Below are positions 1 through 35,424 of a DNA stretch of 35,424 nt, piece by piece. A model generated the notes under the pieces. The model was not told where the DNA came from. It made no database searches and was given only the letters and a program-made list of their open reading frames with translations. Numbering within the stretch: position 1 is the stretch's first letter; the number at the start of each line of letters is the position of its first letter. This stretch comes from a virus. The position numbers and the translations under genes are program-made. The stretch lies in IMG/VR virus record IMGVR_UViG_3300042924_002579, positions 1 through 35,424 of that record; one strand, written 5' to 3'.

Positions 1-161
1 GCTGCGAAATACCCTCGATCGTTTGGAGGGGGAGGACCCGTGCCCCTTGCCTCAAACCCCTTGCGGCGCAAGGGATCTCAGCGATTGACCCCTGCGCGGG
101 TACAACGATGCCGTGATGTCAACAGGCCTCGCTATTGAGAATCCAGTCATACCAAGGGTTC
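1..161. other. Window edge, no gene recognised
   Basis: No convincing coding region is seen on either strand. The stretch has a direct repeat of CCCCTTGC and, at the second copy, a 7-bp hairpin (CCCTTGC, GGC loop, GCAAGGG). A second imperfect 8-bp hairpin lies near 138-162, just after the stop codon of the leftward structural gene, but no T-run follows it on the minus strand, so I do not call it a terminator. The next leftward gene, possibly the start of the packaging genes, would begin outside the window. Confidence 0.4.
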
Positions 162-878
162 TCAGGCCTTGCCGAGCCTGCGCACCAGCTCGGCCTGATA
201 GGCGGCCTTGAGCTGCCCCGGCCATGCCCGCTCGAAGGCCTGCCGCAGGATCGGCTGCACCGGGAACTGCGGGCGCCTGGTCTTGGGGTTGGGGTCGATG
301 GTGAACACCCGCCGCAGCTGCTGCCCTCCACGGCCTGCTCGGGTGAAGATCGCCTGCGTGCTGCTGCCCTGCTTGACGGGTGCCACGAAGTAGGGCCTGC
401 CCTGCCCACCTTGCCGGGCTGAGCCCAACACCTTGGCGTAGGCGCTGATGGTGTAGTTGCCGCTCTCGGTCTTGCGCAGTGGGCTGCCCTTGGCCGGCAC
501 CAGCACAGCGCCTGCGGGTTGCCCTGCGATCTTGGTGGCCGAGAGGTCGGCGCCCTTGAGCTTCGGCGTGGTGCCCTTGACGATGGGCTGCAGGTAGCGG
601 CCTGCCGCATTACCGCGGCCTTGTGCGTCTTGCCTGAAGCCCACCTCAGCGGTGAGGTCTTGCGCCTTGGCGAAGCGCACGTAAGTGCCGTTGATCGTCC
701 ACCGGGTGGGTCGATCGATGTAGCGAGAGGTGGCCTGCTTCAGCTCGGCCTGTGCGGCCTGAGCGGCGCCTGTGAGCGCCTTGGCGGCCATGAAGCGCAG
801 GTTCTGATCGGTGAGCAGCTGCACGCGGCTGTCGAGCCGCTTGAGGTCGCTCTGCAGATCGATGCGGACGGTGGCCAT
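162..878 (-). CDS. Minor phage structural (tail-completion-like) protein
   Basis: This encodes a protein of about 238 residues. The start chosen is the ATG at 878; an upstream in-frame extension to 929 has no ribosome site and looks spurious. The N-terminal third is helical (DLKRLDSRVQLL then NLRFMAAKALT), followed by a conserved-looking segment around residues 50-65 (DRPTRWTINGTYVRF) and a basic C-terminus rich in arginine and proline. That pattern resembles phage minor tail or neck proteins in which a helical N-terminus precedes an 'RPT.fT..a.yV' motif. I recall the pattern rather than having proven it. The gene is last in the leftward replication direction, just beyond the candidate origin, and is separated from the main tail block. 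It may belong to a head/packaging block continuing past the left edge. Confidence 0.5.
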   Translation of the reverse strand: MATVRIDLQSDLKRLDSRVQLLTDQNLRFMAAKALTGAAQAAQAELKQATSRYIDRPTRWTINGTYVRFAKAQDLTAEVGFRQDAQGRGNAAGRYLQPIVKGTTPKLKGADLSATKIAGQPAGAVLVPAKGSPLRKTESGNYTISAYAKVLGSARQGGQGRPYFVAPVKQGSSTQAIFTRAGRGGQQLRRVFTIDPNPKTRRPQFPVQPILRQAFERAWPGQLKAAYQAELVRRLGKA

Positions 879-949
879 GCCCCAAGGGTAGGCGGGGCGC
901 CTTGGCCAGGCGATGCAGATCGGGGGCAATCCCGTGAGCTGCAGGCCGT

Positions 950-1230
950 TGCAGCTGTAACGGTGGTGTAACGGTAGGCGTTACACCCGAAACCCATTGC
1001 GGCAGAGCGGGTTGGAGCCCCTTGTTACGTTGTAACGTCTCTTTCTAAAAAGATATTTATATATATAAGAGAGAGAGGAGAGAGGAGAGAGAGTGTGTGT
1101 GTGTGTAAGAGAGAGAGAGAGTATTCCGGCCGAAAACCGTTACACCGTTACAGATCGCCCAAACACCTTGCGCCGCAACGGCTTTCAGCTGTAACGCGGC
1201 CCGTTACAGGCCCTGAATCTGTAACGCCAC
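950..1230. other. Candidate iteron-type replication origin
   Basis: Nine exact copies of TGTAACG in both orientations occur here: forward at 956, 967, 1031, 1190 and 1220, reverse (CGTTACA) at 979, 1138, 1146 and 1202. A variant, TGTTACG, lies at 1023. Two pairs form identical 19-bp palindromes with a 5-nt spacer, at 967-985 and 1190-1208. Between the repeat groups is an AT-rich stretch (1043-1069, with TATATATA) and a GA/GT simple tract. The cluster sits at the 3' end of the primase-helicase gene and runs into its last codons. Known P4-type phages have an alpha-like primase-helicase that binds iterons at the origin, so an origin is the natural reading. A multi-site operator is the alternative. 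Confidence 0.6.
1066..1123. repeat. GA/GT simple-sequence tract
   Basis: A run of alternating purines (GA repeats with GGA interruptions) is followed by about seven GT dinucleotides and a second GA run. It is flanked on the left by an AT-rich segment containing TATTTATATATATAA. The composition is wholly unlike the GC-rich surroundings. Such tracts melt or adopt non-B forms easily, which fits a DNA-unwinding element inside the candidate origin. On the minus strand the AT-rich part could also supply a -10 region for the structural gene that starts at 878. Confidence 0.75.
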
Positions 1231-3714
1231 AGCCCTCGAAACTGCACCTGCACCCTTGAAACGGACTGCTCCGGCCTTGGTCGCACCCGGTAACCGACTG
1301 AGCACGGTGGCCCAGCTGTGCGACCACGAGGTGTCCTTCAGGATCGCTGCGAGCGCCTCAGCGGTGTTACTGATCTGGAGCAGGCCAGCCTCCTGATCGA
1401 CGCGCAGACCGTGCCGTCCGAGGGTGCTCTGCGCCTTGCTGGCGGAGATGTCCATATCAGTGGCTTGGTGTGCGGCCAGCTCGACCAGCTCGCCAAGGGT
1501 GCGGGTGTAGGTCTTGTCATCGGTCTCGACACGCACCTGGTGCTGCAGGATGCGCTGGATGCAGCGGCGCTCATCTGGCACTTCAGTGGACTGGCTGTAG
1601 GGCTCCCAATCGTTCTGATCGATGAGCGTGCGCGCCTCTTGATCGGTGGGCACCTGACTCGACATCAGCGACCATGCACCGGCCAGCAGGGTGCCGTACT
1701 GGTCGCCAAGGCGCTGGGAATCGAACCGTTCAGCTGCTGCGCGAGAGAAGACGCGCACCGATTGGCGGATGACAGGGATCAGCGAAACGGTGCGCGCAAT
1801 GAGGCGCAGTGCGATCTCTGGAGTGATGTGGCGATCGAGATCACGATCGAGCGCTTCCCAGTGCTTGAGGCGCTCCTCCTTGGGCAGCTCTGTGGGTGAT
1901 CGGAGGGTGAGCTGAGCGAAGCGGCTGCGATCGGCGCCTTGCTTGAGCGCGGTGGCGATCGAGCTCATCAGGAACATGGATCGGATGTTGAAGCGGGTCA
2001 CGTCACCACCGGGCGAGCCCTTGAGCAAGGTGGCGTGAGACTCACTGGACGCAACACGAGCCAGGGCGAGGATGTTCTGCATCCGCACTTGATCGGCCTT
2101 CTCGTTGCTCTCGGCCTCATCGAAAACGACGGGCAGAGCATCTGAGCGCAGGGTCTGACGCAGGCCGGCTTCTGTGGTGTTGCCGGCCACGATCAGCCCC
2201 ATGTCGGCAAGCAAGGGTGCGACATATCGATCGAGGATCGCGGATTTACCGGAGCCGGCTGCTGCGGTCAGCCAAGCGTGCGGGCGCCACTGGAGCGCAC
2301 CGCAGATCGGCGCAAGGGTGACCCAGCCGGCGAGCAGCAAGCCAGAGGCTGGCACCTCCCAGTGGAAGCGCTCCGCCAGCTCGCAGATCACGATCGCTTC
2401 GGTGTCGGTGAGCGGCTTGGCATCACCCGGCCCCTTCAGCGGTGACATGCGCTGGTAGAGGTAGCGGCTGTCGAAAGGCTTGAGCGCCGGATGCGCTTTG
2501 CCGTCAGCGATGATCCGATCACCGAGGTGCAGGACCGGGCGAGCGCTGTCCCACCATGCGCCGCGGCCGCGGATCACGTCGGGGTTGTAGACGCCGAGAT
2601 CAGCGCAGATCGCGAACAGGGTCGAGGCCGCCTGCGTCCAGTCCACTGGGCTGCGGTTGCCTGGTGCGAGCTGCTGCCAGTATTCGAGCGGCGCCAGGGC
2701 GACCAGGTTGGTGGAGGTGTGAGCGGAGCGGGAGAGGCGCATGACCTGCCCGGTGCTGTGGGGCTGGTAGTAATAGGCGTCACCGTCGAAACCGAGCGGG
2801 GTGAAGTGGGCGCCGGGATCGAGCTCAGGGATGTCGGGCTCGGGCTCGGGAACTGCGGCCTCCAGCTCAGGCTGTTCTGGTGTGGTGTCGTCCAGCTCGA
2901 GCGGCTCGGAGAGGTTGGCCTTCAGGTGATCGAGCGCTTCGGCTTCTGTCCACGTGGCATCGGCGAGATCCCAGCCTTCTGGGGCACCTGATGGTGGTGT
3001 GACCATCTGCACCCGATCGACGGGCAGACGGAGCAGCAGCTGCGCGAGGCGATCCATGGCTTGGTAGCCGGGCTGATCAGCGTCAGGCCATAGGATCACG
3101 CGGCGGCCCTGCAGCGGCGACCAGTCGGCCTTGTCGATCGCTTTGCAACCTGATGGCCACGTGGTGACCACGGCTTTGGGGTAGAGCTTGGCTGCAGCAT
3201 CGGCAGCCTTCTCACCCTCCACGATCAGCACGGTGCCAGTGCGTGAGCGGATCTGGCTGAGATTGAGCAGCGGGCGTGGTGCTGGTGGAGCTTTCCACTC
3301 CCAGCGGCTGCCGGACCACCAGAGCGGGCGGATCTTCTTGCCGGGGAAGCGGCAGACGATGAAGTCTGAGCTGTAGTTCCAGACGTGCTCGGCTCCCTTA
3401 GTGGGAGGTTCTGGGCGCTGCGGCGTGATGCCGAGATGCTGCTCGACGCGCTGTGCGGCTTCCTTGAACGTCCAGCCGGTGCGCCGCAGCAGCAGCTCCA
3501 TGCCGTTGCCGGCACCACCGGATTGAGCGGGTCCGCCGCACTGATTGCAGAACCACGAGCCGGAGCCGTCCTGATCATCGAAGCGGTAGCGGTCCTTCCC
3601 GCCGCAAAGGGGACAGGGCTGATGCTTGTCGGTGAGCTGCTCAGAGCTGAGGCCGGCCAAGGCGCCGAGAATCGATGGCCAGTGACCTTGAGCGAGATCA
3701 GTGATCTTTGTCAT
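1204..3714 (-). CDS. Primase-helicase (zinc-binding primase, Toprim, ATPase)
   Basis: This 836-residue replication protein should make primers and unwind DNA at the fork. In order it shows a zinc-binding primase motif (C34, C37, C56, C59 with the GGKDRYRF segment between), and a Toprim domain with the VEGEKA acidic residue near 166 and DAD at 211-213. An acidic proline-rich linker follows at about 270-300. The ATPase module has a Walker A at about 486-491 (AGSGKS) and a Walker B VVFDEAE at about 529-535. The architecture matches P4 alpha-type or DUF927-like phage primase-helicases. The start ATG overlaps the end of the preceding gene by 17 nt. The stop codon lies within the TGTAACG repeat cluster, which suggests that the protein acts at that site. 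Confidence 0.92.
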   Translation of the reverse strand: MTKITDLAQGHWPSILGALAGLSSEQLTDKHQPCPLCGGKDRYRFDDQDGSGSWFCNQCGGPAQSGGAGNGMELLLRRTGWTFKEAAQRVEQHLGITPQRPEPPTKGAEHVWNYSSDFIVCRFPGKKIRPLWWSGSRWEWKAPPAPRPLLNLSQIRSRTGTVLIVEGEKAADAAAKLYPKAVVTTWPSGCKAIDKADWSPLQGRRVILWPDADQPGYQAMDRLAQLLLRLPVDRVQMVTPPSGAPEGWDLADATWTEAEALDHLKANLSEPLELDDTTPEQPELEAAVPEPEPDIPELDPGAHFTPLGFDGDAYYYQPHSTGQVMRLSRSAHTSTNLVALAPLEYWQQLAPGNRSPVDWTQAASTLFAICADLGVYNPDVIRGRGAWWDSARPVLHLGDRIIADGKAHPALKPFDSRYLYQRMSPLKGPGDAKPLTDTEAIVICELAERFHWEVPASGLLLAGWVTLAPICGALQWRPHAWLTAAAGSGKSAILDRYVAPLLADMGLIVAGNTTEAGLRQTLRSDALPVVFDEAESNEKADQVRMQNILALARVASSESHATLLKGSPGGDVTRFNIRSMFLMSSIATALKQGADRSRFAQLTLRSPTELPKEERLKHWEALDRDLDRHITPEIALRLIARTVSLIPVIRQSVRVFSRAAAERFDSQRLGDQYGTLLAGAWSLMSSQVPTDQEARTLIDQNDWEPYSQSTEVPDERRCIQRILQHQVRVETDDKTYTRTLGELVELAAHQATDMDISASKAQSTLGRHGLRVDQEAGLLQISNTAEALAAILKDTSWSHSWATVLSRLPGATKAGAVRFKGAGAVSRAVALQIQGL

Positions 3715-3985
3715 GGGAGAACTTGAGAACGAACTGCTGAACGTCGGCCTTGTCTTGCTGTTTCTGTCGCTTCCTTGCTGCGGCGATCTGCTCTAGGCGT
3801 GCTGGCCATAGGCGCTCGACCTTCTCCAGCAGCGAGGAGCGGAGCACGTGATCGAGCTTCGCGATGCGCTCGAGCTCATCGGGATCGTTCTCGCCGGTGA
3901 AGCAGTGATAAAGCAGGTCTGGCGTGAGCCAGGCATCGAGCTCAGCGAGGAAGCGCTCGGCGATGCGATTGGGGCGGCTCATCAC
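3698..3985 (-). CDS. Small protein of the replication operon, unknown
   Basis: This 95-residue protein is not recognised. It begins MMSRPNRIAERFLAEL and appears mostly helical. An acidic central part (GENDPDELERIA) precedes a strongly basic, lysine- and glutamine-rich stretch near residues 65-80 (AARKRQKQQDK), which could contact nucleic acid or a partner. The start codon overlaps the stop of the ribbon-helix-helix gene (ATGA), and the 3' end overlaps the primase-helicase start, so the three are probably translationally coupled. Its place suggests an accessory replication role such as a loader or adaptor, which is inference only. Confidence 0.7.
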   Translation of the reverse strand: MMSRPNRIAERFLAELDAWLTPDLLYHCFTGENDPDELERIAKLDHVLRSSLLEKVERLWPARLEQIAAARKRQKQQDKADVQQFVLKFSHDKDH

Positions 3986-4131
3986 TGCGCCTTCTGCTGC
4001 ATGGCAGCGGCGATGAGCTGACGGACGAAGGCAGAGCGTGACATCAGCCCTGCGGCCTGCTGGTCGAGCCAGGCGATCTGATCGGGCGTGAGATCGAGGG
4101 TGATGGTGCGCCGTGGCGCTGGGGTCTTCAT
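3982..4131 (-). CDS. Ribbon-helix-helix (CopG/Arc-like) DNA-binding protein
   Basis: This 49-residue protein starts at the ATG at 4131, overlapping the stop of the VRR nuclease gene (ATGA), and ends overlapping the next start. Residues about 8-14 form the ribbon (RTITLDL). They are followed by TPDQIAWLDQQAAG and SRSAFVRQLIAAAM as the two helices, the classic ribbon-helix-helix layout. Such proteins bind DNA as dimers or tetramers and often autoregulate operons or control plasmid copy number. Lying inside the replication operon, it could bind the dyad at 5909-5942 or the palindromes of the origin. Neither link is shown by the sequence. Confidence 0.8.
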   Translation of the reverse strand: MKTPAPRRTITLDLTPDQIAWLDQQAAGLMSRSAFVRQLIAAAMQQKAQ

Positions 4132-4526
4132 GGGATAGCGCTGGGGTTTCGCTGGGGAAAGCCTAGCGGGGTTTCGATGATCCGCAACGCATCACCCACC
4201 GACCGCGCCACCCCAGCGATGCCACCGGCCTGGAGCACGGCCTGCTGCCAGTGCCGCTGCGCGGGTGTGAGTCGCCCGGTTGGTGTCTTGATCTCGAGGG
4301 AGGTGAAGACGGCGATGCGCTGTCCGACCATCTCGGGCGTGATCACCAGCGTGCGCCAGCCGATGAGGTCTGCTGAGCCGCGTGCGAGGCCGAACTGCAC
4401 CAAGCGGCCGGTGCGGGGGTCGGGGAGGCTGCCGACCTGATTGCGGAAGATGCGGAGCTCAGGGTGCGTGCCGAGCGCGAGGCGGATGCGCTGCTGGAGG
4501 TCGGTTTCGGCGTTCGCCACGATCAT
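4128..4526 (-). CDS. VRR-NUC family nuclease
   Basis: This 132-residue protein carries a VRR-NUC (PD-(D/E)XK superfamily) core. Signs are the segment GSADLIGW near residues 50-57 with the catalytic aspartate, then SLEIKTPTGRLTPAQ near 76-90 with the E-x-K pair, and GGIAGVARSVGDAL near the end. Small VRR-NUC proteins are common in phage replication blocks next to an SF2 helicase and are thought to process branched DNA. The start overlaps the helicase stop by four bases (ATGA), which suggests coupled synthesis and perhaps a joint helicase-nuclease complex. Confidence 0.88.
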   Translation of the reverse strand: MIVANAETDLQQRIRLALGTHPELRIFRNQVGSLPDPRTGRLVQFGLARGSADLIGWRTLVITPEMVGQRIAVFTSLEIKTPTGRLTPAQRHWQQAVLQAGGIAGVARSVGDALRIIETPLGFPQRNPSAIP

Positions 4527-5902
4527 GCGCGCTGCTGCCGCGCAAAGTAGACGTGCTTCGCCCAGCCCACCGGGTTCTTCATGCCGCGTGCCTGGCCGAT
4601 GTGGATGAGGTCCTGCAGGCTGCGCGCCCGCTTGCGCTCAGCCACACGTTGCCGGACAGCTTCGCGCTTCAGCTCCTGCAGCTCACCGGCCACCTGCTTG
4701 ACCTGCCGCGCTGGTGCTGGCGCACAGGCCGCACCGCAGACCGGGCACTGCGGCTGCGGGGAGAACGCGGCGAAGCACTGCTCACAGGTGCGCACCGATG
4801 GCGCTGCTGGGCCGGCTGAGCGGCTGCGCTTCAGCCGATCATCGAGCGACCAATCGTGAATGTCGTCGGGGAAGCCATGGCGGTGGACGTTACCGACGTG
4901 ATCGAGGATCACGGCGTGCGGCTTGCCGGGTGCAGGGCGCAGCACGCGGCCCACCTGCTGTAGGTAGAGCCCAAGGCTGGCGGTGGGGCGCAGCAGGATC
5001 GCGGCTTCGGCATCTGGGCAGTCGAAGCCTTCCGAGACCACATCCACGGTGACCAGCAGCTGGATGGTTCCCGCGGCAAACTGACGCACCATGTCGTCAC
5101 GCTCGGCGGTGGGTGTTCCACCGAGCATCACGGCAGCCGGGACTCCATCCCGGTTGAAGGCCGCGGCGACGGCGTGGGCGTGATTGGCAGAACAGCAGAA
5201 GGCGATGGCACGCTTGTGGTTGCAGAATCGTCGGTAGTGGGCGATCGCATCGCCGGTCACGGTGGGACGGTTCAGGCGCTCATCGAGCTGTTCTTGCTTA
5301 TAATCTCCACCACGGATTTGCAGACCTGATAGATCTGCAGCTATTGGTGGCGCATATAGCCGAGCCGGTGATAAGTGCCCTTGTGATGTAAGGGTTGCAA
5401 CGGACGGTCCTTTTACCAGATGATCAAACACCGCACCGAGGCCGCGGCCGTCCTGCCTGATGGGGGTCGCTGTGACGCCAAGCCGGAAGGCGTGCGGCCA
5501 GTGGCTGAGCACTGAGGCCCAGGTGCCGGCGACTGCGTGGTGCGCTTCATCAATGACGATCAGATCGGGCTGCCAGTGCTGGCGCTCGAGGCGCCGTGCG
5601 AGCGATTGCACGGAGGCGACTTGTACTGGCTCGTCTGAAGCCGGGAACCCAGCAGCGATGATCCCGTGCGGAACATCGGCCAGGCTGAGCTTCGCGCTGG
5701 CCTGCCGGATGAGCTCGCGCCGGTGAACGAGGATCAGCACGCGGCGGCCACGATCTACGGCGCCAGCGGTGATCGCTGAGAACATCACAGTCTTGCCAGC
5801 GCCGGTCGGGCAGACCAGCAGTGGAGCGCGCGCGCCTTGGCGGTAGGCGCAGCGTAGGTCGTGTATTGCGCGTGCTTGGTAGTCGCGGAGCGTGAGACTC
5901 AT
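4523..5902 (-). CDS. Superfamily 2 DEAH-box helicase
   Basis: This 459-residue ATP-dependent helicase or translocase shows Walker A PTGAGKT at 32-38, motif Ia/Ib segments, DEAH at 118-121, motif III TATP at 144-147, and a second RecA domain with a motif VI of form QQVGRVLR near 315-322. A C-terminal zinc knuckle follows (C373, C376, C386, C389), then a basic coiled segment. The family (SSL2/UvrB-like phage helicases) is usually paired with a VRR nuclease and a primase, as here. It is the first gene of the leftward replication operon; its start lies next to the divergent control region. Confidence 0.92.
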   Translation of the reverse strand: MSLTLRDYQARAIHDLRCAYRQGARAPLLVCPTGAGKTVMFSAITAGAVDRGRRVLILVHRRELIRQASAKLSLADVPHGIIAAGFPASDEPVQVASVQSLARRLERQHWQPDLIVIDEAHHAVAGTWASVLSHWPHAFRLGVTATPIRQDGRGLGAVFDHLVKGPSVATLTSQGHLSPARLYAPPIAADLSGLQIRGGDYKQEQLDERLNRPTVTGDAIAHYRRFCNHKRAIAFCCSANHAHAVAAAFNRDGVPAAVMLGGTPTAERDDMVRQFAAGTIQLLVTVDVVSEGFDCPDAEAAILLRPTASLGLYLQQVGRVLRPAPGKPHAVILDHVGNVHRHGFPDDIHDWSLDDRLKRSRSAGPAAPSVRTCEQCFAAFSPQPQCPVCGAACAPAPARQVKQVAGELQELKREAVRQRVAERKRARSLQDLIHIGQARGMKNPVGWAKHVYFARQQRA

Positions 5903-5997
5903 GGGACTTGACCTTGGACTGCGGGAAGGAATACCAAGGTCAGCGGCCGGATGCTAGCCGGCAGGAAGGGAAATACTTAGAACATCTGGGAGGCACC
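5903..5997. promoter_or_regulatory. Divergent control region with 9-bp dyad operator
   Basis: This 95-bp gap separates the leftward helicase operon from the rightward recombination operon. It contains a perfect inverted repeat, TGACCTTGG at 5909-5917 and CCAAGGTCA at 5934-5942, with arm centres 25 bp apart. On the plus strand TTGACC at 5908-5913 resembles a -35 box, and the second arm falls where a (poor) -10 would lie, so a protein binding both arms would cover the promoter. A further small hairpin (GCCGG, loop, CCGGC) lies at 5945-5961. The site GGGAGG at about 5987-5992 is the ribosome-binding site of the nuclease gene. Confidence 0.55.
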
Positions 5998-6900
5998 ATG
6001 ACAAGCGGAGAACAGGTGGTAAGTTGCGTGAGCTTCCGATACGGCCTGCCTATGGAGAACGCCGCCTACCACCGCCATCACGCGGTGAGTAAGAGCCACC
6101 TCGACCTGGTGGCGCGCAGCCCGCTGCACTACTGGGCGCGCTACGTGGATCCGAACCGCGTGGAGCCCGAGCCAACGCCCGCGATGCTGCTTGGCACAGC
6201 GCTCCACACCCACGTGCTTGAGCTCGAGGCATGGGATGAGCGCTACATCACGGCGCCCGATGGCGTGGATCGCCGCACCAAGGCCGGCAAGGAGATGTGG
6301 GCTGCATTCGAGGCGGAGGCCGAAGGCCGTGCGGTGATCAGCCGCGCCGATTGCGAGCTGGTGCAGGCGATGAGCCGTGCGGTGTACCGGCACCCGGCTG
6401 CTGCGCTGCTGCTGGGCATGGAGGGGATCGCGGAGAGCACCCACCTGTGGACGGATGAGGCCACCGGGCTCGAGTGCAAGTGCCGGCCCGATTGGCTGAC
6501 GGCTGATGGCTCGATCGTGGTGGACGTGAAGACCACCGAAGATGCAAGCCCGGCCGGGTTCAGGAAGTCGATCAGCAGCTGGCGCTACCACGTGCAGGCC
6601 GCTTGGTATCTGCACGGGCTGGAGCAGGCCACCGGCACCCGGCCCGAGCAGTTCATCTTCGTGTGCGTCGAGAAGAAGAAGGCACCGCACGCGGTGGCGG
6701 TCTACGCGGCCGATGCCGAGATGATCGCGGCCGGTGCAGAAGCAGCAGCGCGTGATCTCGACGTGCTGGCCACCTGCAAGCAGGCGAACGCATGGCCGAG
6801 CTACAGCGAGCAGATCGAGATCATCAGCCTGCCGGGATGGATGCGGCCGCGGCCGGATGGATCGCTGCCGGCTGCTGCACCCGAGATCGAGCTCTACTGA
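5998..6900 (+). CDS. PD-(D/E)XK exonuclease (RecE/Cas4-YqaJ-like)
   Basis: This 300-residue nuclease is expected to resect double-stranded DNA ends so that the neighbouring RecT-like protein can anneal them. The ATG at 5998 is chosen because GGGAGG lies just upstream; a TTG at 5908 would add 30 residues with no support and would run through the operator. Motifs are HHAVSKSHLDLVARSP near 27-42, GTALHTHVLE at 66-75, the acidic residue in CRPDW (D165), DVKTT with D176 and K178, and the QAAWY box at 200-204 typical of RecB-like nucleases. The stop overlaps the next start (TGATG). Confidence 0.9.
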   Translation: MTSGEQVVSCVSFRYGLPMENAAYHRHHAVSKSHLDLVARSPLHYWARYVDPNRVEPEPTPAMLLGTALHTHVLELEAWDERYITAPDGVDRRTKAGKEMWAAFEAEAEGRAVISRADCELVQAMSRAVYRHPAAALLLGMEGIAESTHLWTDEATGLECKCRPDWLTADGSIVVDVKTTEDASPAGFRKSISSWRYHVQAAWYLHGLEQATGTRPEQFIFVCVEKKKAPHAVAVYAADAEMIAAGAEAAARDLDVLATCKQANAWPSYSEQIEIISLPGWMRPRPDGSLPAAAPEIELY

Positions 6901-7043
6901 TGCGGCTGCCCTACTCAGCCATCAGGGCACCAGCGGCTGCGCTGGGTGGCGCATGGTTCGTGAGCGAGCTGTGGCCGATCGAGTTCTGGCCGGCGGTAGC
7001 CGGCTGCCTGTTCTTCTATCTCACCCTCAGAGTCCAACCATGA
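6900..7043 (+). CDS. 47-residue membrane peptide between nuclease and recT
   Basis: This short gene fits exactly between its neighbours. Its ATG at 6900 shares bases with the nuclease stop (TGATG), and its own stop shares ATGA with the RecT start. The product has a basic N-terminus (MRLPYSAIR) and two hydrophobic stretches (APAAALGGAWFV and FWPAVAGCLFFYLTL), enough for one or two membrane spans. I do not recognise a family. The exact fit suggests a real gene, although it may matter mainly for translational coupling of the two recombination genes. Confidence 0.6.
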   Translation: MRLPYSAIRAPAAALGGAWFVSELWPIEFWPAVAGCLFFYLTLRVQP

Positions 7044-7720
7044 GCGAGTCCACAGCATTGACCACGACTGGAGGCAGCGTGTTCTCCGGCATTCAGGCCT
7101 TCGAGGATGCACAGCGCATCGCGAAAGCGCTGGCCAGCAGCACGCTGATCCCGCCGCAGTTCCAAGGGCAGCAGGGGTTTGCGAACTGCTTGGTGGCGCT
7201 TGAGATCGCCGGCCGGATGCGGATGAGCCCGTTCCAGGTGATGCAGAACCTGCACATCATCCACGGCCGCCCGAGCTGGAGCAGTCAGTTCATCATCGGC
7301 CTGATCAACGGCTGCGGCCGCTTCAGCCCGCTGAAGTACGAAGTCACCGGCACCGGTGACGCGATGGCCTGCTTCTGCACGGCGACCGAGCTGGCGAGCG
7401 GTGCGGAGCTGAAAGGCCCGACTGTGACGATGGCGATGGCCAAGAAGGAAGGCTGGGCGACGAAGGCCGGCAGCAAGTGGCAGACCATGCCCGAGCTGAT
7501 GATCCGGTATCGCGCCGCTGCGTTCTGGGGTCGGCTGTTCATCCCTGAGCTGCTGGTCGGCATCCACACCGAGGAGGAGGTGGTGGACGTGGAGCCGGTG
7601 CGCGTGAGCGAGGCCGAGCCTGCACCAGCGAAGGCGCGGCTGGAAGATCTGAACGCGAAGCTGCGCGAGCCTGCGCCAGTGGTGATCACCAAGGAGGTGC
7701 CCGATGACGAAATCTTCTGA
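7040..7720 (+). CDS. recT: RecT-like single-strand annealing protein
   Basis: This 226-residue recombinase should coat single-stranded DNA made by the upstream nuclease and anneal it to homologous strands. The start at 7040 overlaps the stop of the membrane peptide. Recognisable RecT-family features include the N-terminal QRIAKALASSTLIPPQFQG segment, NCLVALEIAGRMRMSPFQVMQ near 55-75, WSSQFIIGLIN near 85-95, and the MPELMIRYRAAAFWGRL block near 155-170. The last residues are EVPDDEIF, an acidic tip with a terminal phenylalanine that looks like an SSB C-terminal tail. An excellent ribosome site (AAGGAGGT) for the next gene is embedded in the 3' end. Confidence 0.92.
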   Translation: MSESTALTTTGGSVFSGIQAFEDAQRIAKALASSTLIPPQFQGQQGFANCLVALEIAGRMRMSPFQVMQNLHIIHGRPSWSSQFIIGLINGCGRFSPLKYEVTGTGDAMACFCTATELASGAELKGPTVTMAMAKKEGWATKAGSKWQTMPELMIRYRAAAFWGRLFIPELLVGIHTEEEVVDVEPVRVSEAEPAPAKARLEDLNAKLREPAPVVITKEVPDDEIF

Positions 7721-7934
7721 TCAACCGGGCTACCTGCAGCCCCGTGAGCTGGCAGCCAGGTGGCGCGGTGTCGTCACGCTGAGCACGCTCGACAACTGGC
7801 GCAGCCAGAACCGCGGCCCGAGGTTCGTGAAGATCGGAGGCCGTGTCCTGTATCCCGTCGCTGAGGTGGAGGCCTACGAGGCTCGAAACCTGCGCGGGAT
7901 GCCCAACCACCCACCTACTCAACCGAGACCATGA
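7704..7934 (+). CDS. Small helix-turn-helix protein (HTH_17 / excisionase-like)
   Basis: This 76-residue protein has a strong AAGGAGGT ribosome site inside the end of recT. The layout YLQPRELAARWRGVVTLSTLDNWRSQNRGPRFVKIGGRVLYPVAEVEAYE is that of MerR-like HTH_17 or AlpA/excisionase proteins: a helix-turn-helix, then a wing containing the 'GP.fvkigg.v.Y....v..y' pattern. It could be the excisionase acting on attP about 5 kb away, or a regulator of the recombination operon. Position alone does not decide. The stop overlaps the next start (ATGA). Confidence 0.82.
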   Translation: MTKSSDQPGYLQPRELAARWRGVVTLSTLDNWRSQNRGPRFVKIGGRVLYPVAEVEAYEARNLRGMPNHPPTQPRP

Positions 7935-8257
7935 CCTTCAAGCTGAACCTGTCGATCTTCAAGTCCACCAAGCCCGAGAGCAAGGTGGACTTCAGCGGAA
8001 TGCTGAACGTGAAGGTCGAGGAGCTCGACGCCTTCTGCGCGTTCGTGATGAGCCAGACGCCGGATCAGTACGGCAGCGTGCAGGTGCCGATCAGCGGCTG
8101 GAAGAAGACCAGCCAGAAAGGGCTGGCGTATGTGAGCGCTGTGGCGCAGCCGCCACGCGACTGGGTGCCGCCTGTGACTGCGCAGGCTGCTGCCCAGAGC
8201 TTGGCGGCCGCTACTGACGGCGTGGTGACCGAGATCGTGGAGGCCGATCTCTTCTAG
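7931..8257 (+). CDS. Candidate single-stranded DNA-binding protein
   Basis: The gene encodes 108 residues. The N-terminal 75 look beta-rich (FKLNLSIFKSTKPES, MLNVKVEEL, YGSVQVPISGW, GLAYVSAVAQPP), compatible with an OB-like fold. A low-complexity alanine and glutamine linker follows, and the protein ends in EIVEADLF, an acidic tail with a terminal phenylalanine as in bacterial SSB. Being last in the nuclease-RecT operon supports an SSB role. I do not recognise the domain by sequence, so the call rests on tail and context. Its TAG stop overlaps the stop of the opposing gene in a shared CTAG. Confidence 0.55.
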   Translation: MTFKLNLSIFKSTKPESKVDFSGMLNVKVEELDAFCAFVMSQTPDQYGSVQVPISGWKKTSQKGLAYVSAVAQPPRDWVPPVTAQAAAQSLAAATDGVVTEIVEADLF

Positions 8258-8457
8258 GTCTGCATCAGCTCGAGCTCCAGGCGCGCGATCTCGTGCACCG
8301 CGGCCTGGAGCATCTCCTGCTGGTGGTAGCACTGCTTGAGAAGCTTTGCCGCGAGCGGGCCGGCCTGCGGGTGCTGCTCCAGCTGGCGGCATTGCTTCTC
8401 GATCTCGAACTGTTTCTCCGGTGGTATTGCAGCCACCATCCACTCACCGAAGTTCAT
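8254..8457 (-). CDS. Small helical protein, cyanophage-type, unknown
   Basis: This 67-residue protein begins MNFGEWMVAAIPPEKQFEIE, and the rest is heptad-like helix (LAAKLLKQCYHQQEML, AAVHEIARLELEL), so a coiled coil is likely. The start at 8457 is preferred over longer frames that run through the neighbouring rightward gene. It recalls small hypothetical proteins of cyanobacteria and their phages with a 'PPEKQ.E.E' opening and a 'YHQQ' motif, from memory only. It is transcribed against its neighbours and meets the SSB-like gene tail to tail, sharing the CTAG stop. Confidence 0.6.
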   Translation of the reverse strand: MNFGEWMVAAIPPEKQFEIEKQCRQLEQHPQAGPLAAKLLKQCYHQQEMLQAAVHEIARLELELMQT

Positions 8458-8487
8458 CTGTCTGGGGCGTGTTGCCCCATGTTGCCC

Positions 8488-8760
8488 ATGGAATGCCCTA
8501 AGTGCTCGAGCACAACGCTGCGTGTGCCGATCACGAACAATCGGCTGGCTGATCAGGTGGTGCGCCGGCGCCTGTGCGCTGAGTGCGGCCACAAGTGGTT
8601 CACGGTGGAGATGGCGGTGCCGGACTACGCGGTGGGCTGGAGCGTGGCGCACCTGCACAAGCCGGTGCTGCGCGTGCCGCTCGAGCTGAGCACCGGGCAC
8701 ACCAAGCTGCGGGTGGAGGCGGTGGAGGAAGGCGACCGCTGGCGACGTAACGGATTGTGA
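8488..8760 (+). CDS. NrdR-like zinc-ribbon protein
   Basis: This protein of about 90 residues (start at 8488, with an alternative ATG at 8479) opens with a zinc ribbon: CPKC at residues 3-6 and CAEC at 30-33. The spacing and wording (RVPITNNR, VRRRLCAECGHKWFTVE) closely follow the N-terminal zinc ribbon of the ribonucleotide-reductase repressor NrdR. The NrdR ATP-cone domain is absent; the remaining 50 residues are unrecognised. It may bind nucleic acid. The promoter-like element at 8753-8798 overlaps its last codons. Confidence 0.7.
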   Translation: MECPKCSSTTLRVPITNNRLADQVVRRRLCAECGHKWFTVEMAVPDYAVGWSVAHLHKPVLRVPLELSTGHTKLRVEAVEEGDRWRRNGL

Positions 8761-8798
8761 CAGCGGCGGTGCGGCGTGCACGGTCTGCGGTGTATAGT
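8753..8798 (+). promoter_or_regulatory. Promoter-like element, copy 1
   Basis: This block shares GATTGTGACAGC and, further on, GGTCTGYGGTGTATAGT with a second block at 12285-12327. The TATAGT at 8793-8798 is a good -10 box. No clear -35 is at 17 bp, and the conserved GATTGTGACAGC lies about 28 bp upstream of the -10, so it may be an activator or repressor site. It precedes the string of small rightward genes that begins at 8937. Confidence 0.6.
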
Positions 8799-8805
8799 GG
8801 TGACA

Positions 8806-8842
8806 CGAGGGACGGGGATCCCTCGCAAAACAACCTCCCCCG
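8806..8842 (+). promoter_or_regulatory. 5' leader hairpin with possible pseudoknot
   Basis: If transcription starts just after the TATAGT at 8793-8798, the RNA begins with a perfect 7-bp hairpin, CGAGGGA (8806-8812) pairing with TCCCTCG (8819-8825). Its loop contains CGGGG (8813-8817), which can pair with CCCCG at 8838-8842 to make an H-type pseudoknot. The leader is about 130 nt before the first start codon at 8937, unusually long for this compact genome. The function is unknown; it could protect the RNA end or control translation. Confidence 0.4.
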
Positions 8843-8936
8843 CGGAACCGGGTACACGACGCGTCACCACGAGCCCAACACGCCCTAAGTAAGGCTGCAC
8901 CGCCGGTTGGCCCGGCACACCTACCCACACCGCGCC

Positions 8937-9131
8937 ATGCTCACCGCCACTCTCCTGGTGATCTGGAAGCTGCTCCTGCCGCTGCTGCTGGTGGTCGCCG
9001 TGATCGACTGGCTGACCGCCAGCGACGATCGCCGCATCCGCGTTCTGCACAGCACCGGTCTGAGCCAGCGTCAGATCGCCGACCGCCTCAACGTCACCCG
9101 CTACCGCGTCCGCAGGGCGCTTGCCGCATGA
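8937..9131 (+). CDS. Membrane-anchored helix-turn-helix protein
   Basis: The 64-residue product, started at the ATG at 8937, has one strong N-terminal membrane segment (LLVIWKLLLPLLLVVAVI, about residues 6-23). It is followed by a cytoplasmic helix-turn-helix of the resolvase/Hin type (GLSQRQIADRLNVTRYRVRRAL, about 42-63). The charged SDDRRIR linker joins them. This would place a DNA-binding domain at the membrane. It leads the small-gene string under the first promoter-like element. I do not know a described family; the role could be regulatory or DNA tethering. Confidence 0.65.
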   Translation: MLTATLLVIWKLLLPLLLVVAVIDWLTASDDRRIRVLHSTGLSQRQIADRLNVTRYRVRRALAA

Positions 9132-9259
9132 TCAACCACATCAACAACGCCATCTGCTGTCTGATCGCCGCGAGCGTGTTCGCCATGATCGGCATCGAAT
9201 CCGGCGCGCATCACGCACCCACCCACAGCGGCACGCAGCAGGTGGTGCGGCATGACTGA
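9128..9259 (+). CDS. 43-residue putative membrane or exported peptide
   Basis: This short gene starts at 9128, overlapping the previous stop (ATGA), and runs into the next gene. The product has one hydrophobic stretch (AICCLIAASVFAMIGI) followed by a histidine-rich polar tail (GAHHAPTHSG). It is not recognised. The overlap on both sides and the shared style of the cassette are the main support. Confidence 0.5.
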   Translation: MINHINNAICCLIAASVFAMIGIESGAHHAPTHSGTQQVVRHD

Positions 9260-9416
9260 CACCCAGCGCTTCTACTTCCAGATCAAGGCCGCCAACGTGC
9301 TGGAGTGCGTCACGGCCTCCAGCCTCACCGAGGCCAAGCTGATCGCCGCCGACACGTGGATCGAGTGGTGGTCGCAGATCGAGTGGATCACACCTGCACC
9401 AGAGACCGATGCCTGA
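9252..9416 (+). CDS. 54-residue tryptophan-rich protein, unknown
   Basis: The product begins MTDTQRFYFQIKAANVLECV and contains TEAKLIAADTWIEWWSQIEWI, with four tryptophans in a short span. It resembles a small 'alpha/beta' fold in which a short strand is followed by a helix. It overlaps the previous gene by 8 nt and the next by 8 nt. There is no recognised family. Confidence 0.5.
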   Translation: MTDTQRFYFQIKAANVLECVTASSLTEAKLIAADTWIEWWSQIEWITPAPETDA

Positions 9417-9645
9417 GATCACCGGCGCCATGCTGCCGTTCGCATGGAGAGATGAGGAGCCCACCAGCCAGCACGGTGACGGCATCAGCCGGCCGCGGCC
9501 CAAGGCACGCACCAAGGAGTTCCGGCTGCTGGTGTACCCGCAGGGTGCGCGGCCGATGACGTGGATCACGCGGGCCGAATCGAAGAAGCACGCCATCCGC
9601 TACGCGCAGGCACGCTGGCCGGGCGCTGCGGTGGAGGTGGCATGA
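9409..9645 (+). CDS. 78-residue hypothetical protein
   Basis: The start at 9409 overlaps the end of the previous gene. The protein has a basic, proline-rich middle (ISRPRPKARTKEF) and a C-terminal part, MTWITRAESKKHAIRYAQARWPGA. That stretch parallels the preceding gene's 'TEAKLIAADTWI' pattern, in which a residue run after a short strand forms a helix carrying aromatic and basic residues. The two might be related folds, which is only a visual impression. No family is recognised. Confidence 0.5.
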   Translation: MPEITGAMLPFAWRDEEPTSQHGDGISRPRPKARTKEFRLLVYPQGARPMTWITRAESKKHAIRYAQARWPGAAVEVA

Positions 9646-9965
9646 TCCGCGCTGCCTTGACCGCTGCAGCACTGCTGCTGGCCAGCCCGGTGCACGCCCG
9701 GCAGGTGACTGCCACCGTCTACGACGGCTGGTATCACGGCCGTGCGATGGCGTGCGGCGGCACCTACCAGCACTGGGGCATCAGCGCCGCGCATCCATGG
9801 CTGCCATGCGGCACACCGGTGCGCGTCAGCCACCGCGGCCGCACGCTCACGGTGCGCGTCACCGATCGGTGCGACTGCGGCTCGATCGATCTCAGCGCCG
9901 GTGCTGCCCACCGCCTTGGTGTGCCGCTCGATGGCATTGCCACCGTCCGTATCTCGCATCCATGA
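9642..9965 (+). CDS. Secreted RlpA-like double-psi beta-barrel protein
   Basis: The product is 107 residues, starting at 9642 (ATGA overlap). Residues 1-20 form a signal peptide (MIRAALTAAALLLASPVHA with an AHA-type cleavage site). The mature part has the RlpA/expansin pattern: TVYDGWYHGRAMACGG, then AAHPWLPCGTPVRVSHRGRTLTVRVTDRC and GSIDLSAGAAHRLG, including the aspartate in TDR that corresponds to the catalytic acid of RlpA. Such proteins cut or bind peptidoglycan. Four cysteines may form disulphides outside the cytoplasm. It lies outside the lysis cassette, among early small genes, so a role in envelope modification of the lysogen is possible. Confidence 0.82.
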   Translation: MIRAALTAAALLLASPVHARQVTATVYDGWYHGRAMACGGTYQHWGISAAHPWLPCGTPVRVSHRGRTLTVRVTDRCDCGSIDLSAGAAHRLGVPLDGIATVRISHP

Positions 9966-10159
9966 GCGACATTCGCCACCGCATCGAGCAGCTGCTGAGC
10001 GACACCAGTGCGTTCACGGCTGGTCAGACTGAGGAGCGCCAGCGGATCCGCCAGCTGATCGACATCCGCATCGACCAGCTGTGCGGCACCGTTGGGCTCC
10101 GCAACCGCCAGCAGCTCTGCGCCGAGCTGCTCCACATCCGTCAACTCCTCGAGCCATGA
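9962..10159 (+). CDS. 65-residue helical protein, unknown
   Basis: This protein starts MSDIRHRIEQLLSD, directly overlapping the RlpA-like stop. It is rich in arginine, glutamine and leucine with heptad-like spacing (RIRQLIDIRIDQL, LCAELLHIRQLL), so a coiled coil is likely. No family is recognised; it is supported by the tight overlap at both ends. Confidence 0.5.
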   Translation: MSDIRHRIEQLLSDTSAFTAGQTEERQRIRQLIDIRIDQLCGTVGLRNRQQLCAELLHIRQLLEP

Positions 10160-10425
10160 GCGAAGCAGTCAAACTCGACCAGATGCGCGCCGACATGATG
10201 GACGCGCTCTACGAACGCAGCGGCCGCACCTGCAGCACCTACACCGGGCTGTGGGAGGAGTTCTGCCGCGACCTAGCGGCCAACTTCCGCGACACGTCAT
10301 ACCCCGAGCTGCTGGCCCGCGTGGTGCGCGCCATGGATGCCACCGAGTCGGTGATGACGCAGAAGCAGGCGCAGCAGGCGATCGAGGTCTGCCGCCAGCA
10401 GCTGCTGGGGGATAAGTGGCGATGA
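10156..10425 (+). CDS. 89-residue helical protein, unknown
   Basis: The start at 10156 overlaps the previous stop (ATGA). The product is charged and helical (KLDQMRADMMDALYERSG, SYPELLARVVRAMDATESVMTQKQAQQAIEVCRQ) and has no membrane segment. No family is recognised. The 3' end overlaps the next start by 4 nt. Confidence 0.55.
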   Translation: MSEAVKLDQMRADMMDALYERSGRTCSTYTGLWEEFCRDLAANFRDTSYPELLARVVRAMDATESVMTQKQAQQAIEVCRQQLLGDKWR

Positions 10426-10607
10426 GCCGGCCGTTCAAGCGCGGTGAAGAGAACTTCGCCGTCATCCTGAGCGAGGAGCTGGTGCGCGAGCTGCGCCAGC
10501 TTCGCGCTGCCGGGCTCAGCTACCAACAGCTGGCCGATCGGTATGAGATCGACAAGAAGCACGCATGGCGCATCTGCAAGGGCATCGCATGGGGGTGGCT
10601 CCAGTGA
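10422..10607 (+). CDS. Small helix-turn-helix protein
   Basis: The product is 61 residues from the ATG at 10422. Residues about 22-55 (LRQLRAAGLSYQQLADRY then EIDKKHAWRICKG) have the form of a helix-turn-helix of the Hin/sigma-4 or transposase kind, similar in pattern to the C-terminal part of the membrane-anchored protein at 8937 ('GLS..QiAdR'). It probably binds DNA. Its target is unknown. Confidence 0.65.
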   Translation: MSRPFKRGEENFAVILSEELVRELRQLRAAGLSYQQLADRYEIDKKHAWRICKGIAWGWLQ

Positions 10608-10816
10608 CTGACCAGATCAACCCAGACCACTACCGACAGGGTGGCATCGAGTGCATCGATGCGATTGAGGCTGCCCTGACACCGGAGGAGTTTCGCGGCT
10701 ACTGCAAGGGCAACGTGATCAAGTACACCTGGCGCGAGCGCCACAAGGGTGAGGCGGTATCGCTGGCCAAGGCGCAGTGGTATCTGCGGCGACTGCTCGG
10801 CAAACTGGAGGGATGA
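10604..10816 (+). CDS. DUF3310 family protein
   Basis: The core INPDHYRQGGIECIDAIEA, then CKGNVIKYTWRERHKG and AKAQWYLRRLL, is the DUF3310 signature found in many phages, including the T7 gp1.7 nucleotide-kinase relative. The start is uncertain. The GTG at 10604 overlaps the previous stop (GTGA) in the style of the cassette. An ATG at 10589 with AAGGG upstream would add five residues. The product is about 70 residues, the size of the domain alone. It probably works in nucleotide metabolism. Confidence 0.82.
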   Translation: MTDQINPDHYRQGGIECIDAIEAALTPEEFRGYCKGNVIKYTWRERHKGEAVSLAKAQWYLRRLLGKLEG

Positions 10817-11043
10817 TGCACCTGCCCGGTTTGAACCTGCTGGAGCGCGCAGCGCTGTGGGTTTTGGTGCGCAGCCCGCGCACCAGTCTGGTGGTGGTGA
10901 AGGAGCGGCTCTGGCCGACCGTGTTTACCGCTGCGGATCCGAGCGATCCGGTGGCTGCCTATGTCACCAACAACGACACCGAGCCGCCATCGATGCAGCT
11001 CGAGCGGATCTTCCATCAGCCGGCATACGGCGAGGAAGAATGA
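10813..11043 (+). CDS. 76-residue hypothetical protein
   Basis: The start ATG at 10813 overlaps the DUF3310 stop. The N-terminal half is moderately hydrophobic (GLNLLERAALWVLVRSPRTSLVVVKERLW) and the C-terminal half is acidic (QPAYGEEE). No family is recognised. A single amphipathic membrane-associated helix is possible. Confidence 0.5.
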   Translation: MMHLPGLNLLERAALWVLVRSPRTSLVVVKERLWPTVFTAADPSDPVAAYVTNNDTEPPSMQLERIFHQPAYGEEE

Positions 11044-11384
11044 TCAGACTGCACGCCGGCCGCCTGCTGCTGGTGTGCAGCCGCTCCGATCGCAACTGGC
11101 ACGCACGGGTCATTCTTGGACCGAAGCCCGAGCACCAGCTGGAGGCTGACACCGGCACCATGCACCTGCAGGAGGCATTCCAGCGGGCGCAGAAGATCTA
11201 TGAGGCAGCGCTGGTGAAGCTGCGCCCCGAAGGCGGCCAGCGCATGTGTTGGGACTGTCTGCATTGGTGCACGCACCGCAACCGCTGCGAACTGTCGTTG
11301 CCAGAATCGAAGCAGAGCGGTGGTCGCTACGCGGCCAGGTGCGAGATCTATGAGCCAGCCGAAGGTGATCAGCCGCACCGATAG
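11040..11384 (+). CDS. Cysteine-rich small protein, possible zinc binder
   Basis: The gene encodes 114 residues from the ATG at 11040, overlapping the previous stop. A C-terminal cysteine set, CWDCLHWCTHRNRC near residues 67-80, plus a later cysteine (AARCEIYEP), could bind zinc. The N-terminal half is basic and beta-like (RLHAGRLLLVCSRSDRNWHARVIL). No family is recognised. The next gene overlaps its 3' end by 35 nt, the longest overlap in this cassette. Confidence 0.55.
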   Translation: MIRLHAGRLLLVCSRSDRNWHARVILGPKPEHQLEADTGTMHLQEAFQRAQKIYEAALVKLRPEGGQRMCWDCLHWCTHRNRCELSLPESKQSGGRYAARCEIYEPAEGDQPHR

Positions 11385-11523
11385 AGGTGGCGGATCGATC
11401 GAGACGCTGGAGCCTGACGGCGGAGGGGAGCTCTACTACCGCAGCTGCGTCGGTGGGATCTGCCGCTACTCAAGCGACCTGTGGCAGGCCGAGCTCTACC
11501 TAGACCACCTGCTGGCACGCTGA
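11350..11523 (+). CDS. 57-residue hypothetical protein
   Basis: Starting at the ATG at 11350 inside the previous gene, the product runs MSQPKVISRTDRGGGSIETL through GELYYRSCVGGICRYSSDLWQAELYLDHLL. It has a glycine-rich turn and two cysteines. No family is recognised. The stop overlaps the next start (TGATG). Confidence 0.5.
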   Translation: MSQPKVISRTDRGGGSIETLEPDGGGELYYRSCVGGICRYSSDLWQAELYLDHLLAR

Positions 11524-11609
11524 TGCTGCGCGACGTGCTGGTGCTGGTGCTCGAGTACTGGGCGACGTGCCTGATTGCGCTGTGGGTGTGCAGCCGGATC
11601 CTGCCGTAG
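11523..11609 (+). CDS. 28-residue membrane peptide
   Basis: This very short gene begins in the TGATG overlap with the preceding gene. The product, MLRDVLVLVLEYWATCLIAL followed by WVCSRILP, is almost entirely one hydrophobic helix with a charge at each end. It ends the string of small genes. Real expression is plausible because the coupling is perfect, but chance cannot be excluded at this size. Confidence 0.4.
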   Translation: MLRDVLVLVLEYWATCLIALWVCSRILP

Positions 11610-11717
11610 GCCGGCTGCAAGCCCGATGCGAACGCAGAGCGGGAACGCCTCAGGATAGGTGCGGCCGGTGGTGGGTCCTCACGCGGTGTCCACCTGGTGC
11701 CCGCAGCCGGCCTCTAC
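11606..11717. ncRNA. Candidate structured RNA in a 137-bp gap
   Basis: GTAGGCCGGCTGC at 11606-11618 can pair with GCAGCCGGC plus CTAC at 11703-11717, with a 2-nt bulge. Inside, CCCG-a-TGCGAACGCA-gag-CGGG makes one hairpin, and GGTGG with CCACC near 11665-11694 makes another, so a branched fold can be drawn. No open frame is evident in the gap between the rightward small-gene string and the leftward HNH gene. Strand is undetermined. A bidirectional processing or termination structure is the simpler alternative. Confidence 0.3.
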
Positions 11718-11746
11718 GGGAACGCCCAGACTCTCCAGAAGAAGGT

Positions 11747-12064
11747 CTAGGCGCCAACGTTACCCTCTCCCGCAACCCACCGCGCGATCGCCCACTCGCC
11801 CAGTGGTGTCCAGAAGTGCTGGGCGCGGTACCAGCTGACCCACTCCTTGTGGCCCTTCTGGCTGTTGCACATCAGGCAGCAGCTGATCAGGTTCTCGCGC
11901 ACGGTGAGGCCGCCATGCACCTTGGGCACCACATGATCGAGCGTCGGGCTGCGGCCAAGCGGATCGCCGCAGTAGGCGCAGCGGTAGTTCCATGCGAGGT
12001 GGATCTGATCGCGCGCGGAGCGGCGGGTGACCAGACGGGTCTCATCAATGTGATGTCGATCCAA
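11747..12064 (-). CDS. HNH endonuclease
   Basis: This 105-residue protein has the complete small HNH layout: CAYC near residues 29-32, LDHVVPKVHGG near 42-52 with the catalytic histidine, then ENLISCCLMCNSQKG near 57-71. Two CxxC pairs should hold a structural zinc. The start appears to be TTG at 12064, inside the end of the upstream leftward gene. Stand-alone HNH proteins in phages act in packaging near terminase or as mobile elements. Here it is far from visible head genes, set against the surrounding rightward genes. Confidence 0.88.
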   Translation of the reverse strand: MDRHHIDETRLVTRRSARDQIHLAWNYRCAYCGDPLGRSPTLDHVVPKVHGGLTVRENLISCCLMCNSQKGHKEWVSWYRAQHFWTPLGEWAIARWVAGEGNVGA

Positions 12065-12227
12065 GGTCCGGCGGCAGGGGAACTGTCGTCACATCGATCT
12101 CGATGATGTCCTCGTCAGGCGGGAGGAACTCGGCCAGCTGGCTGTAAATGTCGGCCGCGAGGTCGTCGGGATCGGTGTCTGACCGGATGATGAGCTTGGC
12201 GGAGATCTCTAGGTAGAACGCCCGCAT
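12045..12227 (-). CDS. 60-residue protein upstream of the HNH gene, unknown
   Basis: Started at the ATG at 12227, it reads MRAFYLEISAKLIIRSDT, then DPDDLAADIYSQLAEFLPPDEDIIEIDVTTVPL. Alternating hydrophobic strands and a central helix suggest a small alpha/beta protein; a longer frame from 12263 begins with TTG and is less likely. It overlaps the HNH gene by 20 nt. There is no recognised family. Confidence 0.55.
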   Translation of the reverse strand: MRAFYLEISAKLIIRSDTDPDDLAADIYSQLAEFLPPDEDIIEIDVTTVPLPPDLGSTSH

Positions 12228-12284
12228 GGGCTGGCCGCCGCTGGGCCAACGGTAGCGGTGCAAACAGGATCGGGCAGTGTGAAC

Positions 12285-12327
12285 GATTGTGACAGCAGGG
12301 CGAGGTGCGCGGTCTGTGGTGTATAGT
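12285..12327 (+). promoter_or_regulatory. Promoter-like element, copy 2
   Basis: This copy of the element at 8753-8798 has the same GATTGTGACAGC start and the same GGTCTGTGGTGTATAGT end, with a 3-nt shorter middle. The TATAGT at 12322-12327 lies 25 nt upstream of the next start codon, and a GGAGG ribosome site sits between. The leader is short here, unlike the 130-nt leader after copy 1. Conservation of both ends and not the middle suggests two bound sites. Confidence 0.6.
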
Positions 12328-12352
12328 TACTTCAGTTCAGGCGGAGGACGCC

Positions 12353-12598
12353 ATGCTTCAGACTCTCGATCAGATGGGCGAGACCCTCACCGTTGGCCAG
12401 AAGGTCTGGGTGGACATGCCCCACATGGCCGACTGGTTCCCCGGTGCGGTGATGTTTGCCGAGGTGGTAGAAGGCCACCGCGATCCCCAGCCCGGCATGG
12501 TGTGGGTGCGCCAGCTGCCGACCGCAGCGCTCCCCTTCCCTGGCGAAGAAGGCGGTTGGGTCTCCGAGCAGCACGCCAGCCGCTGCCTAGGGCGCTGA
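12353..12598 (+). CDS. 81-residue hypothetical protein under promoter copy 2
   Basis: The ATG at 12353 follows GGCGGAGGAC, a strong ribosome site. The product has a beta-rich, SH3-like look: LTVGQKVWVDMPHMADWFPGAVMFAEVVEG, PGMVWVRQLP and GGWVSEQHASRCL. Small barrel proteins of this type in phages often bind DNA or partner proteins. No family is assigned. A 12-aa upstream extension would cross the promoter element and is rejected. Confidence 0.65.
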   Translation: MLQTLDQMGETLTVGQKVWVDMPHMADWFPGAVMFAEVVEGHRDPQPGMVWVRQLPTAALPFPGEEGGWVSEQHASRCLGR

Positions 12599-12640
12599 GC
12601 CCTGACCAGGCCGCTCCGGCGGCCCTCCTACTCTCCACCC

Positions 12641-12829
12641 ATGCAATACATCCTCCGCATCGGCCCGTGGCACGTCGGGCCGTTCACCACCCACCAAGGC
12701 GCGCAGCACTGGGCAGAGCGCCACGGGTGCGACGACTACACGATGATCCCGCTTGATGACCCTGCCGAAGCGCCGATCAGGATCCACCGGCTGCGCATGG
12801 CAACGCTGGCGCATCCGCTGCGCGAATAG
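12641..12829 (+). CDS. 62-residue hypothetical protein next to attP
   Basis: The product begins MQYILRIGPWHVGPFTTHQGA with an alternating hydrophobic strand followed by a helix (QHWAERHGC) and a C-terminal part IRIHRLRMATLAHPLRE. No family is recognised. The stop codon TAG at 12827-12829 lies inside the left arm-type repeat of attP, so the gene ends exactly at the attachment region. A GGCGGCCC stretch lies upstream rather than a textbook ribosome site. Confidence 0.5.
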   Translation: MQYILRIGPWHVGPFTTHQGAQHWAERHGCDDYTMIPLDDPAEAPIRIHRLRMATLAHPLRE

Positions 12830-13087
12830 TGCGCGAACGGGCTCGGCGGCGCCTCGAGCGGCCGATCGAGCCTGCCGGTAAGTCTTTGATTTGCTTGGAG
12901 ATTTTGGTGCCCAGGGGCGGAATCGAACCACCGACACTGCGATTTTCAGTGGTCCCCAGAGGGTTCACGGCGGTTCACGCGCGTTCACTAAACCTCTGAT
13001 TCAGCATCGCTTTCCGCCTTGACGGGTTCACGCCCGTTCGCGCAAGATCTGCCCCGTTCGCGCAAATCTGCGCGAATAGTGCGCGAA
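12818..13087. other. attP: attP region with arm-type integrase sites
   Basis: A perfect 20-bp direct repeat, CTGCGCGAATAGTGCGCGAA, stands at 12818-12837 and 13068-13087, on either side of the tRNA-derived core. Each copy holds two TGCGCGAA octamers. Two inverted octamers (TTCGCGCA) lie at 13037 and 13057, giving six in total. TTCACG repeats with 10-bp spacing follow the core (about 12965-12990) and recur at 13027. This is the layout of a tyrosine-recombinase attP with core and arm sites. The right arm abuts the integrase start, so integrase binding could repress its own gene. Confidence 0.72.
12905..12950 (-). other. tRNA-Phe 3' half (attachment core)
   Basis: Read on the minus strand, the 46 nt run from the anticodon loop (ACTGAAAATC, GAA anticodon of Phe) through the variable loop, a T-arm with the loop TTCGATT, the acceptor strand CCTGGGC, and ACCA. 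The 5' half is absent: upstream sequence cannot pair with the anticodon stem, and no D-arm is present. Phages that insert into tRNA genes carry such 3' fragments so that the gene is restored on integration. The break at the anticodon loop marks the probable crossover region. Confidence 0.85.
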
Positions 13088-13098
13088 TGGAGTGGGGC

Positions 13099-14214
13099 AT
13101 GGAGAAGGAGTGGAAGGCCGATCGGAAGGTGCCCGGCCTAGGGCTGATGGTGCTGCCATCAGGGGTCAGTACCTACTACCTGCGCTATCGCGAACCGAGC
13201 GGCAAACAGCAGACGCACAAGATCGGCCGGGCTGGCGTGATCAACCTCACCACCGCCCGCGAGGAGGCGCTCAAGCTGCTCGGCGATGTCGCCCGCGGCC
13301 AGGCGCCCACCACTGCACGCCAGCAGCTCAGGCGCAGCCCGACCATGCAGCAGCTGTTTGAGCGGCTCGATGCCGAGCACTATCCGAAGCTGCGGCCATC
13401 CACAGCCACCGGCTACCGCGTGCTGTGGAAGCGCCACATCTTGCCGCGGCTCGGCACCAGCAAGGCTGCAACGATCACCAGCGCCGACGTGCTCGAGCTC
13501 CTGCCCCAGCTACCGCGCATTCAGGCCAACCGATCGCTGGCGGTGCTGCGCAAGGCGTTCAACCTCGCGGAGCTGTGGGGCATCCGCCCGCAGGGCAGCA
13601 ACCCCTGCCACAAGGTCACCACCGGCAACCGCGAACGCAAGCGCCGCCGCTACCTCACCCGCGAGGAGCTCGATCGGCTGCTGGCTGCGCTCGACACCTA
13701 TGGCATCACCGGCGTGCGGTGGCGGTTCGCGCAGCTCATCCACCTGCTGCTGCTCACCGGCTGCCGCATCTCTGAGATCAAGGATGCGCGCTGGAGCTGG
13801 GTGCAGGGCAGCGTGCTGGTGGTGCCGGCCGAGTGCCACAAGACCGGCGCCGATGGCACTGATCGCCGCGTACAGCTGCCACCTGCTGCGCTCGACGTGC
13901 TGGCCGAGCTGCGCCGCCGATCGAACAGCGAGTGGATCATCGCTGGCGATGGCGATGGCCACCTGATCGGCTACTGGAGAATGTGGGCAGACCTGCTGGA
14001 GCAGGCCAAGATCGAGAACCTGCGGGTGCATGACCTGCGGCACAGCTTCGCGAGCTACGCGATCAGCCAGGCCAAGCTGTCGCTGCCGGTGGTCGGTGGC
14101 TTGCTCGGCCATGCCAGCCCGCAGACGACGCAGCGCTACGCGCACCTGATCGAGGAATCGGCCGCGGCTGCTGCTGCGCTGGTGGCGGCGCAAATAAAAG
14201 CCCCGGCTGGCTAG
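13099..14214 (+). CDS. int: Tyrosine integrase
   Basis: This site-specific recombinase of about 371 residues should integrate the phage into a host tRNA-Phe gene. Counting from an upstream ATG at 13087, the catalytic residues are R227 (TGCRISEI), K252 (CHKTGADG), H315 and R318 (HDLRHSFAS), H342 (GLLGHASPQTTQRYAH) and Y351. The N-terminal part resembles the DUF4102/P4 integrase arm-binding domain (LPSGVSTYYLRYREPSGK, KIGRAGVINLTTARE). I prefer the ATG at 13099 because GGAGTGGGG precedes it at the right distance, while the ATG at 13087 lies in an arm site with no ribosome site. Its stop sits in the terminator loop. Confidence 0.94.
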   Translation: MEKEWKADRKVPGLGLMVLPSGVSTYYLRYREPSGKQQTHKIGRAGVINLTTAREEALKLLGDVARGQAPTTARQQLRRSPTMQQLFERLDAEHYPKLRPSTATGYRVLWKRHILPRLGTSKAATITSADVLELLPQLPRIQANRSLAVLRKAFNLAELWGIRPQGSNPCHKVTTGNRERKRRRYLTREELDRLLAALDTYGITGVRWRFAQLIHLLLLTGCRISEIKDARWSWVQGSVLVVPAECHKTGADGTDRRVQLPPAALDVLAELRRRSNSEWIIAGDGDGHLIGYWRMWADLLEQAKIENLRVHDLRHSFASYAISQAKLSLPVVGGLLGHASPQTTQRYAHLIEESAAAAAALVAAQIKAPAG

Positions 14215-14222
14215 GCCGGGGC
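14192..14222 (-). terminator. Terminator for the leftward late transcript
   Basis: An 8-bp GC stem (GCCCCGGC 14200-14207 with GCCGGGGC 14215-14222) and a 7-nt loop are followed on the minus strand by TTTTATTTG. This fits intrinsic termination of the leftward late operon just after the HNH gene. On the plus strand no T-run follows, so the integrase transcript is probably not ended by it in the same way. Confidence 0.8.
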
Positions 14223-14251
14223 ACGCGCCCTCACAAGGAGTCTCTCCGCGC

Positions 14252-14770
14252 TCAGGCTAGCCCTTGCTGGCTGTACCTGCCATGGCGGTAGTTGTGGTGA
14301 TCAGAGCCTGAAGGAAAACGGTTGCGCTCCACTGCCTGCCGAACGTTCTCGACTTGATCGCCCCATGCCAAGTTGCTGATGCGGTTGTTGGTGGCATCGT
14401 CGTCAAGGTGGAGCACTAAAGGAGCGTTGTCGGGGTTGGGCAGAAACGCCTCTGCCACCAACCTTGCAACGTTCATGGTGTGCTCTCGGTTTTCCTTCCA
14501 TAGAGCGACCTGTTTTCGCTTGTAGGCGCCTGCTGCTGGCCTGTTGGTTTTCTGAAACAGCACGCGGCCGCGCATGGTGCGCTGCTTCAGAGTTGGGTGC
14601 CCTTGAAGTGGCACGACACGATCGAGGCTTCTCACGCGGCCTTGATCTGAGACTTCGTAGAGCCCTTCAAAGCCGACGACAGGCGCCCAGCGTTCAGCGC
14701 CGTAAGATTCGCACATCACTGGTAAGGCAGTGGTCAGGAGCTGGGCGTTGACGCGCCGCAGCTCCCACAT
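14252..14770 (-). CDS. HNH homing endonuclease with NUMOD4 domain
   Basis: This 172-residue protein has a NUMOD4 motif near residues 27-50 (RWAPVVGFEGLYEVSDQGRV, RSLDR), typical of DNA-binding in homing enzymes. An HNH domain follows, VLHLDDDATNNRISNLAWGDQVENV, near 118-143 with the catalytic histidine in 'LHLDDD' and asparagines further on. It ends with a basic, glycine- and histidine-rich tail. It lies last in the late operon, right after the deaminase-like gene. It is free-standing rather than in an intron, and is probably a mobile element that spreads between related phages. The start overlaps the previous stop region closely. Confidence 0.88.
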   Translation of the reverse strand: MWELRRVNAQLLTTALPVMCESYGAERWAPVVGFEGLYEVSDQGRVRSLDRVVPLQGHPTLKQRTMRGRVLFQKTNRPAAGAYKRKQVALWKENREHTMNVARLVAEAFLPNPDNAPLVLHLDDDATNNRISNLAWGDQVENVRQAVERNRFPSGSDHHNYRHGRYSQQGLA

Positions 14771-14771
14771 C

Positions 14772-15302
14772 TTAGAGGTGCCCCTTGCTGGCTGTTACGG
14801 TCTCATCCCGGTTGTAATGACCTTTCTGCGCATAGCTGACATCCGGCAGGGCAGCCATCTCATAAAAGACAAGTTGACCGATCTTCATCCCAGGCCACAG
14901 GGCAACAGGGTGCATCCGCCTGGCGTTTTGCAGCTCCAGCGTCAACACTGACCCGTGAAAGCCAGGATCTGCAAAGCCGGCCAGCAGGTGCTCGAGGCCT
15001 TCGCGTGCGCGGCTGGATTTCAGTACGAACTGCGCCGCGATGCAGTCGGGAATGTTGAAGATCTCCTGCGTCTGAGCCAGCACAAACTCACCTGGCTGCA
15101 GCCAGTAGGGGTTGTCTTGCGTGTGGCCGCTTATCCCGTGGATCTGCAGCTCGCGGTGCTCCGGCACCTCGATCATCAGCCGATCGCCCAGCAGCACGTC
15201 ATAGCTGGCAGGGTTGAGCTGATCCTCTGAGTAGGGCACGACCATTGCGTGCTTCTGGCAAAACCAGCGGATCTGATGATCGGGGAGAACCATGCGGGGC
15301 AT
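14772..15302 (-). CDS. dcd: dCTP deaminase / dUTPase-family protein
   Basis: The protein is about 176 residues, taken from the ATG at 15302 just after the endolysin stop; a longer frame into the endolysin has arginine-rich shadow sequence. Family signs are LNPASYDVLLGDRL near 28-41, LAQTQEIFNIPDCIAAQF near 75-92, and the signature KSSRAREGLEHLLAGFADPG with GSVLTLELQN near 94-125, holding the SSxAR segment and the catalytic glutamate of dCTP deaminase. PGMKIGQLVFYEM follows. It likely makes dUMP or dUTP for thymidylate synthesis, helping phage DNA production. Its position downstream of lysis genes is unusual. Confidence 0.9.
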   Translation of the reverse strand: MPRMVLPDHQIRWFCQKHAMVVPYSEDQLNPASYDVLLGDRLMIEVPEHRELQIHGISGHTQDNPYWLQPGEFVLAQTQEIFNIPDCIAAQFVLKSSRAREGLEHLLAGFADPGFHGSVLTLELQNARRMHPVALWPGMKIGQLVFYEMAALPDVSYAQKGHYNRDETVTASKGHL

Positions 15303-15319
15303 CAGTGTGCGATCGCAGG

Positions 15320-16402
15320 TTAGGCGTAGTCCCATCGGACGCGAGGCGCGCCCCGGCGGATGCCGATGTGCAAGAACCGAGGCGCCGCATACCCGAGGCT
15401 GTACGGCCAGTTCTGATCGACCCAACGCTGCACGGCCATCATGTCCACTCCGTCGATCACGAAGTCCACCGCACCCACACCCGGCGCGTCGTACAGGTGC
15501 TCCGAGCTGCTGGCGCCACCGACCAGCTTGTTGATTGCTGCCGGCCTGTAGCCGGATGTGATCACCACCGGCTTGCCGCCGAACTGCGCGCGGGTCTTCT
15601 CGAGGAACTGCGCGATCCGCATCGCGGTGTCGCACTGATGCTGGTGATCGAAGCGCCGCGCCTCTTGGCCGAGCGCGAACTCGCCGTAAGTGATGTGGGG
15701 CGTGAGCTTATGGCTGAAGGGCGACTCCGGCGTGAACATCGCTGAGATCGGCCCGGTGGTCTGCCGCTCACGGCCCCACAGGTCACCTTCCGCGATGCGG
15801 CGCCGCTTGAGGCCGGCCTCCACGTTGGTGCCGGGGTTGCGGTAGAGCAGCAGCGCATCGGGCACGCCGGCCCAATTCTTGTCGCGCAGCCTGGCGCTGA
15901 TCGTCTCGAAACCCTTGGTGCCGTAGAAGCCAGCGCCAAGGTTGTAGGCGAAGGAGATCAGCGCGCACTTCTGCGCATCGGTCATCTCGACCCAGAAGGG
16001 GATGGTGGTGCGCAGCTTCGCGGCGATGCGATCCACCTCCTGCCGCAGGAGCATGTCAGCCTCGATTGCGTTGATCCTGTCTCCTTTGCTGACGGCGCGC
16101 CCGTCGCTGTAGCGCGTTGTCCCGTAGCCGATCGTCCACGGTGCGCCGCCGCTCAACGGATCGGGATAGGCGTCGAGGTGGCAGCCCTCGAAGTCCTTGA
16201 TCAGCTTCAGCGCTGCCGCCAGATCCGCCTGCTTGCCGTCCTGGCTCCACGTGTTGAACCATGCCCGATCGCGGCGCATCGCTGCCGCGTAGCCGTTCAC
16301 GGCGAGATCCTGCTCCAGCTGCGCGATCGCTGCGGCCTGATGCGGCAGGCTCTTGTAGTAGCGGAACAGCTGCTCGAGGGTGATCGGTGCGGCGTTGGAC
16401 AT
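15320..16402 (-). CDS. Modular endolysin: GH24 lysozyme plus M15 peptidase
   Basis: This 360-residue cell-wall hydrolase combines two catalytic units. Residues about 1-60 are helical (PITLEQLFRYYKSLPHQ) and may bind the wall or act as a linker. Residues 65-215 are a phage lysozyme with the catalytic glutamate E72 in KDFEG and the TIGYGTT segment at 90-96. Residues 235-360 are a peptidase M15A-type D-Ala-D-Ala carboxypeptidase with VITSGYRPAAIN, then H302 (SSSEH), D313 (AVDF) and H345 (FLHIGIR) as zinc ligands. Both glycan and peptide bonds can therefore be cut. It lies directly downstream of two small membrane-protein genes, as in a lysis cassette. Confidence 0.93.
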   Translation of the reverse strand: MSNAAPITLEQLFRYYKSLPHQAAAIAQLEQDLAVNGYAAAMRRDRAWFNTWSQDGKQADLAAALKLIKDFEGCHLDAYPDPLSGGAPWTIGYGTTRYSDGRAVSKGDRINAIEADMLLRQEVDRIAAKLRTTIPFWVEMTDAQKCALISFAYNLGAGFYGTKGFETISARLRDKNWAGVPDALLLYRNPGTNVEAGLKRRRIAEGDLWGRERQTTGPISAMFTPESPFSHKLTPHITYGEFALGQEARRFDHQHQCDTAMRIAQFLEKTRAQFGGKPVVITSGYRPAAINKLVGGASSSEHLYDAPGVGAVDFVIDGVDMMAVQRWVDQNWPYSLGYAAPRFLHIGIRRGAPRVRWDYA

Positions 16403-16405
16403 GGC

Positions 16406-16555
16406 TCAGCGCTTTTTTGGGAAGACCATCCGCGCTGCAGTGAGCAGCAGCTGGATCCAGCTGTTGGACTTGAGCGGGGTAAGCGCGATGATCTCGCTAC
16501 CTGCGGCGATGATGATCGCGATGATCGCTACGGTTTCGGGGCTCATTGCATCCAT
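16406..16555 (-). CDS. 49-residue membrane protein, candidate holin
   Basis: From the ATG at 16555 (GAGGG upstream) the product has one strong membrane segment (PETVAIIAIIIAAGSEIIAL), then PLKSNSWIQLLLTAARMVFP and a KKR end. The 'SEIIA..PLKSNS..QLLL' wording resembles a short protein I remember from cyanobacteria and cyanophages. It lies just upstream of the endolysin gene, only 3 nt away, which is the usual place for a holin. The holin role is inference from size, topology and position. Confidence 0.65.
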   Translation of the reverse strand: MDAMSPETVAIIAIIIAAGSEIIALTPLKSNSWIQLLLTAARMVFPKKR

Positions 16556-16570
16556 GGCGCTGCCCTCAAG

Positions 16571-16804
16571 TTAGTCGCGGCGTTCAAGGGCACGCACGCG
16601 CTGATCCAGATCAGCGATTTCAGCGCGGGCGTCGGTCTTCAGCTCATCCACCGACTTGGCCATCTGCACGATGGTGGCCTCGATCCGTGCGGATTGAACC
16701 TGCATGGAGATCAGGAGCGCGCCGATGGCGACCATGCCGGCAGCGAGTGCAGCGGGGAGGGACGCCGCGAAGACGCCGCTAACGGTCTTGGTGTCCTCCG
16801 CCAT
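16571..16804 (-). CDS. Membrane protein with coiled coil (lysis cassette)
   Basis: The product is about 77 residues from the ATG at 16804, which has AAGG upstream; longer starts lack a good ribosome site. One membrane span (FAASLPAALAAGMVAIGALLI, about residues 12-32) is followed by a heptad-rich coiled coil (RIEATIVQMAKSVDELKTDARAEIADLDQRVRALE). The layout is like small phage holins or spanin-type accessory proteins. It lies just upstream of the 49-residue membrane protein and the endolysin. A second holin, an antiholin or a spanin are all possible. Confidence 0.65.
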   Translation of the reverse strand: MAEDTKTVSGVFAASLPAALAAGMVAIGALLISMQVQSARIEATIVQMAKSVDELKTDARAEIADLDQRVRALERRD

Positions 16805-16961
16805 CGGCGCGCCTTGGCTCGGTTTCATGGTACCGATCAAAGGGATCAGGCCTGCCGGCGAGGATGGCAAGCGCTCGCCGGTAGTAGTGGTTCTCGGTTT
16901 GTCCGACACGCTCTAGGTGGTCGCGGATCTTGCGCCAGTTTTCGAGCGTGTCCCGATCCAT
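16779..16961 (-). CDS. 60-residue hypothetical protein
   Basis: This starts at the ATG at 16961, overlapping the stop of the preceding gene (TAATG). The product begins MDRDTLENWRKIRDHLERVG, continues ENHYYRRALAILAGRPDPF, and ends in a charged tail. It resembles a small protein family I associate with cyanophages ('tleNW.kir..Le..g.t...yY.RA'), by memory only. A longer frame to 17183 is low-complexity serine/arginine and is rejected as a shadow of the gene at 16961-17098. Confidence 0.65.
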   Translation of the reverse strand: MDRDTLENWRKIRDHLERVGQTENHYYRRALAILAGRPDPFDRYHETEPRRADGGGHQDR

Positions 16962-17098
16962 TACCGACCCTGCCCGCGAAGGGGTTTCTTCCCGCGGCGC
17001 CGGGGCCGGCTGCGTTGGCCGAACCCTTGGCGCGTGGTCTTTGGCGGCCCGGCCTGATGATCGAGCCGCGCAGTGCCGGTCTTGGCTTTTACTGCCAT
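16961..17098 (-). CDS. 45-residue basic protein
   Basis: This short gene starts at the ATG at 17098, inside the last codons of the preceding gene, and its stop forms TAATG with the next start. The product is strongly basic: MAVKAKTGTARLDHQAGPPK, then TTRQGFGQRSRPRRRGKKPL and a RGQGR end. It recalls small 'KTTRQG...RGQG' proteins near tail genes of cyanophages. It may contact nucleic acid or charged structural proteins. The perfect overlaps at both ends support a real gene. Confidence 0.65.
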   Translation of the reverse strand: MAVKAKTGTARLDHQAGPPKTTRQGFGQRSRPRRRGKKPLRGQGR

Positions 17099-17400
17099 GG
17101 CAGGCCTTGGCCGGTGACCGGATGGCGCTGCTGATCGAGCTGCTGCTGGAGTGCGGCCTCGATCTCAGCGATCTTTTCGGCACCGAACTGATCCTGCACC
17201 CAGCCGATCACCTCAGCAGGCTGCAGGTCCGCGTAGGGGATCATGGCGTCGGGGTCAGGCTCAGGCAGCCCGATCGAGCCGTAAGCGCCGGCGCTGTAGG
17301 TGCCGTCATGCGCTTGGATCGTCCAGTGCACGGCGATCACCGCTCCATCCGCCAGCTTGCGGTCGAGGTTGGCGATGCCCCAAGTGAAGGTGGTGGTCAT
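17089..17400 (-). CDS. Conserved phage protein (DUF7936-like)
   Basis: This 103-residue protein begins MTTTFTWGIANLDRKLADG, continues VHWTIQAHDGTYSAGAYGS with alternating beta strands, then VIGWVQDQFGAEKIAEIEAAL as a helix, and ends GLPWQ. This matches a family widespread in cyanophages and other tailed phages near tail fibres, which I believe is DUF7936. A structural or accessory tail role is likely, but the function is unknown. It lies 29 nt downstream of the S74 fibre gene. Confidence 0.75.
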   Translation of the reverse strand: MTTTFTWGIANLDRKLADGAVIAVHWTIQAHDGTYSAGAYGSIGLPEPDPDAMIPYADLQPAEVIGWVQDQFGAEKIAEIEAALQQQLDQQRHPVTGQGLPWQ

Positions 17401-17429
17401 GGTTGTGGCCTGTTGAGGTTGAGGTTAGA

Positions 17430-19034
17430 TCAGATTCCGGCGTCAGCCAGGCGCTGCTCGAGCTGCTCAATGCGCTCCATGGCTTCCTGAAGTGCCTTCA
17501 CGGCCTTCATGTAGAGAACGGAGTATTTCACCGCCTTGACGGTGGAGGTGGTGCCATCTTCCTGCTCGAGCACGGTGTCCTCGACCAGACCGGGCGACAC
17601 CAGCTCGCACTCCTGCGCGACCACACCGATCTGGAGGGTATCGGTGCCGATCAGCTTGAACTTGCGAACGGTGATGCCCTTGATGTCATCCCACTGCGAA
17701 CCGGCGTCGCTGATGTCAGTCTTGAGGGATTGATCGGAGATGGCGCCGTAGCTGTTGTTGGTGTTCTGCGCGTTGCCGCTGCCGATGATGCGGAACTCAC
17801 CAGCGTTGCCGTAGATCTGCGCCACGGCGCCGGTGCTGGTGTCGCGGCTGTGCGCGAGCACGGTGCCGATCGCGGTGCCGAAGCTGCTGGTGCTGGGGCT
17901 GGCGGTGGTGTTGAGGAATAGGCGGCCAGTTGAGTCCAGCCTCATCCGCTCCGTCGGAGAACTCGCCCCATCCGCCGTGGTGGCGAATACGAGGCGGCCT
18001 GGCATGTCATCAGCGCCAGGGGTGCCGTCTACTTCGGCCAGAATGCTTGCGGCAACTACGTATTCAGATCCATCGGAAGCTTGGAAGCTAATGCTGCCAA
18101 TATCGTCCCCAGAAGCGACAATAGTGTTATCACCGATTGCACTTCCTCTGCTTTTAGCAAAGACTAGATTTGGCTCGTCAAAAGCGCTACCACTAGCGGA
18201 TACTAAGGCGATACTAGAATTGGCAGCATTATTTGCGGATTCAAGTTGCAAGCGAGGAGAATAAGAGCTGCCGTTATAGAAGTTACTACGCGCACTAGAA
18301 GTCCCCAGTAACAGCCTGCCGGAGCTGTCGATGCGGGCAGATTCAAAATCGCCGGCAGTATTGTTGCGAAGGAATATAATCTCTCCCCTATCTGCACTAG
18401 TAGCGTTATAGCTCCTGATATTTAGCCGTCCCGCCGTGGTTGTTTCAATGTCTCCACCTCGAACGGTGCCGTTCCAGCTAATAAAGGGAGACCGCGCCCA
18501 TATACCCCCATTAACGTCTAGGGATGTGCCAGGGCTCGCGGTGCCAACACCAACGCGCCCACTCGCATCAACAAACAACCGCCCAGCGCCGCCCGTCGCC
18601 AGCGCCAGCTGATCACTGCCGGGTGAATATAGCCCCGTATCGGTATCGCCCGAGAAGTAGAGCCCTAGCGCCCCAGCCGAGCCGGCGATGATGCCGAGCG
18701 CGCCGGTCATCACGTCGCCGTTCACGTCCACGAACGTGCCGGATTCGCTGCGCCAGGCGCTGCCATCCCACACCTTGAACACGTAGGTGCCGCCGGTTGT
18801 GTCGAGCCACTGCTCGCCGACGCTGTTACCTGCGGTGCCACCTGCTGCCGGGCTGGCGTTCGGTGCCGTGGTGCCGACATGCACCGGGCCGACCTTTACC
18901 AGATCGCCGTTCGTGTCCTTGAAGAACAGGCCAGGGCTGGCAAGGTTGGTGTTGATGCCAAGCTGGCCGTCCGACATGTTGCCGGGCACCGGCCGCTTGT
19001 TTGCGGTGCTGCTGCGCAGGTGTTGCAGTGCCAT
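17430..19034 (-). CDS. Tail fibre with C-terminal S74 chaperone
   Basis: This 534-residue fibre has an N-terminal phage-fibre part (MALQHLRSSTANKRPVPGNM, then SDGQLGINTNLASPGLFFKD), which is a common fibre-base motif. A long beta-rich shaft follows, then an intramolecular chaperone (peptidase S74) from about residue 433 with SDQSLKTDI, holding the Ser/Lys pair for self-cleavage. The end is a coiled coil (YMKAVKALQEAMERIEQLEQRL). S74 domains help trimer folding and then cut themselves off. A very good ribosome site (AAGGAGG) precedes the start. The middle of the gene (about 18040-18520) is distinctly AT-richer than its flanks, suggesting an exchanged receptor-binding segment. Confidence 0.92.
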   Translation of the reverse strand: MALQHLRSSTANKRPVPGNMSDGQLGINTNLASPGLFFKDTNGDLVKVGPVHVGTTAPNASPAAGGTAGNSVGEQWLDTTGGTYVFKVWDGSAWRSESGTFVDVNGDVMTGALGIIAGSAGALGLYFSGDTDTGLYSPGSDQLALATGGAGRLFVDASGRVGVGTASPGTSLDVNGGIWARSPFISWNGTVRGGDIETTTAGRLNIRSYNATSADRGEIIFLRNNTAGDFESARIDSSGRLLLGTSSARSNFYNGSSYSPRLQLESANNAANSSIALVSASGSAFDEPNLVFAKSRGSAIGDNTIVASGDDIGSISFQASDGSEYVVAASILAEVDGTPGADDMPGRLVFATTADGASSPTERMRLDSTGRLFLNTTASPSTSSFGTAIGTVLAHSRDTSTGAVAQIYGNAGEFRIIGSGNAQNTNNSYGAISDQSLKTDISDAGSQWDDIKGITVRKFKLIGTDTLQIGVVAQECELVSPGLVEDTVLEQEDGTTSTVKAVKYSVLYMKAVKALQEAMERIEQLEQRLADAGI

Positions 19035-19088
19035 TCCTTAACGCCTCCTTGAAGGCCGGAAGTTATCGCCTCAGGCTAACGGGGCCGA

Positions 19089-21611
19089 TCAGTAGGTCCC
19101 GTCATCGAGCTGGCTGGTGAGAGCCACCGTGCCGGTCAGGTTCGGCAGCGTGATCTGCTGATCAGCGGTCGGATCAGCGCAGGTGAGCACCGTCTCAAAC
19201 GCATCGCCGGTGGCGCCTTCAAACACGATCGAAACGCCAGTACCCAGCTCGAGCGGGCCGGTCATGGTGCCACCAGCCTTGGGCAGCGCCGCGTTCGCGA
19301 GGTCGTAGGCCGACTTCACCGCAGTGGACGTGGCCGCCAGCACTGAGCTGCTGGTGCTGGTCGAATCGCTCAGCTGAACGATGCCATCCACCGATGTGGT
19401 GGCTGATCGGATTGTCAGCGCCGGCGTGGTGGTGGCATTGGCAACGGTGAGCGCGCCGGTGGAGCTGCTCACGGTCGTGACCGTGCCGACGAAATCAGCA
19501 CTCCACTCGAGGCCAGTCGCTGTGGCGCTGTTGGCGCGCAGCACCTGGCCGTTGCTGCCCACGCCCAGCTTGCTCAGTGCCGTGCCGCCGGATGCTGCGA
19601 GCAGGTCGCCCTTGGTGTAGCTGCCAAAGCCGGTGCCGCCGCGCGTCGCCAGCAGTGTGCCGCTGGTCATGTTGTCGGCGTTGCGGCACTCGTTGGACAC
19701 CTCCTCGAGCGCAGCCTGCACGTTGGTGCTGCCGAGGCTGGCCGCTGGCGTGAACCCAACGTTCGATGCGGTCTGCGCCACATAAGTGGAGCTCACATCG
19801 ATCTCGACCCAGTTCGCACCGTTCGACAGGATCAGGTCAGGCGGTGCCAGCGTCACGGCAGGCGCCGGGCTGCTGCCGGTGCCCCCGGTCGAGACCACGA
19901 CGTAGTAGCGCTCATTGGTGGTGCTGGCAGCTGGCAGCGGGTTGCCGACGCTCAGGCCGATCGCGGTGCCTTCGGTGGTCACCGTGGCGATCTGGTTGGT
20001 GCTGGCGTTGTACGTGCCGGCAAAGATCACCGAACCGGCCGAGATGCCGATCGGCTGCCATACGTTGCCGTCCCACATGAAGAAGGCCTTATCGAGCGGA
20101 TTGAGGAAGATCTGCCCGATGTAGTCCGCTGTGGGCAGCGCCTCACCCACCTTTGCGGTCGAATAGTTGGCAAGCTTCGCGCCGGTGATCGCGTCGTCGG
20201 CGATGTAGGCCGTGGCGAAGGTGCCGCTTGTGATCTTGCTGGCTGCCAGCTCAGGCACATCGGAGGCCGACAGCAGCGCGCCGGTGGTGACGTGTCCCTG
20301 CGCGTCGATCGTCAGCTTGGTGTAGGTGCCTGCGGTGGTGCTGTTGCTGTGGTTCAGCGTGCCGCTGCTGACCGATAGGCCGGAGCCCGGCTGGATGATG
20401 CCCTTCGTGCTGGCGGTCGCATCCGGCAGATCACCGGGCACCAGCGCGCGGAATGTCGGGGTTGCGTCAACGCCGCTCGCCGGGCCGGCCCACACGCGAG
20501 CAGCGGCTTGTGTGTCGAGCCCCACCGCAACGCTGGCGGTGTAGGGGTCGGGATAGGTGACCGCGAACGTGAGTGGCGTCGACTCGGAGAACAGCAGCAC
20601 CGCACCGAGCGATGCCTGGCGCACCCAGCTGGTGCCATCCCAGGTGTATTCGATCGCGGTGTTGGTGTTGAGCCACTGCTGACCGATGAAGGCGCCAGAA
20701 CCGGCCGGCACCGTGGAGGCGACCACGGCAGCGGAGTTATTGGCAAGCTTCACGCCGGTGACGCTGCCTTCAAAGATCTTGCCGGTGGTGACGGCATTGG
20801 TGGCCAGCTTGGCTTCAGTGACCGCGGCATTGGCGATCGTTGCCGCGAATGATCCGGTGCCGGAGCCGGTGACATCACCGGTGAGGGTGATGGTCTGGTC
20901 GCCGGTGTTGGTGCCGGAGCTGGTGCCTGAGAACGTGCCCGAGAAGGTGCCGTTCTGCGTTGCGAGCGTGCCGAGCCCCAGCGTTGCGCGCTGTGCTGCA
21001 GCGTCTGCGTCATCGAGCAGCGCACGGCCCTGCGCAGTGCAGCTGATCTCCTCGACGTTGCCGGCACCTGCCGTGCTGCGCCCCAGCAGGATGTTGCTGG
21101 TGGTGGTGTTCTGTAGCTTGGCGTAGGTGACCGCATCATCAGCCAGCGCTGCCGTGCCGAGGCTGTCAACCTTCGCGGTGGTGACAGCACCATCCGCCAG
21201 CTTGGCGGTGGTGACGGTGCCATCCACCAGCTCAGGCGTCAGGGCGGTGTAGGCGCCGGAGCGGTAGACGCGCAGCGCACCGGTGCTGGTGTTGACCCAG
21301 CCGCGGCCGTCGTAGTTGTCGCTGGCCGGTGCCGTGGCGTTGATCGCCACCGAGCTGCTGTCAGCCAGCTTGGCCGCCGTGATGGCGTCATCAGCCAGCG
21401 CGGTGGTGCCGAGCTTGGTGCCGCTTGCCTGGTCAAGCTTGGCGAGATCGATCGAGCTGGCGTCCACCAGATCGAGACCGGCATCCACCAGATCCTTGGC
21501 GGTGACCTTCTTGGTCTCAGATGCCGAGATGTCCGCGATGGGCAGCACATCGGTGGCAGCCACCGAGGCCTTGGGCAGTGCCGTCAGCTGGGTTATGCGT
21601 TGGTCTGCCAA
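19089..21611 (-). CDS. Long repetitive tail fibre
   Basis: This 840-residue fibre begins MADQRITQLTALPKASVAAT, the usual opening of cyanophage fibres. It then contains repeated units such as 'DGTVTTAKLADGAVTTAKV', 'DDAITGAKLA' and 'TSNILLGRSTAGAGNVEEI', typical of phage tail-fibre repeat regions. Further on are segments of the form 'IGQQWLNTNTA.EYTWDG..W' that recur (near residues 105, 310 and 515). The C-terminus ends LPNLTGTVALTSQLDDGTY. Codon use is uniform, unlike the next fibre. It probably forms the shaft of the receptor-binding apparatus and acts with the S74 fibre encoded next. Confidence 0.85.
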   Translation of the reverse strand: MADQRITQLTALPKASVAATDVLPIADISASETKKVTAKDLVDAGLDLVDASSIDLAKLDQASGTKLGTTALADDAITAAKLADSSSVAINATAPASDNYDGRGWVNTSTGALRVYRSGAYTALTPELVDGTVTTAKLADGAVTTAKVDSLGTAALADDAVTYAKLQNTTTSNILLGRSTAGAGNVEEISCTAQGRALLDDADAAAQRATLGLGTLATQNGTFSGTFSGTSSGTNTGDQTITLTGDVTGSGTGSFAATIANAAVTEAKLATNAVTTGKIFEGSVTGVKLANNSAAVVASTVPAGSGAFIGQQWLNTNTAIEYTWDGTSWVRQASLGAVLLFSESTPLTFAVTYPDPYTASVAVGLDTQAAARVWAGPASGVDATPTFRALVPGDLPDATASTKGIIQPGSGLSVSSGTLNHSNSTTAGTYTKLTIDAQGHVTTGALLSASDVPELAASKITSGTFATAYIADDAITGAKLANYSTAKVGEALPTADYIGQIFLNPLDKAFFMWDGNVWQPIGISAGSVIFAGTYNASTNQIATVTTEGTAIGLSVGNPLPAASTTNERYYVVVSTGGTGSSPAPAVTLAPPDLILSNGANWVEIDVSSTYVAQTASNVGFTPAASLGSTNVQAALEEVSNECRNADNMTSGTLLATRGGTGFGSYTKGDLLAASGGTALSKLGVGSNGQVLRANSATATGLEWSADFVGTVTTVSSSTGALTVANATTTPALTIRSATTSVDGIVQLSDSTSTSSSVLAATSTAVKSAYDLANAALPKAGGTMTGPLELGTGVSIVFEGATGDAFETVLTCADPTADQQITLPNLTGTVALTSQLDDGTY

Positions 21612-21648
21612 GGCTCAGCCTCCAGGGGCACCACTGCTCAGGCCCATG

Positions 21649-22524
21649 TTAGTCGTCTGGTTCTGTCAGCAAGAAGTCGAGACTCTGCTCCAGCTTGATC
21701 TTGTCGTCGTCTTCCTTCAGCACGTAGCCGGAAGCTTGACCGATCAGCAGCTTGATCTCACCGGTGGTCACGAAATCGATGGTGCTGTTGATAATGTCGC
21801 CAGCGCGAACTTCGACGCCGGCTTTTGTCACCATTGCGGTGAACTCGTAATAGACGTTCTGCACCGTCTCATCGTTGGCCTTGTCGGTCAGGTAGAGCGC
21901 GCAATCGAACTCGCTGCCGATGTCGAGGCGGTTGATCAGCTGCAGCATCAGCAGCGGTGTCTCGGCCACGCCCGTGGTGGTGTAGTCAAAGGCGCAGGTG
22001 ATCGTGCCGCTGCCTGACAGCAGCCCGGCTGAGTAGAGCTGCCGGAAGCGATCGCTCAGGCTGGTGGCGTCGATCGCCTCGCGATCGGTGGCCAGCGTGT
22101 AGTCGACCACATTCCCGAGCACGTTGTAGGTGGTGTCCTTGATCGCCACCGTGATCGGCAGCGGTGCACCGGCGAAGGCCGTAAGCGGCAGCTCATTGGC
22201 GCGCACGTTGTTCACCGCATCGGTGAAGGTGCGGAAGAAGCGCAGTCCACCGGCTGCGTTCACGTTCACGTAGGCCGCAATGCCGGAGCGCTGCACCGAG
22301 TCAGGCCAAGCGCCAGAGGCAAAGCAGACCAAGCCACGCGCATCACTGGTGGAGATGTCCACGCGATCGCCGGTGAGCAGGTTGGCGCCTGCGCTGTCAA
22401 AACCCAGCCGGTTCAGCGTGAGGCTCACATCGTCGGGGCTGATCTGATCGACCAGCTCGCCCATCTGCACCGAGATGCCGCGCCTCAGGCGGATGTTTCC
22501 CTTGGTGCCAAGGAAGAAGGTCAT
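21649..22524 (-). CDS. Phage tail protein (tail-tube-like), cyanophage type
   Basis: This 291-residue protein begins MTFFLGTKGNIRLRRG and is mainly beta, with segments such as VSLTLNRLGFDSAGANLLTG, DRVDISTSDARGLVCF and SGTITCAFDYTTTGVAETPLL. The last third resembles a tail-tube domain of the same kind as the next upstream gene (YYEFTAMVTKAGVEV, GDIINSTIDFVTTGEI against AYITSAQVGVSTGEL, PIQFTVDGDF). It overlaps that gene by 4 nt. Together they may form a tip or baseplate hub ring distinct from the main tube. Confidence 0.65.
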   Translation of the reverse strand: MTFFLGTKGNIRLRRGISVQMGELVDQISPDDVSLTLNRLGFDSAGANLLTGDRVDISTSDARGLVCFASGAWPDSVQRSGIAAYVNVNAAGGLRFFRTFTDAVNNVRANELPLTAFAGAPLPITVAIKDTTYNVLGNVVDYTLATDREAIDATSLSDRFRQLYSAGLLSGSGTITCAFDYTTTGVAETPLLMLQLINRLDIGSEFDCALYLTDKANDETVQNVYYEFTAMVTKAGVEVRAGDIINSTIDFVTTGEIKLLIGQASGYVLKEDDDKIKLEQSLDFLLTEPDD

Positions 22525-22970
22525 GCGATCACGCCGCCAGCCACGAAGTCACCGTCAACGGTGAACTGGATCGGCACCACCACCAGCTCGCCGGTGCTGA
22601 CGCCCACCTGCGCGGATGTGATGTAGGCGAAGAACTCAATGTCGTCGGCCGAGCCGGTGCCCACACGCAGCCGCAGCCGCACGCGATCGGCCTCAGTGAC
22701 GGCGCCGACCTTCTGGATCCTGCTCAGCAGCGCCGTGAACTCGGTCAGCGTGGCCGACTCGCCGGGCTCGAAACGGTAGTAGAGCAGTGTCGCGCTGCCG
22801 CTGGCGGACTTCAGGCCAGGCGTGAAGGTGCTGGCGGTGCTGTCGATCGCGGTGGTGCTCAGCAGCTCCACGCTGGTCTCAAGCGACCAATCACGGATCT
22901 TGGCCACGGGCTTGTAGGCCGAGCCATCCCAGAACTCGAGTTTGCCGGTGCGGCCCGTGTAAAAGCCCAT
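22521..22970 (-). CDS. Tail-tube-like small tail protein
   Basis: This 149-residue protein starts MGFYTGRTGKLEFWDGSAY and follows the pattern of tail-tube folds: KIRDWSLETSVELLSTTAID, TFTPGLKSASGSATLLYYRF and AYITSAQVGVSTGELVVVPIQFTV. Two related genes in tandem (this one and the next) plus the main tail protein at 32012-32944 suggest three tube-fold proteins in one tail. Such extra ones usually cap the tube or form the tip ring. Confidence 0.7.
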   Translation of the reverse strand: MGFYTGRTGKLEFWDGSAYKPVAKIRDWSLETSVELLSTTAIDSTASTFTPGLKSASGSATLLYYRFEPGESATLTEFTALLSRIQKVGAVTEADRVRLRLRVGTGSADDIEFFAYITSAQVGVSTGELVVVPIQFTVDGDFVAGGVIA

Positions 22971-22996
22971 GAATAGCGGCCCAGTCTGAAATCAGG

Positions 22997-25900
22997 CTAG
23001 CGAATGTTGAACCCACTATCCGCGAAGGATGCGATCAGGCTCAAGGTCTGACCGCCTGATTCCACGCAGGGATGTTCGATGGCGCTCACGGATACTTGCC
23101 CTTCTTCATCCATCTGCACTTCGGTTACGCGAAACACCCGTTTGCGGGTGATCGTTTGCCCTAGCACGAACAGCCGGCCGGCATACGGTGCCAAGGCTGC
23201 CGCGGTGCCGTTGCTCACCGTCACGCTGTCCACCTGGATCACAGCGCTGCCGGACTGGTAGACCAGCGCCTTCAGGCCGCTGCCGTTCGGCACCTGCCCG
23301 ATCGGGGTGTTGAGCACACCGCCAGCCTCGACCACGCCAGTGGTCACCTGATCCCATTGGTTCTCGCCGATCGCCACGTAGATGTAGCTGCCGGGCTCCA
23401 GCACGCTGTCGGTGGGGAACGTGGAGAAGTCGATCGCGCGGCGGATGTGGCGGCGCTGGTTGCACAGCAGCTTGCCGAACAGGATCGCCTGGCTGCGGTT
23501 GGTGACGTACTGCGAGAGATCGAAGGTCTGCCGCACGGCGTTCGCTTCGGTCGCGTCAGCCCGGCTCACCTCGACGCTGCGGTTGCGCGGAAAGGTGCCG
23601 TCGATCTCAGTGTCGCGGTAGATCACTGACGCGATCAGATCCTGCACGTTGCTGCCGAAGTCGATGAACTCCTCGCGGTAGCTGTCCTCGAGGATGTTGC
23701 CCTGATTGAACAGCGCGGTGATGGTGACCTGGCGGGTGATGTTGCCGGCGTTGTCGCATGGCACGGCAGGCACCAGCGTTTCGCGGCCGCCGACACGGCC
23801 GAGCTCGAGCAGCGAGAACGGCGCCACCTCCGCCCAGAACTGACGCCATGGCGTCTTGTCTGCGATCACGCCATCCATGAAGAGGCCGTTCTGCCGGCAG
23901 AAGCGTTTCGCCAGCGCCAGCGCCTCGAGATCGACGCCGCCGATCTTGGCGAAGCGGCCGATGCCGTTCTGCGGATCGAGGATGGTGTCGAGGAAGATGT
24001 CGGGCGCGTAGCTGCTGGAGCCGTCCGGCTGGCTGGGGTAGGTGCCGTCGTTACGCAGGCGGCGCAGCTTCTTGCCCTCCAGTACGAACACCGACAGCGA
24101 GCGCAGATCCTGAATGCCCTGGCCGCTGTAGGCGTTGAAGCCCATCAGCTGGAGGCCGTTGTAGAGGTTGGGGTAGTTGGAGAAGGCCTCGACGCGCTGC
24201 TCAGTCACAGCGGTGATCGCGAACTCGGGACCACCCTCGAAGCTGAAGCTGGTCTGCGTGTCAGAGCGCACGGAGAACAAGCCCCACTCATCCACCTCTG
24301 ACGGGTTGGCGTTCAGCGGCGGCCGCAGGCCCATTCGGGTGCGGATGGATCCAAGGAAGGTGAACTGCCCACCTGCCGGGCCGGAGATCACCACTGTGTC
24401 GCCGCTGTTCTCGATGTAGGCAAAATCAGCGAGACCGTGCGTGTTCATCTCGGCCGCGGTTTCGGCAATCGGGTCGAATCTGAACTGCCAATTCCCAATG
24501 TTGTCGCCTGCAATGAACTTCAGCGAAATGAAGTTATCAACATCAGCGCCGCGGCGCACCGCAAAGATGTAGGGCAGCCGACTCCACTCCTGCCCGGTGC
24601 GCCGGTAGCGCACCCAGAAGAAGGCAGAGCGCAACTTGGTGCCGTTGTCGCTGTCGCGGTAGTTCTTGACCTTCTCCTCGCCGTACTTCTTGGCGCGGCC
24701 TTGGATCCTTTTGAACACCTTGGCCTTGATCGCGAAATCGACCACGCGGCACTCGGTGATCGTTTCGTAGCCGGCTTCCTCCATCTTCACCAGGCATTTG
24801 GTGTTAAAGAAGTCGTTCCAGCTTTCTGGCTTAGAGAGGTAGTCCTCCAGTTCGGCAATCCGCTGAAGCTTCTGGTTTCGCTGAACGCGCCATGCCGCAT
24901 TACGCTGATCCATGGCAGCTTGGTTGAGGTTGCCGGCATCTGCTGCGAGCTGATAAAGCTCGTTGAGCGTATCCTTTTCGCGGTCAATAATGAACGCGCG
25001 CTCTTGCTTTGCCGTGCGGGGCTGGCTTCTGTTGAAGTCCCAGTCGTAGACCTTGTCTGCCAGTCCGTATCGCTCAATGCGCCGGTCTAGCTTGGCCTGA
25101 GCTATTTTAATCTTCTTGTTGTAGTCAATAATCTGAACCTTCCAAGCGTTGATTTCAGCTGACGTTTTCGTGCGCTCGTTTTTTGGCAATTCAAGCTGAT
25201 CATCAATTTTGTATTGCAGGTCGCGGCGCTTATCTCTCAAGTCATCAAGAGCGTCAGCAGCCCGCCGTACCGGCCCATCAACCGCAATGCTTCCGTTAAG
25301 GATTCCGTCCAGCTCTGCGTCGGTCCATTGCTTGTCAGTCAGCTCAGCGAGCTGCTGCTTTCGTGCCCGCAACTCCTCAAGCCTTGCGTTGGCAGCATCC
25401 GCGAAGCCAGGCTTGAAGATCGGCTCATTGGTAGCAAGAAGCCGATCAAGTTCTTTGATTTCAGCCTGCAGCTGCACGATCTCGCGGCTGGCTTCCTTGC
25501 CGTTCTTCTTGAAATCAAGAGTGTTGTAATCCTCTCGCGGACAGATTCCGGCTTCGATGCACTCCATGGTGACGCGCATGGCGCCATCGTCCAGCTCGAC
25601 GTTCTTAATTGCAGCGGCCACGCGGAACTTGGCGCTGCCCAGCTTGTAGGTGCTGGCTGCATCGATGTAGCTCGAGAGCGTGCGGCGCAGCTCACGCGCA
25701 GCCCGTGCCGTGTCGCTGTCGGTGGACGTGATGCGTCGGAAGATCAGCGTCATGCGCTGGCCCACAGGCACCACCGGACGCTCATCGTTGAGCACGTTCA
25801 GCGGCCAATAGCTCTGAAGCCCGTCGATCTCGACGCCGACCGGGGCATCGCGCTCATCGCCGTCCTCATCGCGGTCGATGTAGTTGACGTTGATCGGGAT

Positions 25901-26617
25901 CGGCGCGAACACGCCGAACCGCGTCATGGTGCTGGGCGAGAACGCCTGGCTGAAGCCATCAGCGTGCTGATCGCCGATCAGTGTCGGACGGTAGGCGTAG
26001 CTGCTGCCGGCCTCGCCCGTGCGGGTTGGGTCCGTCTCATCGCCGCGGATCAGATCGGTGAACACCAGCGGCCGATTGGCGCCGAAGTAGGCCCAGGTCT
26101 TGCCGGCTGCCAGCTGGCGGATAGGTGTCTGGCCGAAGGCAATGCGGCCGGGTCCGATGCGCTGGATGTCGGAGGCACCCACCGCCACCAGCATCTGCAT
26201 GAACTGGCTCGAGCCCTCGCTGTGAACAGCCGACCACACCAGCGAGCTCGCCACGCGCACGCCGCCGGTCGGGTTGTCGTCCACGTTGCAGTAGACGAGG
26301 TTGACCGGGTCGCCGTACTTCGCCAGCTCCTGCTGCGAGTTGAAGCCGAACCGCGGCGCGAACACCTGATCACGGCGCTGCCGCTGGTTCTTCTGCTCTA
26401 TCTCCGGCTTCGGAGCGAGCAGGTAGCTAACAGCCTGCAGGATGATGCCGACCACCGCGAGGATGATCGAAATAGGCTCCGCGCGCAGTTCCTGCAGCTT
26501 CTCCTCACGCGATCGCGTGAAGTCGTGCTGCACCGCCAGAAACTCGAGGTACTCATCCTCGGAGACCTTCAGGATCTGGATGAGCTCGTGCTCGTAGGGC
26601 AGCAGCTTGCGCGTCAT
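22997..26617 (-). CDS. Tail tip / host-specificity protein (gpJ-like)
   Basis: This 1206-residue protein is the central tip attachment protein. Its N-terminal part has a membrane-like helix (AVVGIILQAVSYLLA) followed by phage-tail_3-like repeats (VNLVYCNVDDNPTGGVRVAS, VSSLV). The middle, about residues 365-600, is a long charged coiled-coil insertion (EIKELDRLL, RLEELRARKQQLAEL, DLRDKRRDLQYKI), followed by a short domain up to about 760. The last third is beta-rich and ends DSGFNIR. The insertion and its surroundings are AT-richer than the flanks, which points to acquisition or exchange. It overlaps the NlpC-like gene by 4 nt. Confidence 0.85.
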   Translation of the reverse strand: MTRKLLPYEHELIQILKVSEDEYLEFLAVQHDFTRSREEKLQELRAEPISIILAVVGIILQAVSYLLAPKPEIEQKNQRQRRDQVFAPRFGFNSQQELAKYGDPVNLVYCNVDDNPTGGVRVASSLVWSAVHSEGSSQFMQMLVAVGASDIQRIGPGRIAFGQTPIRQLAAGKTWAYFGANRPLVFTDLIRGDETDPTRTGEAGSSYAYRPTLIGDQHADGFSQAFSPSTMTRFGVFAPIPINVNYIDRDEDGDERDAPVGVEIDGLQSYWPLNVLNDERPVVPVGQRMTLIFRRITSTDSDTARAARELRRTLSSYIDAASTYKLGSAKFRVAAAIKNVELDDGAMRVTMECIEAGICPREDYNTLDFKKNGKEASREIVQLQAEIKELDRLLATNEPIFKPGFADAANARLEELRARKQQLAELTDKQWTDAELDGILNGSIAVDGPVRRAADALDDLRDKRRDLQYKIDDQLELPKNERTKTSAEINAWKVQIIDYNKKIKIAQAKLDRRIERYGLADKVYDWDFNRSQPRTAKQERAFIIDREKDTLNELYQLAADAGNLNQAAMDQRNAAWRVQRNQKLQRIAELEDYLSKPESWNDFFNTKCLVKMEEAGYETITECRVVDFAIKAKVFKRIQGRAKKYGEEKVKNYRDSDNGTKLRSAFFWVRYRRTGQEWSRLPYIFAVRRGADVDNFISLKFIAGDNIGNWQFRFDPIAETAAEMNTHGLADFAYIENSGDTVVISGPAGGQFTFLGSIRTRMGLRPPLNANPSEVDEWGLFSVRSDTQTSFSFEGGPEFAITAVTEQRVEAFSNYPNLYNGLQLMGFNAYSGQGIQDLRSLSVFVLEGKKLRRLRNDGTYPSQPDGSSSYAPDIFLDTILDPQNGIGRFAKIGGVDLEALALAKRFCRQNGLFMDGVIADKTPWRQFWAEVAPFSLLELGRVGGRETLVPAVPCDNAGNITRQVTITALFNQGNILEDSYREEFIDFGSNVQDLIASVIYRDTEIDGTFPRNRSVEVSRADATEANAVRQTFDLSQYVTNRSQAILFGKLLCNQRRHIRRAIDFSTFPTDSVLEPGSYIYVAIGENQWDQVTTGVVEAGGVLNTPIGQVPNGSGLKALVYQSGSAVIQVDSVTVSNGTAAALAPYAGRLFVLGQTITRKRVFRVTEVQMDEEGQVSVSAIEHPCVESGGQTLSLIASFADSGFNIR

Positions 26618-26991
26618 CGATCCATCCAGAAGAAGCGCGCCACGCCATCAGGTAGCGGCGCCTGCACTACATTCTGCCCCGGCCCGATGAACAGCAGCGC
26701 CCTACCGAGATAGGTGCCAAGGGCAGCGCCGGCCTCAGTCGGCAGCAGCGCAATCGCACCGCGGCGAGGCTTCTCCAGCCTGCTGCCGTGCTCGAGCACC
26801 CAACGCACGATCATCGATCGCGGAAAGCTCTCCTCAGTCCAGTCGCGGTACACCCACGCGAAACGGTCGCGGTAGTCGCTGAGCTGCAGCCGATCGCGCA
26901 CCTCGCACGCCAGCTGGAAGCAGTCGGTGCAGCCGCTGCCATCGCCCGGCCGATGTCCCCAGCCGTAGCGGAGGCCGACCAGATCGTTCAT
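26614..26991 (-). CDS. NlpC/P60-like tail assembly protein (gpK-like), possibly inactive
   Basis: This 125-residue protein begins LVGLRYGWGHRPGDGSGCTDCF, which matches the start of NlpC/P60 folds with the cysteine in GCTDCF. The expected second-half motif with a histidine, of the form 'HVGIYLG...FIHA', reads AALGTYLGRALLFIGPGQNVVQAP here, so no clear catalytic histidine is seen. The protein may serve as a structural tip part rather than an active hydrolase. It sits between the gpL-like and gpJ-like genes, the standard place for this protein. Confidence 0.72.
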   Translation of the reverse strand: MNDLVGLRYGWGHRPGDGSGCTDCFQLACEVRDRLQLSDYRDRFAWVYRDWTEESFPRSMIVRWVLEHGSRLEKPRRGAIALLPTEAGAALGTYLGRALLFIGPGQNVVQAPLPDGVARFFWMDR

Positions 26992-27452
26992 CGCAGGTAG
27001 AGCTCCGAGTTAAGCGGCAGCGGCCCCACCATGTCGCGGGTGAAGCTGCGGCCGGGGAAGGATGAACCCACGCTGTCGATCGCGGAGCGAAACCGCAGCT
27101 CGATGGTGGTGTCGCTGAAGCTGGCACCGAGCCCGATGTAAAAGTCGGTGGCGGTGTTGGTGATGCTGCCGCTGGCGTTCAGCCAGGCGGTGGTCAGCGT
27201 CAGCTCGCTGAGCCGGTTGCCGTCGCCGCGCTCCACCAGCACCAGCGCAAAGTCGACATGCGGGAACAACACCTGCAGCTGCGAGTTTTCGCCGTTGAGC
27301 GCGGCCAGCGCACCCTCGGCGCGGAACGGCGCGAAGCTGTAGCTCTCGCTCAGCAGCGAGGCGTTCTGCCCGACGAAGTAGTTCTGGTAGCGGTGGGTGA
27401 CGCCATCGGTGGTCAGGAGCTTGAAGAACTGGCAAATCCGCAGCTCGGCCAT
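26988..27452 (-). CDS. Minor tail protein (gpL-like)
   Basis: This 154-residue beta-rich protein begins MAELRICQFFKLLTTDGVTHRY and continues SLLSESYSFAPFRAEGALA and ALVLVERGDGNRLSEL. It overlaps both its neighbours and lies between the gpM-like and NlpC-like genes, matching the lambda order M-L-K-J. There are no cysteine clusters as in lambda gpL, so the link is by position and size. Probably a distal tail hub component. Confidence 0.68.
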   Translation of the reverse strand: MAELRICQFFKLLTTDGVTHRYQNYFVGQNASLLSESYSFAPFRAEGALAALNGENSQLQVLFPHVDFALVLVERGDGNRLSELTLTTAWLNASGSITNTATDFYIGLGASFSDTTIELRFRSAIDSVGSSFPGRSFTRDMVGPLPLNSELYLR

Positions 27453-27841
27453 CAGTAATCGAGCTCCCCGAGCAGCGTGATCGAGACGCGGCTGCGGCCG
27501 GTGAACACCGACTGCACCTCAGGCGGCCCGGCATATTCCCACCGGATGCTGGTGGGCGCTTGGATGTAGCCGCGCAGGCCGGTGGTCATGCCGACGAACA
27601 GATCAGCCGGCAGCGTGAAGCGATCAAAGCCGCCGCTGGTGCTGTTGTAGTGATCAAGCAGCTGCTCGGTGGTGGCGTCAGGGATGTTGTCGAAACCGAG
27701 CTGCAGCTCGAAGCCGGTGGCGCGGTTGCCGAAGGCACGTTTGACCGTTGCACCCGAGAGCGCCCGGTAGACCTTCACCGGAAAGCTGCCGAGCTTGAAC
27801 GCTCGCGTGGTGGGCTTGATGCCAGGAAACTGTTCAGCCAT
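27452..27841 (-). CDS. Minor tail protein (gpM / DUF2460-like)
   Basis: The product has 129 residues and begins MAEQFPGIKPTTRAFKLGSF, followed by FGNRATGFELQLGFDNIPDATTEQLLDHYN and FDRFTLPADLFVGM. The wording is that of the gpM or distal-tail beta-barrel family. The stop and start of adjacent genes overlap by one base (27841). It should join the tape-measure C-terminus and the tail hub. Confidence 0.72.
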   Translation of the reverse strand: MAEQFPGIKPTTRAFKLGSFPVKVYRALSGATVKRAFGNRATGFELQLGFDNIPDATTEQLLDHYNSTSGGFDRFTLPADLFVGMTTGLRGYIQAPTSIRWEYAGPPEVQSVFTGRSRVSITLLGELDY

Positions 27842-30800
27842 CAGCGCAGCCCCACACGGGTACGGGTGGATGGGCTCTGCTGCAGCTTATCGAGCGTCAT
27901 CGTCATCCCACGCTTTGCACCATCGCGTGATGCAGCGCGCCGGGTTTCGGCCATGGCGGCCTCCAGCTGCTCGCGGCTCACGTACTCGACGCCGCCGATG
28001 TTGGTGGTCTGGAAGCTCATGTTGAGCACCGGGCTGGTGGCGCCCTGCGTCGGGCCGGCACCCATCACCTCGCGCATCTTGTCCTGCCCCTGCAACGCCA
28101 CGGGGATGCGGCGGCCATCGGGCAGCGGCACATAGGCCTCAGGCTTGCTGCCCTCGCCGTAGAGCGCCAGCTGGGGCCGGTTGGCGATGCCGCCCTGGCT
28201 GTAGCGCTTCAGCGGTGCCGGGCCGCTGGAGGTCATCACGCCGCCGTCAGCGAAGCCGCTGATCTTGGGCGCCACGTTGCCCGCTGCATCGGTGCCACCG
28301 CTAAACAAGCCCTTCAGCGCCTTGATCGCCGCCTCGATCACGAAAATCTGGAACAGCTGCTTGGCGATGTCCTTCAACACGCCGCTGGCGATCTCCTTCA
28401 GACTGGCGCCCCAGTCGTCGGTGCCAGACGCCAAGAGATCGAACACCTGTCCCAATCCGTTGCCGATGCTGCTGGCGAATGCGTCAATGGCTCGCCTGCG
28501 CTTCTCTTCCGCTTCTTGCAGAGATTCCAGCGCCAGCTGCTGAGCAAGGATCTCCTCGGTGATGCCCTTTTCGTTCATTTGGCGCGCGATCACCTCGGCG
28601 CGCAGGTCTTTCAGCTTCAGCCTTTGCTGCTCGGTGAGGTTTGTGCGTTGCAGCTCCTTGTCGAGCGCCTTCTCCAGCTCTTGCAAACGTCGCGCCTCGG
28701 AGGCGGCCGTATTCTCCGCATCCACGCGCTGCTGAGCTAGTTCAGGGCTGAGGCCGCTGCGCATCAGTTCGTACATGCGCTGCTGGTCCGCCAACTGCTG
28801 CTTGGCGGCGGTGTTGACCCCATTGAGGTCTTGCTTGTACTCGCCGAACTTCTGCAAATAGGCGTCGAAGAAGTCGTTAAATGCTTGTTGGTCGTTCAAC
28901 GCCTTCTCGGTGCCGATCGCGCCGCTGAGCTGCTGGCCAGCGCGCTGCAGGCCGCCCATCAGGCCCGCACTGTTGAAGCCAGACACGGCAGCACCGGGGC
29001 GGCCCGGCAGCATCGGAGCAGGAGGCGCACCAGCCTGCGCACGCATCGCGCCGGGCAGAAACTGCTTGTAGGCGCCGGATTTGAACACCGACCAAGCGCC
29101 GAAACCCTGGCTCTCGAACACCTTGCGCGCGGCGCTGGCGTTCACCGCTGGATCAAACAGCGCCTCGTTGCTGCCGATGCCGAAGGCACGGCGCCGCTCC
29201 GGTCCCATGCCGCCCAGCATGTTGACCTGCCACAAGCCGTAGCTGTTGTCGCCGGTACGCGGGTTGTTGTTGTGCGCAGCGCTGCGGCCGCCGCTCTCGG
29301 CCATGGCGATCGCCGCCATGATCGACGCATCTCGGTCGTTAAAGCCGGCCGCCAGCGCGAGCGCCTTCAGCTGCCCCACACTCAGCTGGCCGCGGCCCAC
29401 AGAGCCCGGCATCAGCCGGTTCGGCCCCAGTGCACCTGATGCACCACCACCGGCGCCGCCGAGCGTGTCGGCGGCATCCTGAGCGCCCTGGCGGATCTTC
29501 TCGGCGAGCTTCTCTCCTGCGTCCTGCAGGATGTTGCTCACCGAGCGCGCGTAGCCCTCTTGGATCTTGCCGATGCCTTCGGCCACGCTGGTCTTGAACT
29601 CTTCCAGCTGGCGCTGCAGCTGCACTTGGCGATCAGTGGCGTTCTGTTCGTTTTCGATCCGCCGCTCGCTGTAGCGCCTTGAGATCTCGCCGAGCTCACG
29701 CGCAGCATCGATTCCTTCGGTGCTTAGGCCTGCCGCACTCAGCCGCTGGCGCTCAACCTCAAGCGCCGCATCTTGCTCTTGTGCTGCAATCCGGCGGCGC
29801 ACATCGCCGATGCTGCGCTCAAGCTTGAGCCGCTCATCGCCGAGATCACGCTCGAGCTCGGCCGCGCGCTTGATCGTGTCGCGCTGGAAGTCAGCCAGCT
29901 GCTCGGCATTGCGCTGCGCGGCATCCGCCAGCTTGTCTTCCGCGTCCTTGCGGATCTTCAGCTCATCCTTCAGCGCTTCCTCGCGCGCGCGCTGGCGTGC
30001 AGCCTCACGCTCAGCTGCTGCCGCTTCACGGGCTTCGCGCTGGTCGGCGGTAAGGGCCTGCTGTTGGTCGCGCTTTTGATCGGCCGCCAGCAGCTCCTGA
30101 TAGATCTCCTGCTGACGCTTCAGGAAGAACTGGTTCTTGCCGCCAAGGTCGAAGCTGAAGGCTCCAAAGCGTTGATCGGTTTCTCGGGCCGCCTTCTGCT
30201 GTGCTTCAACACGAAGCTGAGCGCGGCGCCCGGCATCACCGTCGCCCGTGATCGAGCCCAGAATGTCCGTTGCATCGCGCAGCACGCCCGTGAAATTGCG
30301 CAGCAGAGCAACGGCTGTAGGGCCGAAGATACGGGACAAGGTTTTGCCCAGCTCTTCGCTCGCAACCTGAAAGTCCTTGATCGCCTGCTGGCCAGTGTTG
30401 AACTGCTGGTTCAGCTTGCCGAGCTGTGTGTCCTGCAGCTTGCCAAGCGCACGAAGCACGATGTCGCTCGTGATCTTGCCTTCTGATCCAAGCTTTTTCA
30501 GTTCGCCGATCGTGACGCCCATCTCGCGCGCGATCGCCTGCGCAGCCAGCGGTGCGTTCTCGCGGATGGATTGCAGGTCTTCACCCATCAGGGTGCCGGA
30601 CGCGAGGCCCTGCTTCAGCTGGATGAACGCGCCCTGCGTCTCTGCAACCGTGGCGCCGCTGTTACGCGCAGCAGCCGAGAAGCCGATGAAGGCCTTCTCA
30701 AGCTCTTGCACCGTGATGCCGGTGGGCCGCAGGCTGGCGTAAAGCGATGCGAAGCTGTCGGCCGCTTCCGTGTTGCTCAGGCGCAGTGTGCTGGCAATGC

Positions 30801-31326
30801 GCGCGACGGACTGTTGAACTTGGTTGTACTCGCCAAACTCGTCAGAGAGAGCCTTGATCCTGACCTGAGCGCTCTCCGCTGCCAGTCCAACACTCGCAAC
30901 GCCCGTCACAGCTTGCTGAGCGCTGCCGAGCGCGCTTGCCGCGATCGAGCCGGCTATGCCACCTGCGAAGCCCGCCAGCGCCGCTCCGCCACGGCTCAGG
31001 CCGCCGCCTTTCTCCGCGGTGCTCTGGAACTTCTTGAGGCGCTGCTCGACAGACTCGAGATCCTTGGTCAGCAGCTTGAACTTCCGGCTGCCAAACTCCG
31101 CCTGATCCCTCAAGGCCCGCAGCGCCACCGCGGTCTTCTGCAGCCCTGCGATGGTGTTGCCTGAGCTGCTGCCCAGCGCCTTGGTGGCCGTGTAGAGGTT
31201 GTCGAGCGAACGCTTGCTCACGTTGCTCTGCTGCGTCAGCCCTTGCAGGCTGCGCTTCAGCTGGTCGAGCCCCTGCCCTTCCAGCTTCGCCGTGAACTTG
31301 ATGGCGGTATCGAGGGACATTGCCAC
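27841..31326 (-). CDS. Tape measure protein with lytic transglycosylase domain
   Basis: This 1161-residue tape measure sets the tail length and leaves the capsid with the DNA. The N-terminal 250 residues hold the usual tape-measure domain (AQVRIKALSDEFGEYNQVQ, GEDLQSIRENAPLAAQAIA). Helical coiled coils fill the middle. A lysozyme/SLT-like domain lies at about residues 650-760 with the catalytic glutamate near 675 in MAESGGRS, then YGLWQVNMLG. A hydrophobic segment is near 980 (LFQIFVIEAAIKALKGLF). The C-terminus has ADGGVMTSSGPAPL. The domain should open the wall at DNA entry. Confidence 0.93.
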   Translation of the reverse strand: MAMSLDTAIKFTAKLEGQGLDQLKRSLQGLTQQSNVSKRSLDNLYTATKALGSSSGNTIAGLQKTAVALRALRDQAEFGSRKFKLLTKDLESVEQRLKKFQSTAEKGGGLSRGGAALAGFAGGIAGSIAASALGSAQQAVTGVASVGLAAESAQVRIKALSDEFGEYNQVQQSVARIASTLRLSNTEAADSFASLYASLRPTGITVQELEKAFIGFSAAARNSGATVAETQGAFIQLKQGLASGTLMGEDLQSIRENAPLAAQAIAREMGVTIGELKKLGSEGKITSDIVLRALGKLQDTQLGKLNQQFNTGQQAIKDFQVASEELGKTLSRIFGPTAVALLRNFTGVLRDATDILGSITGDGDAGRRAQLRVEAQQKAARETDQRFGAFSFDLGGKNQFFLKRQQEIYQELLAADQKRDQQQALTADQREAREAAAAEREAARQRAREEALKDELKIRKDAEDKLADAAQRNAEQLADFQRDTIKRAAELERDLGDERLKLERSIGDVRRRIAAQEQDAALEVERQRLSAAGLSTEGIDAARELGEISRRYSERRIENEQNATDRQVQLQRQLEEFKTSVAEGIGKIQEGYARSVSNILQDAGEKLAEKIRQGAQDAADTLGGAGGGASGALGPNRLMPGSVGRGQLSVGQLKALALAAGFNDRDASIMAAIAMAESGGRSAAHNNNPRTGDNSYGLWQVNMLGGMGPERRRAFGIGSNEALFDPAVNASAARKVFESQGFGAWSVFKSGAYKQFLPGAMRAQAGAPPAPMLPGRPGAAVSGFNSAGLMGGLQRAGQQLSGAIGTEKALNDQQAFNDFFDAYLQKFGEYKQDLNGVNTAAKQQLADQQRMYELMRSGLSPELAQQRVDAENTAASEARRLQELEKALDKELQRTNLTEQQRLKLKDLRAEVIARQMNEKGITEEILAQQLALESLQEAEEKRRRAIDAFASSIGNGLGQVFDLLASGTDDWGASLKEIASGVLKDIAKQLFQIFVIEAAIKALKGLFSGGTDAAGNVAPKISGFADGGVMTSSGPAPLKRYSQGGIANRPQLALYGEGSKPEAYVPLPDGRRIPVALQGQDKMREVMGAGPTQGATSPVLNMSFQTTNIGGVEYVSREQLEAAMAETRRAASRDGAKRGMTMTLDKLQQSPSTRTRVGLR

Positions 31327-31330
31327 CGGC

Positions 31331-31995
31331 TCAGTCCTCCTTCGCCATCGCCGTCAGTGCCGCGCCTTCCATGACCTGCAGATCCTCCAGGAGGGAGCGC
31401 GGCTCCTTCACTTCGTACAGTCTAAAGAGCCACTCCAGAGCTCCGTAGTCGAGCCCGATCGGCCCACCCATTGATGTGCGCCACTGCGTCGAGATGCGCA
31501 GGAACATCACCACTGCATCCCAGTTTTCAGGCCACACCTCGAAATTTTGAGGTGCAGGCTCCTCCATGATCACGCCAAACGCTGCGGCATCGTCATCGAG
31601 CTGCTTGCCTGAATCACCGCCGCCGCCGGCCCAGTGCTCGGCGGCCTCGGTCAGTTTTTTCGTTTGCCCTTCGCCAGGCTCTCAAGCCACGCCGTCACCA
31701 CGGCCGCGGCGACCAGCGGCACGTTCAGCAGATCGGCCTTCGCCTTCTCGCTGAAGCGCACCTCCTCGCCCTTAGCGTCCTGAATGCCTTTCCAGCCGGT
31801 CAGCACCTCGGCGCACAGCTCGTCATCGTTGAGCTCACCGGCCTGAATCAGATCCCAGATCTCGCGGATCCGGGTCTGAGGCAGGCGCTTGAACACTGCA
31901 TCGAAAGATTGTTTCTCGAACCGGCCACCATCGATGGGGAATTCGACAGTGACCGGCCAGCTGTAGCTCTCAGTTTGAGCGAGAACAAAAGCCAT
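31331..31995 (-). CDS. Tail chaperone G-T fusion made by -1 frameshift
   Basis: The downstream frame, 31331-31573 on its own, has only a GTG start but is open without a stop back to the AAAAAAC heptamer at 31654-31660. After a -1 slip the G frame continues as LTEAAEHWAGGGGDSGKQL and then the T part (EEPAPQNFEVWPENWDAVVMF). The fusion would be about 221 residues: 114 from G plus 107. In lambda-like phages the shorter G protein and a rarer G-T fusion coat the tape measure during tail assembly. The order and sizes match that system. Confidence 0.85.
31651..31995 (-). CDS. Tail assembly chaperone G
   Basis: The protein has 114 residues: MAFVLAQTESYSWPVTVEFP, then GRFEKQSFDAVFKRLPQTRI and GELNDDELCAEVLTGWKGI, with a C-terminus WLESLAKGKRKN. 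It is the abundant product of the chaperone pair. The stop TGA follows AAC directly after the slippery heptamer. Typical G proteins have a Tail_TTAP/Phage_TAC fold with 'F..vF.RL', as seen here. It lies between the major tail protein and the tape measure. Confidence 0.85.
   Translation of the reverse strand: MAFVLAQTESYSWPVTVEFPIDGGRFEKQSFDAVFKRLPQTRIREIWDLIQAGELNDDELCAEVLTGWKGIQDAKGEEVRFSEKAKADLLNVPLVAAAVVTAWLESLAKGKRKN
31654..31660 (-). promoter_or_regulatory. Slippery heptamer AAAAAAC for -1 frameshift
   Basis: In the G frame the codons read cgA-AAA-AAC-TGA, so the heptamer is in exact phase for tandem -1 slippage. Eight nucleotides downstream GCCGCC can pair with GGCGGC across a 12-nt loop, giving the downstream stem that usually enhances shifting. 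Coordinates are for the plus strand, which reads GTTTTTT. Confidence 0.85.
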
Positions 31996-32011
31996 GCAGT
32001 AGCTCCTTTGA

Positions 32012-32944
32012 TCAGGTGAAGGCGAGGCTGAACTCGTTGTTGCCGGCGGTGGTGGGCAGTGCCACGTAGGGCACCTGCAGCATCTGGATGCCGTCTTGGT
32101 CGGTGTAGGACGGCTGAGTCACGTCAACCTGTGACGCTGTGAAGGTTACCCGGTTGCCGGCAGTTGTGCCGTGCAGAAAGGTCAGGTTGCCGGTGGTGCT
32201 GCCGAGCGCCAGCGTGAAGAAGTCCTTCGTGGCGATGGTGGGCGCCTCGATCGACACATCACCAGCAGGCGCGCGGTTGGTGATGATCACCTCCTTGGTG
32301 CAGCCGATCAGCTCGCGGTAGATGATCTCATTGGCGAGGTTGAAGCTCACCGAATTGAGACAGCCGGAATAGGAGAAGAACTGGAAGGCGGACGTGTTGC
32401 CCTCCTTGAAGATCAGCGGAGTCGCCTGGTTGCTGTAGGTGACTGCAGGCTGCGCCGTATCGGTCGGCGCGTTGTAGATGCCGGTCATCTCGAACTGCAG
32501 GGTCGGGATCTGCCCGAGCTCGCAGTTCATCGTCACAGTGCCGCGGGCGCCGGTCAGCTTGTGCTGCACGCCGTCCACGTTGTAGACGATCGTGCAGGAG
32601 CTGAAGCTGGCGCTCACGGGCGCATAGGTGACGCTCGTGCTGGCCACGATGGTGGCCGACATCCCGCAGGCCTTCAGCAGTGCGTCGTAGCGGGGTGCAG
32701 TGCCAGCGGTGCCGGAACCGGCCAGCTCAACCTCGAAGCTGCAGAGCACACGAGAGTTGGCCAGCAGCTGGTCGCTGTTGCCGAGATAGGGGCGGATCAG
32801 GTCGCGGCTGACCACATCCGACTCGAGAGGCGTCACCTCAAGCGAACGCACCAGCACGGCATCAGTGCCGGCCGGTGTCGAATCGGTCCCGTAGGTGGAT
32901 TCAGTCTTCGCCAGGATCAGGCGTTTGCGGCTCAGGAGCGGCAT
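32012..32944 (-). CDS. Major tail (tube) protein
   Basis: This 310-residue protein begins MPLLSRKRLILAKTESTYGT, and features include DAVLVRSLEVTPLESDVVSR, VLCSFEVELAGSGTAGTAPRYD and GARGTVTMNCELGQIPTLQF. These are typical of the tube protein of siphophages ('k.E.tyGtd..p...dAv', 'L.E.el..iptl.f..tG'). The position between the tail terminator and chaperones supports the call. Its first codons overlap the end of the small gene at 32901. Confidence 0.86.
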   Translation of the reverse strand: MPLLSRKRLILAKTESTYGTDSTPAGTDAVLVRSLEVTPLESDVVSRDLIRPYLGNSDQLLANSRVLCSFEVELAGSGTAGTAPRYDALLKACGMSATIVASTSVTYAPVSASFSSCTIVYNVDGVQHKLTGARGTVTMNCELGQIPTLQFEMTGIYNAPTDTAQPAVTYSNQATPLIFKEGNTSAFQFFSYSGCLNSVSFNLANEIIYRELIGCTKEVIITNRAPAGDVSIEAPTIATKDFFTLALGSTTGNLTFLHGTTAGNRVTFTASQVDVTQPSYTDQDGIQMLQVPYVALPTTAGNNEFSLAFT

Positions 32945-33074
32945 TGCTCTCTACCTCGTCAGGTTGGGAGGGTTGGGCCGGCTCCGTCCGCTCGATGAGC
33001 TTCCGCTTGCCGGTTTTGGGATCGGCTAGGTAAGTCCCGCCCTGACCCCAGTGTTCATCCACCATCGTAGCCAT
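32901..33074 (-). CDS. 57-residue small protein overlapping the tail tube gene
   Basis: This short gene starts at the ATG at 33074 in a TGATG overlap with the tail-terminator stop, and ends inside the major tail protein gene with a 44-nt overlap in another frame. The product reads MATMVDEHWGQGGTYLADPK, then TGKRKLIERTEP, and a proline-, glutamate- and glutamine-rich tail. There is no family, but the first 30 residues look folded. Tight coupling supports a real gene. Confidence 0.6.
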   Translation of the reverse strand: MATMVDEHWGQGGTYLADPKTGKRKLIERTEPAQPSQPDEVESNAAPEPQTPDPGED

Positions 33075-33499
33075 CACACACTCGCGAGGTTTGCGACCGC
33101 CGTGCGGTACAAGACACGATAGTCACACTGGATTTCACCAGCAGCGCCATCAGCTTCGGCGAAGTTGAACGTCACGCTGATCGGTTGAATGTCGATCGCA
33201 TAACCGCCGAGCGTCAGATCAGCCATCAGCCGTGAATGGAGGCTTTCGACAATCGGATCAGCGATCTGATCAGGAATCACGCCGCGCACGATCACGGTCA
33301 CGCGCACCGTCATGCTCCAGTCGAGCGTCGGCAGCGCCGTGTTCTGCGCCGCGTTGTCGCTCAGCGGCTCGACCACGATCGCCGGGCTCTCGGCCCTGCT
33401 GATGGGCTCCACGCGGCTGCGGTAGATCCGCGTGCCCACCTGCGTGGTGCCGGTGAGCGCTGTTCTGATCGCGGCCAGAATCCGTTCGCGTCTGGTCAT
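33074..33499 (-). CDS. Tail terminator (gpU-like)
   Basis: This 141-residue protein starts MTRRERILAAIRTALTGTTQ, continues IYRSRVEPISRAESPAIVVEP and WSMTVRVTVIVRGVIPDQIA, and ends with VTFNFAEADGAAGEIQCDYRVLYR. This is the pattern of minor tail protein U or tail terminators, which form a ring that stops tube growth. It lies in the expected place between the connector protein and the tail tube. Confidence 0.78.
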   Translation of the reverse strand: MTRRERILAAIRTALTGTTQVGTRIYRSRVEPISRAESPAIVVEPLSDNAAQNTALPTLDWSMTVRVTVIVRGVIPDQIADPIVESLHSRLMADLTLGGYAIDIQPISVTFNFAEADGAAGEIQCDYRVLYRTAVANLASV

Positions 33500-33501
33500 G
33501 G

Positions 33502-33936
33502 CTAGAAGGTGCCCTCATCGATGGAGCTGGCATCCACCCAAACTGTGCCATCGTTGACCAGCACATCACCGGCCTGCGCGTTGGTGATGTTCACGTCGTT
33601 GAGGTCCGACAGGTTGAAGTCTGTCTTCGGCTGGCCGCCTGGCGCCTGCTGGCCTTGCGTCAGGTTCGTGAGACCGATTTCAACAAACGCGCCATCGTCC
33701 AGCTTGCGCACTTCGCGCACCATGTAGTTCACGCCGGCCACCGTGATGCCGTCGCCGTAGTAGAGGCCGCCGAAATCAGCCGCACGGGCCGTCAGCGTGT
33801 AGTCGGTGCTCAGCACCATGTCGCCGGAGATGATCTGGCTCGGCATGTCGAGAATGCCGAGCGCAGTCACGGCGCCAGCCGTGCAGCTGACACCGAAATC
33901 ATCGAGGAAGACGTTCAGATCTTCACTCAGCGCCAT
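33502..33936 (-). CDS. Head-tail joining protein with fibre-like C-terminal tag
   Basis: The product is 144 residues from the ATG at 33936. Residues 1-95 (DLNVFLDDFGVSCTAG, GILDMPSQIISGDMVLST, YYGDGITVAGVNYMVREVRK) match phage head-tail joining (FII-like) proteins. The rest, TDFNLSDLNDVNITNAQAGD then VLVNDGTVWVDAS, resembles a tail-fibre repeat motif ('DL.DVn...a..GdvLv.dG..W'). A longer upstream frame with serine/arginine runs is rejected. The tag may decorate the neck. Confidence 0.72.
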   Translation of the reverse strand: MALSEDLNVFLDDFGVSCTAGAVTALGILDMPSQIISGDMVLSTDYTLTARAADFGGLYYGDGITVAGVNYMVREVRKLDDGAFVEIGLTNLTQGQQAPGGQPKTDFNLSDLNDVNITNAQAGDVLVNDGTVWVDASSIDEGTF

Positions 33937-34105
33937 CGGCCTTGACCTTGCGTGCAGGCTTCGCCTTGGGCTCCTCAGCAGGTGCCGTGACCGCGCGACC
34001 AACGCGCAGCAGCTCGGCAGCCACCTCGGCATCCAGCTCGTAGACCTTGCCGGCCTCGAGGAACTGACCCCGAGCGGCGCAGTCGATCGTGATGAGAACC
34101 TTCAT
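33923..34105 (-). CDS. 60-residue head-associated protein
   Basis: The product begins MKVLITIDCAARGQFLEAGK and VYELDAEVAAELLRVGRAVT, and ends with a charged KAKPARKVKADGAE tail. The small beta-strand/helix start with a lysine/alanine tail resembles small head-completion or scaffolding-like proteins that follow capsid genes. It overlaps the joining protein by 14 nt. Function is not known. Confidence 0.6.
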   Translation of the reverse strand: MKVLITIDCAARGQFLEAGKVYELDAEVAAELLRVGRAVTAPAEEPKAKPARKVKADGAE

Positions 34106-34110
34106 CGAAA

Positions 34111-34137
34111 CAAAAAGGGGGCCGGTTGCCCGGCCCC
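34111..34137 (-). terminator. Terminator after the capsid gene
   Basis: On the minus strand, GGGGCCGG (34130-34137) and CCGGCCCC (34118-34125) form an 8-bp stem with a 4-nt loop, followed by CCTTTTTG. This is a textbook intrinsic terminator just after the capsid stop. Partial readthrough would give more capsid than tail protein, which suits virion needs. Confidence 0.85.
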
Positions 34138-34145
34138 GTCTCCTA

Positions 34146-35424
34146 TCAGGTGGTGATGTCGAGGATCGCGGCGAAGCTCTTGGGATCGCGCACGGCCACG
34201 TCGTAGGTGACGATGCCGCGAACGCTGGTCAGAGCCTTGGCGAAGTCATCGCTCTCCTCGCCCACAGTGATCTCGAGGCCGTTGCCCCAGAAGCCCACCA
34301 TGGCCTGGCTGAAGTCACCCATCACCAGAGCGGAGCAGACGCCGCTGCTGGAGCCCTTGGTGAGGGTGCTGGGCACCTGGTTGGTCAGGGCCAGGGGGTA
34401 GCCGTTCAGGTTCGCGGGGGTAGGACCGCGGCCGATGGCGTTCAGCTGGTCGTTCACCAAGAAGGGGCCGTCACCGGTGGTGGAACCACCAGCGCGCAGC
34501 TTCTTCAGGGCAGCAGAGACCTTGTAGTTGGTGAGGTAGGCCACGTTCGAGGCGTTCACCACACCGTTGGCCTGCATCACGGCGGACTCAAGGTCCACCA
34601 CCTTCTCAACGGTGATCGCGCCACCGTTGGTGCCCATGGCCACCGAGCCGATGCCGGAGGTCTGCATGATGCCGGTGGGCTGGCCGGAAGAACCGGAGCC
34701 GTTGAGGATGCCGAGATCGATGGCAAGGTTGATGCCATCTGTCAGGTCACGGCGCACCAGATCCTCGATGCCAGGGGTGCCCTGCAGCAGGGTCTGGCGG
34801 CTGTACTTGGACAGCGCGGCCAGGTTCTTGGGCGCCATCGTCACCTGATCGAAGGTGGACTCCGACTGAGTGATCGCGGTGGTCTGGGTGCTCAGGTAGT
34901 AGGTCGAGGCAACACCAGAGCGGCGGGGGATCGCCACGTTGCCGACCAGGCCAGGCATGGTGCGCACGCCCAGCTGCAGCATCAGGGCGTTGTTCCGCAG
35001 GAACTCGATGAAGTCATCGGCCAGCAGATCGGTGGCCACCAGGTTGCCGCCGGTGGTGGCACCGGAGGTCACGTAGGTGGCGCGCTGATTCAGAGCAGCG
35101 AAGGGAACGAAGAAGGAGCGCTCGGTGGTCTTGGCGATGCCGGACTTCTCCACTTCACGGGAGAGCTCGCGCACCAGACCAGCCTCGCGGCTCGACCAGT
35201 CGCCGGTGAGCATCGCGCGGATGCCAGCGGTCAGGCTGTAGGAGGCACGCTCCTGAGCAGCCATCTCAACGGGTGCCACGGTCTCGACGGGCTTGGCGCC
35301 AATCTTCTCGAGCACAGCAGCGCGAGCCTCGTCGAGGCTGCGGCCACCCTCGATCAGCTGGCGGCCGAGATCAGCCATGCCGTGCTTCTCAGTCAGGGCA
35401 GTGATGCCGGCAATGCGGGCGCGC
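34146..35424 (-). CDS. Major capsid protein (HK97 fold), 5' end cut
   Basis: The frame stays open past the first ATG at 35378 to the window end, so the gene is partial or its start lies outside. The part before that ATG (RARIAGITALTEKHG) and after it (GRQLIEGGRSLDEARAAVLEKI) resembles the linker joining a prohead protease to the capsid protein in fusion-type phages. The main body shows TAGIRAMLTGDWSSREAGL, then LLADDFIEFLRNNALMLQLG, LSKYSRQTLLQGTPGIEDLV and LNGSGSSGQPTGIM, all typical of HK97-like capsid proteins. Confidence 0.92.
   Translation of the reverse strand, partial: RARIAGITALTEKHGMADLGRQLIEGGRSLDEARAAVLEKIGAKPVETVAPVEMAAQERASYSLTAGIRAMLTGDWSSREAGLVRELSREVEKSGIAKTTERSFFVPFAALNQRATYVTSGATTGGNLVATDLLADDFIEFLRNNALMLQLGVRTMPGLVGNVAIPRRSGVASTYYLSTQTTAITQSESTFDQVTMAPKNLAALSKYSRQTLLQGTPGIEDLVRRDLTDGINLAIDLGILNGSGSSGQPTGIMQTSGIGSVAMGTNGGAITVEKVVDLESAVMQANGVVNASNVAYLTNYKVSAALKKLRAGGSTTGDGPFLVNDQLNAIGRGPTPANLNGYPLALTNQVPSTLTKGSSSGVCSALVMGDFSQAMVGFWGNGLEITVGEESDDFAKALTSVRGIVTYDVAVRDPKSFAAILDITT

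Follow-up and report, generated by a model that had tools for sequence, protein, structure and literature searches.

The analysed stretch of DNA (the window, 35,424 bp) is a virus record in which a tyrosine integrase gene was located on the plus strand at 13099-14214, within an ORF opening at 13087. The arm-binding, core-binding and catalytic domains of the integrase (PF13356, PF14659 and PF00589) all scored above the cut-offs, and the protein matched PHROG 1. A gene for an HNH endonuclease with a NUMOD4 motif followed directly downstream (14252-14770, minus strand). The primase of the virus shared 60% identity with its counterpart in Synechococcus phage S-H1 and the lysozyme region showed 70% DNA identity to Synechococcus phage S-CBS3; therefore, a picocyanobacterial host was considered likely. 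The capsid was nearer to those of Roseobacter phages, with 35% identity.

Six copies of the octamer TGCGCGAA (inverted, TTCGCGCA) were packed into the 269 bp at 12819-13087, all of them at the positions given in the original prediction. Two direct copies formed a P arm at 12819-12837 (P1, 12819-12826; P2, 12830-12837) and two more a P' arm at 13069-13087 (13069-13076 and 13080-13087), all on the plus strand and with the members of each pair 11 bp apart. Both pairs were contained in a core-flanking repeat of 23 nt with 96% identity, in which the predicted perfect 20-bp repeat was recovered as at least 20 nt without mismatch. The inverted copies were found at 13037-13044 and 13057-13064, the latter being annotated on the minus strand. 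Just two further octamers occurred in the whole window outside this region. Chance occurrence was estimated from 300 simulated windows of the same third-order Markov composition, which contained 1.7 octamers per window on average and two per 270 bp at most. The octamers are most likely the arm-type sites of the integrase.

Between the two arms, a segment at 12905-12952 (minus strand) corresponded to the 3' half of a tRNA-Phe with the anticodon GAA, from the CCA end to the anticodon loop. The same 45-bp sequence was found without any mismatch in whole tRNA-Phe(GAA) genes of other contigs. The Rfam search of 12500-13500 gave no match. Since this core represents the 3' half of tRNA-Phe(GAA), the region 12819-13087 was assigned as the attP of a cyanophage tyrosine integrase, through which a virus of picocyanobacteria would insert into the tRNA-Phe gene of its host.

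To follow the region among relatives, 55 non-redundant attP-integrase loci including that of the window were collected by two scans of viral contigs. The octamers, which might have been lacking in related phages, were present there: each of the four terminal positions held the exact sequence in 40-46 loci out of 54 (P1, 45; P2, 40; 13069, 46; 13080, 42), and 200 of 216 terminal octamers fitted TGNGNNAA. Octamer positions were assigned manually in eight divergent loci (L288-L292, L294, L296 and L297). The inverted octamer at 13037 was exact in 41 of 54 loci, and the one at 13057 varied among the relatives, being exact in 30 of 54. In five near relatives the octamers were 95-100% conserved (those of the P arm, 100%), whereas the P spacer was only 48-66% identical. 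The most conserved columns between the core and the gene were three units of a TTCAC array, a TAA-N4-YTGATT element at -80, bases of a promoter-like element, TTCGCGCA at -32 and the octamers. The relatives gave strong support to the prediction of an attP with a two-arm design.

The distance between P1 and P'1 in 54 loci fell into six levels of 207, 217, 228, 239.5, 250 and 261 bp with nothing between them. Each level was tight to 1-2 bp and the fitted step was 10.9 bp, about one helical turn; when the hand-placed loci were left out, four levels were retained and the phasing was still significant (p 0.003). The tRNA anticodon in the core stood 126-129 bp from P'1 in 44 of 45 loci, irrespective of which of four tRNA cores was present, the exception (L289) having been mis-placed by the script. 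The insertions and deletions occurred mostly in the P spacer, with P2 lying 112, 101, 91 or 70 bp from the core. Spacing by whole turns would be expected if the arms, to join within a single complex, must always present the same face of the helix. It could be argued that the octamers serve a phage repressor as operators and have no tie to recombination, as they surround the start of the integrase gene. However, the pairs flank a tRNA core at mutual distances quantised in helical turns, and such a role was judged very improbable.

The cores of the relatives were derived from tRNA-Phe, tRNA-Met, tRNA-Lys or tRNA-Thr, and the class of the core tracked only the core-binding domain of the integrase. 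Four changes of core class were needed on the tree of this domain, compared with eight on the tree of the arm domain and ten on that of the catalytic domain. In L008, and also in L228, the catalytic domain was 99% identical to that of the window, the core-binding domain was only 46% identical, and the core was of tRNA-Met. L278 carried a core-binding domain of the Met type and a Met core, yet its arm domain shared 97% identity with that of L253, whose core is of tRNA-Lys. The domain trees and these chimeras confirmed the assignment of the core and indicated that the core and the core-binding domain move together. It can be proposed, with about even chances of being right, that attP and the integrase of this cyanophage family constitute exchangeable modules, in which the arms, the array and the helical spacing stay fixed, the tRNA core and the core-binding domain are swapped jointly so that the insertion gene changes in one step, and the arm spacing shifts by whole turns only. 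If true, the whole-turn spacing of the arms would be a natural counterpart of the classical phasing experiment.

Several further features of the cores and integrases were observed. The integrase at L008:6001-7140 was a natural chimera, in which the arm and catalytic domains resembled those of the window and enclosed a foreign core-binding domain. In attPs with a Met core (L008, L009, L010 and others), a hairpin AAGCCCGCTAAGTCATTGACCTAGCGGGC followed the tRNA 3' end and resembled a terminator supplied together with the tRNA half. The core tRNA was reversed in orientation in L280, L284, L288 and L297, with anticodons read as Thr, Gly and Arg, and the core of L290-L296 started with GGTTCTTCGCC and was not a recognised tRNA.

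Two sites resembling the binding motif of IHF flanked the core. The P-side site, TAAGTCTTTGATT (12879-12891, plus strand), matched YAANNNNTTGATW at 9 of 9 positions, and its offset ranked second in score among 33 non-redundant attPs, at P'1-190 (or -169), corresponding to P1+60, or to P1+38 in short forms. The P'-side site, TAAACCTCTGATT (12989-13001, plus strand), matched at 8 of 9 positions, coincided with conserved columns and occupied the highest-scoring offset (P'1-80). By their sequence and their fixed offsets on either side of the core, both qualify as putative accessory bend sites. With the IHF-alpha model, one of 14 controls scored above the cut-off, which we take to be that of E. coli, and the Synechococcus elongatus control scored below it; hence, the bending protein would presumably be HU-like. 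No IHF-alpha gene was found in 13 phage records.

A row of TTCACG, TTCACG and TTCACT units, starting at 12964, 12974 and 12984 (12964-12989, plus strand), was situated between the core and the P' arm. It was the sole YTCAC triplet at 10-bp steps in the window, none appeared in the 300 simulations, and its units fell on conserved columns at -105, -95 and -85 relative to P'1. The predicted repetition of TTCACG every 10 bp beside the core was therefore real and unique in the window, while a second in-phase pair, TTCACG at 13027 and TTCGCG at 13037 (63 and 73 bp from the array start), had been described only in part. This pair, formed by TTCACG and the inverted octamer TTCGCGCA, spans 13027-13044 on the plus strand. 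When an array was sought at the promoter of the candidate excisionase itself, no other pair of YTCAC motifs at 10 bp was detected in the window.

The candidate excisionase (recombination directionality factor, RDF) was an HTH_17-like protein of 76 amino acids encoded at 7704-7934 on the plus strand. It matched the PHROG 66 'excisionase' family with an E value of 1.7e-6 and scored slightly under the Pfam cut-off for HTH_17, which places it among small winged-helix (wHTH) proteins of the Xis/AlpA type. Searches of the same protein gave no NCBIfam match and no convincing PDB sequence match. The protein was detected with 66-97% identity in 35 of the 52 records of relatives, and one additional match was weak (37%).

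We proposed that the TTCAC array is probably bound by this wHTH excisionase. Direct repeats at 10 bp would suit a wHTH filament, since about one RdfS molecule per 10 bp is bound in ICEMlSymR7A (PMC11963761). Another reading takes all phased sites, TTCAC units included, as integrase arm-type sites of varied strength, the array acting like P'1-P'2-P'3 of phage lambda and the excisionase binding elsewhere. TTCACG is one transition away from the octamer core TTCGCG, so the integrase could bind both; the sites at 13027 and 13037 mix both types in a single 10-bp register; and the Int N-domains on the lambda P' sites line up almost linearly (PMC4880445). However, the array consists of direct repeats at 10 bp and the octamers are 11 bp apart, and the TTCAC units were unchanged where the terminal octamers differed (TGCGCCAA in L289, TGTGATAA/TGGGATAA in L288 and TGTGCAAA in L290-L294). 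In L289, L292 and L297 the octamers were altered, but the excisionase, at 66-86% identity, and the array units were kept. As its sequence holds where the octamers change, the array probably represents another type of site, and its use by the integrase was regarded as unlikely. The inverted octamer at 13037 was ambiguous in this respect: it stayed TTCGCGCA in two loci with altered P' octamers (L288 and L297), but an inverted copy tracked the octamer change in L289. In Mantel tests, the sequence distances of the array were uncorrelated with those of the excisionase and also with those of the arm domain, and the promoter segment correlated with both.

The integrase start had been predicted to lie inside an arm site. 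The first ATG (13087) did share one base with the last octamer, but a better start was found 12 bp downstream at 13099, corresponding to Met5 of the ORF. This position was nearly invariant and was preceded by a GGAG Shine-Dalgarno sequence (13089-13092), which begins one base past the last octamer. In relatives of the L017 type, the start ATG does abut the octamer. A leader RNA hairpin TTCGCGCA-AATC-TGCGCGAA was considered as a translation switch and rejected, as its fold was no better than those of shuffled sequences (z -0.72). A scan for terminators gave no hit.

A putative integrase promoter was placed at 13019-13048 on the plus strand, with a -35-like TTGACG at 13019-13024 and a weak -10-like CAAGAT at 13043-13048. 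The TTCACG at 13027 and the TTCGCGCA at 13037 lie within its spacer, the latter overlapping the start of the -10-like element, and the other octamers lie in the leader; bound integrase, excisionase or both should therefore stop transcription of the integrase gene. Self-repression is thus plausible from the overlap of the sites with a conserved promoter-like element. It might alternatively be supposed that the overlap of sites and leader results from the packing of arm and gene alone, with the integrase gene transcribed mainly from elsewhere. Indeed, the scan of 12700-13300 gave no consensus sigma-70 promoter, and the -10-like element matched at only 3 of 6 positions. On the other hand, bases of both the -35- and the -10-like elements (T 13020, C 13023, A 13044 and T 13048) were among the conserved columns, and the same layout is repressive in KplE1 and ICEMlSymR7A (PMC2951348, PMC11963761). 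The absence of self-repression was accordingly held to be doubtful.

Taken together, the region 12819-13087 was interpreted, with a probability of about 0.8, as a complete lambda-type tyrosine integrase attP of a cyanophage directed at the 3' half of host tRNA-Phe, with octamers for the integrase arm domain, TTCAC units for the excisionase encoded at 7704, IHF-like bends and a shut-off of the integrase gene. The sites, the identity of the core, the conservation, the helical-turn spacing and the coupling between the core and the core-binding domain were observed in this analysis, and the assignment of proteins to sites, the bending and the repression are inferred. The core-binding and catalytic domains of the integrase subunits would grip the tRNA core, and their N-terminal arm-binding domain would bridge to the octamer pairs at both ends. 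The arms may be drawn together by bending of the DNA at the two IHF-like sites on either side of the core. The wHTH excisionase would most likely stack on the TTCAC units, one per turn, tipping the reaction to excision, and the integrase, the excisionase or both, bound to the promoter and leader sites, could shut off integrase transcription.

An attP of this kind is already known, and it is the comparative series that is unusually informative. The IntS/TorI system of KplE1 (CPS-53) in E. coli likewise has a core derived from a tRNA and a separate excisionase gene, and its int-side arm sites overlap the int promoter (PMC2951348), which is putative in the window. There, repression of intS by IntS and TorI via the att sites has been demonstrated experimentally, whereas autoregulation is a prediction here; KplE1 also differs in a TAAA-containing arm motif and in its tRNA, argW, and the two were likened by layout. 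ICEMlSymR7A has a 283-bp attP with five arm sites, an IntS that represses its own promoter (PintS), and a wHTH RDF, RdfS, on the int-proximal side (PMC11963761). Its arm consensus is TGKTGGTATC, and the RDF motif could not be defined there, in contrast to the phased TTCAC visible here. The attP of phage lambda resembles the proposed layout in having Int arm sites on two arms, bends of the IHF type next to the core, and Xis sites (PMC4880445), but it lacks a tRNA core, has the Xis sites on the P arm, and its int is not likewise transcribed outward from attP.

The tRNA-dependent lysogeny so far described for actinobacteriophages (PMC10865867) was matched by 11 relatives of the window (L251, L255, L257, L258, L259, L264, L274, L275, L277, L281 and L282). 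Their core comprised the anticodon stem-loop only, and a whole tRNA-Lys(TTT) or tRNA-Met gene adjoined the P arm on the same strand. By sequence, these relatives are predicted to represent tRNA-dependent lysogeny in cyanophages, and the host tRNA promoter might read into the phage tRNA copy after integration. The window itself differs, as its 48-bp core restores the 3' half of tRNA-Phe and no tRNA gene is carried along.

Prophages and attB sites were also sought in bacterial genomes. The best 80 of 554 bacterial relatives were at most 42% identical, belonged mainly to Alphaproteobacteria and included no cyanobacterium; neither among these nor among the viral loci was any attL, attR or attB seen. 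Since each of the 54 loci with sufficiently long upstream sequence had a P arm, the loci were regarded as free attP forms. Some of those 80 bacterial relatives carried their own octamer pairs at 11 bp, for example TGCTTCCA.

Lysogeny of picocyanobacteria is poorly understood and apparently rare (PMC6157547). Dozens of cyanophages with a readable attP make integration testable, as the tRNA that is targeted, the arm sites and a likely excisionase can be named. The swapped core-binding domains offer ready natural chimeras for studying the target choice of the integrase, and the spacing series tests the geometry of the intasome. Elsewhere in the window, at 956-1219, a cluster of AGAGAGAG was noticed at 1068-1114, together with five copies of CCGTTACA at 956-1201.

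Follow-up and report, generated by a model that had tools for sequence, protein, structure and literature searches.

The G/GT pair of phage lambda is among the described systems closest to the locus reported here; in systems of this kind the fusion is produced at a low, set ratio, does not appear in virions, and is required for tails. According to the accessible part of PMC5009743, the lambda pair is conserved in long-tailed phages, G and GT are made at a ratio of about 30:1, and the T domain binds the tail subunit. Values of 6% and 7% were measured for a pair of HK97-like chaperone genes (accessible part of PMC3711429). The announcement of the T1-like phage Skenny, in the portion available, names a frameshift analogous to that of lambda G and GT (PMC6763657).

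We analyzed a 35,424-base virus record (IMGVR_UViG_3300042924_002579), referred to below as the window. The gene order on its minus strand is tail tube, G, T (in the -1 frame), and tape measure, with the following features:

32012 to 32944, minus strand: tail tube protein, the upstream neighbor (PF18906 Phage_tube_2, E 6.7e-22)
31651 to 31995, minus strand: G open reading frame, a putative tail assembly chaperone of 114 amino acids in the 0 frame (phrog_569, phrog_313)
31654 to 31660, minus strand: slippery heptamer A_AAA_AAC in X_XXY_YYZ phase (sequence, conservation in relatives)
31651 to 31653, minus strand: TGA stop of G, abutting the heptamer (sequence)
31622 to 31645, minus strand: stem-loop with arms at 31645 to 31639 and 31628 to 31622 (folding, shuffles)
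31331 to 31660, minus strand: T part in the -1 frame, starting KKLTEAAEH (DUF1799 match, dN/dS)
27841 to 31326, minus strand: tape measure protein, the downstream neighbor (PF20155 TMP_3, E 8.7e-36; TIGR02675, E 6.5e-19)

The tape measure protein also contains a lysozyme-like domain at residues 655 to 746 (window 29089 to 29364, minus strand; PF18896, E 2.6e-16).

The observed phase and conservation of the heptamer, the protein-level selection on the -1 frame, the stem, and the gene order lead us to conclude, on sequence grounds, that the G/T junction is almost certainly a programmed -1 ribosomal frameshift of the lambda G/GT type, in the Phage_TAC_4/DUF1799 branch. The 3' end of G reads GGC AAA CGA AAA AAC TGA. 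Read in the -1 frame from the heptamer, the same strand gives KKLTEAAEHWAGGGG, which stays open for 109 residues to a stop at 31331. A preliminary description had placed the heptamer in exact phase, the stop at the very next codon, and an open -1 frame leading into the T part, and we found all three as described. AAAAAAC occurs twice in the window versus 0.34 expected, and the count by itself is weak evidence, since 4 of 100 shuffles have as many. The second copy (25178 to 25184, minus strand) is also in phase, within a 1206-amino-acid reading frame at 22997 to 26617; its -1 frame reaches a stop after nine codons, and this copy was therefore rejected as a site of frameshifting.

The protein families of both parts were assigned by profile searches. 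G matched phrog_569 (E 8.6e-18) and phrog_313, “Tail assembly chaperone” (E 3.4e-5). Against Phage_TAC_4 (PF08748), the window's G scored 13.8 bits (E 0.071), with the Pfam cut-off at 21.1 bits; its homologue in S-CBS1, which is 52.8% identical to it, scored above that cut-off (22.2 versus 21.1 bits). Phage_TAC_4 was matched at E ≤0.1 by 10 of the 18 members of the G alignment (best, 3e-4), and five of eight named-phage G proteins exceeded the cut-off (S-CBS1, HK578, Sin4, Sf12, and Rtp), with no match to this family for the other three (S-LBS1, RcWaterboi, and ZX4290). T residues 37 to 105 matched DUF1799 (PF08809) at E 4.6e-20 and 72.1 bits, compared to a cut-off of 26, and T matched phrog_680 (E 4.7e-31). 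NCBIfam gave no match at E 0.1 for G or T.

An AlphaFold model of G had a mean pLDDT of 78.8. A Foldseek search of this model against the PDB returned no matches at E ≤0.001, and a profile search of PDB sequences with G returned a single chance-like match (E 0.94); given that there is no convincing PDB match, the fold of G neither supports nor contradicts the chaperone reading. Both phrog_569 and phrog_680 carry the label “tail length tape measure protein,” which also appears on T1 gp40/gp39 and on the RefSeq record of S-CBS1 (T match). The best-scoring cultured relatives of the window are Synechococcus phages, and the closest genome contigs by T come from MAGs named Burkholderiales (63% identical) and Rhodobacteraceae (57%).

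Conservation of the heptamer in relatives, on which the preliminary description had made its proposal depend, held up across four sets of loci. We fetched 75 IMG/VR relatives by G with six peptide patterns, 74 of which had a readable G end (L043 was left out as unreadable, its contig ending inside G). AAAAAAC lies directly 5' of the stop in all 74 (TGA in 68, TAG in 4, and TAA in 2), a count to be read with the caveat that one of the six patterns, LAKGKRKN, covers the heptamer; that peptide is absent from relatives L070 to L073, and only T served to fetch the prophage sets. In 69 of these 74 relatives the -1 frame reaches a stop of its own after 104 to 111 codons; in the other 5 it is still open at the contig end. 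Six of ten G-matched phage records were opened (S-CBS1, S-LBS1, S-CBS3, RcWaterboi, vB_PeaS-P1, and vB-Vv-ZX4290; the remaining four are two RefSeq copies and two RcapMu records), and an in-phase heptamer abuts the stop in 6/6, at G identities down to about 30%. The heptamer is GGGAAAC in RcWaterboi and AAAAAAC in the other five.

Prophage and genome-contig loci fetched by T have the in-phase heptamer in 40/40 cases (AAAAAAC in 19 and GGGAAAC in 21), with the stop adjacent in 36. A draw with the Pfam model, matched by 30 of 398 genomes, gave 39 places, from which 30 loci were kept. The heptamer is present in 29 of these 30 (AAAAAAC in 19, GGGAAAC in 9, and AAAAAAG in 1), and the stop is adjacent in 25; the sole locus without it, L167, scores below the family cut-off. 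Among the 29, L141 duplicates the place already represented by L089 in the prophage set. The AAAAAAG locus (L158) has no KL after the heptamer and may not be a true junction; it was counted.

Among more distant DUF1799 phages, 13 of 1093 T-matched records were opened; T1, lambda, P2, and HK97 were added by accession. A heptamer with an adjacent stop was found in 9 of the 13 and also in T1 (10/14), and a classic heptamer is missing from the junctions of NewHawk, Ymer, Sin4, and Sf12 (4/14). In these four junctions (L126, L131, L134, and L136), a Lys codon (AAA or AAG) preceded by A is followed by a stop no more than one codon later; slippage of a single tRNA may operate there. One of the records examined, Campylobacter phage A15b (L132, marked UNVERIFIED), is a Drexlerviridae record with a Campylobacter host and a T1-like G/T junction, and its host label or assembly may be wrong.

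We also ran a composite scan for an in-phase heptamer with an adjacent stop, a 0 frame of at least 80 amino acids, and a -1 frame of at least 60 codons. Across 167 loci (both strands, 1,627,924 bases; the window's own region is represented twice, as L001 and L083, and the repeated place L141 is included), there were 147 matches and never more than one per locus. All 147 have the -1 peptide xKL, with AAAAAAC in 115 and GGGAAAC in 32. Because the heptamer is conserved across relatives, phages, and prophage loci, its origin by chance is excluded.

Runs of A serve in transcriptional realignment, and the six-A run at this junction could in principle yield mRNAs one base shorter or longer, so that the frame would be changed by the polymerase and not by the ribosome. 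The runs cited for this process in the accessible part of PMC3711429 are longer than seven A's, however, whereas the run here is of six only. In addition, 32 of 159 junctions have GGGAAAC, which keeps the ribosomal X_XXY_YYZ logic with no long A run, and the stem downstream also counts against transcriptional slippage. We consider this explanation extremely improbable.

If T is made by frameshifting, the -1 frame should be translated from the heptamer onward. We calculated dN/dS by the Nei-Gojobori method in two clades, clade A (19 sequences, including the window) and clade B (17 sequences). For residues 3 to 14 of the -1 frame, the 12 residues after the slip, dN/dS was 0.23 in clade A and 0.19 in clade B; for residues 3 to 27 it was 0.32 and 0.24, and for the T domain 0.30 and 0.19. 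Values in the other two frames ranged from 0.66 to 1.84. Purifying selection thus acts on the -1 frame right after the heptamer, and in clade A residues 3 to 14 precede the T start candidates found there.

This selection bears on the possibility that T is a separate gene with its own start, through re-initiation or independently, and that its overlap with G is incidental. The -1 reading of the window does hold start candidates 30 and 32 residues in (GTG at 31573 and ATG at 31567), and G and T are separate coding sequences in the phage records opened, except for Sin4, where they are joined, and A15b, which is unannotated. None of the window's first six T start candidates, however, has any of the six Shine-Dalgarno motifs tested in a 16-nt stretch, and no position combining a start and a motif is common to all 45 representatives of the relatives. 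S-LBS1 and S-CBS3 offer only TTG candidates, motif-less, within the first 180 nt. Eight of the 45 representatives do have, about five codons past the G stop, a TTG preceded at 8 nt by GAGG, all of them in clade B, which does not include the window. Given these eight, and a GTG two codons on in others, the dN/dS argument is weaker in clade B, whereas in clade A the purifying selection lies upstream of the T start candidates. A separate start would also leave the heptamer and its phase with no reason to persist in any relative. Because its candidates lack a motif and selection acts upstream of them, we judge a separately started T to be very improbable for the window. The TTG with GAGG of clade B (e.g., L050 and L057) falls inside the stem region and is possibly a second way to start T.

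The stem that follows the heptamer also supports frameshifting. The preliminary description had reported a GCCGCC/GGCGGC stem after 8 nt, and the stem (GCCGCCG/CGGCGGC) indeed begins at the 9th nucleotide past the heptamer. For the 50 nt that come next, the folding energy is -25.8 kcal/mol when counted from the end of the heptamer (z -3.0), and 1 of 200 dinucleotide shuffles folds as well; with synonymous shuffles of the window, 0 of 300 do. We extended the test to the 45 representatives, using the 45 nt after the heptamer and synonymous-codon shuffles that keep the T protein. In 42 of them z was below -1 (mean z, -2.24), and the remaining three (L070, L071, and S-CBS3) have no stem better than the shuffles. 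Mean folding energy is lowest directly after the heptamer, at -20.5 versus -4.9 to -16.6 at other offsets. S-LBS1, RcWaterboi, vB_PeaS-P1, and ZX4290 have different stems at about the same place. Covariation is modest: 17 of the 51 distinct stretches were selected for a single register, and in these both sides change in two of eight pairs. In addition, the arms of the stem also encode conserved residues.

An internal Shine-Dalgarno stimulator was considered and rejected; the raw peak of duplex formation with the anti-Shine-Dalgarno sequence, in a 10-nt stretch about 22 nt before the stop, is no better than in synonymous shuffles. Over 99 junctions the mean z was -0.26, with 4 of the 99 below 0.1.

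From these observations we infer slippage itself, along with its rate and what each product does. Most ribosomes would read G and terminate at TGA, giving the chaperone G. The GC-rich stem 8 nt ahead would slow the ribosome at the Lys-Asn codons AAA AAC, and a minority would slip back one base, re-pair on AAA AAA, and read CTG (Leu) across the stop. The slipped ribosomes would continue through the DUF1799 domain as far as 31331, a total of 107 codons, producing a G-T fusion. By analogy with lambda, G may bind the tape measure protein and the T part may recruit the tail tube protein, in which case the slip rate would set the G:GT ratio needed for tail assembly.

The position of the stop is a further feature of this branch. 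Our junction set comprised 159 junctions, of which 99 were distinct (pairwise identity below 90% over 100 nt). Five loci with no usable X_XXY_YYZ junction were left out (L126, L131, L134, L136, and L167); in L131 the lone candidate, a GGGTTTG that precedes the stop by 9 nt, was removed manually, and L141 was dropped as a duplicate of L089. Junctions were picked by the smallest distance from heptamer to stop, an effect that is small, since only L099 and CS01 offered a second candidate in the lists checked. The stop directly follows the heptamer at 151/159 junctions and at 91/99 distinct ones (TGA in 67, TAA in 17, and TAG in 7). In the -1 frame, the heptamer is followed by CTN at 97 of the 99 distinct junctions, and at 91 of these 97 the CTN overlaps a stop; elsewhere in the same T reading frames, 86 of 860 CTN codons overlap a 0-frame stop. 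Although relatedness inflates the counts, the stop appears to be maintained, since all three stops occur and the ends of G have diverged.

The heptamers at the 159 junctions were AAAAAAC (126), GGGAAAC (32), and AAAAAAG (1), with no others. In the accessible part of PMC5009743, A_AAA_AAC is reported to be much less shift-prone than A_AAA_AAG in E. coli, and the slip rate at the window's site may therefore be low. The AAC end seems to be selected, perhaps for a low rate.

The adjacency of heptamer and stop suggests that termination may compete with the slip. A more specific proposal for the Phage_TAC_4/DUF1799 branch is a late, termination-coupled slip, at the stage when the stop occupies the A site and AAA AAC the E and P sites. 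The adjacency at 91 of 99 distinct junctions, with all three stops and against the 86 of 860 control codons, fits such coupling, as does the greater distance of the stop in lambda and P2 (15 and 18 nt) and, by eye, in HK97 (15 nt). Even the four heptamer-less records still have a Lys codon with a stop no more than one codon on. In a bacterial system, a stop placed after the HIV-1 slippery sequence cut frameshifting and raised RF2 abolished it, effects that the authors read as late slippage (accessible part of PMC4373837). The same source, however, states that Rous sarcoma virus also has a stop at its site and that mutating this stop left efficiency unaffected. The adjacency may simply keep the tail of G short, or be inherited; it is missing at 8 of the 99 distinct junctions, and relatedness swells the number of those that have it. 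Furthermore, with TGA, TAA, and TAG all in use, involvement of a single release factor is ruled out. On balance, we consider the termination-coupled slip rather unlikely. If it were true, a conserved X_XXA_AAC-stop module would let release-factor availability in the infected cell set the G:GT ratio and hence tail assembly. The strongly kept adjacency lends itself to asking at which point of the elongation cycle a -1 slip occurs and whether it has to compete with release factors.

The preliminary description had also predicted that annotation pipelines would list two genes and miss the fusion. This is borne out by the six G-matched phage records, which have separate coding sequences, and does not extend to Sin4, where a joined product is annotated. 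In S-LBS1 (L078, 3001 to 3722), the annotation calls G a cobalamin/Fe3+-siderophore ABC-transporter ATPase and places an antisense reading frame over the junction, and the T coding sequence is only 144 nt long. Neither “chaperone” nor “frameshift” occurs in the accessible part of the S-LBS1 paper, and no mention of a frameshift in the Synechococcus phage relatives was found in the literature searched. A search of titles and the starts of abstracts, covering few subscription journals, found no description of this site or of the stop adjacency. With the frameshift, two separately annotated or mislabeled genes of a phage group become one recoded gene. For the DUF1799 branch, this gives an annotation rule: AAA or GGG followed by AAAC, then an immediate stop, with the -1 peptide (K/G)KL.

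The window can be placed among known systems by several likenesses and differences. Like lambda G/GT, it has the order tail tube, G, T, and tape measure and an in-phase X_XXY_YYZ heptamer near the end of G. It differs from lambda in that the lambda heptamer is GGGAAAG and the G stop lies 15 nt downstream, whereas the stop of the window is adjacent; in P2 the stop lies 18 nt after the heptamer, and HK97 gp13 ends without a classic X_XXY_YYZ nearby, its stop lying, by eye, 15 nt after GAA AAG. E. coli dnaX shares the A-rich heptamer and downstream stem with the window. The window's group, in contrast, has no significant internal Shine-Dalgarno element, and the shifted dnaX product ends early (accessible part of PMC5009743), whereas the shift in the window would lengthen the protein.

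The Synechococcus phages S-CBS1, S-CBS3, and S-LBS1 (gp13/14, gp12/13, and A18/A20) have G proteins 40 to 53% identical to that of the window over the matched stretch and the same AAAAAAC and TGA; they differ in being annotated as separate genes with no frameshift, and S-CBS3 lacks a stem better than shuffles. T1 gp40/gp39 has the same gene order and T family as the window, and gp40 ends in A_AAA_AAC directly before TAA. In Klebsiella phage Sin4, a Phage_TAC_4 and DUF1799 phage whose T is 43.9% identical to that of the window over half its length, a joined G-T coding sequence is already annotated. The window differs from the T1-like group in its strong GC-rich stem, and Sin4 is without a classic heptamer. 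This type of frameshift is thus already known, including in the DUF1799 branch, and judging from its sequence the window is very probably a well-supported further case.
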